Origin: Ypsolopha sequella
Taxonomy: Eukaryota; Arthropoda; Insecta; Lepidoptera; Ypsolophidae
Direction: 5' to 3'
Length of the DNA: 64,000 nucleotides
Assembly: GCA_934047225.1 (NCBI GenBank)
Contig: OW203997.1
Location: forward strand, 5,814,417-5,878,416
Shown: one piece after another, positions 1 through 64,000 of the stretch
Layout: every line of letters begins with the position of its first letter
Numbering within the stretch: the stretch's first letter is position 1
Notes under the pieces: generated by a model
Seen by the model: only the letters and a program-made list of their open reading frames with translations
Databases searched by the model: none
What the model was told of the DNA's origin: nothing
Program-made: the position numbers and the translations under genes

Positions 1-240
1 TGTATCATACTACGTTTTTCGATGCATAGTGTGAGGAAATAAAACAAATATAATCTTGTGAACTTTAAATTATGATTGGCTCGAAAGGACTGTATCCAGA
101 GCCGTTAAAAAAAAAAGTATAACATTTATAGTGCACAGGTTACCCAAATTCTCGTAAATATATTAAAAAAATAATTCTGTTCGGTTTTGATGCATAAAAA
201 GTGGGCCTTTACGAGCACTTTCATTGAAAATTAATTAAGA
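1..240 (+). repeat. Dispersed repeat family R1, copy 1
   Basis: This is the first of three copies of a ~330-bp repeat. Shared landmarks are a 'tatcatactacgttt' start, 'tgcatagtgtgaggaaataaa', 'ggactgtatccagagccgtta' and 'ttcggttttgatgcat' before 'gggcctttacgagcac'. The other copies lie at 5312-5650 (opposite strand) and 36962-37372. It has no coding capacity and I do not recognise the family. The window edge may cut the start. Confidence 0.7.
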
Positions 241-860
241 CATGTTCACACATATATATAAAATAGCAGACCATAATTTCTAACCTGTCGGCAATAACTT
301 CATTAGCCCCTTTGTACCGTCCATCCATAGACTGCGGTTTAAATTGGACCAGAGTTTAATTAAAGGAGGGTTATAAATGGACAGTCAGGGTACAACATAA
401 TGGTAGTGGATTGGAATAAGTGGCCACCAATTTGAGGACAATTTTCCCTTTTCATTCAAAACGATTTTGTTGCAGGTTTAGAAAGAAATTCACTACAATT
501 TCCTTGATTTGTATGAACTGAACTGAACAATAGAAATTGGATTCAAATGGTGCTTTTCTTTAGAAATGAATAAGTATATTATGTTGTTTGATTGAACGAG
601 TGAGCGAAGCGGACGAAGTTCTCCGAGACTATTTGAAAAATCCGGCGTTTGTGTGTATGTATGAATGTTTGTCCGATGATAACTCGAGTATTGTTGATCG
701 GAACGTCATAAAATTTGGCAGGCGAGTAAATGACACAAAAAGAATTTTTAAGTTGCCATTGAGCCAAATCGCTCAAAATCGAATAACGAGTTAACAATTC
801 GGGGCGAACTACTACGTATAGTATTTATTAAGTACTATATTTAACATTAATACACATAAA

Positions 861-1276
861 GGCGATATGCGAAAAAAATACGAATGTTTCTTTTCTGTGT
901 ATTTTATGAAATACACGGAAAATTATTATCAGTTTCTGGTATATGCATTTTGACTATATAATCTAAGGTTTTGAAATTGGAAAACATGTTTGGATAAATT
1001 TTTCTCGATAGAAATAATTGTTGAAATGAGGTCTTCAAACACACTTTTTCTCCTCGTTTGACGAATAGGAACCATATACAGAACTCAAACATATTTTATT
1101 AGGTGTGTTTTAACAATATCTAGAGATCAGCTATTTGAAATTTTGCTAGCTATTTTAGTTTTTTTAATAAAAATATAAAACCAACTTTTTTTCCTTTTCC
1201 CCTGAATCCGCCCCTTTCGCACTGCGCGATTTTTCGCTTTGAGTGACAGTGACAAAAATAAAATTCGCATAGCCTC
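861..1276 (+). mobile_element. piggyBac-like MITE (TTAA family), copy 1
   Basis: A ~415-bp non-coding element begins GGCGATATGCGAA and ends TTCGCATAGCCTC, which form imperfect 13-bp terminal inverted repeats. The right end abuts TTAA (1277-1280); the left flank reads ATAAA, so one TTAA has decayed. Other copies lie at 9336, 12586, 44005 and a fragment at 45041. Two of these keep TTAA on both sides, which is the target-site signature of the piggyBac superfamily. Confidence 0.7.
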
Positions 1277-1284
1277 TTAATAAC

Positions 1285-1575
1285 AGCGGCGCGGCGGTAG
1301 CTCAGGGGTAGAATACTGGCCTCTCAATCTCGAGATCCAGGTTCGATCCCCGGTCGGGCATGCACCAATGAGTTTTTCGTAATGTATTTGCGTACTATTT
1401 ATTCTAACCACTTGCTGAACGGTGAAGGAAAACATCGTAAGGAAACCTTCATGCCCTAAAAAGCGTGTATTTGTGCCAGAAGTACGGCGATAGAGCTCCC
1501 TACTCATCACGTTGGGGCGTAATAACTGTTGGTGAAACGCGAGTGTACCGAGTATGGACTGTGACTTGCATTATA
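1285..1575 (+). mobile_element. tRNA-derived SINE with a CR1-like tail
   Basis: The head (about 1291-1363) has a box A-like 'tagctcaggggtagaatac' and a box B 'ggttcgatccc'. The paired arms are too degenerate for a working tRNA. The body carries 'gaaggaaaacatcgtaagg' (about 1424), a motif I know from the 3' ends of lepidopteran CR1-type LINEs and their SINEs, followed by 'gtatggactgtgacttgcat'. A second copy lies on the minus strand near 42700-42860. No complete tRNA gene is claimed. Confidence 0.65.
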
Positions 1576-1577
1576 TA

Positions 1578-1746
1578 AATGACAATAATATTCTAAATAT
1601 TATTAGAGTGCATTATAAACTAGAAAAGATCAATCAGAAACAAACCCAAAGACAAGAATTTGAAAAAATTCCCCGGGCCAGGATTCGAACCTGCGACCTC
1701 TTGTTATCAAGACAAGCGCGCTACCAATTGCGCCACCGAGGTTCCT
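1578..1746 (-). mobile_element. SINE-A (tRNA-headed), single copy
   Basis: On the minus strand the head contains the D-arm 'gcgcaattggtagcgc', the anticodon arm cttgt/acaag and box B 'ggttcgaatcc'. The acceptor stem is mismatched. The body ends 'gcactctaataatattta'. The same element makes up the seven-unit array at 37.7-40.3 kb, and a truncated copy lies at 6417. Open frames through it are chance frames in a non-coding retroelement. Confidence 0.75.
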
Positions 1747-1747
1747 A

Positions 1748-1875
1748 CCCAGACCAGTGGACGTGCGTGCGACGACGCCCGCGTAACATGCCATCTCTTT
1801 TGCACGCGTTGAATTTCGCATGCATTTGCTTGAAGTTGATACAAATGAGAATTACGCGCTAGAGCGGTCTGGACC
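1748..1875 (-). mobile_element. Fragment of the 'taccgcgtaattctca' MITE
   Basis: This carries the internal landmarks 'gcgtgcaaaagagatgg', 'cgtcgtcgcacgcacgt' and an end 'gagaattacgcg' shared with complete copies at 50829-50945 and 63802-63962. It adjoins SINE-A. Just beyond it (about 1880) lies 'tattcatagcgatggat', which elsewhere directly follows SINE-A, so this locus is rearranged. Confidence 0.6.
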
Positions 1876-2407
1876 AGTATTCATAGCGATGGATTTCGCA
1901 AAAATAAACATAATGACAATAATATGGATTGAAAACCTTTGCTCTATTATATAGAGTATATATGCAAAAAAACCCTCAGTGCGAGAGGGACGGATTCGTG
2001 GAAAAGTAGCAAAAATTAGTTTTTTTATTAATATAAATTGTACTGAAGTTGTTATCAAAATTTCGTTTAACTAGGTCCTAGATACCGTTAAAAGCTATCT
2101 AATAAAATATAACTGCAGTCCATATGTCATTCTAAATTGTCAAACCAGGAGAATTGGTGTCGAAAAAGACCTCATTTCAATAAATATTTCTATCAAGTCG
2201 AATTTCTCTGTTTAACAGATCCCTAGAATAAGATTCCAAAAATAATATACTATTTTATCAAAATAATACATTATTTACTGAAGTACCTATAGATATGCAA
2301 GTTCTAAAAGTGTCGATTTTTTTTCCGTAGCGCCATAACGTAAAGGTTCCAAGTATTTATGTATTGGTAATTTGGTATACATAGGTAATTCACATTTTCA
2401 CTGCTAT

Positions 2408-2668
2408 CAGTGGCGTGCACAGAACTTTTTGCTGGAAAAGCAAGCAATTGCTCAAGAATAACAATAAAAAAAATAAGAAAAAAATTAAATACCACATTGA
2501 AAAAAATAAAATTGTATGACGCCAGGGTAGACAATGTCTACCCTAGAGTGAAAATTACCTATACAAACTTTTTTTTTCAAAGTGATATTTAAATTTTTTC
2601 ATATATTTTTTTTGTTATTCTTGACCAATTGCTTGCTTTTCCAACAAATAGTTCTGTATACGCCACTG
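2408..2668. mobile_element. hAT-type MITE, copy 1
   Basis: A 261-bp foldback element starts CAGTGGCGTGCACAGAAC and ends in the diverged complement of this (GTTCTGTATACGCCACTG). It is flanked directly by 6-bp repeats TGCTAT (2402-2407 and 2669-2674). The interior is A/T-rich with its own central inverted repeat around 'gtagacaatgtctacc'. The copy at 46137 has a full 8-bp target duplication, which sets the superfamily as hAT. Confidence 0.75.
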
Positions 2669-4168
2669 TGCTATAGTTATTGTAAAATTGTAAAATATTG
2701 TAATATTGTTATTGTAAAGTGTGATGTGTGTGTAATATTAACATTTGCAAATAATAGCTCCAGGGCTAACTTTCGATTGCTCAACACAACATCCTCTAAC
2801 GACCAGAAGTTTCGCAATCTCTATTTGTAACACCATCCGTCTAAGACCATGTAACACAGGACTAGCCAAGCGCACGCATTCCCCTTTGCCGAAGTATACA
2901 TGAACTATGGTCATGTAAGTTTGCTTCTGTGCTCGTTTTGTGTTTGTGTTACAGCTTTCGATTTATAAATATATTATATTTTGATTTTTATGAGCTTTAT
3001 TTATTTCTTATGATTATTAATTAGTATAAAAACAATTAAAAAAACAATTATTACTCGATATATTTCGACTTTCGGTATGGGGCCGTCATCAGTCGAATGC
3101 AAAAAAATATATAATTAAGGTACGATAATAAAAAAAAATATCATATTATAATTTAAGGTGACATATAAATTTTTTGAAGTAGTGAGCGTGAGTGAGTAAA
3201 TGGTTTCTGTGCGTGTTAGCCTCCCCTCCCGCGGAAAGTGGCGGAATGAATTCGCGAGTCGCGCTTTGCTACGTCCCTGAGTAAAATGGTCTAAGCCTTC
3301 TGTTGTAGAAACAATACAGTAGAATATAAATTGCGAGTAATTTTTCAACCGTCAAATAAACACGCTTTTACCTATTCGTTACATAGTTCAACTCATACGA
3401 TTGTATCAGGAAGTTAGTTCCCATCGCTTCTTTGTGTTTTTGAATTCAGAGTTCCGTTCCACGTGATTTAAAAATAGGAACACTTTTAGGATCGCTTTGT
3501 TGTCCGCCTGTGTCTGTCTTTCTGTTTGTCTGTCTGTCCGTGTGTCTTTTTCTCAGAAACGGCTTGAGGTATCAAATTGAAATAAATATCGAATATTATA
3601 CCCTAATACTGCTGTGAGAAACTCAACTTTCGCAAAAAACTTAGCAGTTACGCAATAAAAAGATAAGCACAGCTTTTCCAAGCGAATTTTAATATTTTAG
3701 GATGCATTCAAAATAAAAGTTTAGTTAAAATAGAAAAAGAAATAAATGAATAATATAATAAAATATTGTATAATGTAGAGAAGCATGTGAATTTCAAAAG
3801 GCTTAATTATAAATGTCCACTTGAATGAAACTTCAGTGCGCGAGCCGAACTCACACGATTCCATTGGTTAAAAAAAAATAGTGATTGGCGAATATTTTTG
3901 TTCGTACAGCCTACCCATTCTAAAACTGACATAACTTATTAGTTATCAATCTCACTCCTCAGTAGGTTAGTATCTATTATCCAGGCAAGTTGTAACGAAG
4001 GGCAGACGTTCCCATGACCCTCGGAGCCCTAGGGCTCCGTCTGATTGAACCTCGATGTGGGGCTCGAGCTGAGGGCTTCAATTTGGTCCATTCATGGTAT
4101 TTACTGCCATGAAGACGGGAGGTAGCGGAATTATAGTAAACTTTGAGTCTGTGAACCGCCCGCTATAG

Positions 4169-4218
4169 GTCTCCAAGTTCGTGCTGAGGATGCCTGACCT
4201 CAGCACGAACTTGGAGAC
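4169..4218. repeat. Perfect 21-bp inverted repeat with 8-nt loop
   Basis: Arms 4169-4189 and 4198-4218 are exact complements beginning gtctccaagttcgtg. The hairpin sits immediately before the 123-bp satellite array. Function unknown. Confidence 0.85.
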
Positions 4219-4229
4219 ATACCTTCTCG

Positions 4230-4775
4230 TACTTTTGTGAATCACCACGCTCTTTACTTAGTTTACAGCATAGTTATACGAACCAAACCACTCTCAGCTT
4301 AGTCTACAGCATAGTTTTGTGAACCGCCACATTTTCCTCCTAGTCCATAGCATAGTTTTATGAACCACCACGCTCTTAACTTAGTTTACAGCATAGTTAT
4401 GCGAACCCAACCAGTCTCAGCTTAGTCTACAGCATAATTTTGTGAACCGCCACATTTTCCTCCTAGTCCATAGCATAGTTTTATGAACCACCACGCTCTT
4501 AACTTAGTTTACAGCATAGTTATGCGAACCCAACCACTCTCAGCTTAGTCTACAGCATAGTTTTGTGAACCGCCACATTTTCCTCCTAGTTCATAGCATA
4601 GTTTTATGAACCGCCACGCTCTTAACTTGCTTTACAGCATAATTATGCGAACCCAATCACTCATCTCAGTCTACAGCATAGTTTTGTGAACCGCGCGCCC
4701 TCCGTTCATTTCAAAACATAGTTTTGTGGACCACCTCGCTCTCCACTCAGTCCACTCAGGCCCCGCACTCCGCTC
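4230..4775 (+). repeat. 123-bp tandem satellite built from ~41-bp subunits
   Basis: The landmark 'ccacgctctt' recurs at 4245, 4368, 4491 and 4614, exactly 123 bp apart. Each unit contains three related ~41-bp blocks ending 'cagcatagttttgtgaac', 'tagcatagttttatgaac' or 'cagcatagttatgcgaac'. This is a higher-order repeat of about 4.4 units. The last unit diverges toward 4775 before a LINE tail. Confidence 0.85.
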
Positions 4776-4787
4776 AGCTGTACTTAG

Positions 4788-5030
4788 AATAGAATAGAAT
4801 AGAATAGAAATAGAAAAAACTTTATTGGTGTCAATATAATCAATAACAAACAAAACATAAGTGACACCCAAAAGGCCTTCACTCAGCATGTGTCATGGCA
4901 CTATTTTGTACCACGACGCTGGTCTTCCGTGGACACCTCACAGGGTAACATGGGTACATAAGTAGCACCTAATATCTTAACCCGTAGAATTATTGAATTG
5001 AGATGACAATTGAATACAATAGACTCGCGG
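4788..5030 (-). mobile_element. Truncated non-LTR retrotransposon or SINE 3' end
   Basis: Read on the minus strand, the piece ends in 'gacaccaataaag' followed by (TTCTA)n at 4788-4810, a typical simple-sequence LINE tail. A close copy lies at 7431-7680 on the same strand, sharing 'cctcactcagcat', 'ggtcttccgtg' and 'aattattgaattgagatgacaa'. It has no open reading frame of note. Confidence 0.6.
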
Positions 5031-5311
5031 TACGATCCTGTACTTGTCGTACAAAGTTCTCCGCTCCGTTACATGTTCAGGCAATCTATAATCGCGTTGC
5101 TCTCCGCTCAGTCCAAAGCGCCCGCCCCGCCCCTCGCTCAGTCCGCAGCACCCACGTAACGGTCAGGCACATGTATGTGGGTCAGCTGTGCACTTCCTCG
5201 TATTGTGCAGAACCCTCGTAAAAGGCTCTTAACTGCTCGAGACGCTTCAGCGGCTAGGGCTGCTTAAATAACTAAAAGTCGCTTGTCTGAGAAAAGCATA
5301 AAGTTTAGTAT

Positions 5312-5650
5312 GTAGTCCTTTCATGTTTTTCAATGCCACTTGCATAAAGGCCGTAAAGGCCCACTTTTTATGCATCAAAACCGAACAGAAAGTCGATTAT
5401 TTTGCCCTAGGGCTTTATTATTATTATTTTTTTTAATTTATTTACAATGGTTGGCTAACCTGCAACCTTTCCTGTGTACCATAAATGTAATACATACTTT
5501 TTTTTCCATTGTTTGACGGCTCTGGATATATATAGACTCCTTTTGAGCCAATCATAATTTAAAGTTCACAAGATTATATTTGTTTTATTTCCTCACACTA
5601 TGCATTGAAAAACTTAGTATGATACACGAGCGTAAGAGCAATATTCCTTT
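5312..5650 (-). repeat. Dispersed repeat family R1, copy 2
   Basis: This is an inverted copy of the repeat at 1-240, running from the 'aaaggcccactttt' end to 'tagtatgatacacg' and on to 'ccttttcgcccttgtag'. That last motif is shared, inverted, with the 36962 copy ('ctacaagggcgaaaagg'), so this copy shows the family's terminal sequence. Copies 1 and 2 face each other across 5 kb. Confidence 0.7.
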
Positions 5651-5801
5651 TCGCCCTTGTAGCATAAACTACTATTATGGATAAGGTAACTAAATTACCG
5701 ACCCGACGGAAACAATCAATAATTTCGGATTAGAGTAGAGATGACATCAAGATTTGTTTGTATACATACATATGTATTAGTACTTGCTCTCTGCATATAT
5801 G

Positions 5802-5884
5802 TAGTTCAGGAAATATAATTTGACCCGATTCACTATACAAGTTACAAGGCAAATTGGGTCAAATTAATTATATTTCCTGAACTA
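5802..5884. repeat. Short foldback element
   Basis: The left arm 5802-5826 ('tagttcaggaaatataatt...') is complementary to the right arm 5856-5884, apart from a 4-nt insertion. The loop is about 29 nt. This is probably a MITE remnant or a hairpin of unknown origin. Confidence 0.7.
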
Positions 5885-6117
5885 TACCTATAGATTTTGT
5901 TAATATAAGGTGAAATTTAATCAACCACCCGAATTCATACTGGAGACTTTCGTAATCATAAAAAAATATGTTTGTTCCCATACGAACTGGACTAGTTTAA
6001 AGACAATTCCTATATAAGGTGTATGGGAGCATTTTTTTTTTCGAATATGTCTCCCGGATTTTTTTATCGTTTTCTTTGGTCAAAACTTTTCTACACAATC
6101 TCTTACTTTATATTAAT

Positions 6118-6290
6118 ATACAGAATGTTAAGGTGAAGTTGCGGAAGCCGGAAACTGGCGGTAGTACTCGACCATATGAACTACTTTTCGTGAAAAAAAA
6201 ATCGAGAAATCAGAAAAAAAAACATTTGTTTCATACATTTTGGTTGGGTAGCTATGTAATATATATAAAGGTAATTTGATTACTTATTTA
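6118..6290 (+). mobile_element. Half of a 'gaagttgcggaagccgg' MITE
   Basis: The sequence 'gttaaggtgaagttgcggaa' and the following ~120 bp match the left half of the complete element at 47298-47527. No right terminal repeat is found here. Confidence 0.6.
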
Positions 6291-6416
6291 TTTGTCTTTT
6301 TAAGTGTTAAAAAAACAATACAATCAAATAAAAAACTAAACTGAAAAAAAGTAATAATTGTAAAGTAAAGAATGTATAATTTGAGTCATTACAATCGTTT
6401 TAAAATAATCGTTTAT

Positions 6417-6578
6417 CTTGATAACAAGAGGTCGCAGGTTCGAATCCTGGCCCGGGGAATTTTTTAAAATTCTTGTCTTTGGGTTTGTTTCCGATTGATC
6501 TTTTCCAGTTTGTATTGCACTCTAATAATATTTAGAGTATTCATAGCGATGGATTTCGCAAAAATAAAAACATAATAA
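6417..6578 (+). mobile_element. SINE-A, 5'-truncated copy
   Basis: The copy starts in the anticodon arm (cttgataacaag) and contains box B 'ggttcgaatcc', the body 'cttgtctttgggtttgtttc' and the tail 'tattcatagcgatggattt'. It matches the array units at 37.7-40.3 kb with scattered differences, so it is an older copy. Confidence 0.75.
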
Positions 6579-6678
6579 ATATAAACCTTTAAAAAATATA
6601 AACCTTTTTTTATTCTATAACCCTTGCAACATTTGTTTTCCACCAAAATGACATGACAAACTGTAGGGCGCGATTGCG

Positions 6679-6807
6679 TACAGTGCTACAAGGATCTGTT
6701 GGCGCGTGGATGTCAGTGACAGGGGGGCGCAGCTGTGAAACAAGGAGCATGGTAGCGGTGTTAGTTACGATTTCGGACACGCGCTATAAGATCCTTGTAG
6801 CACTGTA
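6679..6807. mobile_element. Tc1/mariner-type MITE with TA target site
   Basis: Perfect 18-bp ends TACAGTGCTACAAGGATC and its complement enclose ~93 bp of GC-richer sequence. With the TA dinucleotides taken as the target duplication, the element is 125 bp with 16-bp inverted repeats starting CAGTG, typical of Tc1/mariner-derived MITEs. It has no coding potential. Confidence 0.75.
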
Positions 6808-7028
6808 TAGAATAGGAAATCCTCTGATTCTGGAAACATGACCAATTCTGGTTGTCAGAATGGGCTTTCGGTAACAGGTGAACTGTGTTCTTTCAATCCG
6901 TGAAGGTTCCACGATTACTTTATGTTCTGGCACAAGCGCCAAATTTTTAGGCTTTCAACCCCCGTCTAATTCCACCCGGTGATCGATCTAAAAAAAAAAG
7001 GAAATCTGTATGGTGTTGTCCTAAGAGG

Positions 7029-7325
7029 CTACTTTTATAATACAGATTCACTTTGTTTACCTACTTTTATAATACAGATTCATTTTGTTTACCTACTTTT
7101 ATAATACAGATTCACTTTGTTTACCTACTTTTATAATACAGATTCACTTTGTTTACCTACTTTTATAATACAGATTCACTTTGTTTACCTACTTTTATAA
7201 TACAGATTCATTTTGTTTACCTACTTTTATAATACAGATTCACTTTGTTTACCTACTTTTATAATACAGATTCACTTTGTTTACCTACTTTTATAATACA
7301 GATTCACTTTGTTTACCTACTTTAT
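7029..7325 (+). repeat. 32-bp minisatellite, nine copies
   Basis: The unit 'ctacttttataatacagatt' plus 'cactttgtttac' recurs at 7029 and every 32 bp to 7317. The only variation is a C/T in 'cactttg'/'cattttg' in two units. Near identity indicates recent expansion, and length polymorphism is likely. Confidence 0.95.
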
Positions 7326-7430
7326 GTTCCGTGACAGGTTACATTTTTTCGTGTTTGTCTGAAACTTTCAGTGACCGATTTGCTTTGTCACAACAGAGCT
7401 ACCTATGAGTCCTTGCTACAAATATTTCAG

Positions 7431-7680
7431 AGAAATAGAAATAGAAAAAACTTTATTTGTGTCACACAATTAAAATACAATATAATCAATAACAAACAAA
7501 ACAGAAGTGACACCCAAAAGGCCTCCACTCAGCATATGTCATGGCACTATTCTGTACCACGACGCTGGTCTTCCGTGCACACCTCGCAGGGTAACATTAT
7601 TTAGCATGCAACATAAGTAGCACCTAATATCTTAACCCATAGAATTATTGAATTGAGATGACAACTGAATACAATAGACA
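7431..7680 (-). mobile_element. Truncated non-LTR retrotransposon or SINE 3' end, copy 2
   Basis: Matches the piece at 4788-5030 with small insertions. Its left edge is again 'aatagaaatagaaaaaactt', the reverse of a simple-sequence tail. Confidence 0.6.
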
Positions 7681-7739
7681 GAGCTACTTTATGTACCGGC
7701 CCAATATCGGCCTGGGCTCTGTATCTATAACAGTCTGTA

Positions 7740-8065
7740 CGTATACATATAATAGGTCTTTACCTATGGAATTGCCGAAATTTTCTTACAGATTCATGAG
7801 TTCATAATTCCTGTAATTCAATCAAGGTTTTACATCTACGTATTAAATTTTGTTTTTATTTTCAGTTTGATTATAAAAGTTAAATCTTCAAAAACAATTC
7901 GTCCTAAATGCCATCCATCTTCATGATAAGATTCGTAATAATTTACTACAGCTGACACTTTTCAAAAATTAAATTAATGTTGATGTTAGCTTAATGTTGT
8001 CTCATTCACACACAACAAAAATTACACAATTTGGATTTCTCATTTCTAAAAAATGCAAAAATTTT
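7740..8065 (+). repeat. Dispersed repeat family R2, uninterrupted copy
   Basis: About 320 bp from 'aataggtctttac' to 'atttggatttctcattt' match the two arms at 57115-57356 and 57962-58075. There the repeat is split by a ~600-bp insertion. This copy defines the empty site of that insertion (around 7955-7962, 'aataatttactacagc'). Confidence 0.7.
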
Positions 8066-8554
8066 AGTACTGAAAGAAAGAAGAAAGAAAGAAAGAAATT
8101 TATTTGGTTACAAAAAGAATACATGGAAAAGCAACATACATAATTACTATTAACTTATAATTAACATATTAATCACAATAGTCTAAGATTAGGATGAAGC
8201 TATCCCACTGAAAATTGAGTTTCCTTCAAATTGTCTATAGAAAACAGCAATTTCATATGTAAAGACCTAATATATAGAAAATCGAAGTATTCACATAAAC
8301 TCACTTTAGACAAACATAAGTAATATACAATCACAGCAAAAATTGCGTTAGTAATTTCATGGTAGATTTGTGCTAGAGATCGTCTTTGATGGGAGATAAC
8401 CGATTAGATTCGCTTGCCACTCTTTCCTCAGGTTGGCAGCAAAAAATTGTTTTTTTAAATATTTTATTATGTAGGAGACTCAATGATATTAAAGTACAGA
8501 ACTAAACATCACAGTCCTATGAGGTTGATTAATTTCTGAAGATTGTAATGAAAA

Positions 8555-9006
8555 CAAAGTGCGAGTCAGACTCGCGTACCTAGGGTTCCGTATCGTGAAA
8601 ATTTCAAGTTTGTCATTTTGTTTTCGTGAATTTCTCAACCGCTATATTTTTCCTGCAATCTTTACGTAAGCACATATTACCATGATTTTTTTCATATTTT
8701 TGGTATATATTTTTTCTGGTTTTTCAAAGATTACTCGGAATCAGTGCCCGTAAATATAGCTAAACTATATATTTTACAATCAGCTCTTTAATATCTGCAA
8801 CTTTTTTTTTCTCTTTTGCCTTCTTTTGAACAATTTCAAATACTTTTTTCATTTTTTATACCGTGTTAAGTGGGCAAATCAATGCAATTTTTGTGCCAAA
8901 CAAGTCTTTATCTTTAACGGTGCTAAAGTAATGATGCTGTGACGGCCAGACGGAGTCTCGCCATAAAGGTTTCTTTTGTACCGTTTAGGTGCTACGGAAC
9001 CCAAAA
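8555..9006 (+). repeat. Moth 'gtgcgagtcagactcgc' dispersed repeat, old copy
   Basis: Starts 'gtgcgagtcagactcgcg' and 'agggttccgtatcgtg', passes through 'tgccaaacaagtctttatc' and ends 'ggccagacggagtctcg'. A related copy lies on the minus strand at 56405-56895. I know this type as one of the commonest dispersed repeats in Lepidoptera; I do not assign it to a transposon class. Confidence 0.65.
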
Positions 9007-9335
9007 AAGGGCAAGTGTGAAAATAATGTTTATACAAACATACAAAAAAAATACATGTACGTAATCTAGAGGTATTTCAAAGCTAACATTATCTACATTC
9101 GAGTTTTAACAGCTTATACTCGTACATTTTCTTGTTTATCTATACATCAGAGTTTTTTCAAAACACTATGTTTCCTATAAAGTTTATTCAATTTATTTTA
9201 TTCTTTTTTCATTTTATTTGGCATACGCAACAGGTTACAATCAGTTACATAAGTAAAGGTTACAAAGACTGCTACCCAAAAACGCGCACGCACAGCATGG
9301 TAATTAAACCTAAAAACAATTAAAAAAACCATTAA

Positions 9336-9748
9336 GGCGATATACGAAAAAATACGGGTGTTTCTTTTCTGTGTATTTCATAAAATACGAGGAAAGTTTT
9401 AATAAATTTCTGGTATATGCATTTTGACTAAATAGTCTAGGGTTTTGAAATTGGAAAATATGTTTGGATAAATTTTCCTCGATAGAAATAATTGTTGAAA
9501 TGAGGTCTTCAAACACACTTTTTCTCCTCGTTTGACGAATAGGAACCATATACAGAACTCAAACATATTTTATTAGGTGTGTTTTAACAATATCTAGAGA
9601 TCAGCTATTTGAAATTTCGCTAGCTATTTTAGTTTTTCTAATAAAAATATAAAACCAACTTTTTTTCCTTTTCCCCTGAATCCGCCCCTTTCGCACTGCG
9701 CGATTTTTCGCTTGGAGTGAGTGACAAAAATAAAATTCGCATAGCCTC
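9336..9748 (+). mobile_element. piggyBac-like MITE (TTAA family), copy 2
   Basis: A complete 413-bp copy is bounded by TTAA at 9332-9335 and 9749-9752, with ends GGCGATATACGAA and TTCGCATAGCCTC. It is non-coding. The conserved interior includes 'gaataggaaccatatacag' and 'gaatccgcccctttcgcac'. Confidence 0.8.
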
Positions 9749-9980
9749 TTAAAGGTAGATATTTAAAATGAATGAATAGGAACTCGATAAGAAATTTATA
9801 AATTTGGACCTAGATCTTGACAGAAAAAGCAATTGTTAGTATATAACATATTTTTTCATAATTTTCGATCAATTAATTTCAGAAATTTTTGCAGATTTCT
9901 TTCTTCCAATACAAATGCAATAGGACTGAAAACGCGCACACAACTGTATGTTACTGTATGTAAACAAAGTATGATACGTA

Positions 9981-10557
9981 CCCTGCGTTCCGAAATAGAA
10001 TTATTTCGCTAAAATCGATTACGAATGAATGAGGTGAATGGCTAATAATCCATTAGTGAAGCAAATGCGTTCATTCATTCGTATGACTTTCGTGGCTCAT
10101 GCGACGGAGGTGAGGCGATGTGAGCGTTGAACGGAAAGGAATGTCAAAAATTGTTTTTGCTCCATTATTTCAGCAGTTCAGATCAGACAAACCATGGTAT
10201 ATGTTTTATACGGCCATGAGAGAAACAAATGAAAAGTCGTGTGGAACTCTTCGTCGAAAAGAAATAATTTATATGTATATATTTTTTTTCGTCGCTATCC
10301 GAGTCTACTTTGAAGAACAGTGCTACAAACTCTTCTTGTTCCATCACGAATCACGGCACTTTGACGAAATAAAATAAAATAATCGTATTTTATTGTGTGG
10401 TAAGAGGTTATGTTTATGATGTATCTTTTTCAATGCGGTCCGAATCATAAGCTATATTTCACATCGTTTGCTAGCTCACAAATTACGGACCAGACATCGC
10501 TCACACTTTAAATCATTCATAGCTTTTATCGATGTAATTCTATTTCGGACCGCAGGG
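9981..10557. mobile_element. 577-bp TIR element
   Basis: The left end CCCTGCGTTCCGAAATAGAA is complementary to the right end, where one base differs (CCCTGCGGTCCG...). The pairing continues in blocks ('tcgattacgaatgaatgagg' against 'cattcatagcttttatcga'). Internal inverted motifs such as 'gcggtccgaatcat' suggest a foldback architecture. An 85-codon frame inside (10120-10377) has no recognisable domain and is probably chance. Confidence 0.6.
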
Positions 10558-11249
10558 TTAGTGTGTAGTTATAGCAAATATCATTAATCCATTATCATGC
10601 ACCATTTATTTTCTAGCCGTATATCTGACGTGACTGATACTGTATAGCTTGATGCATTAATTTGAGTATCAGGCACAGAACATATCAAACTGAAAAGATT
10701 GACGGATTTTATGAATTCCGAAAATTCCGACTTTTTTGGGCGAATCTCCATATTTATTAGCTCTATGATATACTGAAATAGTCACGGTTACTCCACTGAT
10801 TAAAGGTACTATTATGCCTAAGTCTACGACGTAAAAAGACGTATATATGATTATAGAAAAATATGTACAAATAACTAGTTGATCCTTTTATATTTTTGTA
10901 GATACGCCCTTTCAGCTTGATGCCCTCGATATTTAACCTAAGAAGTTTCCATTTACTAGAACAACAAAAGATATTTTTTTGTGCTGTGAAATAAACGGTT
11001 TACTTAGTTACTAAGTAATTCCGAAAGCAGAGGCACTACTATTTTTTTATACTATTTTATACTATTATTATTTTATTATTCTGTGCTTTTCGTCATTACT
11101 GGACGCAAACTGTATACTGTATTATGCCCCTGTGAGAATTTTATAATTTTCGGTAGATTTTAAAATTTTTGCGACTTTAGTTTCGTATTTTTTTCGAAGT
11201 CTATCCAAGTATAGCATAAGTACAAAACTATATCATGTCTTAAATTTAA

Positions 11250-11520
11250 AAAACCGGCCAAGTGCGAGTCGGACTCGCGCACGAAGGTTTCCGTACCATT
11301 ATCTATAAAAACGGCAAAAAAACATGTCTGTTGTATGGGAGCCCCCTTAAATATTTATTTTATTCTGTTTTTTAGTATTTGTTGTTATAGCCGCAACAGA
11401 AATACATCATCTGTGAAAATATCAACTGTCTAACTATCACGGTTCATGAGATACAGCCTGGTGACAGGTAATAGTAATAGGGTCCCGTTGGTTACCCTTT
11501 GGGTACGGAACCCTAAAAAA
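11250..11520 (+). repeat. Moth 'ggccaagtgcgagtcggac' repeat, copy 1
   Basis: Runs from 'aaaccggccaagtgcgagt' through 'ttgttgttatagccgcaac' and 'gtgtaactatcacgg'-type sequence to 'tttgggtacggaaccct'. The usual (GACA)n/(GACG)n stretch is deleted in this copy. Other copies lie at 60249-60552 and, inverted, at 62693-62990. Confidence 0.75.
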
Positions 11521-11578
11521 GGCCTCTAATATAAAATTATCTAATAGCGAAATCTGTCGCTTTGGATAATCAAGACAT

Positions 11579-11627
11579 AATTTAGAGCGCATTACAAACT
11601 AGAAAAGATCAAATAGAAACACAAGTA
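11579..11627 (-). mobile_element. SINE-A tail fragment
   Basis: The stretch 'gagcgcattacaaactag' plus 'aaaagatcaaatagaaacac' matches the reverse of the SINE-A 3' body. Only about 45 bp survive, between two moth dispersed repeats. Confidence 0.5.
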
Positions 11628-11649
11628 ATACACCATATTTTGCAAAAAA

Positions 11650-12168
11650 AAAACGGCCAAGTGCTAGAGCTTGAGTCTCGCTCTTCTAGGGTTCTCTAAT
11701 TCTGTCAGACATTAAAACTGCACAATGAAGTTGGTTGAGTATTCGGGAACGTAACCCTAAAACTACATTATAAATCGACGTTTTTAGTATTGTTGTTTAA
11801 ATACAGCATATGGTACATAATATAAAGAAATTTCTAATTTCTAACTGCATTGGGCTTTGAGATAGACCCGTAACAATAAAGGCCTAAAAATGTCAACTTT
11901 GACAGCCGCCCATTTCTTGATTTTTTATATAAAAAAAAGATATATATTTATACTTTACTTAATAAGTTTAAGATAATGACACTCCACATGCTAGGGTAAG
12001 AAGAAAAACAATTCGGCCCCATTTTCATGGATGAGCCTCTCCCTGAAAAATAATTTAGTTACATTTTAAATTTAAAATTCGGTTTTGGGTCAACATTTTA
12101 CACAACATAATGTTTTCTCTATGTCTCGGTGCTTTTACTCTTTGGGTTCACGGAACCCTAATATAGCA
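11650..12168 (+). repeat. Degenerate copy of the moth dispersed repeat
   Basis: Begins 'aaacggccaagtgctagag' and 'gctcttctagggttc' and ends 'ctttgggttcacggaaccct'. The interior is diverged. Confidence 0.5.
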
Positions 12169-12585
12169 TGAAGCCCCCAGACAGGGTTCCATTGTCTACC
12201 TAAATCTGTCAACCTGCCCAGCCTACAGGTTTCAAATCACCCCAGCAATGGGTGCATAAAATGTAGTTGTTAAAAACTCGTGACTCTGTCTCACGAGACA
12301 TATCTCGTGGGGGTATGTCAGCTGTCAGGTAGACAGCTTGATCGTGCTGCAGGTCTTTGATGAAGCCAGGAGGGCCATTAATCTGGACTCATATTTAGAA
12401 ATAGAACAGGTAGAGTGAACGCTGCGAAAGAATTAAGGCCCCTGTCAAAGTGCATAACGTCAAGAATTGATAACAAAAATATCTTACCGGGAGTTTTGGA
12501 TTTAAGAAATATAGTTAAGCGCCAAATGGGTCATTCATTCTGACAGAGCCTTCTAGAAGTCTATGAATCTGCATTTCATACTTAA

Positions 12586-12985
12586 GGCGATATGTGAAAA
12601 AAATACGGGTGTTTCTTTTCTGTGTATTTCATGAAATACACGGAAAATTATAATCAGTTTCTGGTATATGCATTTTCACTATATAATCTAGGGATTTGTT
12701 TTTGGAAAACACGTTTTGGAAAACTTTCCTCGATAGAAATAATTGTTGAAATGAGGTCTTCTAACATACTTTTTCTCCTCGTTTAACGAAGCAGCCATGT
12801 AGAACTCAAACATATTTTATTAGATGGGTTTCAACAATACCTAAATATTTGATTTTGGAAATTTTGCTAGCTAGTTTAGTTTTTTTAAACATATAAAACC
12901 AACTTTTTTCCCTTTTGCTCTGAATCCGCCCCTCTCGCACTGCGCGTTTTTTCGCTTGCAGTGATAGTGATAAAAATAAAATTCA
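12586..12985 (+). mobile_element. piggyBac-like MITE (TTAA family), copy 3, right end lost
   Basis: The left TTAA (12582-12585) and GGCGATATGTGAA are present. Homology continues to 'aaaaataaaattc' and then stops without the CATAGCCTCTTAA end. It is more diverged than copies 2 and 4. Confidence 0.7.
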
Positions 12986-12989
12986 TCGT

Positions 12990-15900
12990 CATTTCCTTAC
13001 TCTTCTTGGGTATAGTAGTATAATTATACACACGCAAGATTTTTTATCAATATCTAGAACAAACAAGACGGATAGACGAGGATTTATTATATGTGTAAGG
13101 GTTTCCGTTATTTTGACGGAACTCTAAAAATTTGAAAGCGATTCCTTCTCGAAAACAACAATAATTCTTTTTCGCTCTTGGTCAATGACCTGATGGTAGG
13201 TATTCTACTCATCATGATGACGTGTGATGCGACCAAGGAACACCAAATTGTGCGGTCAGAAACCAAATTAACAATGTTTTTGCTCAGCAATCGTGTTTTA
13301 GGACATTTTTCCATTTTTATCAGTAGCAACGAGTCTTTCGAAGACATGAAAAATAAATGCGGTTTTCGATGTCGATTTAATTATTCGTATGTAGCGTATG
13401 CGGAATAAAAAATCATCCCTTATATTCAAGAAATAAATAGACAATCGATGTCATAATGAATGCAATTTCGCCAAAACATCGGGAACTGACAAAAGAAATA
13501 AAACCTTAGAAAAGTTAGTTGTTCTAATAAGCTAACAATATTTACGACCTATATCTACCCGATGAAGAACTATCGAGAGCTGTTCAAGTTAATTTGCTTA
13601 CGGTTGAACCAATCCTTCGAATTCGCACTTTTGAGGGTGCGCCGTAACTCAGGTGGGAATCTCTAGAAAGTAGTTACAAAAACCAGATTATGTCGAGTAA
13701 ATTCGCGAGTGAAACCCCGCAGTCGACGCACGTGTTCGAGATCGCCACCCAATTATACCTTTAATCTCTTTATTGTGGTGAAGGTAATTTAGGGAAAACT
13801 TGGATCGATTCTCGCTTTTTGTATGGTTGTCGCTTGACATTATTCTACGCGATCTTGCATAATCTATATCTTCATTACTTATATGAAGTGTGTATTTCGT
13901 CAGTTTGTGCCTTTTGTTTTGCCCTTTTCTTAGCAATTTTTTAGTTCCATTAAAACCTATTGCAATTAGCTCTAGTGTAGTCATTATTCCCACTATAATT
14001 TACTAGCCTGGAATCAAAATAAAACCTTATAGAGCCATAACGCAGCAATCTCGATCCTCGTAATAGGAACATTGCCCGTATACTATTAATAATGAATTGC
14101 TTGAGATAACACACAATGGCTTGTCTTTTATTTTTTCTTCTAAACGGGTGATTTAGAATGGTCGTCGTCGGCGCCATATTGCGCTTTGAGATCCGACTGC
14201 TCGATAACGGCGCACGCGCAAGCCTTCCATAGTCAGCTATTCAAGGGACTCTCTGAGAATTTGTCGATGAAATTGTAGCTGGAGTATTAAAATTATTTGA
14301 GTCCCAATAACAACTTTACTTTTCCAAACTTATTTTCTGCTGCTGGTGAAAAGTATGTAGGAAGCCAGTTATTAAAAAAAAACAATAGAAATATCGTTCA
14401 AGATGGCATAAATAATATTAATGATTTCGCAATAAAAGCCTGTCACAGTCATCGATAGAAAAGTCCCATTCCCATCACTAAGGTTGGACCCGGCAGGCGC
14501 CATGCTCTATCTATCCATCACGATTCCTATCTTAAATTTAGATAGGAACTGCATTAAATTTCTCCATAGTTATTTATATGGAAGTCCTGTGACATTGGCA
14601 ATAAACTTGTCGGCATATGCTTTTGTAAAGCAGTTCCCACGGTAAAAAACCAATCGATTGTTTTATGAGAACTCGATGAAAACCTGTAAGAGACTCGATA
14701 CCATCTTAGCATCGTCTTATTCTTCAATAATGAAGGTAATGAGCGTAGCCCGCACTCGCCTTGTAAATTGAAGCGATTTTTAATTTGATTGTCTTCGATT
14801 AAAGTAATAACGAAATACTTTAGCGGTTTAATTTTAACACTTTGTATGAGCTGCTGAAGAGATAAAAACAAAATTTACAAATGAAAAAATTCCTCACTGG
14901 GATTCTCCAAAAAGCTTCAAATTGTCTTGGATGCAAATACAATTCCACATTTCGAATTTTTGAAACCTCAAAAATTACCTAATATAATTGATTTTCCAAC
15001 TTGTTTTTTTTTGTCATATTTTAAAATATAGGTATCCGTACCTCTGATTGTCAAAATTATTAATGATACCTACATGAAACATAGAAAATATAAAAGAATA
15101 AGTCTAACTATTCTTCAATATTAAATGAAACTTTTTGGTACTCGGTTCCACAAATATAATAATGTTTAATTACCTTTTAAGTTGCTACCGGTTTCGTCGT
15201 TTTACGACATCATCAGGCACTGTATTTGAGGTGCCTGATATATTCTTCATATTTTCTAAAGAAACTACATAGAATTATACTTTTTTAAGGAAGTTGTTAT
15301 TATAACCAAACATGTGAAAGGTTACAGCTCCAATGTAATGTCTGAAATTTACAAAGCTTTCTACCATTATAAAATATCATATGTATGAAAGAAGAAAATA
15401 CACTGTATTGTCTTCGAATTACAAGGAAATTTATATTGAAAGAGCAAAACCTTAAACATTAACTTTTTTGCCATCTTTTACTGAACAAGACACCTTTATA
15501 GTAATATTCTTTGAAGAAATCAACAAGCACCTAGCGAAAATGGATCTTAAAATCATGTTATTAGAAGCCTTTAAGATATTGGCAACAGAATAAGCTGCAT
15601 TGCTGTGTTACAGAGTAGGTAATGTAAAGTTTTTGCTCTATTTCCCTCTTCTTGGATCACGATCAGGAACAATGGCCTATACCAACACAACACGTAATAT
15701 AACGCAATGTTGTAATGCAGCTACGTATCGTGAGAGATCTTGTAACTGTAATGAAAGTTTTGCATAGCAATTTGCTCGGGTTCATCTTCAATTCGAGTTT
15801 TTATCAGCTAGCGTTTCGTTCAGAAATGAGATCTAAGGATAGTGTTATGACTATTATTTTCTACAAAAGGTGTAGCCGTCTACCATCGTCTTTTTCATTT

Positions 15901-17235
15901 ATTTTGCTCACTTTTGCGAGGACGTCTTTTTAAAAGTCCGATGTCTGTGGTAGCATAGTAATAGGAACTGCCAATGAGTAGCTTGACCTGCGAGTGACCA
16001 TTCCTTGATGGATGATAATTTGATTTCAATATACATATCTGCAAAACAATCTTTCATCACTCTTATCTACAAATCAGATAAAACCAAAGAAATGTTGAAT
16101 GCATATTAATGTAGTGAAGGGATCGCATGTCGGGTAGTAGAGGTTAACTGCAACAAGGAAAACAAACATTCACCGGATAGTGCTGATGCCAATAGAATAA
16201 TAACAGTCTACAATAATAACAATGAAGTTACAGAAATGGAGCGTTTTTCTTGCTCAAATCGTGCATAACTAACAAACATTAATACCGGTTCCTGACAAAT
16301 GAGCTGATCTGTCTGTCGACGAACTCAGACGTCTGGTTCAAGACGACATCCGTGTACCTACATCAGGGTAGATGCCCAAAATGATTTTAGAATAATGCTT
16401 AATAATTTACGTGTGGTGTGAGTAGACTGTTTGACTTTGTGTAGGTTAGTTTTAGAAATTTTAATTAACTAAGTAATGTAAGTAAATGTCCGGCAAGAAA
16501 ACTTAATTATATTACCTGGTATTAGTAGACTTAAAAAAAAGAAGGTAGGTACTTATGTAAGTAATTGTGAAAACAACGGATGTATCAGATTTTTTTGCCA
16601 CAGAGCAAGAAGTACCTTGACTTTGTCGAGAGCGTACTATTATTGTTGTGGTACGCCTTGGATATTTTCTTCTCCTGGTAGGTATTGAAGCCAATTCTGA
16701 AGGCTTTAATTTTAGTTTAATGTCTATCAAAACTTGAAATTTTCTTAAGTAATTTAGCTTCTGTTATCAACACTTAAACACTATTTTTCAATGAAGAAAA
16801 TTTAGTTTTGACAGCACTAAAACTAAAATTAGAGCATTCAGAATCTGCTTTATTATCTCTAAAGTCTCAATTATCAGGCAGTTTTTGCCTTCGCATACGT
16901 TTTGTATATATACATACATACACATATATACGTATATGTACGTATTTATATCTTGTTGGAAATCGTGTTTGCACGGTCTTATAATTTTAGACAACTTTTC
17001 TTCCTCTGATCAAAAATTCACCTGAACACGCCCATGTTTGATTCTTGAACAATACTGCTATGCTACTATCACCGTTCATCGCATGTGTGACTGATTAGAC
17101 CGTTATGGGTTTAATAACTTTAGAAAACTTGATTCTCAATCGATGGGGGTCAATACGATTGGTGACCTACGAACCTAAGCTTCATTGAGCACAGCTGAGC
17201 TCGCCATCCATTGAGCCACTCTCCGCCATCGGCGT
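12990..17235. other. Mostly unique non-coding sequence upstream of the first exon
   Basis: No gene is supported here. Open frames of 60-105 codons occur on both strands (for example 13108-13347 and 14554-14871 minus) but lack splice context and recognisable domains. Local features are a hairpin 'cctatctt/aaatttagatagg' near 14526-14547 and a hairpin 'tcaggcac/gtgcctga' near 15212-15239. A GC-richer patch with 'gcgccatattg' at 14170-14220 could be regulatory. Since the next feature is a first exon, part of this interval may be promoter or enhancer sequence. Confidence 0.4.
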
Positions 17236-17239
17236 CGCT

Positions 17240-17499
17240 CAGTGTGCTCGCAAAACATTCAACGCGTCACACGCGCTCAAACTTGGCTGCGTGAAGGTTG
17301 CGCCTTTACCTCTATTTAGTTTGTCTAACTTTGTGCGGGAACTTTGTACGTCAAGTTTTTTTTACTGCGAACTTCTTGAGCGTGGACAATATTTTTTGAT
17401 CAGTCTTATGTGAAATGTGGATTTTGTGAATATAAAGTTTTTTAATAAGATAAACAAACTGTTTAGTGTTCCTCAATGATGACGTCGTTGTACCCCGAG
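17240..17499 (+). CDS. Probable first exon of the host gene (5' UTR plus MMTSLYPE)
   Basis: The interval is free of repeats and relatively GC- and CpG-rich at its start ('cgtcgctcagtgtgctcg' contains an arthropod initiator-like TCAGT). It ends in a short reading frame, ATG at 17476 encoding MMTSLYPE, closed by GAG|GTGAGT, a near-ideal splice donor at 17500. The frame ends in phase 0, which fits the exon at 53116 (also phase 0), implying an intron of about 35.6 kb. The 5' boundary is a guess because no transcript is available. The product is not identified. The link to the 53-kb exons is inferred from strand, phase and donor quality, and another downstream acceptor is possible. Confidence 0.5.
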
Positions 17500-18117
17500 G
17501 TGAGTGCTCGACATTTTGCACTGACATTTAGGTTTTGTTGAGTAATTAGTTGGGTAACTGGATCCTACCCTGCTGCCTTCTTATTTGTTTTTTTAAATAC
17601 TCATTTAGCTCAAGGAATGCATTACAAAAGTCCTCTGCTCTTGTAAATAACTACATACATAATACTAAGATTTACAGTAAAGTGGAATGCTTCAAGAAAC
17701 ATTTAGCTGTAAGTAGATGATAAGACCAGTGTGATAGGTTACTTGACTCACTTTTCACTACTGGTTTCGCCGGCTCACCTCACCTACTTTTACGTGGATT
17801 AATAGTATCATCATAAATATCTAATAAAGCTTCGAATACTATACGGTATCTACAAGCTACAAAAAGTCTAATTATAATGAAACTCCGTTAAATCAAGACC
17901 GTTTATCTGTTTCTGCATCCGCACAGGTGCCCCAATGGCTAACTTTTATTATTTTCTTATTACTGTAGGTACCTGATAGAACCTTAGGTAAAGGAAAAGC
18001 ACAGTATTTTTTGGTTATGCTAGCTGGATTTTTATTCGTCGGAAGCTAGTAATGGTACTCGTTTTTACGAGTTTATCTTTAACCATGGAGCGAAAAAAAT
18101 ATCAGCTGTTTCATACA

Positions 18118-18282
18118 TGATTATTGCAAAACAGCTCACCTAAATAACTATTTTTGATCGCCGACCAGTTTCAGCAGATTCAGACTACCTTCTTCTGGGT
18201 GAGTGAAGACGATATCGCGACGACGTGGTCGGCTATCCCGACCAAAAATAGTTATTTATGGTTGCCGTTTAGCAATAATCAT
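18118..18282. mobile_element. 165-bp foldback MITE in the long intron
   Basis: The left arm 'atgattattgcaaaacagc' with 'taaataactatttttg' is complementary, with small gaps, to the right arm ending 'agcaataatcat'. The arms cover nearly the whole element. No clear target duplication is visible. Confidence 0.65.
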
Positions 18283-18619
18283 AATTTATCCTAAAGTTTC
18301 ATTCAATTCGATAATTGTATCATTTATTTTGGTCAATTACAGGCCCCGACACAGATTTTAAGCTCTCCTTTCTATGGAAGTCAATACATTTGAGAGTCAA
18401 GATCAGTTTCGGAACCTGTGTTGGTATATTTTATGTAACTTTTCTGATTTCTGAACACCTGTTTTTTTTCGCGATTTTCGGGTTTGGCTTCATAGTAAAA
18501 GTTGTTCGTATAGAACAACACTATCTCTTGTTTTTGTCTTTTCAGCTGTGCCGACCCACTTTTCGTCCTTTATAATGGGTCTGCGGAACTTTTCTCGATA
18601 GTACAAGGTCGCATATTTG

Positions 18620-21600
18620 ATCCGCAACTCCGAAAAAAGCCTAAAAGCAAAACAAATAATTTCAAGATAACATTACATATATACTCAACTACCTAACCAA
18701 CTTATCTTCCATCCCTCAGTTATATAAGGTCCGTCCTAACATTCGTTACATTGATTGGTGCGTGAATGAGCAAAGTGTCAATGTTGACAGTGACTTCTCA
18801 CTTTAAGGTTTCCATGCAAGTTCATGGACATGTACAGTCACACTAGAAAATGTTTCGTTTGCGATATTTTAAACTTCGGTTTTGATTTAAGTTGCTTCTG
18901 AATTTATTGTTTCGAAAAATGATCCAAATACAGCATTTCAGTGTTTACTGGGAAGGTATGCTTTTTGGGAAAGTTGTTCAATCTAATCAGAAGAACATGC
19001 GGTTTGATTTAAAGTTACCGAAAATTTCAAGAGCGTCAGTTAGGCTGTACAGGGTTGGTCCTGAGAAACATTTCTTAAATTTGGATGTTATTGAGGAAAC
19101 AACATTCAGTTTTTCAAAAATTGTAGGGTTAGCAAAAAAGAAAGCTTTAAAAAAAACTGTCTATTGAATTTATTTCCCATGAGAATAATTTTCTTTAACA
19201 TCGTAATCAAAGGAATGTTTACTAAGACCAAAATCCTCTACCTATTCAAATAAGAGGTACTACCATAGGGTCCTCTCATAAAACTTAAACTATATTATAT
19301 GAAATTAGTCTTGCGAATCTAATTGAAAAGATACTTAAACATGAGACAAAAACGGATTTTATTTCACTAAATGGTTTGAACGCTAATTTCAAATGCAGTA
19401 GACTACCCTAAAAGGCCAAGTCTCTGTCAGGGGCCAAACCGTTTAAGGAGACAAAATGACAATTGAAAGTCAAGTACTGAAAATGCCAAGGACTACACAA
19501 TGTCTCCACGAAATCACGAAGCGATTCAAAACCAATTCAATACCTTTCAAATTCTGTTCCTGTCATTCATTGAAGTTTTTTAAACAATTTTGCTTGCGGC
19601 TGTTCCTTAAACAGCCGGGCGTTATATTTTGGTGTTTGTCTATTTCATTATCGGAAGCGATATTTCGGTTTTACTGCTCGGGCTCATTGCTTCGTTATCG
19701 TCAATTTTGAATGTTTGGTTGTTCCAAGACACGTTCTGTTGAGGTGAGATTTCCTTTAATTCTTGGATTTGGGATATTTCGTATAAAAAATCAATATTTA
19801 TAATTTCTTTCAGTGTATGATATTAAGATATACCCCATTCGATTTCTGAATCCAATTTATTTTAGTTATGGTTAATAATACCATTTGATATAAGTATGTC
19901 AATGCATAACAAACAGAATTCTTCAGATGTGAGCACATGCTTCAAATCTTCATAGAGACTACAGACCTTCATATGCAAAGTGATATTAATTTATAAAGCC
20001 AAACTCAAACTGAGGATTTTTTTAAGTGCTCAGTATTAAGGTTCGATGACACTATTTGTAAACTTCTATAATGATTTTTTTCGTGTTTTCTACAAGTGCA
20101 AGTACAGCTTCGAGTCAATTACAATGCAACGTTTTATACTGGTCACTTCGCCCCCAGTATGAATTTTCTGCATAAATTAATGTCTCTTTATACGATCCTG
20201 ACATGCTGAAATTTCTTCTACGTCTAAGCTTACAAGAGCAACGGTTGCTTTTAAGTGAACCCCTTTCAGTAAGTTCAGTACGTTATCTTGACCGTTAAAA
20301 GTACAATATTGACCCAAGTATAATTTCCGCCCGGTACTTGCTTCTCGATAAGCGTGAGATTTGTCAATATAAGATAACCTAATTTTTTTCAATACTGTTT
20401 TCTTTCTTAAGTAACACCTGGCTTCCATTTCAAACCATATCGATTTAAAAATATTTTCTCGTTTTACTCACCTTAGCAATTACATCGGAATTCGAAAATT
20501 ATTAGAACACCATTTCACTATTAAACTCAATAACAGGAAAGGAAGACTTTAACCAAGTAAGAGATACGAGTAAAATGATAGGGCTGCAGGAGAATACAGT
20601 AACTTTTCTGTATGATTTATGGGCAAGGCGGCAGGTTTAATGTAAAGTTGTTTGGAATTTCTTTGCTTTCTCTTTTTGTTCAGTAAAAATTGTGATAATA
20701 TGTGCGATAGGCCTCATTATCCGTTGCCCATTCGAAAGCTCAATCATGTTCATCTTCTGATTTTTTACTTTCACTCTTTGCAGATTCGACTATTATTTTG
20801 ACATTAAGGCTATTATCGAACATAACAACATCACCATTTAAATGTCTATAAACAATTTGAGCAAATTTAAAACGACAATTACTTATGCATAATACTCCAA
20901 GGATTTTTAAAAATATAGTACCGTGTCTATGTATTTAAAAATGACCTCATCCGTTATTTATTCTTCCTGTTTTAGATGTAGTATTTGACAATATTTTCCC
21001 AATTGCAATTTCACCATCATGGTAACGTTTTAAACGCTTTATAATTTTTCCTTCATTAAATAATAATAATGATGAATTCCTTAAAAACCACTTGCTTACA
21101 CTTTTAACTTTCTACTCATAAACGTGAATTAAGATATGTATCCATTTACAAGCGAAATTAACAAACTTACCAAGTAAAGTGTAAAAGATTTATCACACGT
21201 CTTGAAGAGGTTTTCTTCAAAGTATTGTGAGAAGGCCCAAAAAGGAAAGGGCCATTATTGCTTTAGAAAGTGTCAAGTTATGTTGTTATAAAATAATAAT
21301 TGTGATGATAATTGATGCATTTATTTTTTTAAATAGAGGCTCGACGGACTTTAACAATCGAAAGAAATATTTATAATATTTATTACTTAAACATATAAAC
21401 ATACATTTTTTTTAGTTTTGTTATGTTATCTTAAGTTGTTTTAGATATGGTTTAGTTTGTATTTATTTTTTCATTTGTGTAAATTATTAATACATTTTAA
21501 AATAAACATACAAACAGAATATTAGTATGGATTTATTATATGCTTATATAAATTATACATATTTATAACATAACATAGTTTCCAGTTGATATTCACTTTG

Positions 21601-24180
21601 ATACACAATCTGCGTATCAATTTGCTTTAGTCTTGCTTGGTATCCAACGTGGTAATGCAGCCAGTGTCTTAATGTCTAATGATAGCGATGACTTCAATGA
21701 ACTCTTCTATTTAGTATAAATCTATTTTCTTTTTAAGTTAAGTTTGTAGTATATTTATTTTTAGGTCTTTATTTTGTTTAAAATTATAATGTTTTATGCA
21801 ATGAAGTTAATACATAAATACCTATACACACAAATTGATCTACGTATGAATTAATTTTGTTTATAATATTATGGTCCTTCACTTCAAATCCGTTTCGTAC
21901 AGCCCTAATCTAAAATACGCAATGTAAATGGTCGGTTACGTTATCCCGGCTCGTGATGACGTCATCAACACGGTTTGGTGACTCACGGACCCATGGTGCG
22001 TCTGCGCAGACCCAGTCTGCCCTTTATTATTGTTAACTTATGCCGAAGTCGAATACCGATCCTGTTACAATTTACATATTAGCCAACGATTGACCGCCTA
22101 CGTTTTGATCTTTTTCGGAGGTGGCGTACGGGAAATGTTCAATTATAAATTAGTTTGACCATTTTCATTGATTCTCATTCTTCGGGTTTGGAATTTTACC
22201 AGCTCCTCGTGCGTGTGGCTTATTATCTTTTTGTTTTTCGCGCCGAGTTTTTTTATCGGCATGTGTATTGTTTAGAAAGAAAACATTAAGACAATGCCCT
22301 GGAATATGTTCTGTAATAATATCCTGTGATTCAAACAATGGGGTTTAACCATTAGGTTAATACATAAGACCTTGAATCTAATTCTCCAAATTGTGGTTCA
22401 CTTATTTTTCTTATGTTCGATCCGAATATGTCTCAGTGTCATTGTTTACCATAATTTAGATTTTTTGCCGGTCTAAAAGTAATTTGGTCATGCCATTGAG
22501 CTCTACGAGGTCAAGAGGCCTGTCTGTAAAGAAACATAATGGAATTTTCGTATTGTCTGCTTCTTTTATATTCGTTTTATCTACTTTGTTACGGAATACA
22601 TATTCATCTTCTCTTCAATACTCGGTATTATCATTACAAACTTACGAATACAACACGTTGTGACATTTGAAATCATTAAATTCATTGCAAAATGTCACCA
22701 ACAAAAATATGCCCATTGATCCCAATTAAAGGTAAAACAGCTCTGTAACATGTTACGTATCAACAACTTCTGTTTTAACAATGATCTTCGAAGTATGTTC
22801 TACATTTAAGTACAAGTTTGCTTAATTAGTGTCCTCCAAATATGGGAAAGACATTCTTTGTCCTTGGCTTGTATTATCTTTGGAAAACGATAATTATTCA
22901 TTTCTAAATGTTTGTATAGTCATGTCCGATGGGGGAGCGTGGGAGCAGTCTTTCTTAGGTTGAATGATCTTACCGATTACGAACAGATTATTGTTTGCCA
23001 TGAAGAAATCGCTGCATAGTCTGTTAACTGAGAATGACTCATGGATAATGGGAATACAAAATTACTCGACTGATTGGGAAGTATTTGTCCTCTGTTTAAT
23101 TTGTATTCACTCTCACTTATGGAATAATAATGAATTCTTAAAAAAGTTTCGATTCAATGATTAATTTATGAATATGTACTTACCAGAAATAATCACAAAA
23201 AGAATTTAATTTTTATGTCCATCGTAAAATAAAAAATCCAAACGCTCAATCCAGTCAAGAAGAGACACTGCTTTATATATAACTTATAAGGTTATAAGTC
23301 TTATCACATTCTTAGAACACATAAATTTATAATAATTTATTTATTATTCACACTTTATTCAACCTACACAACCCAATAATTCTAATGTAGATCACCAAAA
23401 AAATGCCTATATCAATTTAGTATTTTCAAAAGTATTATAATTTGGCTATAAAAGCTATTGGGTCGGCCTATCTATCTTTCCTATGCAAGAACATCTGCCG
23501 CCCACCACACCGATAGTGGAAGATAATATGTGTTAAATAGGTAGACTTTTAGTTACAGAAATTTCGAAAGATTAGCATAAACAGATTCCGATCACCGATT
23601 ATGGTGATTGAGATAGCCAACGGTTTTATAGCAGTTTGCCAGTTTATATTGGGTTATATGGATATCTGTCGATTGATCCCAAACTCAGTCCCTAAAGATT
23701 GAAATATAGTGAGAATTGGACTTAATAAAGATGTAGTTTGTAGAATACACTCGATTGTAACGTGTATTGTACACAAGATGACTAGTCACACATGTGAATA
23801 TTACATTACCAGTTGACGCAATGGTGTCGGAATGATAATGAACTAATGAGTGCATTACGCTTGCAATGTCAACAGTTTGTAGTGAGCAAATATTACGCAT
23901 AACATCGCTTTTAATCCAATCAAGTATTTTCCCAATGATTTAACACAAAATCAAATTTTTGGCCTTGCTCTTGACTTAACGCTAACTTTGTTCCCTAACT
24001 TTTGTCTCTGGCTTCGAATCTGTCAATATTTTTCGTATTTATTTGGACTCTGGTTCGAAAGAAACTGTTTATTATTCTCTAAATTGATCCTCTGTTAAAA
24101 TGTCTTTGGTTAGGCCAGAGAACGAGCCGCGTTTCCGAACGAAATTATTTCTTGATCTCGCATTACAGATAATATATAGA
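18620..24180. other. Intronic or intergenic sequence with no supported gene
   Basis: AT-rich, largely unique sequence. Short open frames (18892-19167 plus, 20177-20428 minus) show no domain that I recognise. A perfect CRE-type palindrome TGACGTCA sits near 21958, inside a GC-richer stretch (21940-22030) that could be a regulatory element. A candidate start ATG...GAG|GTGAGA at 19711-19743 exists but such combinations arise by chance. Confidence 0.35.
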
Positions 24181-24184
24181 AATT

Positions 24185-24475
24185 ATACAGGAACTGTGAT
24201 TTTTTTCCAGACAAAAAGTATTTTATTTGTAATTTCAGGACCTAGAAAATACCTATAACAAATTTCATCAATATCTGTTCAGCCGTTTTACAAAATAATG
24301 CTACAAAAATAAAAAAATATCCCACAGGAACCGTGCATTTTTTCGGGATAAAAAATAACCTATGTCACTTTCCGGCCTATAAGCTATCTCCATGAAAAAA
24401 ATTACGTGGATCCGTTGCTCCGTTGCTGCGTGAACGAAGAACAAACCTACAAACACACTTTAGGATTTATTCCTC
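24185..24475 (+). mobile_element. Old moth retroelement-like repeat
   Basis: 'acaggaactgtgat...ccagacaaaaagta' and the adjacent 'cacaggaaccgtgcatttt' with 'gggataaaaaataacctat' and 'tctgttcagccgttt' match the pattern of a very common lepidopteran repeat ('ggataaaaagtagcctatg... ttcagcggttt'). The two related blocks lie in tandem. The copy is strongly diverged. Confidence 0.5.
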
Positions 24476-26044
24476 TGTGTCCATACTTAATTTGCTTACA
24501 TAACTTAGATTCTATTATTTATCGGAAATACCTACCCCGAATATGACCTCATCGTTTTAAATTGAGATATGAATCTTGTCTAATGAATCGATCAATACTA
24601 CAATAGCATTAAATACCACTTTCTAAGTGACCTTAACAGAAGCCGGCATCGGCATATTACGGGGTATGGAAATAGTCCAAGGCTCACAAGATTTATTAAT
24701 GTCGGACGGCGAGCCCATTCAAGATCCGGTGGTCACGAATACCTACCTATAAGTGGTCCTTACGTTTCAAAAGGCGAGCGTAAAACTAGGATGTTGTATA
24801 AATTGAAACCGTTCCAATTGAATTAACTAACAAACTGAAGAAAGATGCGATGGTAATGATTCAGTATAAAACTCGAGAGTCCCTGGTGGTTGTGAAATTG
24901 TCGTATCCATAAGACAATCTCAAGCCTTTTGTGAAACTTAAAGCTCTATCCGGCATTGTTGATAAAATTGTTACAAAAATCACGACTGCAGATACAGTTG
25001 TTTGAAATCCATTGCGATTGCTAGACTAGATTCCGTTGGGCCGACTCGTTCGTGTTTTCACGGTCACGACCACGCGTCCGGTCCTGGCATGGCCGTATCT
25101 TCGTGACAAATTTTAATTTTATGCAATCATAACTTTACTGTTCATTTGCTATCATGATGGGATTGTGCAGCTTCGGCATTGAAACCTTGTGTCTGAATAT
25201 TTTTATTTAACTGCAAGTAGAGCCAAAAAATATCTAAAAAAGTATTTTCACAGTTTTATTTATTTGGCTGTTTGCCTTCAATAAATACAGCAATGAGTAT
25301 TGAAAAGAAAAAAAACTGAGATACGCAGAGAATAAATATGCAGCTGGAAAAAGTATCGTCCGAAAATAAACCCAACCTTTCTCGTGTCACCGGATCTCTT
25401 CGTGTTCTTCACGTGTTCCATTTCCCCATATGCCGGTGTTTATTTTATCTTCGTTGGGTCTTTATACTCTTTATGTTAATATACTGAAAGCTCTTTTGAC
25501 CCAGAAACCTGTCGTCGACTGAAGACCTCAAATATGTAAATCGTATTCGATAGTGGGCGCCCGAATCGGCCCATTTGCTGTATTATTTTTCAATGATTTA
25601 TTAATCGACTTTTTTGATGTTTTAATTAAGCCTGTGTGTGTGGGTTACACAAGTAGGAAGAGATGCTATGATAAGGAATGTTTCTTTCTATTCAACATTG
25701 ACGAGTGTCGCAATTTAGTGTTTTCAGTATTTTATTGTGATCACCTATTGTTGCAATTTTATGACGAATTTTTCTATTGTTACGTTGCAAAATGATAATA
25801 TATCAAAACACGCGAGAACTGAAATGTTCGCTATTCATAGTATTTCTTTAGAATAATGACACGAGCACTTATTAACTATTAATATTGTCACGACTCAAGG
25901 AAGAACATCTAATGATGTCGTCCATCCTAAGCCGTCTTTTACAATAAATAAGGTAGTATTTACGTTGGCTTGTTAAGATTAAATAGCATTACCACATTGC
26001 CTAGATATTTCTTAGGAACTACAATAGAACATGGTCTTGATACT

Positions 26045-26207
26045 TCTCTCAGACTCTTTAAATAGACTTTTAAAGGACCTTTAAAAACAAATAAATAAAT
26101 AAACTTTTATAGAGGTTGGGTACTCTCTGTCCCCCTCTTCAAGGTAAAGCTGAAAAGGCCAAAAGGCCGACAGCAAAAAAGATCAATTCAAAAAAAAAAA
26201 AAAAAAA
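26045..26207 (+). mobile_element. Poly(A) retroinsertion with a 12-bp target duplication
   Basis: A 163-bp insert ends in an A18 run. It is flanked by perfect direct repeats GGTCTTGATACT at 26033-26044 and 26208-26219. The long perfect A-tail and intact duplication indicate a young insertion made by LINE machinery. The insert contains (AATA)n and a GC-richer block with 'gccaaaaggccga'. I do not recognise the source, which could be a 5'-truncated LINE, a SINE or a processed RNA. Confidence 0.75.
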
Positions 26208-26219
26208 GGTCTTGATACT

Positions 26220-29090
26220 ACGTAAAATTAATTTTATACGTAGTATATGCCAATTATTACTGAACTCAAAAAACTCGGATACAGTTTAATTTTGAGGAAG
26301 ACTATGCAAAACATTAACTGATTCTGAGGTACTTTAAAAAAACAAGAGTGGGTTATCCAAAGATGATCTACAAAACACCGACCAAGTGCACCCCAACGAT
26401 ATACAGGTTAGTGGATATATTGTGTAAAACAAGCAACAAAACCTGAGATAGTCTTGGTGTAGATCAAGACCGTCTCGCCTCTAGCCGGTTAGGTTATCAT
26501 CTCGGCCCATCGGCGACCACCGGCGGCGCATTTTGCATATCGTCCACTCCACGGTACGCTATCTCAACCTGTTGCATTGCAACTTGCAGCGTGCCACTTC
26601 TGCGAACCGTTAGATCGAGTCCTTTTTAAAGACTTTTGACGTCTCAGTCGAGAATCGTTGCCTTTTTCTAGGTGAAGCTTCCGTCATGGTGTTAAATGGG
26701 TTTTTGATTTGCTTTAGTAACTAGCTTTTTATTGTGTATTTTTTGTATAAAATTTTCCACGTCTTTGAGGATATCTGGATTTAACATGTTCGGACTGCTC
26801 TTGATTTTGGATTCTTTTGATTTCAATATTTGGCATATTTGGCGTGCACTAGTTATTGATGATGTAATCAATACTATAAAAGTTTGCATAAACCCTATTA
26901 AATTAAACGTTTAACTATGAATATGCATATTGCTATTGCTTGCATTAACGAAAATTGGGTAAAAATACTTGCCTAAGAGTTTAGTGTTGTATTATTCCAT
27001 ATTGTGCTGATATTCTTGTCTGTTTTAGCAACCTATTCAGTATTTTGTTGATGCTTGTACGAGTACGAATGTTCGGTTGTGTTCAAAGAGGTTGAATTAT
27101 CCACGGTTGTCTAATCGCCCCGAGTTGTTGATGGTTACGCTTGCACAGCCCACGTTTGCTCGATAATTCGCTGACAGATCTATTTATTAAACGATTATAA
27201 AGCACTATGTGATAATATTGTGGTGTGAATAATGTTGGAGAGCGAGATACAGTCCTTTGTAAGCTTTTCTTTATGGTGGAGCTATTATAATACAGAGAGA
27301 GACACCAACTTTTCTACGCTAGGAACCTAAATATCTTGATTTTAAACCACAGGGCGTCGTTATTGTTGTATTGTTATCAGGTCAACTCAAATTAACGGAC
27401 TATGAATAAGAAAATATCAAAACTAAACACCTGCTGCTTACCAGATGGCCCGTAAAAAGCTTATTAATAACCTTTGTACATCACTCTCACTTTCCCTGCA
27501 AGCCTGCACCATCTTTTTCTTGATTAAAATTCCCCACGACGCGTTCCGTCTTATTGTAATTCAGAAATGCTGCAGCACAGTCCTCCAATCAAGTCTTTAT
27601 TACTTACATTCTTAACTTGACAACTCAATGCTACTCTATAAGGAATTGCAATGAGCACAGATCAAAATATACAACTACCCACGCGGAGATTTAAAATTAC
27701 AGAGATAGCCTTTTGTAGAAGAACCCCCAAACGAATTTGCGAATTTCGAAAGGCATAATTAATTACTTGCAGAGTTTGCAGATGGTGCTGCGTTTAAATT
27801 TAACGTAGGTTTGAAGCTATATAAATTATTGTGTAGTTTTATGATATCAATTATAAATTTATTTGAGGAATACACAAGAAACGAAATTCATTGTGAAGTC
27901 TTAGATTTCCATTAAAAAAAACAACATCAAGCCTTTTTTGGTGGGTTACAAGTTACAAAAATCTAAATGATGTTGTAGTTTTCTTATCCATTGAACTGGA
28001 AGGTAAATTAAAACTTGAACCATCAAGGATTAATCTATCTTCATCGTGTTTATATTGTTATATTCTTTATAATGACGCCTTCTACACTTTTCAATATAAC
28101 TTGCGTGGTTATTTTATTGAGTAGCATTGTTTTTAATAAAACACAATGATTGGTTTATTGTTCATCTTCATTTAAGTTTTATACTCATCTACTTAAATAG
28201 GCATCTAATATAACATGTAATTTGGTCTAAGTGGGAGTTAAGTACAAAATCAGATAAGTGTCTAATAGACGCCCACCAGCCTAAACAATAGACGAACGTT
28301 GTGCAAAACTGTATTGCAGCTATTGAGAATTACCTATCATCAAGTTGTTAAAGAAAATCTCTAGTCAGTGATCGATGACTGATTCTAGATCAGATAATTC
28401 GCGCTTTGGTTTTGCTAGAAACTAAAATCAGAGGGCATTTTCTGGGGTTTATCTATTCTTGTAACGTTTGCAGCTATTGTATGTTAATGGCTCTAGGAAG
28501 TGGCTTTTAAGATAGAATTCTTTGTCTTTGTTTAATTCAAACAAGTATAAGATAATATTCAACGTTTTAAGCTACTTAATTAAGCAGTTGGTGTTACGCA
28601 TTATCTTAATGTAATTATCATGTTTTCAACTACCTCAGTCGTTAAATTTAAAATGGAAATAAAACTGTTCAGTAACCTTGTCAATAAAATGTTATGAAGT
28701 CCGCAATTTACTTTATTGTCTACCTACATGTTACCAAAATTACGAATCTCGTGAGTGAACTTAATCGGATTATTTATGTGATCGTCACGACTGGATACAA
28801 CCATGCCAAGGACTTGTATTTAGATTTCACTAATGTGCGCTATTCATAACAATAATAATAGAGAGAATACTTAATGTTGTGATATAGCAAACGTAGCACA
28901 ACCGGTGGTCTTTACTATAAAAGTGGCGCCAGTGAACAAAGAGTCTGCCAAGGCCCCTTGTAAAGCTATGAATTGAAATTGAAATACTATTCATTCAAAA
29001 TATGATTAGTTAATGTCTCCTTTATATTTCTTGTAAGTATCGTTTTACTTTCAAAGTCACAGGTAAAGCACAGAGCTTTCTATAAAACAA
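26220..29090. other. Intronic or intergenic sequence with one weak first-exon candidate
   Basis: Mostly unique sequence. ATG at 27232 opens MLESEIQSF and is followed by TTT|GTAAGC at 27259, ending in phase 0 like the 17.5-kb exon. It could therefore be an alternative first exon splicing to 53116, but the donor is only moderate and chance is a real explanation. A GC-richer patch at 26490-26640 ('ccgtctcgcctctagccgg', 'cggcgcattttgcatatcg') is unexplained. Confidence 0.3.
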
Positions 29091-29185
29091 AGCAGTTTTG
29101 AAAAGCATCATTGCTAAAATGGCCTCACGACGAATATTAATCGACTTTCAGAAGCGTATTCTACTATCAGGTCCAAGACCTCCTT

Positions 29186-29389
29186 TTAGTCCCACTTTAA
29201 ATGGTGTCGCGGAGATAACAATAACTCTTGTTGATCCACATGCACTTTCAAAAGTACCTGCTCGTCACGTTTTAATCTGACCTCTGCAGGGTCTATAAAT
29301 TTCGTTTCCCGATAATGTTTCTGTAGGCGATCGACAAGTCTGGTCTCAGGTGGTGTCGGTCGGGGTCCACTTTCGGCCACTTTCTCCAT
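29186..29389 (-). CDS. Small unidentified ORF (67 aa) behind a DRE-like site
   Basis: The frame runs from ATG at 29389 to a stop at 29186. It encodes a charged, helix-rich peptide (motifs DRLQKHYRETKF, DPAEVRLKRDEQ) whose composition looks like real protein. About 53 bp upstream lies TATCGATA (29442-29449), the DREF-type element common in insect housekeeping promoters. Past the stop, protein-like sequence continues in another frame toward 29110 with a further in-frame stop, so this may be a frameshifted gene fragment or retrocopy. No domain is recognised and function is unknown. Confidence 0.3.
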   Translation of the reverse strand: MEKVAESGPRPTPPETRLVDRLQKHYRETKFIDPAEVRLKRDEQVLLKVHVDQQELLLSPRHHLKWD

Positions 29390-30760
29390 GCCACAAAAAG
29401 CAGAACGAGACCTTCCAGCCGCAACGTCTATTGATTGCGCTTATCGATAAACCGGAATTTAAAAGTGCACATGTTGATGGCGTGTGGTGAAGATGGCCGT
29501 CACAGTCGCTGGTTGATTGGAAGACGTTATTTTTCAGGGGTCCTTGGATATAAAGTAACGTGAAAACGACTTTTAAAAGATTTTTGTGCTGAGTAAATCC
29601 TATTATATTTATTGTTTTATATATAAATTATTAATTTAATAATTTTGTAAGTATTTTTATTTTATTTTTTTATATTTTTTTTCTTTTTTTTGTATTAAAT
29701 TATATTATTGACTCAATAAAACACATTTTCTTGTAGTGAACTTTTTCATGTTTGTAAGTTATTAAATTAGTAAATTTTCTTATGTCACACAAAGACAATT
29801 TCGTTTTATCAATAAATTTTGTTACATCGCATGTGTCGCAACTCGCGGCCTCTGACGGAAGATCAGCGTCACAGTTCTGCTGTGGCATTTTGCTGAGTCC
29901 GAGACCTTTTTGTTGGCTGCATCTTATAAACTACCTAGTTATATGTATAAGCCTTAAACTATTCATTATTAAGAGTATTTGGTTTTTTGTAATGGTGTAG
30001 CTCTCAAAATAAACACATTTTCTTTCTTCTTTCTTTCTTTCTATTACTACTTAATACTAGGCTAGTCATATCTTACATTCGAAATTACAATAATTGTGGT
30101 AAACTTGCTTTTTTGATATGTTGTTTAAGTCCTCTTAGATAGTATTTTTCCAGATTCGCAGCACTTTAAAATATACGTGGTTTGAGTTATTGCTGAAAAA
30201 CCGCTAATTTTTTTCACTTTTTTTAGTTTTATGAAAAAAAAAACACATAGGAAGGATTTGAAGAGAAAAGTTTATAAACCTTTTTTAAAGTAGATGAAAT
30301 TTCCAATAGTTTGAGCTGTAATTCAGTTTTCTAGGTGTTATAGCTCCTAAGATACAAGGTTCCCAAAATATGCATTTTTTTTCCAAAAAGTAAAAAAATA
30401 GGAAATGGCCATTTTTCGACCAAAATATCAGGTATAATGAGGCATCTACGGAGAAATTAATGGGAAATGAAGTTGTAGCAAATTTAATTACCTTGATTTT
30501 AAGACTAAAGGTGTCTCCGTAGGCGTGATAGATTGTTTGATCACGACCATAAACCAAACACACCTAAAATTGAGTGTTATAGGGAAGTTACAATAAAATT
30601 ACTAGAATACTTCTCAATGTGTTTATTATCAATTTACTATGCTAATACAAATTTAATTTAAGTGAAAAAAAGAGAAATCAACAAAAACACTTATAAAAAC
30701 TATCATTTTAAAAACCTTATATAATTTTACATGTAACTAGGCTCACCACCTCTGTTGGTC

Positions 30761-32350
30761 TTAAATTAACGTACGCGTCTTCTTTGAGGGCCCAGGAGTA
30801 TCAATATCAACTTCGTCGAGAGGGGGGATGTCGATGGAGAGGTTGGTGCCTATTTGAAGAGCACGAGAGACATCAAACACTTCTTCCATAGCATCATCGG
30901 GGTCGTCTCCATCTTCTTCTACATCCTCGATTGGTGGGACATTCGTGCACTCACTCCTCTTAAAATATTTACAGAATGTAGAGCACTTCATCCCAGCCTT
31001 CCTGCAAGAGCAAGACCCAGTACAACCTTTCTTACACTTGCAGGATAGGCTTTTCAGAAGTAATTGAGGGGCTGGGGGCATAAATGTCGTGATTGGCATC
31101 AAATCTGAGTCTGTTTGATGCCAACCCCAATCAGTAAGGGTCTTGTGCACCCCCAACCACTGTTGAACCTGGTAGTAGCTTCTGAAGGAATGAAACTTGG
31201 CTGCGTCTTTGGTAGGTGGAAGGCAAGCTTAATTTATTTTGTTGCTCGCTGAGGCCTACACAAATAGGGTATAGCGCAGAGTATTGAGAGCTTCTCTGCC
31301 ATCTCCGCCATACATAGCAATTAAAAATGCCTCGCCTGCACTCTCGATCTCTTCTGGAAGGGAATCTGGCTGCAGGAACACTTCCAGCTGTTGAACGAGG
31401 CCGGGGTTTTGTTTAAGGATATAAATGAATTTCAGTTTTCCCTGCCCAAAAAGGGCCGAGGTAGTGTCACACCTACTGAATGCATGAAGGATAAGCACCA
31501 CGCCTGGTGGAAGGCCATCAATCCCGCTATTGAATGAGGTGGAGGAAAACGGTGGAATCTGCTGCCACTTTTATGAAGACGTACGTTGGCAAAGGTGGAG
31601 CCTAGTCCATTAAGAATGCAGAGTAAATCAATGTCCTCTCCAAAAATGATGACATTGGCAAACGCTTGATTTTTTGAAACTACCGTCTCCACAATCAATA
31701 CATCGGCATCCTATTCTGCTTGCTTGGCTTCTACTCCGTGCCTCTGGAACTTATCCATCAAATTATTATTATATCTTTGCAGTATAGAAACGCAGAAAGA
31801 AAAGTAAATCTGGGTGTGAGGAGCTCTGAACCGGGAATCGAACCCGGGACCTCTCGCTTGCTGGGCGATTGCTCTAACCTCTGAGCTATCCAGGTCTCAA
31901 CATAACTCGTGAATCGTTTTCATCCATCAACATTCTTTTCATGCGTTCCTTGTTGCTTCCATTGGACAGGAATGTCACCTGGGGTGCTTTGACTATGGTG
32001 TGCCTCTCGAATAATATACTCCCTGACAATGATCGGTAGCGAAGAGATCGCTCAGCACTTTAAGTGCTTTTCAGAGCTGCATTGTCAGGATACCCATCAA
32101 AAACCACGGAGACATTAGAACCGAACTGGTTCATAACAAAGGAAGTGTATCACGTGAGAATTGCTTGAATGGAATTATTGGGATGCCACATAACTTTGTG
32201 CAGCAGATACCCGCCGTCTACCACAATGAAGTTACCACATTGATTCAGTGAAATATTTGTACTGACAGGCTCAAAGGCAGTATAAAAGGTTGACTTCTTC
32301 CCTTTCCTCATTCCTTCTTCTGTAAATAATTTCCCCCGTAAATAACTCAT
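30761..32350 (-). pseudogene. Decayed PIN/XPG-like nuclease with Cys-rich C-terminus
   Basis: Reading from 32350 downward, successive frames give an N-terminal piece with VVDGGYLLHKVMW (32350-32150) and then VVFDGYPDNAA (about 32075). Next come DADVLIVETV and IIFGEDIDLLCIL (31710-31600), HAFSRCDTTSALFGQGK (31485-31430), and last a 131-aa frame (31156-30761). That frame has WGWHQTD, PPAPQLLLK and a dense cysteine block (CKCKKGCTGSCSCRKAG). The Asp-rich motifs fit the PIN/FLAP nuclease fold, and the order matches a widespread invertebrate family usually annotated as uncharacterised. Breaks are a TAA about 20 codons past VVFDGYP, a TAG before DADVLIV, frameshifts near 32150 and 31490, a stop near 31256, and a SINE insertion. 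It is not functional, and the N-terminal part of the family protein is absent. Confidence 0.7.
31762..31921 (-). mobile_element. SINE-B (tRNA-headed) inserted in the nuclease pseudogene
   Basis: A 160-bp insertion on the minus strand has a tRNA-like head (box A 'tagctcagaggttagagc', box B 'ggttcgattcc') and a body 'gagctcctcacacccagatt'. The tail is a short (AAT)n. Perfect 9-bp target duplications ATCCATCAA flank it at 31753-31761 and 31922-31930. Removing it restores continuity of the nuclease frame at that point, so it arrived after the host element. A head-to-head pair of the same family is at 49229-49445. Confidence 0.85.
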
Positions 32351-32799
32351 TAATAAATTGCATTTTCCTACTTTTCAACGTTTTAGAAAAAAATACCAAA
32401 TTTTGGGAACCCTGTATCTTGGAATCTATAAGACCTAGAAAACTGAATTACAGCTCAAACTGTCGGGAAATTTGTCAACTTTAAAAAAGTCATAGTGACC
32501 TTTCTCGTCAGAGCCTTCCTGTGAGGTTCTTTTTGCATAAAATTAAAAAAAGTGAAAATATTTAGTGGTTTTTCAGCAATAACTCAACCCCCGTATATTT
32601 TAAAGTGCTGCGAATCTGGAAAAATACTATCTAAAAGGACCCAAACAACATATCAAAAAAGCTAGTTTACCACAATTATTGTAATTTCAGAGATTTTATG
32701 TGTACTTTATGACTGGCCTATACGTCTAATTCCACAAAACGCGATCACGCTCCGTATATATTGTACTTTAAGTGTTATTGAAATTTAATAACCGGGTTA

Positions 32800-33480
32800 A
32801 AAGTAATCCTAGCTGTTCTTCTGATCTTATAAAGGTGTTGTTCGTTCCTGCAGTCTCTCGTAATTTACATTACAGTTTGATTCGTTTGTTGTATGCATGT
32901 TCGATTGTGCGGACGGAACCATTTGCGTATGAAACACTTTTACTCTTGTTCGTTTTATTTTGTTTCTTCAGCCACCGTCTCCGCAACCCGTTCACTGGCA
33001 TTGTGCGATTGATTGCTTCGAGTTCGATTTTGTTCATCTTTTTTTGCGATAAAGTATTTTACCGCGAAAGTTATGTCAGCAAGTGCTTTCTTACATCCGG
33101 TTGTTAAAGGTCGTGTATTTTTATTAGCATCCATAATCATATTGTTATTTCAGTTTTGACTGTTGCGCTCAACATGGGGTTGTGAACTATGCTTTTTAGT
33201 ACAAAGCATATCTCCCCTTGCCTGCTTTTAATGGTTTGTTGAAAAGGTGATCTAAAATTAATTGTTATGGTTTTTTTTTATTTATACAAAGCGATGTCAA
33301 AATTATGAGCAGCTGGGTAAGGGCTTTGCTTTTTTTCACTGACATCTGCTCGCCACGTGCTTGCTTATGGTTACTAGTTTTTGTTGCCCTATCTAATTTG
33401 TCATTAAATTCAGTATACTCGTTGAATTTTTGGTAAAGTTCTGATGATTCATTATAGTCATCCATCATAGTTGACCCATT
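32800..33480 (-). pseudogene. Possible eroded coding remnant, unidentified
   Basis: On the minus strand two nearby frames, 33468-33265 (MMDDYNESSELYQKFNEY and onward) and 33140-32955 (MIMDANKNTRPL and onward), have charged, low-complexity-free composition. They lie in the same direction about 120 bp apart. No domain is recognised. They could be remains of a retroelement gag-like or host exon sequence, or chance frames. Confidence 0.2.
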
Positions 33481-34985
33481 TTAAGAATTATTCCTCATTA
33501 TTTCTTCTTAAATCCCGAAAGTCAAAACCAGTGGAGTACCCAGACGTATCAGCATTCATATCGATATCATGTCAATATATATCTATTGTGATATTCATTA
33601 AGACCTTTAGCATAATCGTCTAAGGTTTATTTAGACCGCCATTGCCATTACACATCGTAACATTTGTCGGTCGCAACGTGCGCCATCCATCTTGCGGCGT
33701 TGCACAAGGATGTGTTCTGGTACCCAAGTACATCACATTCGCCTCGTGCTGCTCTGTAAAGATTGTAATCGTCTAATTTATGATCTTGTCTGCGATCAAA
33801 CGATGCAGTTGTTTCGTTTTCATTATATGCACCTAGTTTACTGTGTGAATTTTAATAAGGACTTATGCGAAAATTATTTGTTGATAGATTGATGACTGTG
33901 ATTGAGAAATGTCTGACGTTCTGCGAGCGAGATGAATGAAAGGAATGTCCCTATTTATAATCAATAAATTATTAATAATATGCTTTATATTTAATTATTG
34001 TATTGCTTGAATTTCAATTTTATTGAAATTTTTTATTTTATCGCTGTATTTTTTAACAGAAGAATTTTGTAACGTTTTTCTAAACTATGTTTCTAAGTTG
34101 TAATGTTATACCTTTTAAATGAATAAAAAAATAATAATAGTAATTTGTAAGTCTATAGTTTATGGTAATAATAGTCATGTTTTTTTTTTAGATTAATTGC
34201 CGTTGGATGTTTTGTTCGTAGTCAAGAAGTCATTGTAAATGAGAGATATTTTTGCGAGAGAGCGTATTCCTTTCAAGGTAATTACTATATTTATTGTGCA
34301 GTAAATAACAGTAATTTTAATAAAAGGTGCAGTAAATAAGAAGGGTGGCTAAGTAGGCAGGTTTCTCTTGTTTCCCTTAATTGCATTGTCCAAAAGTGGG
34401 CCATTTAGCCAGAATCTTGAGAAAATTTCTACGGACCGCATTTTTGAGAATCTGTTAAGTCCCTGCGTGTTTGGGTGAAAGACGCTTGGAATGAAAATCG
34501 TCCATCTCGAATGGCATGCAACCGAAAAAACTGTAGCGGAAATTATTCATAATTCTGTACAGTGTAAATCTTGGGTAATAAAAGCCTGGGATATGGCTGG
34601 AGGCTGTTTTAAACATCGATTACCCCTTTCTCTCACAGTGTGTTAGAAAGGAACGGGTGCTTAGTGGGTCGGTATACACGTGCTAGCCCTGGCTTTGGTC
34701 GGAGCGTGGGAGAATGCCTCGGGGTGTCGCAAATCTGTTATTATGAGCCAGTTGTTTAGTGACATGCAAATTTGGATTTTTGCAACTGATTAGTTGTGAT
34801 GTTAGGGCGCAGTCAGAAAGACAAAGTGATGCATAATGAAGGCCATTTGGTGCTGTAACTGCTTTTTATACATACGTAGTTTACGCTTAATACACGTATA
34901 CTACGTAAATAGTCAAAAGTTAGAAATCTTTCGCTTCATCGCATCTCTGTCGAATTACTAGGAAAACTATTTTTTTTGCGAATAT
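33480..34985. other. No supported gene
   Basis: AT-rich sequence without inverted repeats, tandem repeats or recognisable coding. A GC-richer stretch near 34620-34740 is unassigned. A MITE begins at 34989. Confidence 0.4.
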
Positions 34986-34988
34986 ATA

Positions 34989-35250
34989 CAAGGTGACTTT
35001 TTCATCATCGTCCAAATTCATACTGGAGGCTTGATAAGTGACCAGTATCTTGGATCAATAACAATTTTTGTGAAATTCCTAAAATGAAATTTCGGCTTCC
35101 CATAGAAATTCACTCCCAGTCCCGAGTGAGTCACTATGGGGAGTCGAAATTTCATTTTACGAATTTCACCAAAATTGTTATTGATCCATGATACTGATCA
35201 CTTACCAAGCCACAAGTATGAATTTGGACGATGATCAAAAAGTCACCTTG
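34989..35250. mobile_element. 262-bp foldback MITE with TA target site
   Basis: Ends CAAGGTGACTTTTT and the complement are flanked by TA (34987-34988, 35251-35252). Inverted repeats of ~110 bp, with a few mismatches, leave a short centre near 35120 ('tcccagtcccgagtgag'). A distant relative lies at 58300-58571 ('gaattcatactcgaggct'). Confidence 0.85.
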
Positions 35251-35526
35251 TATAGGAAAGTATGCTATATAATATCATCAGTAAATGAAATTAAAACACT
35301 GTGCGAACTTTCACGATTTTCACCGCCGGTTTTTCAAAACATAAATCTTCTTAGAATCTAAAGCACTTACTTTACGAATGGACATGACATTAACATAGAC
35401 ATGCAAAGAAAGAAACCAAAGTTAATACAAATCTTGATAACTTTTTTACGAAAGTGCTTCAAACTGTAGGTTGGTAACTAGAAATGTTTGTGTCAAACTA
35501 CATACCTCCAACCTGCCCCTCTATTA

Positions 35527-35741
35527 TGTATCTGTATTTGGTTGCTAACTGGAGAAGGCACCCCTATCATCAAAAACATAGATAAAAACTGAACTTTCAA
35601 AATTGCGTTTAGTGTGTATTGAACTATTAACAAACTGTGTCGTCACTTCAAGTGCGAACATATCCTTACACAATCGGAATTCGATAGTGTATCTATGTTT
35701 TTGATGATAGGCACCCAGTCCAGTTGGTAACTAAAGATATA
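35527..35741. mobile_element. 'catcaaaaacatagata' MITE, copy 1
   Basis: The inverted ends contain 'tatcatcaaaaacatagata' and its complement near 35565 and 35695, plus 'ggttgctaac'/'gttggtaac' further out. The interior 'cacttcaagtgcgaacata' is inverted relative to copy 2 at 45709-45915. The right edge touches the next MITE, so the two sit head to tail. Confidence 0.75.
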
Positions 35742-36196
35742 CAGGGTGATTGGTAATTTGACCTATTCCTTTAAAGGGGTTATACTAGGGATCATTTCCA
35801 ACAAATAATGCCTATCAACTAGGGGTCGAAAATGATAATTTTTTTTCAAGTAAAACACGTCTATATTTCAAAAAATACAAAATAAAAAAGGTTTTCTTTC
35901 CACTTAGGACCTTTAAATTCTGAGATTATGGGAATTCAGGGCACTTATTTTTTTTATTAATCATCAATCATCTATCATTGGTCAGAAATGTAATAAATAA
36001 GTGCTGAGAGAGGAATAGTTATTTTTAAATTTTATTTATTTTTGGTTATTAGTCTGAAAGTTTGAAAAGTAATACAAAAACCTTCGTAACTCGGAGACCA
36101 TTCATTTTCGACACCTAGTTGATAGGACTTAATTCGTTGGAAATGATCTCTAGTATAACCCCTTTCAAGGAATAGGTCGAATTACCAATCACCCTG
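35742..36196. mobile_element. 455-bp TIR element starting CAGGGTG, TA target site
   Basis: Ends CAGGGTGATTGGTAATTTG and the complement are flanked by TA (35740-35741, 36197-36198). Inverted repeats of ~100 bp include 'ggggttatactag' and 'gataggcattatttg'-type sequence. It is non-coding. A CAGGGTG start at TA sites also marks the element at 47298. Confidence 0.85.
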
Positions 36197-36961
36197 TATA
36201 ACAGGCCCGCTGCTGGTGAAGTTAACTGTGGACAAGTTTTCTCGAAGTTAGGAGAAGCTCATGCTGGAGATTCGGTTCTACAGTTAATTCTACCAGGTCA
36301 TTAGGAAGGTACCCTATCGTTTAAAAAAAAGATACATCGCTATTTGTCAAAAGATCAACAAAATAAAAAGATACAATGACAATGTCCGGTAAGTTGCTTT
36401 GTAATTAATAATTTATGGATAATATAAACAAAAAATACAAATACATACGATATATTTCGGCTCCTTTTATCATCGTCATTGTAATTAATAGGTGTATATC
36501 GCAAATTTTACTCAAACATTGATAGTTGAATGAAGCTTCAATAGCGTTAGTCTCCTCATAAATCATGTGCAAGCGCATGGTGTTAGCCACCCAAGACGAA
36601 GACCAACAGTGACTTTTCTATCGGTATATTGAAAAGTAATTCATATTGCACTGATATAAGGCTTAAAAATATTCTATTAACTTGAATAGGTAAGTTTGTG
36701 TGTCTATGTAGGTCGTCAGTCCACAAGCTTCGGATGTGTCGAGCAAGTGTATGTACAAAAAAAGACATTGTACTATCGAAGACATTGCTGCCAACCCCTT
36801 CTGCCTTTATTACCATTGTAATATGAGCGAAAAGTGGGCTGGCGGGTTTTTCGGGATATTGTGTTCTAGGTTAGTTTGGCATCGGCTGGTTTATTTTGCG
36901 GATGATGATGGTGTAAAAGGAATAAAATATCCGATTGTTTAGAACTATTTATTAATAGTAG

Positions 36962-37372
36962 TTTAAGCTACAAGGGCGAAAAGGAATAAATTACGAGGAC
37001 GTAACCGAGGACGTAAACGTAACCGAGTAATTTATTGCTCTTACGCCCGTATATCATACTACGTTTGTCAATGCATAGTGTGAGGAAATAAAATAAATAT
37101 AATTAAAGAAAACAAATTAATTATTAAAGTTGAAAGTTACATTGTTACAATTTTGCAAGTTAATTGTTAGCTCAAAAGGACTGTATCCAGAGCCGTTAAA
37201 CAGTGGAAAAAAAAAGTATAACATTTATGGTACACAGGAAAGGTTGCAGGTTAGCAAACTTCTTGAAAAAAAATAAAAAAAAAATAAAGCCCTAGGGCAA
37301 AATAATCGACTTTCTGTTCGGTTTTGATGCATACACAGTGGGCCTTTACGAGCACTTGTATTGAAAAACATA
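36962..37372 (+). repeat. Dispersed repeat family R1, copy 3
   Basis: Begins 'ctacaagggcgaaaaggaa', contains a local duplication of 'acgtaaccgaggacgtaa', then 'tatcatactacgtttgtc', 'ggactgtatccagagccg' and 'ttcggttttgatgcat'. This is the longest copy and shows both termini. A weaker relative ('caatgcattttgcgaggaa') follows at 37640-37720. Confidence 0.7.
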
Positions 37373-37737
37373 TAATCTGTAGACCAACAAAATACAAGTA
37401 AAACGATCTGCGGAAAATTCGAATAAAATAATTTCGCTTAGAAATGACAAATGGTATTCAATACATATGTATGTACCTATATATCTTACCGGCCAAACCC
37501 AAATAGTGGGGACAAAATGACAAGTAATCAACTTAGGGCCGATTTTTCAATTGACAGATAATAGTTATTTAAGATACACGTGCGGAAAGTAAGGTTTTAT
37601 ACGAATAAGTGCCAAATTGAAAACACGAGCGCAGCGAGTGTTTTCATTGGCACGCATTCGGATAAAAACCTTTTACGCTCAAGTATCTTACAAAATTTTT
37701 CAATGCATTTTGCGAGGAAATACAACAAAAAAATAAG

Positions 37738-40300
37738 TATAATAAAGAATTATGTTTATTTTTGCGAAATCCATCGCTATGAATACTCTAAATATTATTA
37801 GAGTGCAATACAAACTAGAAAATATCAATCAGAAACAAACCCAAAGACAAGAATATGAAAAAATTCCCCGGGCCAGGATTCGAACCTGCGACCTCTTGTT
37901 ATCAAGACAAGCGCGCTACCAATTGCGCCACCGAGGTTCCTACCTAAACCGGCGAATTCTTCCATCATACTTGTCCACTGTTATTTTTGCTTCTGCCTGA
38001 TATACTAGCTTGTACAACACATATAGAACGCTCACGAGGGCGTTATGTGATTTCACGCCTTGTTCTTAGAAACAGATGGCGCTGTCGTCGCTACAATATT
38101 GTTGCTTCAGACAGTTAAGAAATTCACAGTTCTCATTAACTAAGATTATGTTTATTTTTGCGAAATCCATCGCTATGAATACTCTAAATATTATTAGAGT
38201 GCAATACAAACTAGAAAATATCAATCAGAAACAAACCCAAAGACAAGAATATGAAAAAATTCCCCGGGCCAGGATTCGAACCTGCGACCTCTTGTTATCA
38301 AGACAAGCGCGCTACCAATTGCGCCACCGAGGTTCCTACCTAAACCGGCGAATTCTTCCATCATACTTGTCCACTGTTATTTTTGCTTCTGCCTGATATA
38401 CTAGCTTGTACAACACATATAGAACGCTCACGAGGGCGTTATGTGATTTCACGCCTTGTTCTTAGAAACAGATGGCGCTGTCGTCGCTACAATATTGTTG
38501 CTTCAGACAGTTAAGAAATTCACAGTTCTCATTAACTAAGATTATGTTTATTTTTGCGAAATCCATCGCTATGAATACTCTAAATATTATTAGAGTGCAA
38601 TACAAACTAGAAAATATCAATCAGAAACAAACCCAAAGACAAGAATATGAAAAAATTCCCCGGGCCAGGATTCGAACCTGCGACCTCTTGTTATCAAGAC
38701 AAGCGCGCTACCAATTGCGCCACCGAGGTTCCTACCTAAACCGGCGAATTCTTCCATCATACTTGTCCACTGTTATTTTTGCTTCTGCCTGATATACTAG
38801 CTTGTACAACACATATAGAAGCGTTCTATAGAAGCGTTCTATAGAAGCGTTCTATAGAAGCGTTCTATATGTGTTGTACAAGCTAGTATATCAGGCAGAA
38901 GCAAAAATAACAGTGGACAAGTATGATGGAAGAATTCGCCGGTTTAGGTAGGAACCTCGGTGGCGCAATTGGTAGCGCGCTTGTCTTGATAACAAGAGGT
39001 CGCAGGTTCGAATCCTGGCCCGGGGAATTTTTTCATATTCTTGTCTTTGGGTTTGTTTCTGATTGATATTTTCTAGTTTGTATTGCACTCTAATAATATT
39101 TAGAGTATTCATAGCGATGGATTTCGCAAAAATAAACATAATCTTAGTTAATGAGAACTGTGAATTTCTTAACTGTCTGAAGCAACAATATTGTAGCGAC
39201 GACAGCGCCATCTGTTTCTAAGAACAAGGCGTGAAATCACATAACGCCCTCGTGAGCGTTCTATATGTGTTGTACAAGCTAGTATATCAGGCAGAAGCAA
39301 AAATAACAGTGGACAAGTATGATGGAAGAATTCGCCGGTTTAGGTAGGAACCTCGGTGGCGCAATTGGTAGCGCGCTTGTCTTGATAACAAGAGGTCGCA
39401 GGTTCGAATCCTGGCCCGGGGAATTTTTTCATATTCTTGTCTTTGGGTTTGTTTCTGATTGATATTTTCTAGTTTGTATTGCACTCTAATAATATTTAGA
39501 GTATTCATAGCGATGGATTTCGCAAAAATAAACATAATCTTAGTTAATGAGAACTGTGAATTTCTTAACTGTCTGAAGCAACAATATTGTAGCGACGACA
39601 GCGCCATCTGTTTCTAAGAACAAGGCGTGAAATCACATAACGCCCTCGTGAGCGTTCTATATGTGTTGTACAAGCTAGTATATCAGGCAGAAGCAAAAAT
39701 AACAGTGGACAAGTATGATGGAAGAATTCGCCGGTTTAGGTAGGAACCTCGGTGGCGCAATTGGTAGCGCGCTTGTCTTGATAACAAGAGGTCGCAGGTT
39801 CGAATCCTGGCCCGGGGAATTTTTTCATATTCTTGTCTTTGGGTTTGTTTCTGATTGATATTTTCTAGTTTGTATTGCACTCTAATAATATTTAGAGTAT
39901 TCATAGCGATGGATTTCGCAAAAATAAACATAATCTTAGTTAATGAGAACTGTGAATTTCTTAACTGTCTGAAGCAACAATATTGTAGCGACGACAGCGC
40001 CATCTGTTTCTAAGAACAAGGCGTGAAATCACATAACGCCCTCGTGAGCGTTCTATATGTGTTGTACAAGCTAGTATATCAGGCAGAAGCAAAAATAACA
40101 GTGGACAAGTATGATGGAAGAATTCGCCGGTTTAGGTAGGAACCTCGGTGGCGCAATTGGTAGCGCGCTTGTCTTGATAACAAGAGGTCGCAGGTTCGAA
40201 TCCTGGCCCGGGGAATTTTTTCATATTCTTGTCTTTGGGTTTGTTTCTGATTGATATTTTCTAGTTTGTATTGCACTCTAATAATATTTATAATAAAGAA
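37738..40300. repeat. Palindromic array of seven 396-bp SINE-A units
   Basis: Units begin at 37751, 38147 and 38543 in one orientation (the third is cut at the centre). Four follow in the opposite orientation, ending near 40288. The dyad axis is at 38841.5, and every landmark checked mirrors exactly (37751 pairs with 39932; the tRNA-like head at 38658-38732 pairs with 38951-39025). The centre 38815-38866 is four copies of ATAGAAGCGTTCT. Each unit contains SINE-A plus ~180 bp of non-SINE sequence with 'agcgacgacagcgccatctg'. Units appear identical in every stretch compared. The last unit stops inside the SINE tail. A 12-bp direct repeat TATAATAAAGAA brackets the block (37738-37749, 40289-40300). 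Confidence 0.9.
37866..37940 (-). mobile_element. SINE-A tRNA-like head of array unit 1 (representative)
   Basis: On the minus strand it has a D-arm gcgc/gcgc with loop 'aattggta' and an anticodon arm cttgt/acaag around a seven-base loop 'cttgata' (triplet TGA). It also has box B 'ggttcgaatcc'. The acceptor stem has at least two mismatches and the T-stem one, so it is a SINE promoter and not a tRNA gene. Equivalent heads lie at 38262-38336 and 38658-38732 (minus) and at 38951-39025, 39347-39421, 39743-39817 and 40139-40213 (plus). Pol III start sites in the two arms therefore point away from the centre. Confidence 0.75.
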
Positions 40301-40643
40301 AGTAATTTTATTTCACCAAAGCCTATTTACAACAAAATGGCGTGCTTTCTTTGCAGAGTGCGCGTTTCATACAGTTTTTTCTTTCTTGAGGCAAAGGTAC
40401 AGTATACATACAGCCAATAATGTGAAAAATATTGTTGTTTGCGGAAAGAAAACACGTATTTTTAAATGAGATAATCAAGAATCTTATGTGTTATGGTGTT
40501 TATCATCATCCAATTATTGCTAGAGCGCGCATACTTATAAATAATTGTTTTTTTTTGACAGCAAAACCTCCTTGCAACTTTGTAATTTTTTAAATTTTAT
40601 GACTTGCACCATGCACCACAGAGTCAAAAACTTAAAAAAATTA

Positions 40644-40703
40644 CTTTATTTCACGCGTGAAATAAAGGATTTCAGTACTGTTTTATTTCACGCGTGAAAT
40701 AAA
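40644..40703. repeat. Two perfect ACGCGT-centred palindromes
   Basis: Positions 40644-40667 form a 24-bp perfect palindrome and 40682-40703 a 22-bp one, both with the core ATTTCACGCGTGAAAT. Centres are 37 bp apart. They could be a duplicated protein-binding site or a cruciform. Confidence 0.85.
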
Positions 40704-40862
40704 GAGTCGGTTTCCGCATAATTTTGTTACACAAAAAGAAAACTTTACGAGCAACTGCATTGAAAAACTTATTTATATGAATAAACTACGTTGGTTTCAC
40801 TCTAACACCTTTTGTTTTATGAAATCGTTATAGTTTATTCCTAGGAATAAATTTTATCTGGT

Positions 40863-41071
40863 AATGAGAGGTTTTCTTTTTTGAGTATTAAAAAAAAACA
40901 TAGTTTCCAAGAACTCTGTAGATGGCGTTGAACTGACTACGTTACTAGGTGCCAAAGCCAAAACGGTTGAAAAAAAAAACATTGCGCACTTGCAGTAACT
41001 TACAAAGTTCAGCGCCATCTATCCAGCGACTAGGAAAGAGTTAAAAAAAAGAAAAAAGAAAATCCCTCATT
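40863..41071. mobile_element. 'aatgagggatttt' MITE, copy 1
   Basis: Ends AATGAGAGGTTTTC and GAAAATCCCTCATT enclose inverted 'tagatggcgttgaac'/'gttcagcgccatct'. A larger relative with the same plan lies at 48596-49043. Confidence 0.7.
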
Positions 41072-41289
41072 GAAAAATCGGTCTTAACAAAAGTAAAACA
41101 TATCATAAGTCGCAATGATAAATAACGTCAAGCGTTAACGTTAAATAACGTTATGTTTGAAATAATTATTTATATATGTAGGTATATGTATGTAGTAGTA
41201 TGTATTATTATTTATATAACTTGGCTTCTACTTTATTTATATACCTTATTTTACATGTACACCGTCTCTTCAGCAATCTTAATGTAATT

Positions 41290-41458
41290 TCTTTTTCCAC
41301 CTAAAGGTTGTCTGGAAGAGATCGCTTTAAGCGATAAGACCACCTATTTGTAGTTATCCTTTGTACTCGTATTTTTAAGTTCAATTTATTGTATTCTTTT
41401 TCTTTTGTGGTGTGACAATAAAGCTATATTGTAATGTATTGTATTGTATTGTCAAGCA
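41290..41458 (+). mobile_element. RTE-type LINE 3' end
   Basis: 'ggttgtctggaagagatcg', 'ctttaagcgataagaccac' and 'gtgtgacaataaag' followed by (TATTG)n form the 3' terminus I know from insect RTE-clade LINEs. Only the non-coding end is present, consistent with 5' truncation. Confidence 0.7.
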
Positions 41459-42243
41459 ATTATACAGTTTACTTTTTGGAGACGCCAAGAAGGTGGTTAT
41501 TTTGGGTTAGAAGGTGGTAATTTTTTATGACTATCTAGAAATCAGTTTGGCCTGTGCTAAACTATGTAGTTTGTCCTAAAATCGGGTTTGGTCGGTAACA
41601 TATTATATGTATGATATGTACATATGCGATCCACCACGCATGAAACCTACAAAAGCATCAATGCATTCCTTCCTAATTACCATTATCTACTACAAGTTTT
41701 ATTCATGACAATATTTCGTCAAAAAACTCATCGTTTTTGTTCACATAATCTGCCAAGTCAAGCGTAACCATTAGTGGAAAGAACACCGCTACTAGAACAC
41801 TTACAAAATATATCGTATTGTCTACGAATAGGGCTGTTTTTTCATCAGCTCATGGATCTTGTACCTGGTTATCATTATCATCTAGTATTGATGGATGATC
41901 GACAATTCGAGAAATGCCAAGTGACCACTGGAGTTGAACAGTAACTAAACCATGACGGTGGACAACCTTGGTCACCTTGGTGCCGCAAAAACTGCAGCCG
42001 TGGATCCATCGACGCAACGGATTTACAAAAATCCATCCGATTTGGATTAGACGGAGAGCTAGCGACCAAATCGGTCATGTGGCTTCAGCTGTATTGAAAC
42101 TCCGTTAGCTACTTCCCTGAACAACCTTTTCCTATAATCTTCGTGCTGGGCTCAGCGACTTTAATTTTTTTTTCAAACAGTTGCTCTGTACTCCCTGTGC
42201 ACCCAAAAAATTTTTTTAATAGATCGGGTGGTGGGAAGGGGTT

Positions 42244-42364
42244 GCCAGCGTTAATTAAAAGTACCAAAACAATAATAATTTTCATGTGGGCTCAGATATC
42301 AGCCGGCGAACGTGTCATCGCGCTCACGGCTCACGGCCGCTTGGTACTTTTAATTAACGCTGGC
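42244..42364. mobile_element. 121-bp MITE
   Basis: Perfect terminal inverted repeats of about 23 bp, starting GCCAGCGTTAATTAAAAG, enclose a GC-richer core ('atcgcgctcacggctcacgg'). No target duplication is evident. Confidence 0.75.
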
Positions 42365-42699
42365 TCTTAGACTAGATGTATCTATTTAAAATCAGAGTAA
42401 CTTTTTTTTTTAGATCTTACTCCTAATTTTGTGTTTTGAAATTATTACTTCAACATTCAGAAACTGAGGTTTTGTGTTTAAAAATACCTGTTCTAAATCC
42501 GTGAAAAATACTAACTAAGCTCCGACTTTTAATTAGTTGCAGTACAATTACAGTTTATGGTCTTGAGCCATTTTATGAACGAGTGTGAATTGTCACAGAA
42601 CAGTCAGAACTCTTAACACCCTCTTTTTACCGACGATTTTAACATCCATAACGCGATAAGGTCGTTCTTACAAATACACACTTTTTAGAGCATGCAGAT

Positions 42700-42860
42700 T
42701 TTTCACCTCACAGTGAGTTTTCCTTCAACGTCAGAATGTAGTAATAAGTATGCAAATACTATAATAAATTCCGAAAAACTCATTGGTGCAACGTGATTCG
42801 AACCCTGGTCTCAAGATTAAGAGGCCGTCTACCGACTGACCTGCCGCTGCTGCATATTAG
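42700..42860 (-). mobile_element. tRNA-derived SINE with CR1-like tail, copy 2
   Basis: On the minus strand it has a head with 'gtcggtagacggcctctta' and box B 'ggttcgaatcac'. It is followed by 'caccaatgagtttttcgga' and 'ttgaaggaaaactc', matching the copy at 1285-1575. Confidence 0.6.
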
Positions 42861-42939
42861 CTAATTCCATTAAATCTATTAAGGCGGATTAAACCCGGGA
42901 ATCCGTGTTACTGCAGTCTGAAATCTCACAAGTAGGGTT

Positions 42940-43245
42940 GCCAGACGTGGTGTAATAGAAACCCAGTCAAATATTCTAAATGATCATGAATCACTGAGGG
43001 GGTGTCAGAGGTGCTCCCAAGTGTAAACTGCGAAATGCAAGTCACAGTCCACACTTGGTACACCCGCTTTTTACCGACGTTTATTTAGTCCCAAACGTGA
43101 TGGGTGGTGAGCCCTATGAACTTGGGGCACTAATGTGCCTATGAAGCACGCAGACCGAAAAAAATTAATGTGCAACGCGGGGATTGAACCCGCAACCTCT
43201 GGCTAGGTTAGTAGGCGAGCGTTCTACCACTTGCCCACAAAGGCT
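42940..43245 (-). mobile_element. tRNA-derived SINE, related family
   Basis: On the minus strand a tRNA-like head (43170-43245) has 'ggcaagtggtagaacgc' and box B 'gggttcaatcccc'. It is followed by a body with 'gtaaaaagcgggtgtacca' and 'agtgtggactgtgacttgc', shared with the tail at 1540-1570. The body extends to 'ctggcaaccct' near 42940. Confidence 0.55.
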
Positions 43246-43309
43246 TTATATGCAAATACTTCTTGATATGCAAAATATTAAAGTTTTATGTACATACTGG
43301 GCAATCGAG

Positions 43310-43440
43310 ACGTAAGACCACGCCACGCGATCACAGAGGCGCACTAAATTGTCTAAATTGCTTTTATGTACTCCCATACTACAATATTACACCGCGATTC
43401 GGCGCTGCGATTAGTCCAATTTATTTTAAAGTCAGTGCAA
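43310..43440 (-). repeat. Dispersed repeat R3, inverted copy
   Basis: 'gcgcactaaattgtctaaat' and 'atgtactcccatact' occur inverted at 44600-44720, followed there by a tRNA-like segment. The two copies are about 1.2 kb apart and flank the TTAA MITE at 44005. Confidence 0.65.
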
Positions 43441-44004
43441 CTGACGTTTACCTATTATTATTAAAAAAAAATACATAATTCACTTTTTACATTACTATCA
43501 AGATGATTTCTTTCGTCTGTCGATTTATTATCGCGAGGTATTTTATGCGTATTTTCACAAAACACCGGACATTCTAATGTCCGGTTTTCCAAGTTTTTCT
43601 AGATAGATAGGAATAGCCATTATAAAAACCGTAATATCCGATCCAAAATTGGACAACAGGCAACCCTACTCATAGCCGCTAGGGGCCGGGTAAACCGATC
43701 AATAAACCAGCGTGTTTATTGTGACATCGTTATCGAAACGTCCTTAACCTGTTATTAACAGCATTAACCAGTTGTTGGAACCGGGCCCCGTGAGATATTG
43801 TGAATGAATTTGTTTAGTTCTTAGCTTACTTTCAACCTGTTTACCAAGTGTCTGTTAGGTATGAAAATTTGCCAATTTCACAATATAATTTTGTGAAACT
43901 GTAACATAATTTGAGACATTGGGACACGAGTGCTAGTTAACGACACGAATGAAGTGAGTTTCGTAATAGTTTTGCACGAGTGTCCTATTGTCTAATTATG
44001 TTAA

Positions 44005-44421
44005 GGCGATATGCGAAAAAAATACGGTTGTTTCTTTTCTGTGTATTTCATGAAATACACGGAAAATTATAATAAATTTCTGGTATATGCATTTTGACTA
44101 TGTAATCTAGGGTTTTGAAATTGGAAAACATGTTTGGATACATTTTCCTCGATAGAAATAATTGTTGTAATGAGGTCCACAAACACACCTTTTCTCTTCG
44201 TTTGACGAATAGGAACCATATACAGAACTGAAACATATTTTATTAGGTGTGTTTCAACAATATCTAGAGATTTGATATTTGGAATTTTGCTACCTACTTT
44301 AGTTTTTTTTAATAAAAATATAAAACCATATTTTTTCCCTTTTGCCCTGAATCCGCCCCTCTCGCACTGCGCGATTTTTCGCTTGGAGTGACAGTGACAA
44401 AAATAAAACTCGCATAGCCTC
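44005..44421 (+). mobile_element. piggyBac-like MITE (TTAA family), copy 4
   Basis: A complete 417-bp copy has TTAA at 44001-44004 and 44422-44425. Ends are GGCGATATGCGAA and CTCGCATAGCCTC. It contains no transposase sequence. Confidence 0.8.
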
Positions 44422-44599
44422 TTAATACTTTATCTACGACCATCAAAAACAATTTCACGAAATATGAGAAAAAGAACGCTCGTCATGATACTGTCGTGAT
44501 ACTCGTCATGATATCCTGAGCCCATAGAATGTATGTAGAAGCCTAAGACCAATCAGAAGCGAGATAGTAAAGAGAAAATTAAGACATACAGTTATCGTT

Positions 44600-44830
44600 T
44601 GTGATTGGTTCTCTAGCGGTTTTACAATAAATTGGACCAATCGCAGCGCAGAATCGCGGTGTTATAATGTAGTATGGGAGTGCATAAAAGCAATTTAGAC
44701 AATTTAGTGCGCTTCGCGTGGCGTGTTCGAGAGGCGGGGTCGAACGTCTCGATCACGAATCCGGAGGTTGCAGGTTCGAATCACGTAGGAGCACGTTTGT
44801 ATTCCGTCTGGGACGGAATAATGCTCAGTG
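44600..44830 (+). mobile_element. R3 repeat plus tRNA-like SINE head
   Basis: 'gtagtatgggagtgcataaa' and 'caatttagtgcgc' precede a tRNA-like piece containing 'ggaggttgcaggttcgaatcac' as two halves (box B 'ggttcgaatcac'). The D and anticodon arms do not fold well, so this is a SINE or repeat and not a tRNA gene. Confidence 0.45.
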
Positions 44831-45040
44831 ACAGATTTATTTTTCTGAGATTTTCCTTTCTTTTCTCATACTTTTTTGTGCTTTTATCTCTTCTATTACT
44901 GTTATTTAAGATTTTTGTTTAAATAAAATAAAATATTTTTTATAAACAAACTAAAATACTTATAATCAAAAATCAAAATACAATTATTTTGCCAGTTGAA
45001 AAAATAATAATTTCATCGGCCGTATAAACCCTAAATTATA

Positions 45041-45174
45041 TAGTCATAATGCATATACCAGAAATGTATTAAAATGTATAGTCTAAATCCATATACCAGA
45101 AATTTATTAAAATTTTCCGTCTATTTCATGAAATACACAAAAAAAGAATCACCTCTATTTTTTTACATATCGCC
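45041..45174 (-). mobile_element. piggyBac-like MITE fragment, copy 5
   Basis: Inverted partial copy ending 'acatatcgcc' against TTAA (45175-45178), with 'gcatataccagaaat' duplicated inside it. The other end is missing. Confidence 0.6.
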
Positions 45175-45708
45175 TTAAAACCATAAAAATTTCACGGTAA
45201 ATAGCCTAACTGGTAAAAAAGAGCCTCTTATGTACCTATATAATATATGTTTAAAAAGCGCAATTTCCTTTACACTTAGATAAACATTTGTACTAAAGTT
45301 ATAATTACAAAACTGGTAGCCAATCGTATCAAAGTTATGGGCCCACACTTCTCGAGCTGGAGTTATCAGATAATATCCTTGAAACCTCATTACAGGTTAA
45401 TAAAACCATAAAGTATGTAGTCGTAACACAGACCCCCCCGGCTCCTAGTACCTACGTTACTTCCTCTGCGCACGCGCTGCATAAAATATAGCTGCTCTAT
45501 GCTAATAATAAAGTATACTAGTACAGCCAATCTACAAATGTCTGTATGGAGAAGGTTGAATTTAATGTACTCACTGGGTGAAAATTGGGAACATATCAGT
45601 AAACGAACTGAAAAATTCATATTCAAAAGTAGCACATATTTTTATTTATTTCCGCAATGTTTAGACCATGGCTAAGAAAAATATTAGTACGATCAGCGGG
45701 CCTATTGT

Positions 45709-45915
45709 GTATCTTTAGTTGCCAACTTAACTGGGTGCCTATCATCAAAAACATAGATATACTATCGAATTCCGATTGTCTAAGGATATGTTCGCACTTG
45801 AAGTGACGACACAGTTCTTAAATAGTTCAATACCCACTAAAGACAATTTTGAAAGTTTAGTTTTTATCTATGTTTTCGATGATAAGCACCCAGTCCAATT
45901 GGCAACCAAAGATAC
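45709..45915. mobile_element. 'catcaaaaacatagata' MITE, copy 2
   Basis: The ends 'gtatctttagttgcc' and 'ggcaaccaaagatac' are inverted, and inside them lie 'tgggtgcctatcatcaaaaa' and its complement. The interior is inverted relative to copy 1 at 35527, as expected for an element with symmetric ends. Confidence 0.75.
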
Positions 45916-46136
45916 AGAATAGGGGGGCTGGAGTCTAATTATATTGGTAATTAAAAAAAAAACTTCTATCGGGAGGGGGGGGGAGTGTCAATAATATGAA
46001 AATACTATTATTTCGAAGTCATTTTACTATTGTATCTCAAATCTTATATTTACTGGACTATACATTATTCATTATAATTTGATTCGCATGACAGGTCTTG
46101 TCAGTTGATAGACATTTAACGTAAATCGATGAATAG

Positions 46137-46397
46137 CAGTGGCGTGCACAGAACTTTTTTCCGGAAAAGCAATCAGAAGGTCAAGTACGACAATAAAAAA
46201 ATATGAATTTTTTTTAATTTCACTTTGAAAAATAAAAAGTTTGTATGAAAATGTCCACTCTAGGGTAGACAGTGCCTACCCTGGCGTCATGCAAAGTTTT
46301 TTTTTTCAAAGTGTTATTTAAATTTTTTCATTTTTTTTTATTGTCGTACTTGACCTTCTGATTGCTTTTCCGGAAAAAAGTTCTGTGCACGCCACTG
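46137..46397. mobile_element. hAT-type MITE, copy 2, with 8-bp target duplication
   Basis: A 261-bp element has ends CAGTGGCGTGCACAGAAC and the perfect complement, flanked by perfect 8-bp repeats ATGAATAG (46129-46136, 46398-46405). The length equals copy 1 at 2408. Inverted repeats extend ~40 bp at each end and a second inverted pair ('gggtagacagtgcctaccc') marks the centre. Confidence 0.9.
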
Positions 46398-46754
46398 ATG
46401 AATAGACGATATCTGTCATGCAAATCAAGATATAATGAATAATAAATAATAATATTTTTGCGAAATTTTAAATGAAATGGGAATCAGTGTTAAACGTACA
46501 ATTTTTTTTATTGTTTCTGTCTGTCTGTATGTTCCGCTTTAACTCGAGAACCACTCAACGGATTTGGATGCGGTTTTCTTTATTATCATCGTAGCAATAT
46601 TGCTCAACATATAGGATATCGGGTTGTTGATAAAATAACCGCCAAGCCGAAAAGGCAAAGATTGAATAAACGCGGGCGGAACCATGCACAACAAACTGCG
46701 CACCGGCCGGATTCAGTACGCACGTTTTAAAAACTTGAAAATACCGATTATTAT

Positions 46755-47290
46755 TACGGTTCCGTACCTGAAAAGCGCCTAACGGCAGGGCCGGATTTAG
46801 GGCAGGGTAACCGGGGCTACAGCCCCGGGGCCTCCACAAGAAAGGAGCCCCCACAATAGTGACTCCGCCAATAAATTAAAAATATTGGTTTTAGTGGGCT
46901 GTATGCGAACCGTCAAAATGGCGAACTATACTGGCGTGACAAGTATAAAAATTTAGAAAGCTTGTAATTCAACAAGTTTTATCACACAATTGCCAAAAAA
47001 CACGAATTATAACAATAATATAATGTTTTTGTGGGTATTCTTAGTTTTGTTTTTTGTTATAGTAATACATATGAGCACTTATGGAAACAGCGGATATATG
47101 ATCGATCTTGAATCGAAGAAGGTGCCTCTACTTCGTTGTTGCCCTGGGGCCTCCAGCCTCCACATCCTATAATGCGGCTCTGCCCAACGGGACCCTATTA
47201 CTAAGTCTCCGCTGTTTGTCTGTTTGTCACATTGGGTCTACAGCTTCAGCAGTAATAGGTAGCCAGTTGAAATTTTCACAGATTACTTGT
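46755..47290 (-). repeat. Moth dispersed repeat split by a hAT MITE
   Basis: 'acggttccgtacc' on the left and 'gggaccctattactaagtct' with 'gtctgtttgtcaca' on the right are the two halves of one minus-strand copy of the repeat seen at 62693. The element at 46786-47182 separates them. Confidence 0.65.
46786..47182. mobile_element. 397-bp hAT-type element nested in the moth repeat
   Basis: Ends CAGGGCCGGATTTAGG and the diverged complement (ATGCGGCTCTG) are flanked by CCTAACGG (46778-46785) and CCCAACGG (47183-47190), an 8-bp duplication with one change. The paired 'ccccggggcctcca'/'gccctggggcctcc' lies just inside the ends. No transposase frame. Confidence 0.75.
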
Positions 47291-47297
47291 TACTCTA

Positions 47298-47527
47298 CAG
47301 GGTGTTAAGATGAAGTTGCGGAAGCCGGAAACTGGCGATAGTACACATCCACACTAACTACTTTTCGTGACAAAATATTGAAGAAATTGAGAAAAAAAAA
47401 CAGTTGTCCATTTTGGTCGGGTAACTATGTATCTTTTCTATGGAACAGCTGATTTTTTTTACCGATTCGATGCTTTGCTCCATAGTAAAAGTTGTTCCGG
47501 CTTCCGCAACTTCATCTTAACACCCTG
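47298..47527. mobile_element. 230-bp MITE starting CAGGGTG, TA target site
   Basis: Terminal inverted repeats of ~32 bp (CAGGGTGTTAAGATGAAG and onward through 'gcggaagccggaa') are perfect and flanked by TA on both sides. A half copy lies at 6118, and a more distant relative at 52672-52943 shares 'ccatagt.aaagttgtt'. Confidence 0.85.
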
Positions 47528-48022
47528 TATATAAATGGCCTCTAACAAGAAAAAAAAATTACCCAAGGGTAGTCTCCATACATAAACACTTGAAAAAGTG
47601 GCATGTAATTTTCTAGTAATTTTTTTCAGCTCCGTCTTTAATTCTTTATGGATTTTCGCGGCTTGTTTTGTGTCGCCTTAATGGTGCTATGACATCTATA
47701 TTGTTGTTAATTACAATTTTGTGTAGTGGACTGGTGGTAAATACAATGATTTTTATATATACAAACTTATCCCTATATTTAAAATCACAAAACTTATAAG
47801 AGCAAAAAGTTGAAAAAATAAAAAATAACAACCAACATTTTTTAAAAATTTGGTCTAATATTTTTCATGTTTCTGCAACCATCTTATTATAGCTATATGA
47901 AAACAAATAATACAGTCTATTAGAATTGATGTACCTCAATTTCATAATTCTCCAGCCGGATTCTGATTGAATCAGATCTGTACCCAACAAAAATATAGAG
48001 CTACGATTACTGTTCTCTATGC

Positions 48023-48326
48023 CAAGGTTTCTCAAACTTATAGCCCCACGTACCCCTATAAAGTTTCCCAGTCGACTGCGAACCCCTTTAAAACAAACTC
48101 GCCATAAAGGGATTTTTATTTAAATATAATACAGTCACACACTCAGTAATGTTGTTAATTAGTTAATGTGATAGGTGGGCTTGTTTCTTGTCGCAAATTG
48201 AGTCGATTTTCGTGTTGCCCGCGCGAGCTAGCCAGTCTGCCGCCATAAGGTAAATCTTGTCACGAACCCCCTACGATCAACTGGTGAACCCCTGGGGGTT
48301 CGCGTACCCCACTTTGAGAAACCCTG
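48023..48326. mobile_element. 304-bp hAT-type element with 8-bp target duplication
   Basis: Starts CAAGGTTTCTCAAACTTA and ends AAGTTTGAGAAACCCTG-type sequence ('actttgagaaaccctg'). Perfect 8-bp repeats CTCTATGC flank it at 48015-48022 and 48327-48334. Internal 'gcgaacccc' and 'ggggttcgcgtacccc' are further inverted motifs. Confidence 0.9.
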
Positions 48327-48595
48327 CTCTATGCAATGGTCATTGCATTTCGAAATAAAAGAAAAAGGGTAATTTGTATATGAAGATAAGATTGTATTTC
48401 AGATTAGATACAGATCGAAACGCTTCGCAAGAGTCTCCTACGAATATTAGGCCTTCTATAGCCGGCGGTAGTTGATTATAGTAATAATAATAATAGCCTT
48501 TATTTAACAATCTTACAAAATTTGAAAAATAAAAATAAACTATTAATAAGTATAGAAGTAACTTGTTATATCTTGTTATATGAAATGATGGTCGT

Positions 48596-49043
48596 AATGA
48601 GGGATTTACTGAGAGCTAATAAAAAAATTGTTTGGAATGTCTCAATAGATGGCGTTGACGAGACATGGCGACAGTTGCCAACTCAAAAACATGTTTGATG
48701 TGAACGAATTTATTTCTAATAAAAAATAAAAACTTATTTATTAGTCATCGGAACCATAACGATAACGGGACATGTGCAAAAAAAAAAAATTATTTAGATC
48801 GTAATCGTAATAAACAAATTAATTTTTATCTTAAAATTTACATAAACGTAAAAAATATCGTTACGTAATGAATCCTTGTTAAAATGTGACGTTAAAAAAT
48901 ATCGTGCCGTGCCGTTATCGAGCAAAATTATAAAAGCGCCCATTGGCAACACTTAGTCAGACCATCCACGTCTCGACAACGCCATCTGTCGAGTAATTTG
49001 GAACCAAGGTTTTTTTTAATGAGCTGTCAGAAAATCCCTCATT
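48596..49043. mobile_element. 'aatgagggatttt' MITE, copy 2
   Basis: A 448-bp element with inverted ends of ~75 bp: AATGAGGGATTTACTG... and ...CAGAAAATCCCTCATT, followed inward by 'agatggcgttg' and 'caacgccatct'. Shares its plan with 40863-41071. Confidence 0.8.
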
Positions 49044-49228
49044 GTAGAGACTTTGTGTAAGTATTAATTTGAACGGTTCCTAGGGACGATTTTATTTTAT
49101 GACGATGTAAATGTATTCAAAAATAAACACAATAACTAAGGTAATAATGAGAATGAGCTGAGTAATTATAATAAACAAAATTAACAAGTGTGTTACGATA
49201 TGGCACGAAATTATTGTATTAGGTAAAG

Positions 49229-49445
49229 TAAATTAACATTATATCATTGCAGTATAGAAATGCAGAAAGAAAAGTAAATCTGTATGTGAGGAGCTCTGAA
49301 CCAGGATTCGAACCCGGGACCTCTCGCTGCGTTTGCGTCTGCGTCCTCTCGAGGTCCCGGGTTCGAATCCCGGTTCAGAGCTCCTCACATCCAGATTTAC
49401 TTTTCTTCCTGCGTTTCTATACTGCAATGATATAATGTTAATTTA
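49229..49445. repeat. Head-to-head SINE-B palindrome
   Basis: Two SINE-B copies face each other head to head. The arms (49229-~49327 and ~49350-49445) are ~95 bp with a few mismatches and include the flank 'taaattaacattatatc'. Each arm has a box B 'ggttcgaatccc' or its complement. The ~22-bp centre is 'gcgtttgcgtctgcgtc'. Because the arms include sequence outside the SINE tail, a simple double insertion does not explain the structure. Confidence 0.8.
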
Positions 49446-50265
49446 TATCTCCTTGCGATGGACAAATCGCCAAGTGTTCAAACATGGAAATTTATTTCTG
49501 TCATAATATTAGGTGAAGCTTTAGAAGTTGTTCGAACCATTCTCTGAAAAGGTTATTTCATTCAGCATGTGAGCGCAGGTAACAGCTTCCAATACTTGAT
49601 AAACAAATAAGACATAGATCATATCTCTGCAATAAACTTATACATCGTTTATTTACCTAACATACGTCAAGCTTTTTCTCTACAAAATAACTGTTATCTA
49701 ACTAGAGCTTTTTGTTTTGAACTTCCCAAGGCATCAACAAAGGAGAATGAATCAATGGAACATTTGCAATTACTGCATTTTTTATTTCTTTTGTCCCACC
49801 ATTAGCATGAAGACATCATGGGGATGCGCGAGCGCGTCATGATCGTAAAACTTTATTGACCTTTTTGTCGTGATTCGTGACATTTCGTTGCGTATGCGCT
49901 GTGCGTAAAATGTCAAATCCGTGCCGAATGGAACGAGATAACTAAATTATTGCTGTGTAACCCGTATAAACAAAGTCTTCTTTGAAAACGGTTCCACAAA
50001 TATTTGATCACATGTTTGCCAAATATTTGTGTAACAAAAGGCTTTGAAGTGAAGCTAAAAATAAAATAATAAGGCCATTATTGTCTGGAGGCCGCACATT
50101 ATTTGACGATTTCAAAGCAACTCATTTAGTTAGAGTACGGAGCGAATATTGTGCAGTACGAAGCCAAAATATCACAAACGATTAATATAGAAATATTTTT
50201 TTGTATTATATTAATATGTTTATAATACTTATCCAATATAACTTAAAAATTTCAAGTTAAGACTA

Positions 50266-50640
50266 TACATGAGCCTAGAGCATGTGCTACGCCAGACTTT
50301 CGAGGATTCGTTTGAAGAAATTCGGAGACTCTTTGTACTAAAAAAAAAATTTGATTTATTGGTATTTTATCTAAGCATTCTACTTATAAACAATGCATTA
50401 AGATTTACACTTTTGTCAAAAAAAAAAAAACTTTTCCACTCTCTTTTTTTGGTTTTCAAATGTTCGTTTCAAGAACGCGGTTAAGAGATCAACTTGTTTT
50501 TTTTTTTTCATAAAATAGGTAATAGAAATATAAACGGATTTTACTTAAATCCAATATTTTTTACCTATAAAATATTTCAGTATAAGCTAAAAACACCAAT
50601 TTGTTGTTTCGCTGCGTGATCATTAGGATTACGCGTCGTG
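50266..50640 (+). repeat. Dispersed repeat R4, copy 1
   Basis: 'atgagcctagagcatg', 'gattcgtttgaagaaattcg', 'gaacgcggttaagagatcaa' and 'gtttcgctgcgtgatca' recur in order at 60989-61378. The family is unrecognised. A 71-codon frame in copy 1 is not kept in copy 2. Confidence 0.7.
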
Positions 50641-50698
50641 TCCCGGTGCAAAGCCTACCATATAGAATTTAATCTAAAAGTGACATTGGATATCAAAT

Positions 50699-50828
50699 CC
50701 TATTGCAAAACTTAAAGAGCAGGGGCTCTACCGCGTAATTCTCATTTGTATCAACTTCATTTGCTTGAAGTTGATACAAATGAGAATTACGCGGTAGAGC
50801 CCGGCTGCTCTTTAAGTTTTGCAATAGG
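50699..50828. repeat. 130-bp near-perfect palindrome
   Basis: Arms of ~61 bp, from 'cctattgcaaaacttaaaga' through 'taccgcgtaattctca' to 'caacttca', with a 6-nt loop. The outer 20 bp ('cctattgcaaaacttaaaga') is host flank, copied in inverted form on the other side. A full 'taccgcg' MITE follows directly at 50829-50945. Confidence 0.85.
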
Positions 50829-50945
50829 ATGCGAAATGAAACGCGTGCAAAAGAGATGGCATGTTAGGCGGGCGTCGTCGCACGCACGTCATATTTCAAT
50901 CTCAAGTTGATGTTGATGAAAATGAGAATTACGCGGTAGACCCGC
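50829..50945 (+). mobile_element. 'taccgcgtaattctca' MITE, copy 2
   Basis: Carries 'gcgtgcaaaagagatgg', 'gcgtcgtcgcacgcacgt' and the end 'gagaattacgcggtagaccc'. Together with the right arm of the preceding palindrome it makes a complete element equal to that at 63802-63962. Confidence 0.7.
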
Positions 50946-51479
50946 AGATGTATATCATCATCAAAAATCTAAATGCCTTTTTATAGTCTCCAACTTTACT
51001 AAAAAAAGATTGCCATCAAACCCGATGTTAAGGTTGGCCATCCCGCTCATCTGCCATATAAGTGCTTTAGGTGTGACGTCCTTTGATCTCAATGAAATTT
51101 TGCCCAAATCTTTATATTAGTTTCCCTCACCGCACTCCAACTCAACCCATCTCTCATCAAGAGGTGCGAGATGGCGAGATATTCAAAAATCGCCGAATTT
51201 GTCAAATATTTTCAGGTAAAAACTGTTTTCCATGAAACGGAAACTGTGTATTTATAGTAAAGTATATAAACTTAGTCTTCTTTACATGAACGACCTCTGT
51301 AGGATTTCTTACTTTTTTGTTTCCAGTCTAGATAAAAATCATACAACTTTCTCAACTTTGCGTAAAAACGGGGCAATATTCACGATATCCTGACAAATAT
51401 TATGATGGTGTTTCATCAAATTTTCTATAGAGACGTAGTTAGATGTCACCAGATAATACTTAATAGATAATAGAGAGGA

Positions 51480-51850
51480 CAGCTCTCAGGCACAACCAGC
51501 ACCATGCCTGGGACCAATTGATGGCGATATATCCATCCCAATTGCCGGCCTTTCAATAAAACAGACGGGCAGCGGCGTCACTGGCGCGAGGGTTTTCGGC
51601 ACCGCGCTCACCAACGATACGTGGGTCGTCTTCGGCCGCCCGAAGGGCGGTCGAAGGTACGGGCCTTGATGTATACATCTTTGCCCGGGCTTCAAAAACG
51701 GCTCACCAACCCGCCTGCCCAGCGCGTGTGTTAGTATGGGCATTACTTTCAGGAGAACCGCCAGCAATGGTGAAATCTTGAAAAGTCCTATGTCCACTAG
51801 TGGACGCGGACAGGCTGATGGATGGGTGGATGGATTTAGATGACACTTGT
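51480..51850 (+). mobile_element. Moth dispersed repeat ending in a LINE-like 3' motif
   Basis: A GC-rich stretch ('gcgtcactggcgcgagggt', 'tcttcggccgcccgaagg') is followed by 'agtcctatgtccactagtgg' and (GGATGGAT)n. The 'tcctatgtccagcagtgga' type 3' end is a hallmark of lepidopteran non-LTR retrotransposons. The 103-codon minus-strand frame here is not conserved-looking and is not called as a gene. Confidence 0.5.
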
Positions 51851-52671
51851 GAAAAAAAAAAAAAAAGAAAATAAGCTGTTAACTTCACAATCAGTTTTTA
51901 CCTTTTGTATGATCTCGAGAAAAATCCAGGCGTAAAAGGGCCTCTTAATTTGACCTCTAGCTGACCTCAAAGGTCCAACCTGTCTTTCGTCCACATCTGA
52001 ATATTTTTATTGTGGCATCTACCGGCTATGTAAACATTTCATACCTTTATCACTTAGCGTACAATTTATCATCCAGCTTTGCTATAACATTCATAGTAAC
52101 AAACATCCAAATGCTTATACTTGCTGCGGTCTGCCGTGCCGTGGGTAAAAACGAGCAAAACCTAGTAGACAAGCTAGACTAGCCCTATCAAACCTCAATC
52201 AGACCACACTCAATTCTAACTTATACTTATGCAAAACACCTACACTTTGTTACAGCCGTAATTACACTAAGCACGTAGAGTCTTACAATCATTAGACACG
52301 CTCACTGAATAGATAAATTGGTTTTAGTAAAGGACATATTGCATGAGCGGAGTGGAAGCGTTTTTCGCCACATGTTCGCGTCTTTACTACGGCGTGGCAG
52401 AGGTCTACGTATAGTAAGTACGGAGTGACCACGATCAGATTGAACGTGGTGAAAAGTAGAACAGACGCCGCCATCATATAAAACGTCACTTTTGGGTGTT
52501 TGTCGTGTACATACTAGCGCCCTCGCTCACTTTCATATTTAGATCTTGGTTACACTGGTTGTAATTGCGCCAATGATATTATTAAGTATATAGTGAGTAC
52601 TTGCGCATGTGCTACGGTTTAGCAAGGGGAGCACTACATGCCGCAACCAATGCTTTTGTTTTTCTGCTTTG

Positions 52672-52943
52672 TATACAGGTTGTTAAGATGATAACCCTTT
52701 TTCCTTAAAACGGGTTGTTCTATCCATTAATATGGACGACTTTTACTATGGGACCAACCCTAAAATCGCAAAAAATAAATCAGCTGTTTCATATATATTG
52801 GTTGGGTAGGTATTTAAATTTTCTATGTAACAGTATATTTTTTTCCGCGATTTCAGTGTTGACCCCATAGTGAAAGTTGTTCATATTCAGTGTAGAACAA
52901 CCTATTTGAAGGAAAGAGGCTATCAAATTAACACCCAGTATAC
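52672..52943. mobile_element. Degenerate TIR element
   Basis: Ends 'tatacaggttgttaagatga' and 'aattaacacccagtata' are roughly complementary. Inside lie inverted 'ggttgttcta'/'tagaacaacc' pairs. Similar in plan to 47298-47527 but well diverged. Confidence 0.5.
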
Positions 52944-53115
52944 GTCGCATATACGCTATTGCTACGTGATTTTATTTCTAATTTAATTTCAAAACTGGAA
53001 ATGTTGATCAAGGAATTAAGCATTAGAGGTATAGCAGTACAAAAGATTTAAAAAAAAAACCTATATAAGTAATCGCTCATACAGTAACTAATTGTTTCTT
53101 GTTTTTTTGTTTCAG

Positions 53116-53242
53116 GGCAAGTCGGTAATACGCCCTATAGCCTTCAAGCCGCTCGGCGGACGGTTATCTGCTGGCGGCGAGAGATATGGATCCACACCGG
53201 TGCTGGCCAGCCGCCCACCTTCACACATGACGCTTTATGGCA
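53116..53242 (+). CDS. Host gene coding exon 2 (partial gene, unidentified)
   Basis: A 127-bp exon lies between 'tttttttgtttcag' and 'gtaagttt', both strong splice signals. In phase 0 it encodes 42 residues plus one base: GKSVIRPIAFKPLGG, then a Gly/Ser/Arg-rich stretch and YGSTPVLASRPPSHMTLYG. It has no transmembrane segment or known catalytic motif. The composition suggests a disordered, Ser/Pro-rich linker region of a cytoplasmic scaffold or signalling protein, which is inference. It is more GC-rich than its surroundings and free of repeats. The upstream partner is probably the 17.5-kb exon (phase 0). The exon joins the next one in phase 1, creating Ser. I cannot name the gene. Confidence 0.7.
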
Positions 53243-53493
53243 GTAAGTTTTTGAACACTCGCCTTTGTGACACTTTTAAAATAGCCCAGAAATGTATACC
53301 CCGATGGACACATATGCACTTCATCACACACTAGCCACAAACTTGTTGACTTGTTGAGCTCTTACAACGAAACTGAAAACTCAAGAATAACGTTCAACGT
53401 CGAAAGCATACTTGGCCCAAAGCAATTTTCAAATTTTATTTTCTTTTCTTTATTGGAAAACAAACAGTTTATAGCTATTATATAAACAACTAC

Positions 53494-53640
53494 GGTGTTA
53501 CTACAAAACGGTGTTTAACTTTAGACAGTGTTTAAATCTGTTGCTGTCCCCTTTTCTTTCATATTGTCAGAAAGTGACAGCAACAGATTTAAACACTGTC
53601 TAAAGTTAAACATCGTTTAAACACTCTTTTGTAGTAACAC
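53494..53640. mobile_element. MITE in the intron between host exons 2 and 3
   Basis: Inverted arms of ~55 bp: 'gtgttactacaaaacggtgt' and 'agacagtgtttaaatctgtt' on the left, complementary with one small gap to the right arm ending 'gtagtaacac'. Its insertion does not touch splice sites. Confidence 0.85.
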
Positions 53641-53707
53641 AGCTAATAGTTAATATTTAAGCACACAGTTCCCACAAAAAACAGATTTTTTGTCTTTTTT
53701 GTCTCAG

Positions 53708-53825
53708 GTTCGTCAGACGTCCGCGAAGCACGCTGGTGCGGTTCCCCGCAACCCGCCTCACTCTCAGCTCTGCCGCCCGCTTCGCTCCCCGCTCCGCTCC
53801 ATCACAGACATCACTCTGCTATCGT
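53708..53825 (+). CDS. Host gene coding exon 3 (partial gene, unidentified)
   Basis: A 118-bp GC-rich exon lies between 'tttttgtctcag' and 'gtaagtac'. Joined in phase 1 to the previous exon it stays open and encodes SSDVREARWCGSPQPASLS, then a Pro/Ala/Leu-rich run and HHRHHSAI, ending with two bases of the next codon (phase 2). The low-complexity, disordered character matches exon 2. The continuation lies beyond the window or in an exon I did not find between 53.8 and 64 kb. Another frame of the same exon is also open but would not join exon 2 in phase. Confidence 0.65.
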
Positions 53826-54139
53826 GTAAGTACTTTCATTCTCTTCTACCTCACGGGTTACCAAAAGTCCAGAAAAACAAGCCCGGAACTGCTGACTGCA
53901 GGTTACTGCAGGGAAATCGGAAAGCATTAAATCTCATTGGTTTCTCAGTATAGAGGCGGTATATGATTTTAGAGTTTGGCAAGCGAGTCGTGGCACAAGA
54001 AAACGGCGGCAAATTTGAAAAATCTTAAGCAGACAACACTCAATATACCAGGATAAAACGGTTTTGATAATTGGTTATTTATGGACATTGTCTAAAATTA
54101 TAAGAACTGCTTTTGTTCTTTTGTGGGTGCGTGCTGTCA

Positions 54140-54285
54140 GACGACCTGAGTGGTTCAGTAGTCAACATGCAAGAGGTCCCGGGTTCAATTCCCGGCCGGG
54201 ACAGAAATTGAAATGAGTTTAAATTTCTGCTAAAACCACTGACATGACAAAAAGCTAACAAAATATTAAATGATAATGACATTTA
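54140..54285 (+). mobile_element. SINE with degenerate tRNA-like head
   Basis: 'gacctgagtggttcagtag' (box A-like) and 'gggttcaattccc' (box B) occur in a head that has lost part of the anticodon arm. The body 'gaaatgagtttaaatttctg' follows. Not a tRNA gene. Confidence 0.45.
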
Positions 54286-54413
54286 TTCATAGCCTTGCCT
54301 GCTCACAACCTCGCTATTGGTTTCCATAGAAAGAGAACACACATTGGAGCACTATTCAACTTCCATTGAAATATAAAGTTAAAAAAAAACAAAGTACTAA
54401 AAATAATAACATT

Positions 54414-55617
54414 TTATTCATCATAATCAAAATCAGATTCGAGAAACTCAATACCAGAGAGGGAATCGTCACTGTCACTATCGTCTTCACGAACATTTAT
54501 AATAAATGGTTCCAGTTCAGTCTCTGTAATTCTGTCTCTAGTTTTATATTCATTTTCCACATTAATTATGTGGTCAGTGATTTTCTTCCAGTCGCTTGCG
54601 GTGATGGTTGAGAAACATTCTCGAATTAATTCTTCGGTGTGAGTGCCATGCACGCCCAAATTTTTGCTTGCAATCTTTCGTTTGACCAAGCTCCATATAA
54701 GTTCTATCGCATTGAGGTCGCAGTGATACGGAGGCAACTTTAAAACTTCATGCCCATGCTGTTTCAGTAACTCTTCTGCTTCATATAGAGGAGTTGGTTT
54801 ATTTTCTTGCACTAGACATAAGAGCTCAGCCTTTGTAAAGCATTCGTCAAACGAAATATTATTATCAGAAAGCCACTTTTGAATGTCAGCTTTCAAGTTG
54901 TGCATTGTAGGTGGCTTGTTATTTGAGTTACGTGGTAACTCGCATTATCCATGATAATTACAGAGGGTTCCATCAGGTTTGGTATTAGCTTCTCTTCTAA
55001 CCATTTCAAAAAATTGTTTTTATTCATGTCATCATGATAGTCAGCCGTTTTCGATTTTGTGCTAAACACTAATAAAGCATTAGGAACAAAACCCTTTTCT
55101 GATCCTGCGTGGACTATAATGTGTCTTTTTCCTGCAGATATTTTATCCACTAATCCACTTGTAGATGGTCCTTGCCATGATTTTTTGGGTTTGTAATTTT
55201 GGTGGACATAAGTTTCATCAAGATAAACAATATGTTTTCCTTCTTGGCGTTTTTGATGAATGGTCCTCAGGTATCTATGCCTCCATGCAGCTAATTCAAA
55301 TTTTTCTATAAGAATAGATCGCTCATTTTTATTTTTTTTGAATTCAAAGCCATTTTTATGTAAAAGTTGTCGCAGCGTTTCCCGGCTTCCAGAGAATTGA
55401 ATTGAATCCTGCAGCTCCATGTGTAAGCTTCTTAAGGTTGGAACACACTTTTTGACAACATAAAACTCGTTTATTTTGTTTCTTATGACAGAAATATCAA
55501 AATCATCCAAATTGGACACTGTCGGTTGCCGTGGTCGTTTTTTACCTGGTGTATTCCATTCACCTTGGTTCATAGAACCTTCTTTTTGTATTCGTCGTAA
55601 TGTTCTAACACTTACTC
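54414..55617 (-). pseudogene. DDE transposase-like gene, exon 3 (one frameshift)
   Basis: The exon starts after 'ttttacag' at 55617, in frame GVSVRTLRRIQKEG, a helix-turn-helix of Tc1/IS630 type. It continues with basic and zipper-like sequence into the DDE core: YLDETYVH (first Asp), IIMDNASYH (second Asp, ~90 residues on) and PPYHCDLNAIELIW (third acidic residue), then an acidic tail DDSDSDDSLSGIEF and DYDE. A single-base frameshift at about 54918-54932 separates the second Asp from NKPPTMHNLKADI, which continues in another frame to the stop. No other lesion is seen across ~400 codons, so inactivation is recent or the shift is a sequencing error. The second-to-third catalytic spacing (~75-80 residues) is much longer than in classic Tc1. 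Confidence 0.8.
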
Positions 55618-55941
55618 CTGTAAAATAAAACGGATTAATGTGTTAATTAAAATTTTTCAAGGACCATCAAACTAGTACAAAGTATTTAAACTAGTACATA
55701 ATATTTCAAGGACGATCTAACTAGTAGTAGTGTTATTTTTATATTAACTAATATATTTTAACTAATGCTAAGTACATTAAAAACAAATCTTTATTCATTG
55801 TGAAATTACACAGTTCAACAGATTACTTTAAGAACGTACCTCAAACTAGGCGAAAGCCTGTATTTTGATTAGTCAGATTTTTTTACAGAGATAGTATCAA
55901 GAAATTGGATATTATCAAAGGTATATTTTTTAGTTTACTAC

Positions 55942-56064
55942 CTGTCATGGTGCTGATTTGTGTTATATATCGTGACTTTGAATTCAACATCTCATTTTCT
56001 TGACTTTTTTGTAACTCTAGAACTAGACCTTGAATTGAATTTCTAACTTCATCATCCACACGAG
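55942..56064 (-). CDS. DDE transposase-like gene, exon 2
   Basis: Minus-strand 123-bp exon with acceptor 'ttttattctttcag' before 56064 and donor ACAG|GTAGTA after 55942. It encodes RVDDEVRNSIQGLVLELQ and a polar stretch ending ITQISTMT. The reading frame enters in phase 1 from exon 1 and leaves in phase 1 to exon 3, forming Gly across the junction (TMT-G-VSVRT). The heptad pattern suggests a short coiled coil ahead of the helix-turn-helix. Confidence 0.7.
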
Positions 56065-56168
56065 CTGAAAGAATAAAAGAACAAATGCTGATTTCTAGCT
56101 AAGTAAAAGAAAAAATAGAAACATAAAAATATATACCGTCAAGTTTCAATAACGTTTGGTCATAGTAC

Positions 56169-56373
56169 CTGATGCGGACAGGATTTCATCCAAAAGGCGT
56201 TGTTTTTCCATCGCAGCTTCACTGAATTCACTTTTTACTTGTTCGTAATTATTTATCATAGTATACAACATACTTCTCACGCCACTTTTTATCGGTTTCG
56301 ACATAATTTCGGAATATTTTGATAAAAATACACAAGACGATAGGTTACAAAACAGATTTGTGACGTTTGACAT
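56169..56373 (-). CDS. DDE transposase-like gene, exon 1
   Basis: Two starts are possible: ATG at 56373 (MSNVTNLF) or ATG at 56304 (MSKPIKSGVRSMLY). I prefer the second because it begins the protein-like, helix-rich part (INNYEQVKSEFSEAAM, LLDEILSAS). The exon ends CATCAG|GTACTATG at 56169 in phase 1 and joins exon 2 to give Ala. Exons 1-3 together predict about 480 residues if the exon 3 frameshift is ignored. Introns of ~104 and ~324 bp and preserved phases indicate a genuine spliced gene. No convincing terminal inverted repeats were found around it. Confidence 0.65.
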
Positions 56374-56404
56374 GACAACGACGCCACATTTGAAACACTC
56401 CGTA

Positions 56405-56895
56405 GTAACGAAAAGTTACAACTCCGTTGTCCGTCCGTCCGTATGTCACAGCCTCATAACTTTAGCACTGTTAAAGATAAAGACTTGAAATTTGGCACAA
56501 AATTAAAAATAATTTGCTTACCTAAAAACGGCGTGAAAAAATTTGAACAATTCGAAATTGTTCAAAATATTTTCAACACAAAAGAGAGAAAAATAAAACC
56601 TAAAAATATAATATGAATATCAAATTGTAGATATCAAAGAGTTGGTTGTAAAAATATATACTTTAACTACTATATTTACTGGCACTGGTTTCGAGAAACC
56701 TTTGAAAAACCACAAAAAATGTATGTCCCCCCCTCCTTATTTCCAAAACTGGTGCACCGAAAATTATATTTGTTTACGTAAAAATTACAGAAAAAATATA
56801 GCGGTGGAGAAATTCATGAAAGAAGTTATAAAATTAAATTTTTCATCCACGATACGGAACCCTAGGTACGTGAGTCTGACTCGCACTTACCGGTA
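56405..56895 (-). repeat. Moth 'gtgcgagtcagactc' dispersed repeat, inverted copy
   Basis: Minus-strand counterpart of 8555-9006: 'gtccgtccgtatgtcacagc', 'ataaagacttgaaatttggc', 'cgatacggaaccctaggt' and 'gagtctgactcgcac'. It begins ~30 bp upstream of the DDE gene's exon 1, so the gene's promoter may be partly repeat-derived. Confidence 0.65.
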
Positions 56896-57114
56896 TTTTT
56901 AATATTCTTTTTTGTCATACATAATACCAGTAATATTATGTCATAGTAAATAAATATGACACAGTGGAACGAATCATACAAATGGCCGACGATATACTCG
57001 TACTTAATGATCCGGTTCCACAACGTTTAGGTCAGACACCATAGTACGAGTACAATATGCTATAATATGCTACCTCGTGCTACAGCCAATCAAACTGCTA
57101 CCAAAAAGTTATGG

Positions 57115-58075
57115 TATTAAAAAGTAATAGGTCTTTACATATGAAATTGCCAAAATTTTTTTACAAATTCATGATTTCATAATTCCTGTAATTCAGTAGC
57201 TATTTCAATCATTTGTTTTTTGTTTGAAAGTTGATTTCAAGGTTTACATCGACGTATTCAATTTTGTTTTTATTTTCAGTTTGATTATAAAAATAATGTT
57301 CAGAAACAGTTCGTCCTAAATGCCATCCATTTCCATGAGAAGATTCGTAATAATTTTTTCACCTCACAAGCTCGGAAAGGCTCTGTTTATCATTAAAAAT
57401 CTGGGTGGAAAAGCGCACTTTATCCGCTAGCGTGGAAAGTGTTTATAAAATTCGAATATTTTTATTAAATAAAGTTTTTCAGCCAGTCTACTGAAGTGCA
57501 AATACTTATTTCATGTCATGCGCCAGCCCATAGCCTCCTTTATAGCCTCATTTAAAAAATAATAATCGCACTGGCCAGCAAGAAAATTTGATTAAAAACA
57601 AAAACTTTAAAATTTCCTTCTCTTTATTCAATTCACTTTCCTTCCATTATTTTGGCTTATTTTTTGAAAAAATCGAAAGAAATCACAAAATATGTGCGAG
57701 GCTAGCAGCGACCAAGATATAAATTTAACACCTGCAGAATTAGTGCAAGCGGTATATAATGCCGAGTTGAGTTTTCTTCCAGAAAAATCGCGCGAAAAAT
57801 ACATAAAAGCGTACGATATATATTTTCTTGCACCTAACATTTTCCTCGCTTTAGCTCGCTTCGCTCGTGGTTCAATCCTAGAATCCTTCGCTTGCTCAGG
57901 TTTCAATACAAGGTACTCGCGCCAAAAATTAACTTTCCAGCCTTGCATAACAAATAAGTATTTACAGCACACACTTTACAATAATTAAATTAATGTTGCT
58001 GTTAGATTAACTTTGTCTCATTCATACACGAAAGAAACTACATAATTTGGATTTGTCATTCCTAAAAAAAACGCA
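57115..58075 (+). repeat. Dispersed repeat R2 interrupted by a ~600-bp insertion
   Basis: The left part (57115-57356) and right part (57962-58075) are collinear with the intact copy at 7740-8065. The intervening block is absent there, giving a clear empty site. The inserted block holds a fragment of a probable recombinase gene. Confidence 0.7.
57692..57826 (+). pseudogene. N-terminal fragment of a Crypton-like tyrosine recombinase
   Basis: ATG at 57692 opens a 98-codon frame whose first ~45 residues look like protein: INLTPAELVQAVYNAE and LSFLPEKSREKYIKAYD. From memory of insect sequences, the LPEKSRxKYxxAYD motif belongs to the N-terminal SAM-like (core-binding) domain of tyrosine recombinases of the Crypton type. 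After YDIYF the similarity stops and the rest of the frame looks non-coding. The catalytic Arg...His-x-x-Arg...Tyr domain is absent. This is a truncated copy inside the insertion at 57357-57962. Family assignment is tentative. Confidence 0.45.
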
Positions 58076-58110
58076 ATAATGTTAGTAAGATTTGGAGGAG
58101 AATAAAATCC

Positions 58111-58245
58111 TATATTGCGGACGCCCCAAGATCAAGATCGCGGACTAAATTTTCGTAACCACCTCTACGACATGGATATCAAATGAAAGAGGTTGCTAAG
58201 CGGAATATACGTGACGTCATTCTATTGCGGACGCCCCAAGATGGT
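58111..58245 (+). repeat. Direct repeat 'attgcggacgccccaagat'
   Basis: The 20-bp string 'tattgcggacgccccaagat' occurs at about 58112 and about 58223, each followed by similar purine-rich sequence and 'ggac.aa.ttt'. It is a short duplication of unknown origin. Confidence 0.7.
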
Positions 58246-58299
58246 GGACAAATTTTTTTTTACCACCCTCACTTTGTTATTGTATATTGACTTTGTTAT

Positions 58300-58571
58300 A
58301 TTTAACGTGAAATTTAATCAACCGCCCGAATTCATACTCGAGGCTCGGTTAGTGATCAATCAGGAACAATGTTTAATGACATTTCGGGTGAAATTCCTAA
58401 AAAAAAATTTTTGCTACTGTACTTCGTATGCAAGGAATTGTATTTGAACTACTCCAGTTCGTATAAGATCATTTTTTTTTATTGTTTCGATCATAGAACC
58501 TTGTTCCTGATCAGTCTGATCACTGAGTCTCTAGTATGAATCATTTACGGTTGATTTAATTTCACCTTGTA
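58300..58571. mobile_element. Foldback MITE related to 34989-35250
   Basis: Left arm 'gtgaaatttaatcaacc', 'gaattcatactcgaggc' and 'gatcaatcaggaaca' pairs imperfectly with the right arm 'tgttcctgatcagtctgatc', 'tagtatgaatcat' and 'ggttgatttaatttcacctt'. The 5910-5960 segment ('gtgaaatttaatcaaccac') is a fragment of the same family. Confidence 0.75.
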
Positions 58572-59239
58572 GAAGAGGATATTTTAATAAATAAGCCATC
58601 AACACGCCACAACAAATGTGAACGACACCCTCATGTCGTGCCATGTTCTCCTTTAATTAGAATTCGTCTTTAATTAGATTTACTATTTTAACTAGAATTA
58701 CAAATAAAGCAAAATCGCCTCTATTTCCAGCTGCTACGGTTCAGCAATAGGCTGGTCATGTATAAGCTCCAATAGTAGGGATCTCGCGTGCGTGACTATA
58801 ACTATAACTATAGTAAGTGTTATACAAATTCATTCATGAATGGGTGTCCAGATGATTGTGCCCGCTGGGCCGCTAAAATGCCACGTTAAACTATAATTAT
58901 TTTTTTGATTTCATTTCTATGTTTATTGAATATTCTTCAATTAACCCTCGAAGTGAAGCGTTGAGGTCGTCAGCTGGGTTAAAAATATCGCTTTGACTTC
59001 GAAAATTGACATTTTCTTATCAACATTTTTTACTCGTATTGAGCCTGAACAGACTCCGCAAAAAAAAGCCGCTTCTTTCATACAGAAATGCCAATCCTAT
59101 AGTACCATTCTCGATACCATTTTGTTACAGAACTTTTAACTATTTAGCTCTGATAAGCAACCCATTATCTCATCTAGCGAACGTAACACCTTGTAACACT
59201 AGCTTGACATGACACCATCCATCAACATCTTAGCCCCCC

Positions 59240-59501
59240 AAGCGCATCAGTACATGTATCTACGTAACACGCACCACAATCGTCCGTGCAATATGAACGT
59301 AGTCGCTCCGTAACATCCGCGTGATACGATCAATCCCAGCACCCGCTCCATTCGAAATTCAAAAATCTTTCGAAAATCGAACTCTTCACGCGAAAGCCGA
59401 GAAAACAAGCGAAGCGTTCATTTTAAAAATGAGTTTTAATTAAAAAGTGACCAAAGAGTTTGCAATGCGCTAACTGTTTAAGGATTACCAAGGATGTTCA
59501 A
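59240..59501 (+). CDS. Possible alternative first exon (ATGTTCAA|GTGAGT)
   Basis: Repeat-free, GC- and CpG-richer sequence resembles a 5' UTR. It contains very short upstream frames (for example ATG AGT TTT AAT TAA). The last ATG, at 59494, is followed after eight bases by the donor GTGAGT (59502). If unspliced it would stop after three codons, so it makes sense only as a spliced start. It ends in phase 2, the same as host exon 3 at 53825, so both could feed the same downstream exon outside the window. This would give a second promoter for the host gene. No TATA box is seen. Chance cannot be excluded. Confidence 0.4.
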
Positions 59502-60062
59502 GTGAGTAAAAAAGCGTTTTTGTGTGTAATTTATTTTTATATTATTTATAATTGGGTTCAAAATATATTTAATTAATTCAGCAAATTTAGATCGTTGTCG
59601 GAGTTGCTCGGTTCCAGTCTGATAATGATAAAGTATGGGTTTATGATGTGTTGAAACTTATGTACATTCATTACCGCTGCGTTCCTAGATAATATTTTGC
59701 AGATAATATTTTTAGCTCACTGAAAGTTTTTTGGAAGCCATTTTTCAATTACTGATTTGAACGAAATTCATTTTAATGTCTCCACTGTTTAATACCATAC
59801 AATTTATAAAAGACATTGTAATATTACATTGAATGAAAGTTCTGTAATTATTTCGTTATCAATATCCTGCAAAGTTAGAAACCAACATAAATAAACTGCA
59901 TTATTACTATGAATCGTGCTTTGCGCAATATCCCTTTGCGATACCACTGCATGTTCATAGTCCATGCTTGTGCATAAATATTAAATCATGATTCACAGTC
60001 ATTTACGAAAACATTACCCATTACCGGCTTCGCCGTAGTCAGGTAAAAAAACGAGGCCACAC

Positions 60063-60625
60063 ACATTTAAATCTGAATAAGAACCCAGTTGTGAACTTCA
60101 GCGAATCCATCTTGGAATGACAGGAGATACGTAAGGCCATACGAAATGGTGATTAGCATGGGGGGATGATGACCATGAGTCCAGGACTCAGTCCAGACCA
60201 TGAGGCGGTGACGGTGACCGGGAAACAGGCAGAGGCTTTGTAAAAAAAAACCGGCCAAGTGCGAGTCGCACTCGCACATGAAGGGTTCCGTACCATTATC
60301 TATAAAAACGGCAAAAAAAAAACATATCAGTTGTATGGGAGCCTCTTTAAATATTTATTTTATTCTGTTTTTTAGTATTTGTTGTTATAGCAGCAACAGA
60401 AATACACCATCTGTGAAAATTTCAAGTGTCTAACTATCACGGTCATGAGATACGCCTGGTGACAACAGACAGACAGAAGGACAGACAGACGGACAGCGGA
60501 GTCTTAGTAATAGGGTCCCGTTGGTTACCCTTTGGGTACGGAACCCTAAAAACGAGGCCACAAACATTTGAATCTGAATAAGAACCCAGGTGTGAACTTC
60601 AGCGAATCCATCTTGGTATAATTGG
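60063..60625 (+). repeat. Direct duplication around a moth dispersed repeat
   Basis: 'aatctgaataagaaccca' with 'gtgaacttcagcgaatcca' occurs at 60071-60117 and again at 60569-60615, each preceded by 'aaacgaggccac'. The moth repeat (60249-60552) lies between. The ~60-bp duplication is too long for a target-site duplication and diverges slightly. Confidence 0.7.
60249..60552 (+). repeat. Moth 'ggccaagtgcgagtcgcac' repeat, copy 2
   Basis: Complete copy from 'aaaccggccaagtgcgagtc' through 'ttgttgttatagcagcaac', (GACAGACAG)-rich sequence and 'cggagtcttagtaataggg' to 'tttgggtacggaaccct'. Closely similar to 11250-11520 and 62693-62990, so relatively young. Confidence 0.8.
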
Positions 60626-60988
60626 ATATCCGAAACGAGCCAAATAAACATAAGTTAGGAGGTCTCTTAAAAAGTATATTTTAGAGACACTCAATATTAA
60701 TCATCGGTAATGTAAACAAAAATATTTGTTTTCTTTTATATTTGAATTTTAGATAATAGAAAACGATTTATTTTTTGTTACTCACGAGACTCATTCCTGC
60801 AGTCAAACTGTTTACAGTTTTGCAGGGCATTGTTTTAAAATATAAGATTTGTTTCCTGTATAATAATTTTAATACAAAAAATCCTATAAAAGTCTCAAAA
60901 TCGAGGCTCCATTCGGCGTGGTAATGGCCAAGAAGCCCACATAAAAAGGATAAAGAAGAGGTATTTTCCTAAGTTAGTTCAGATATGC

Positions 60989-61378
60989 TGTTAAGACTGT
61001 ACCTGAGCCTAGAGCATGACAAACTTCAGTCTATCTAAGATTCGTTTGAAGAAATTCGGACTCTCCTTGTATTGAAAAAAATATATTTGGTTTATTAATC
61101 TTTTCTCTAGGGATCTTACGTATAAACAATGTACTAAGATTTATACTTTTGTCAAAAAAATATGTTTTGCACCCTCTTTTTTTTTGGTTTTCAAACGTTC
61201 GCTTGAAGAACGCGGTGAAGAGATCAACTTGATTTTTGTTTCATAAAATAGGTAATGGAAATATGAAGGTATATCACCTAAATTCAATATTTTTTTTCCT
61301 ACAAAATATTTCAGTATTAGCTAAAAACACACCAATTTGTTGTTTCGCTGCGTGATCACTAGTATTACGCGTCTAAGA
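60989..61378 (+). repeat. Dispersed repeat R4, copy 2
   Basis: Matches 50266-50640 over its length, with indels in the A-rich parts. Neither copy has a conserved reading frame. Confidence 0.7.
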
Positions 61379-62125
61379 AAAAGAGGCCAAAGAGCCAACA
61401 TATAATCGCCTCTATGAAAAGCAAATAAAGTCTTTGCCATTAGACTTATTGTGCTGGACGGGTAATAAAAAAAGTTGCTAGAGTATGCCATCTTCTTAAA
61501 TGATGATGTAATTAAAGCTCTCCCGCATCATGTTGCTACTGTTACAGTTGCCATGATGATAAGGAATTGCTGTTTAGTATACGGGGATCTAGATGAACTT
61601 TTTTGCATGCTTAACATCAGTTTTGCATTGGATTCAGTTCCGTCAATGTAACTGGCAAAAAAAAAAATGGCGTGTTTTTTGACTCAAGACAATTATTAAT
61701 TACACTTTAAAAATAAACATTATTTCAATCTTCTTTTAATTAATATACTTTCAAAAAATGCATGAATTTCACGAAATAAGCGATTCAGTTTCCATATTTC
61801 GAAACTGATTGAAACGAAACCAGCACACGCAGATACTTACTAGAAAAAAACATCTTTATTACACTAAGAAATTTTAGTTATTGTCCTAATGTGGCCGCGA
61901 TTTCAAAATAACTGAAGTGTTGCTTGCGCGGCCTCTGATTAGAGCAGGATAGACAGTTAAAAAACAAAAGCGTTAGAGCAGGACTGAATTTTAGCATTGT
62001 GCAGCCCCTTATGCTCTTCTATTTCGTCCGGGTACTTTTGTTTTGACCTTTCATCAGTATGGCGTCAATTTGGTAGGCATTACAGAATTGCTTTATACCG
62101 TAACGCAAATCATCGTATGCATTTG

Positions 62126-62212
62126 ACAGTTTAAAACGTACGGTTTCAGTTGTCGAACTGGTATTCGCCTAAGCAAATTACACAGTTTGACAATTGAAAT
62201 CGTACGTTTTAC
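62126..62212. repeat. Imperfect inverted repeat with GTACG core
   Basis: 'aaaacgtacggtttcagttg' with 'tcgaac' pairs with 'tttgacaattgaaatcgtac' and 'gtttta'. The arms are ~28 bp around a ~28-nt loop. It may be a MITE remnant. Confidence 0.6.
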
Positions 62213-62692
62213 GTCGCACGTTTCTTACACAATTCCACAACAGGTCACAACGACATCGCCGTAGCATTTCGTAGAGGTGAAAATCACTGGTCGAATTCGT
62301 AGACATCGCGTCATAGTAGCTACGTACGACTTAGATGAACAATTTTAACCATTTCTAATTTTATCAAAATAACTGAAGTTCTCTAAAAAATATTTTCATT
62401 TAATTTAACACTTATACACACAAGAAAAATAAGAAATTAAATATTTTCGACAAATATTTCGGCCCCCAATCTTCGCTATTTTTGGAGTCTGTATCACTGC
62501 ATGCTAATGTTTTTTTAACAATGGGCTATGAGTTGCGGAGATGAGTGTAGGAAGTACGCTCTGTTGCGTACAACGTATTTGCATGTACGTGCCAGCTACG
62601 GTACGTTATGTACGTCCATTTCCTCTATGTGTTGTTCAACACATAGCCTTTAGCACGAGGTCTTACCTACTTTTAAGAAAAACGGACGCTTT

Positions 62693-62990
62693 TTTAGGGT
62701 ACCGAACCCAAAGGGTAACCAACGGGACCCTATTACTAAGACTCCGCTCTCCGTCTGTCTGTCCGTCTGTCACCAGGCTGTATCTCATGAATCGTGATAG
62801 TTAGACAGTTGAAATTTTCACAGATGATGTCTTTCTGTTGCCACTATGACAAAAAATACTAAAAAACAGAATAAAATAAATATTTAAGGGGGCTCCCATA
62901 CAAGAGACATGTTTTTTTGCCGTTTATACATATAGATAATTGTGCGGATCCCTTCGTGCGCGAGTCCGACTCGCACTTGGCCGGTTTTCT
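62693..62990 (-). repeat. Moth 'ggccaagtgcgagtcggac' repeat, copy 3
   Basis: Inverted complete copy: 'agggtaccgaacccaaagg', 'cgtctgtctgtccgtctgtc', 'gtatctcatgaatcgtgat' and finally 'gcgagtccgactcgcac' with 'ttggccggtttt'. Confidence 0.8.
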
Positions 62991-63189
62991 TCAGTTTGTT
63001 TCACTCTAACGGTGAGTGTCCCATTTCGTAGTAGCTGTTGATATACTAAATTGTATTCGTTTTTTGAAAAACCCATCTAGATAAAATATTAGGGACAAAC
63101 GAACGGACTTTGAATTTTAGAAAAGTACGTAGGTAGATGCTAACTTACTGTATAATTAATAAAGATGTGCCCCAGTGCCCCAGAAAAGA

Positions 63190-63490
63190 AAATAAATATA
63201 TATTTTTTATACGCTAATAAATAAAAATAAAAATAAAATAAAAAATGTCATTGATTAATTATAATAACAGTAAAAATTTTATTAGATAAAATTAAAGATA
63301 AATAAAATAGATGCAATAAAATATTCAATAAAAATTTAAGTAACATAATAAACAATGTAAAAGTATAATGATGCAAATAAATATAATAATAAATAAATAA
63401 AAAAAAAATTAAGGTCCCTGAAAAATTTAAATCGGGGGAAACAGGATTAAAACAAAAAAAAAAATAATAATAATAATAATAAAGATGGTT
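63190..63490. repeat. AT-rich low-complexity tract with (AAT)n
   Basis: (AATAA)n-like sequence over 300 bp ends in 'aataataataataataataa' near 63463-63482. The minus-strand 82-codon frame here reflects the composition and is not a gene. Confidence 0.8.
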
Positions 63491-63801
63491 AAGCACTAAC
63501 TATTCAGACAGAATTCACATAACGGCTATATCAAAGATAAGATATAGTAGCGTAATAGTAATTACAAAAAGAAAAAAGTAATTAGTGTATACGATTGTGC
63601 TACGCCTTTATATTGCTCAAACCGAGTTTCAATAGAACTGTATTAAATCAAAACAATTTTTTTATTCATAAGTATTTATAATCTATATATATTCAGACAT
63701 TTCTAGCTAGACATAACAGTAAATATCTTGATTTTGAACACAAACACATGTATTATTTGTTTCATGAAATATATTTGTTGCACACTTCCCAACCGGGGGG
63801 G

Positions 63802-63962
63802 GGCTCTACCGCGTAATTCTCATTTGTATCAACTTCAAGCAAATGCATGCGAAATTCAACGCGTGCAAAAGAGATGGAATGTTAGGCGGGCGTCGTCGCA
63901 CGCACGTCAAATTTCAATTTCAAGTTGATGTTGATGAAAATGAGAATTACGCGGTAGACCCG
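63802..63962 (+). mobile_element. 'taccgcgtaattctca' MITE, copy 3 (complete)
   Basis: Begins GGGCTCTACCGCGTAATTC and ends TGAGAATTACGCGGTAGACCC, with inner 'caacttcaagcaaatgcatg' and 'caagttgatgttgatgaaaa'. It is 161 bp and non-coding. It follows a G9 run, and no clear target duplication is seen. Confidence 0.8.
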
Positions 63963-64000
63963 CGGTTTCGGAAATCAATCTATCTTCAGGGGATACAAAA

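What the first reader, a model, noticed from the sequence alone, without database searches (positions are those of the whole stretch)
37738..40300. Giant near-perfect palindrome made of seven identical SINE-bearing units
Seen directly: 396-bp units, three on one strand and four on the other, mirror exactly about 38841.5 with a 42-bp spacer, giving arms of ~1.07 kb. Units look identical wherever compared, while the single SINE-A copies at 1578 and 6417 have diverged. A transcript across it would fold into a long dsRNA, the substrate for Dicer-2 hairpin siRNAs in insects (inference). Pol III promoters in the two arms fire outward, so antisense partners are possible too. It could be a hairpin-RNA locus, a young amplified fragile site, or an assembly fold-back.
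Basis: partly seen in the sequence, partly recalled or inferred. Interest (0 to 1): 0.88.

Follow-up and report, generated by a model that had tools for sequence, protein, structure and literature searches.

The report
Palindromic multi-copy SINE insertion
A 2.5-kb palindrome made of seven identical copies of a small mobile element is flanked by a perfect 12-bp direct repeat, so it likely entered this (probably insect) genome as one reverse-transcribed piece rather than by an assembly error, which would mean that retrotransposition can make a hairpin-encoding locus in a single step.

Summary
In detail: seven 396-bp units, identical over 2,504 bases, lie as 2.7 units on the minus and 3.6 on the plus strand about 38841.5. 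The left end is the SINE's own 3' tail; the right end stops 40 nt short of it. [quoted passage not shown] A second copy of the SINE (1578-1925) is a plain twin-primed inversion with a 14-bp duplication; its second end lies 2 nt from the block's. I read the block as one TPRT event on multimeric SINE RNA, likely primed from both nicked strands. Main rival: one cDNA folding back, since the centre coincides with the unit's strongest cDNA hairpin. 'Outward Pol III gives antisense' is wrong: both arms yield the same sense RNA. A hairpin-siRNA role is untested. The own-genome search did not complete (21 tries), so source and frequency are unknown.

The parts
37738..37749 (.). left copy of the 12-bp direct repeat TATAATAAAGAA (target-site duplication)
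   Evidence: exact match to 40289-40300, the longest direct repeat between the flanking stretches compared (37550-37770 and 40270-40500), flush with both block ends
37749..38820 (-). left arm: 2.7 tandem units, starting at the SINE 3' tail (u284) and ending at u5
   Evidence: 0 mismatches to the unit
38814..38869 (.). centre: 4.3 copies of the 13-bp unit TATAGAAGCGTTC; core TATAGAA-GCG-TTCTATA joins u5 of the left arm to u1/u2 of the right arm
   Evidence: TRF 100% matches; 38790-38893 folds as one hairpin, z -13.85
38859..40290 (+). right arm: 3.6 tandem units, from u1 to u244
   Evidence: 0 mismatches to the unit
40289..40300 (.). right copy of the 12-bp direct repeat; shares TA with the end of the arm
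38859..39254 (+). reference unit u1-u396: SINE body about u83-u284, the rest (u285-396 and u1-82) without another copy in the window outside the block
   Evidence: outside the block only stretches within u83-284 match, at E up to 0.01
38955..39025 (+). tRNA-like SINE head (ARAGORN label Ser-TGA); sisters at 39351, 39747, 40143 (+) and 37866, 38262, 38658 (-)
39028..39033 (+). T6 run just behind the tRNA module of the reference unit
39238..39269 (-). hairpin at the unit boundary u396/u1; the most stable local fold of the minus-strand cDNA in the unit, at the place of the palindrome centre
   Evidence: -8.2 kcal/mol, z -4.43; 3 of 396 windows reach it, all centred here
1578..1925 (-). sister insertion of the same SINE: body (to u246) inverted against its own 39-nt tail (u246-284), inside a 14-bp duplication AATGACAATAATAT
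49217..49518 (.). second SINE family (SINE-B) as a tail-out inverted pair, arms 49229-49323 and 49351-49445, 96% complementary, with a candidate 12-bp duplication (11 of 12) flush on the left only

Best explanation
The block is seven identical 396-bp SINE-bearing units in two inverted tandem arms between perfect 12-bp direct repeats, and it was likely made in one step by LINE-driven target-primed reverse transcription of multimeric SINE RNA primed from both nicked target strands. Shown: the arms, their identity, the direct repeats, the SINE 3' tail (u284) at the left end, the internal point (u244) at the right end, and the 13-bp-repeat filler at the centre. Inferred: a LINE enzyme nicked the top strand after 37749, and its 3' end primed a cDNA from the SINE tail, copying 2.7 units to u5. 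The other strand was cut 12 bp away, and its overhang primed a second cDNA at u244, copying 3.6 units to u1. Both cDNAs stopped at the same place of the unit (within 4 nt), either the 5' end of the RNA or a hairpin; their ends were joined with about 1 bp of overlap, and the joint slipped into four 13-bp copies through its TATA ends. The RNA template would have been a read-through transcript of a tandem SINE-bearing repeat. The result is a new near-perfect palindrome whose read-through RNA would be a 1-kb hairpin.
For: The 12-bp direct repeat is flush with both ends; of 200,000 random position pairs drawn (those touching the block or under 500 bp apart were skipped, so somewhat fewer were examined) 8 had a run of 12 or more within 4 nt of offset. 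The left end is the same 3' tail (CATAAT) at which the matches of the copies at 6576 and 1914 end. The sister locus 1578-1925 has the form of a twin-primed inversion: 14-bp duplication, tail u246-284 against body to u246, no base lost. Its second end (u246) is 2 nt from the block's (u244); chance about 5/284 = 0.018 by my arithmetic (one search printed 0.011 for a tolerance of 1 nt, before I read that end as u246). In human cells most L1 5' inversions had duplications of 10-20 bp (PMC4245944, passages); here 12 and 14. Dual priming by two RNAs was proposed, without proof, for L1 (PMC2837659, passages). Unequal arms (2.7 and 3.6 units) are natural if two cDNAs were made. Of the five loci with 90 bp or more of the two SINE families that I searched for in the window, three are tail-bearing inverted composites and two are plain.
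Against: Priming by complementarity is not borne out. At the second start of the block 6 of 12 bases agree, equalled or beaten at 56 of 396 positions; at the first start 3 to 6 of 12 by placement, equalled at 51 or more positions; at the second start of the sister locus (u247) 6 of 13, equalled at 66 positions, and the best of the ten neighbouring placements (7 of 13) is equalled at 24. The common stop of both cDNAs at u1-u5 is not explained by twin priming alone. The RNA-sense hairpin there lies only within the best 8.6% of windows, while the cDNA hairpin ranks first, which favours the fold-back rival. No LINE with this tail and no source tandem array was seen; the genome search did not complete.
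Confidence: 0.5

Rival explanations
1. One cDNA, folded back. Target-primed synthesis began at the SINE tail and made one cDNA of 2.7 units; its 3' end snapped back on the strong hairpin at the unit boundary and copied itself, and the copy was caught by the other target end at u244. One later unit gain in the right arm gives 3.6.
For: The palindrome centre sits on the most stable local fold of the minus-strand cDNA: 3 of 396 windows of 36 nt reach -8.2 kcal/mol and all are centred at u394-u0 (chance within 2 nt is 5/396; a test chosen after seeing the hairpin). The right arm ends, modulo 396, 40 nt short of the left arm, as an incomplete self-copy would. Short fold-back inversions captured by end joining are documented at yeast breaks (PMC11724301, passages).
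Against: The right arm is longer than its supposed template, so one extra unit gain is needed. The hairpin loop itself (CGCTCACGAGG) is missing from the centre and must have been trimmed. The sister locus needs no fold-back and has its second end at nearly the same nucleotide.
Confidence: 0.3
2. A palindromic tandem locus existed elsewhere, was transcribed, and its hairpin RNA was retrotransposed whole with an ordinary 5' truncation.
For: The ends fit too: SINE tail at one end, truncation at the other, duplication outside.
Against: It moves the origin of the palindrome one step back and needs reverse transcription through a 1-kb perfect RNA hairpin. No second set of full units lies in the window; the rest of the genome could not be searched.
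Confidence: 0.08
3. Assembly fold-back or chimeric long read.
For: Perfect palindromes are typical of such errors (general knowledge); read evidence was not available.
Against: A fold-back error mirrors the unique flank too; here the 1-kb flanks are unrelated (best flank-to-flank match 30 bp at 87%, in direct orientation; longest inverted match 19 bp). The arms end at different unit positions, and a 12-bp duplication brackets the block.
Confidence: 0.06
4. Foldback-type DNA transposon (FB/Galileo/Tetris kind) with tandem subrepeats in its inverted repeats.
For: Long inverted arms made of tandem subrepeats are the hallmark of that group (recalled; Tetris TIR arrays are listed in a table of PMC9659126, passages).
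Against: The two outer ends are not inverted copies of each other (u284 and u244), and the left end is the 3' tail of a SINE whose matches also end there in two single copies.
Confidence: 0.03

Closest known systems
Twin priming of L1 (5' inversion)
   Same: target-site duplication, tail at one outer end, internal start in inverted orientation at the other, joint inside; seen in simple form at 1578-1925. A long-read survey of 1,019 humans reclassified 1,047 L1 5'-end inversions as probable twin priming (PMC12350158, passages)
   Different: here both cDNAs run to the same point of a tandem template and give a near-perfect palindrome, for a SINE and not a LINE
Dual priming (Meyer et al. 2010, PMC2837659, passages read)
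   Same: both nicked strands primed, possibly by two RNAs
   Different: proposed for L1 as theory; the authors could not tell it from twin priming. The block holds the same units in both arms, which a single short RNA copied once cannot give, but a single RNA of seven units could
Lepidopteran tRNA-derived SINEs (PxSE1-like and others, PMC8010984, abstract and passages)
   Same: 5' tRNA-like head with a short body
   Different: tails seen in the passages are (GT)n or (ATGT)n, and one family (EpSE1) has no simple-repeat tail; this tail is AAAAATAAACATAAT. No sequence comparison with them was made
SINE-derived satellites (Hy/Pol III of Hydromantes, Satellite 1 of Xenopus laevis; table rows in PMC9659126, passages)
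   Same: tandem units that carry a tRNA-related region
   Different: only 2.7 and 3.6 units here, in opposite orientation, inside one target-site duplication
Hairpin-RNA (hpRNA) loci of insects (PMC10317233, search listing with the start of its abstract only)
   Same: inverted arms that a read-through transcript would fold into dsRNA
   Different: no transcript, promoter or small RNA shown

Membership tests
tRNA-derived SINE (each unit) | tRNA-like head that folds as tRNA | tested here: met
   RF00005 48.6 bits against a cut-off of 29 for each of the seven; ARAGORN
tRNA-derived SINE (each unit) | dispersed copies with a common 3' end and target-site duplications | tested here: met
   the block and the copies at 1578 and 6410 share the end CATAAT; duplications at two of three. 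For 6410 no exact direct repeat of 8 bp or more was found in the stretches compared
tRNA-derived SINE (each unit) | 3' tail shared with a partner LINE | not tested
   no LINE was searched for in the window, and the own-genome search stayed unanswered (21 calls)
tRNA-derived SINE (each unit) | full-length Pol III transcript | not testable with these tools
   a T6 run at u170-175 speaks against it
TPRT insertion with inversion (twin or dual priming) | target-site duplication around the whole insert | tested here: met
   12 of 12
TPRT insertion with inversion (twin or dual priming) | 3' tail at one outer end, internal point at the other | tested here: met
   u284 left, u244 right
TPRT insertion with inversion (twin or dual priming) | overhang complementary to the RNA at the second start | tested here: inconclusive
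   6 of 12, equalled or beaten at 56 of 396 positions: not above background
Foldback DNA transposon | terminal inverted repeats with identical outer ends | tested here: not met
   outer ends u284 and u244 differ
Assembly fold-back | mirror-image unique flanks | tested here: not met
   no mirrored flank over 1 kb on each side
hpRNA locus | small RNAs cut from the hairpin | not testable with these tools
   no RNA data held

The most novel reading that the evidence does not exclude
In this genome the LINE machinery regularly primes both cut strands with SINE RNA, so that a single insertion creates a finished palindrome, ready to be a hairpin-RNA locus; and the seven identical units were copied from a multimeric or circular 396-nt RNA by going round it 2.7 and 3.6 times, without any tandem array in the DNA. 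It would be the natural case of dual priming that its authors asked for.
Probability: 0.12. Interest if true: 0.75.

Novelty: new variant of a known kind. Interest (0 to 1): 0.5.

Why it matters
Long perfect palindromes are usually blamed on replication faults, local amplification or assembly errors (general knowledge). Here the ends of the block point to target-primed reverse transcription. If so, retrotransposition can deliver a ready-made inverted repeat in one step. That would give a testable birth route for hairpin-siRNA loci and for palindrome-driven fragile sites, and a natural test of dual priming. It also gives a simple rule for reading such blocks in genomes: look for the duplication and the tail at the outer ends before calling an artefact.

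Tried and rejected
Rejected: foldback DNA transposon (outer ends differ); assembly mirror (flanks differ); ribozyme-bearing satellite (Rfam at E up to 5 over two units shows the tRNA in both plus, in both, a chance bacterial antisense match at E 3.3, 26 bits against a gathering score of 59); protein-coding repeat (longest stop-free frame of the repeated unit is 108 codons). Template jumping from RNA end to RNA end as the source of the tandem units was set aside, because the unit junctions in both arms are identical to the base; the idea itself is recalled from R2 work. Overhang-to-RNA complementarity was tested and is not above background.

Led nowhere: the own-genome search (the same request 21 times; did not complete). 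Scans of viral contigs with three window-derived patterns and of genome contigs with one gave 0 matches; the tool warns that records of the window's own genome may be left out there. Literature searches: rows listed of papers found were 5 of 5, 15 of 240 (26), 6 of 6 (27), 1 of 1 (34), 12 of 69 (38), 12 of 42 (39), 1 of 1 (54), 4 of 4 (55) and 20 of 480 (65, swamped by words such as 'sinensis'). None of the listed titles names a palindromic multimer SINE insertion; this does not show that it is absent from print. Search 66, for a repeat word that I recall as lepidopteran, found no paper, so the host group (likely Lepidoptera) rests on recall alone.

Full report
WHAT IS THERE. Unit coordinates below (u1-u396) refer to window 38859-39254 on the plus strand. 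The left arm (37749-38820) is 2.7 units on the minus strand, from u284 at its outer end to u5 at the centre. The right arm (38859-40290) is 3.6 units on the plus strand, from u1 to u244. All 2,504 array bases equal the unit; zero differences at 2,108 redundant sites bounds divergence at 0.14% (95%), so the block is young or homogenised. The centre is 4.3 copies of TATAGAAGCGTTC and folds as one hairpin. There are seven tRNA-like modules in the block.

WHAT THE UNIT IS. Outside the block only u83-u284 recurs in the window: at 1587-1755 plus 1876-1914 and at 6410-6576, 94.6-100% identical, with a weaker 75-bp relative at 11547-11621 (80%) and a 24-bp tRNA-like match at 49301-49324, which lies in the SINE-B pair. 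This is a tRNA-headed SINE of about 200 bp that ends in AAAAATAAACATAAT. The remaining 196 bp or so of the unit (u285-396 and u1-82) have no other copy here. The sister locus 1578 carries about 120 bp upstream of its tRNA head that do not match the unit beyond short weak hits (best E 0.37; one 15-bp stretch in it resembles the SINE tail at 87%). So both loci seem to hold sequence carried along from upstream of their source copies (inference). A T6 run directly behind the tRNA head (also visible in the copies at 1578 and 6410) should end Pol III transcription early (general knowledge); mobilisation by read-through transcripts would explain both the carried sequence and a multimeric template (inference).

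HOW IT GOT THERE. The flanks carry one perfect 12-bp direct repeat, TATAATAAAGAA, at 37738-37749 and 40289-40300, flush with the block. It overlaps the left arm by one base and the right arm by two. The outer left end is the SINE's 3' tail; the outer right end is internal (u244). That is the geometry of target-primed reverse transcription with a second priming on the other strand. The same SINE shows it in its simplest form at 1578-1925: a 14-bp duplication, the tail u246-284 in one orientation and the body up to u246 in the other, nothing lost between them. The second start of that locus lies 2 nt from the one of the block. A different SINE family (SINE-B) gives a plain copy at 31762-31921 with a 9-bp duplication, ATCCATCAA, and at 49229-49445 a tail-out inverted pair, arms 96% complementary, with a candidate duplication of 11 of 12 bases. 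That candidate is flush only on the left; on the right about 60 extra bases lie between arm and repeat. So of the five loci with at least 90 bp of these two families, three are inverted composites; the fragments at 11547 (75 bp) and 54163 (33 bp) are not counted, and other SINE families were not searched for.

WHY A PALINDROME. Both arms stop at nearly the same base of the unit (u5 and u1). If two cDNAs were made, they stopped at a common 5' end or at a common obstacle. If one cDNA was made, it folded back. The most stable local fold of the minus-strand cDNA in the whole unit is centred exactly there (-8.2 kcal/mol; 3 of 396 windows, all at u394-u0), while the sense RNA fold there is only within the best 8.6%. 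This favours a fold-back or a stop at the cDNA level. Against the fold-back stands the longer right arm. I put two-strand priming first (0.5) because of the sister locus, and fold-back second (0.3). Both are forms of one TPRT insertion, which I hold at about 0.8. Overhang complementarity does not help: 6 of 12 at u244, equalled or beaten at 56 of 396 positions, and no better at the first start or at the sister locus.

WHAT IT DOES. Nothing here shows a function. Only a transcript that crosses 38841 would fold into a 1-kb dsRNA. Whether this happens, and whether small RNAs are cut from it, needs RNA data.

COMPARISON. Twin priming is the accepted account of L1 5' inversions; dual priming by two RNAs was proposed for L1 without proof (PMC2837659, passages). 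In human cells most L1 5' inversions had duplications of 10-20 bp (PMC4245944, passages). That paper also reports that 5' inversions were rare or absent for the other LINEs and for L1 in chicken cells, so inversions should not be taken as general. Fold-back inversions joined by end joining are known at yeast breaks, most of them short (PMC11724301, passages). SINE-like tandem satellites are known (PMC9659126, passages). The combination, a tandem SINE-bearing repeat inserted as a palindrome within one duplication, was not among the titles that my searches listed (four of these listings, 26, 38, 39 and 65, were cut), which is weak evidence for absence.

LIMITS. The own-genome search did not complete (21 identical requests), so there is no copy number, source array, partner LINE or species. 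The host as a lepidopteran is my recollection of a repeat near 11480-11515 and is not shown by a call. No reads were available, so the exact unit number could still be an assembly matter. The hairpin and breakpoint coincidences were noticed before they were scored, so their chance values are guides only.

Noticed in passing
window 1578-1925: Clean twin-primed inversion of the same SINE with a 14-bp duplication; carries about 120 bp of sequence upstream of the tRNA head that does not match the block's unit.
   Followed up: yes
window 49217-49518: SINE-B inverted pair, tails outward, 27 nt between the arms, candidate duplication 11 of 12; a second palindromic SINE locus of another family.
   Followed up: partly
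window 31753-31930: Plain SINE-B copy (ARAGORN label Ala-AGC) with a 9-bp duplication ATCCATCAA.
   Followed up: yes
window 7029-7323 and 4233-4694: Minisatellites: 32 bp x 9.2 (98% matches) and 123 bp x 3.8 with 41-bp subunits.
   Followed up: no
window 54414-55642: Two overlapping minus-strand reading frames that both match the DDE_3 transposase family (PF13358), apparently one frame-broken transposase gene.
   Followed up: no
window 46137-46397 and 2408-2668: Two palindromic elements that share the left end CAGTGGCGTGCACAG, a MITE-like family; further palindromes at 34985-35254, 50697-50830 and 53506-53618.
   Followed up: partly
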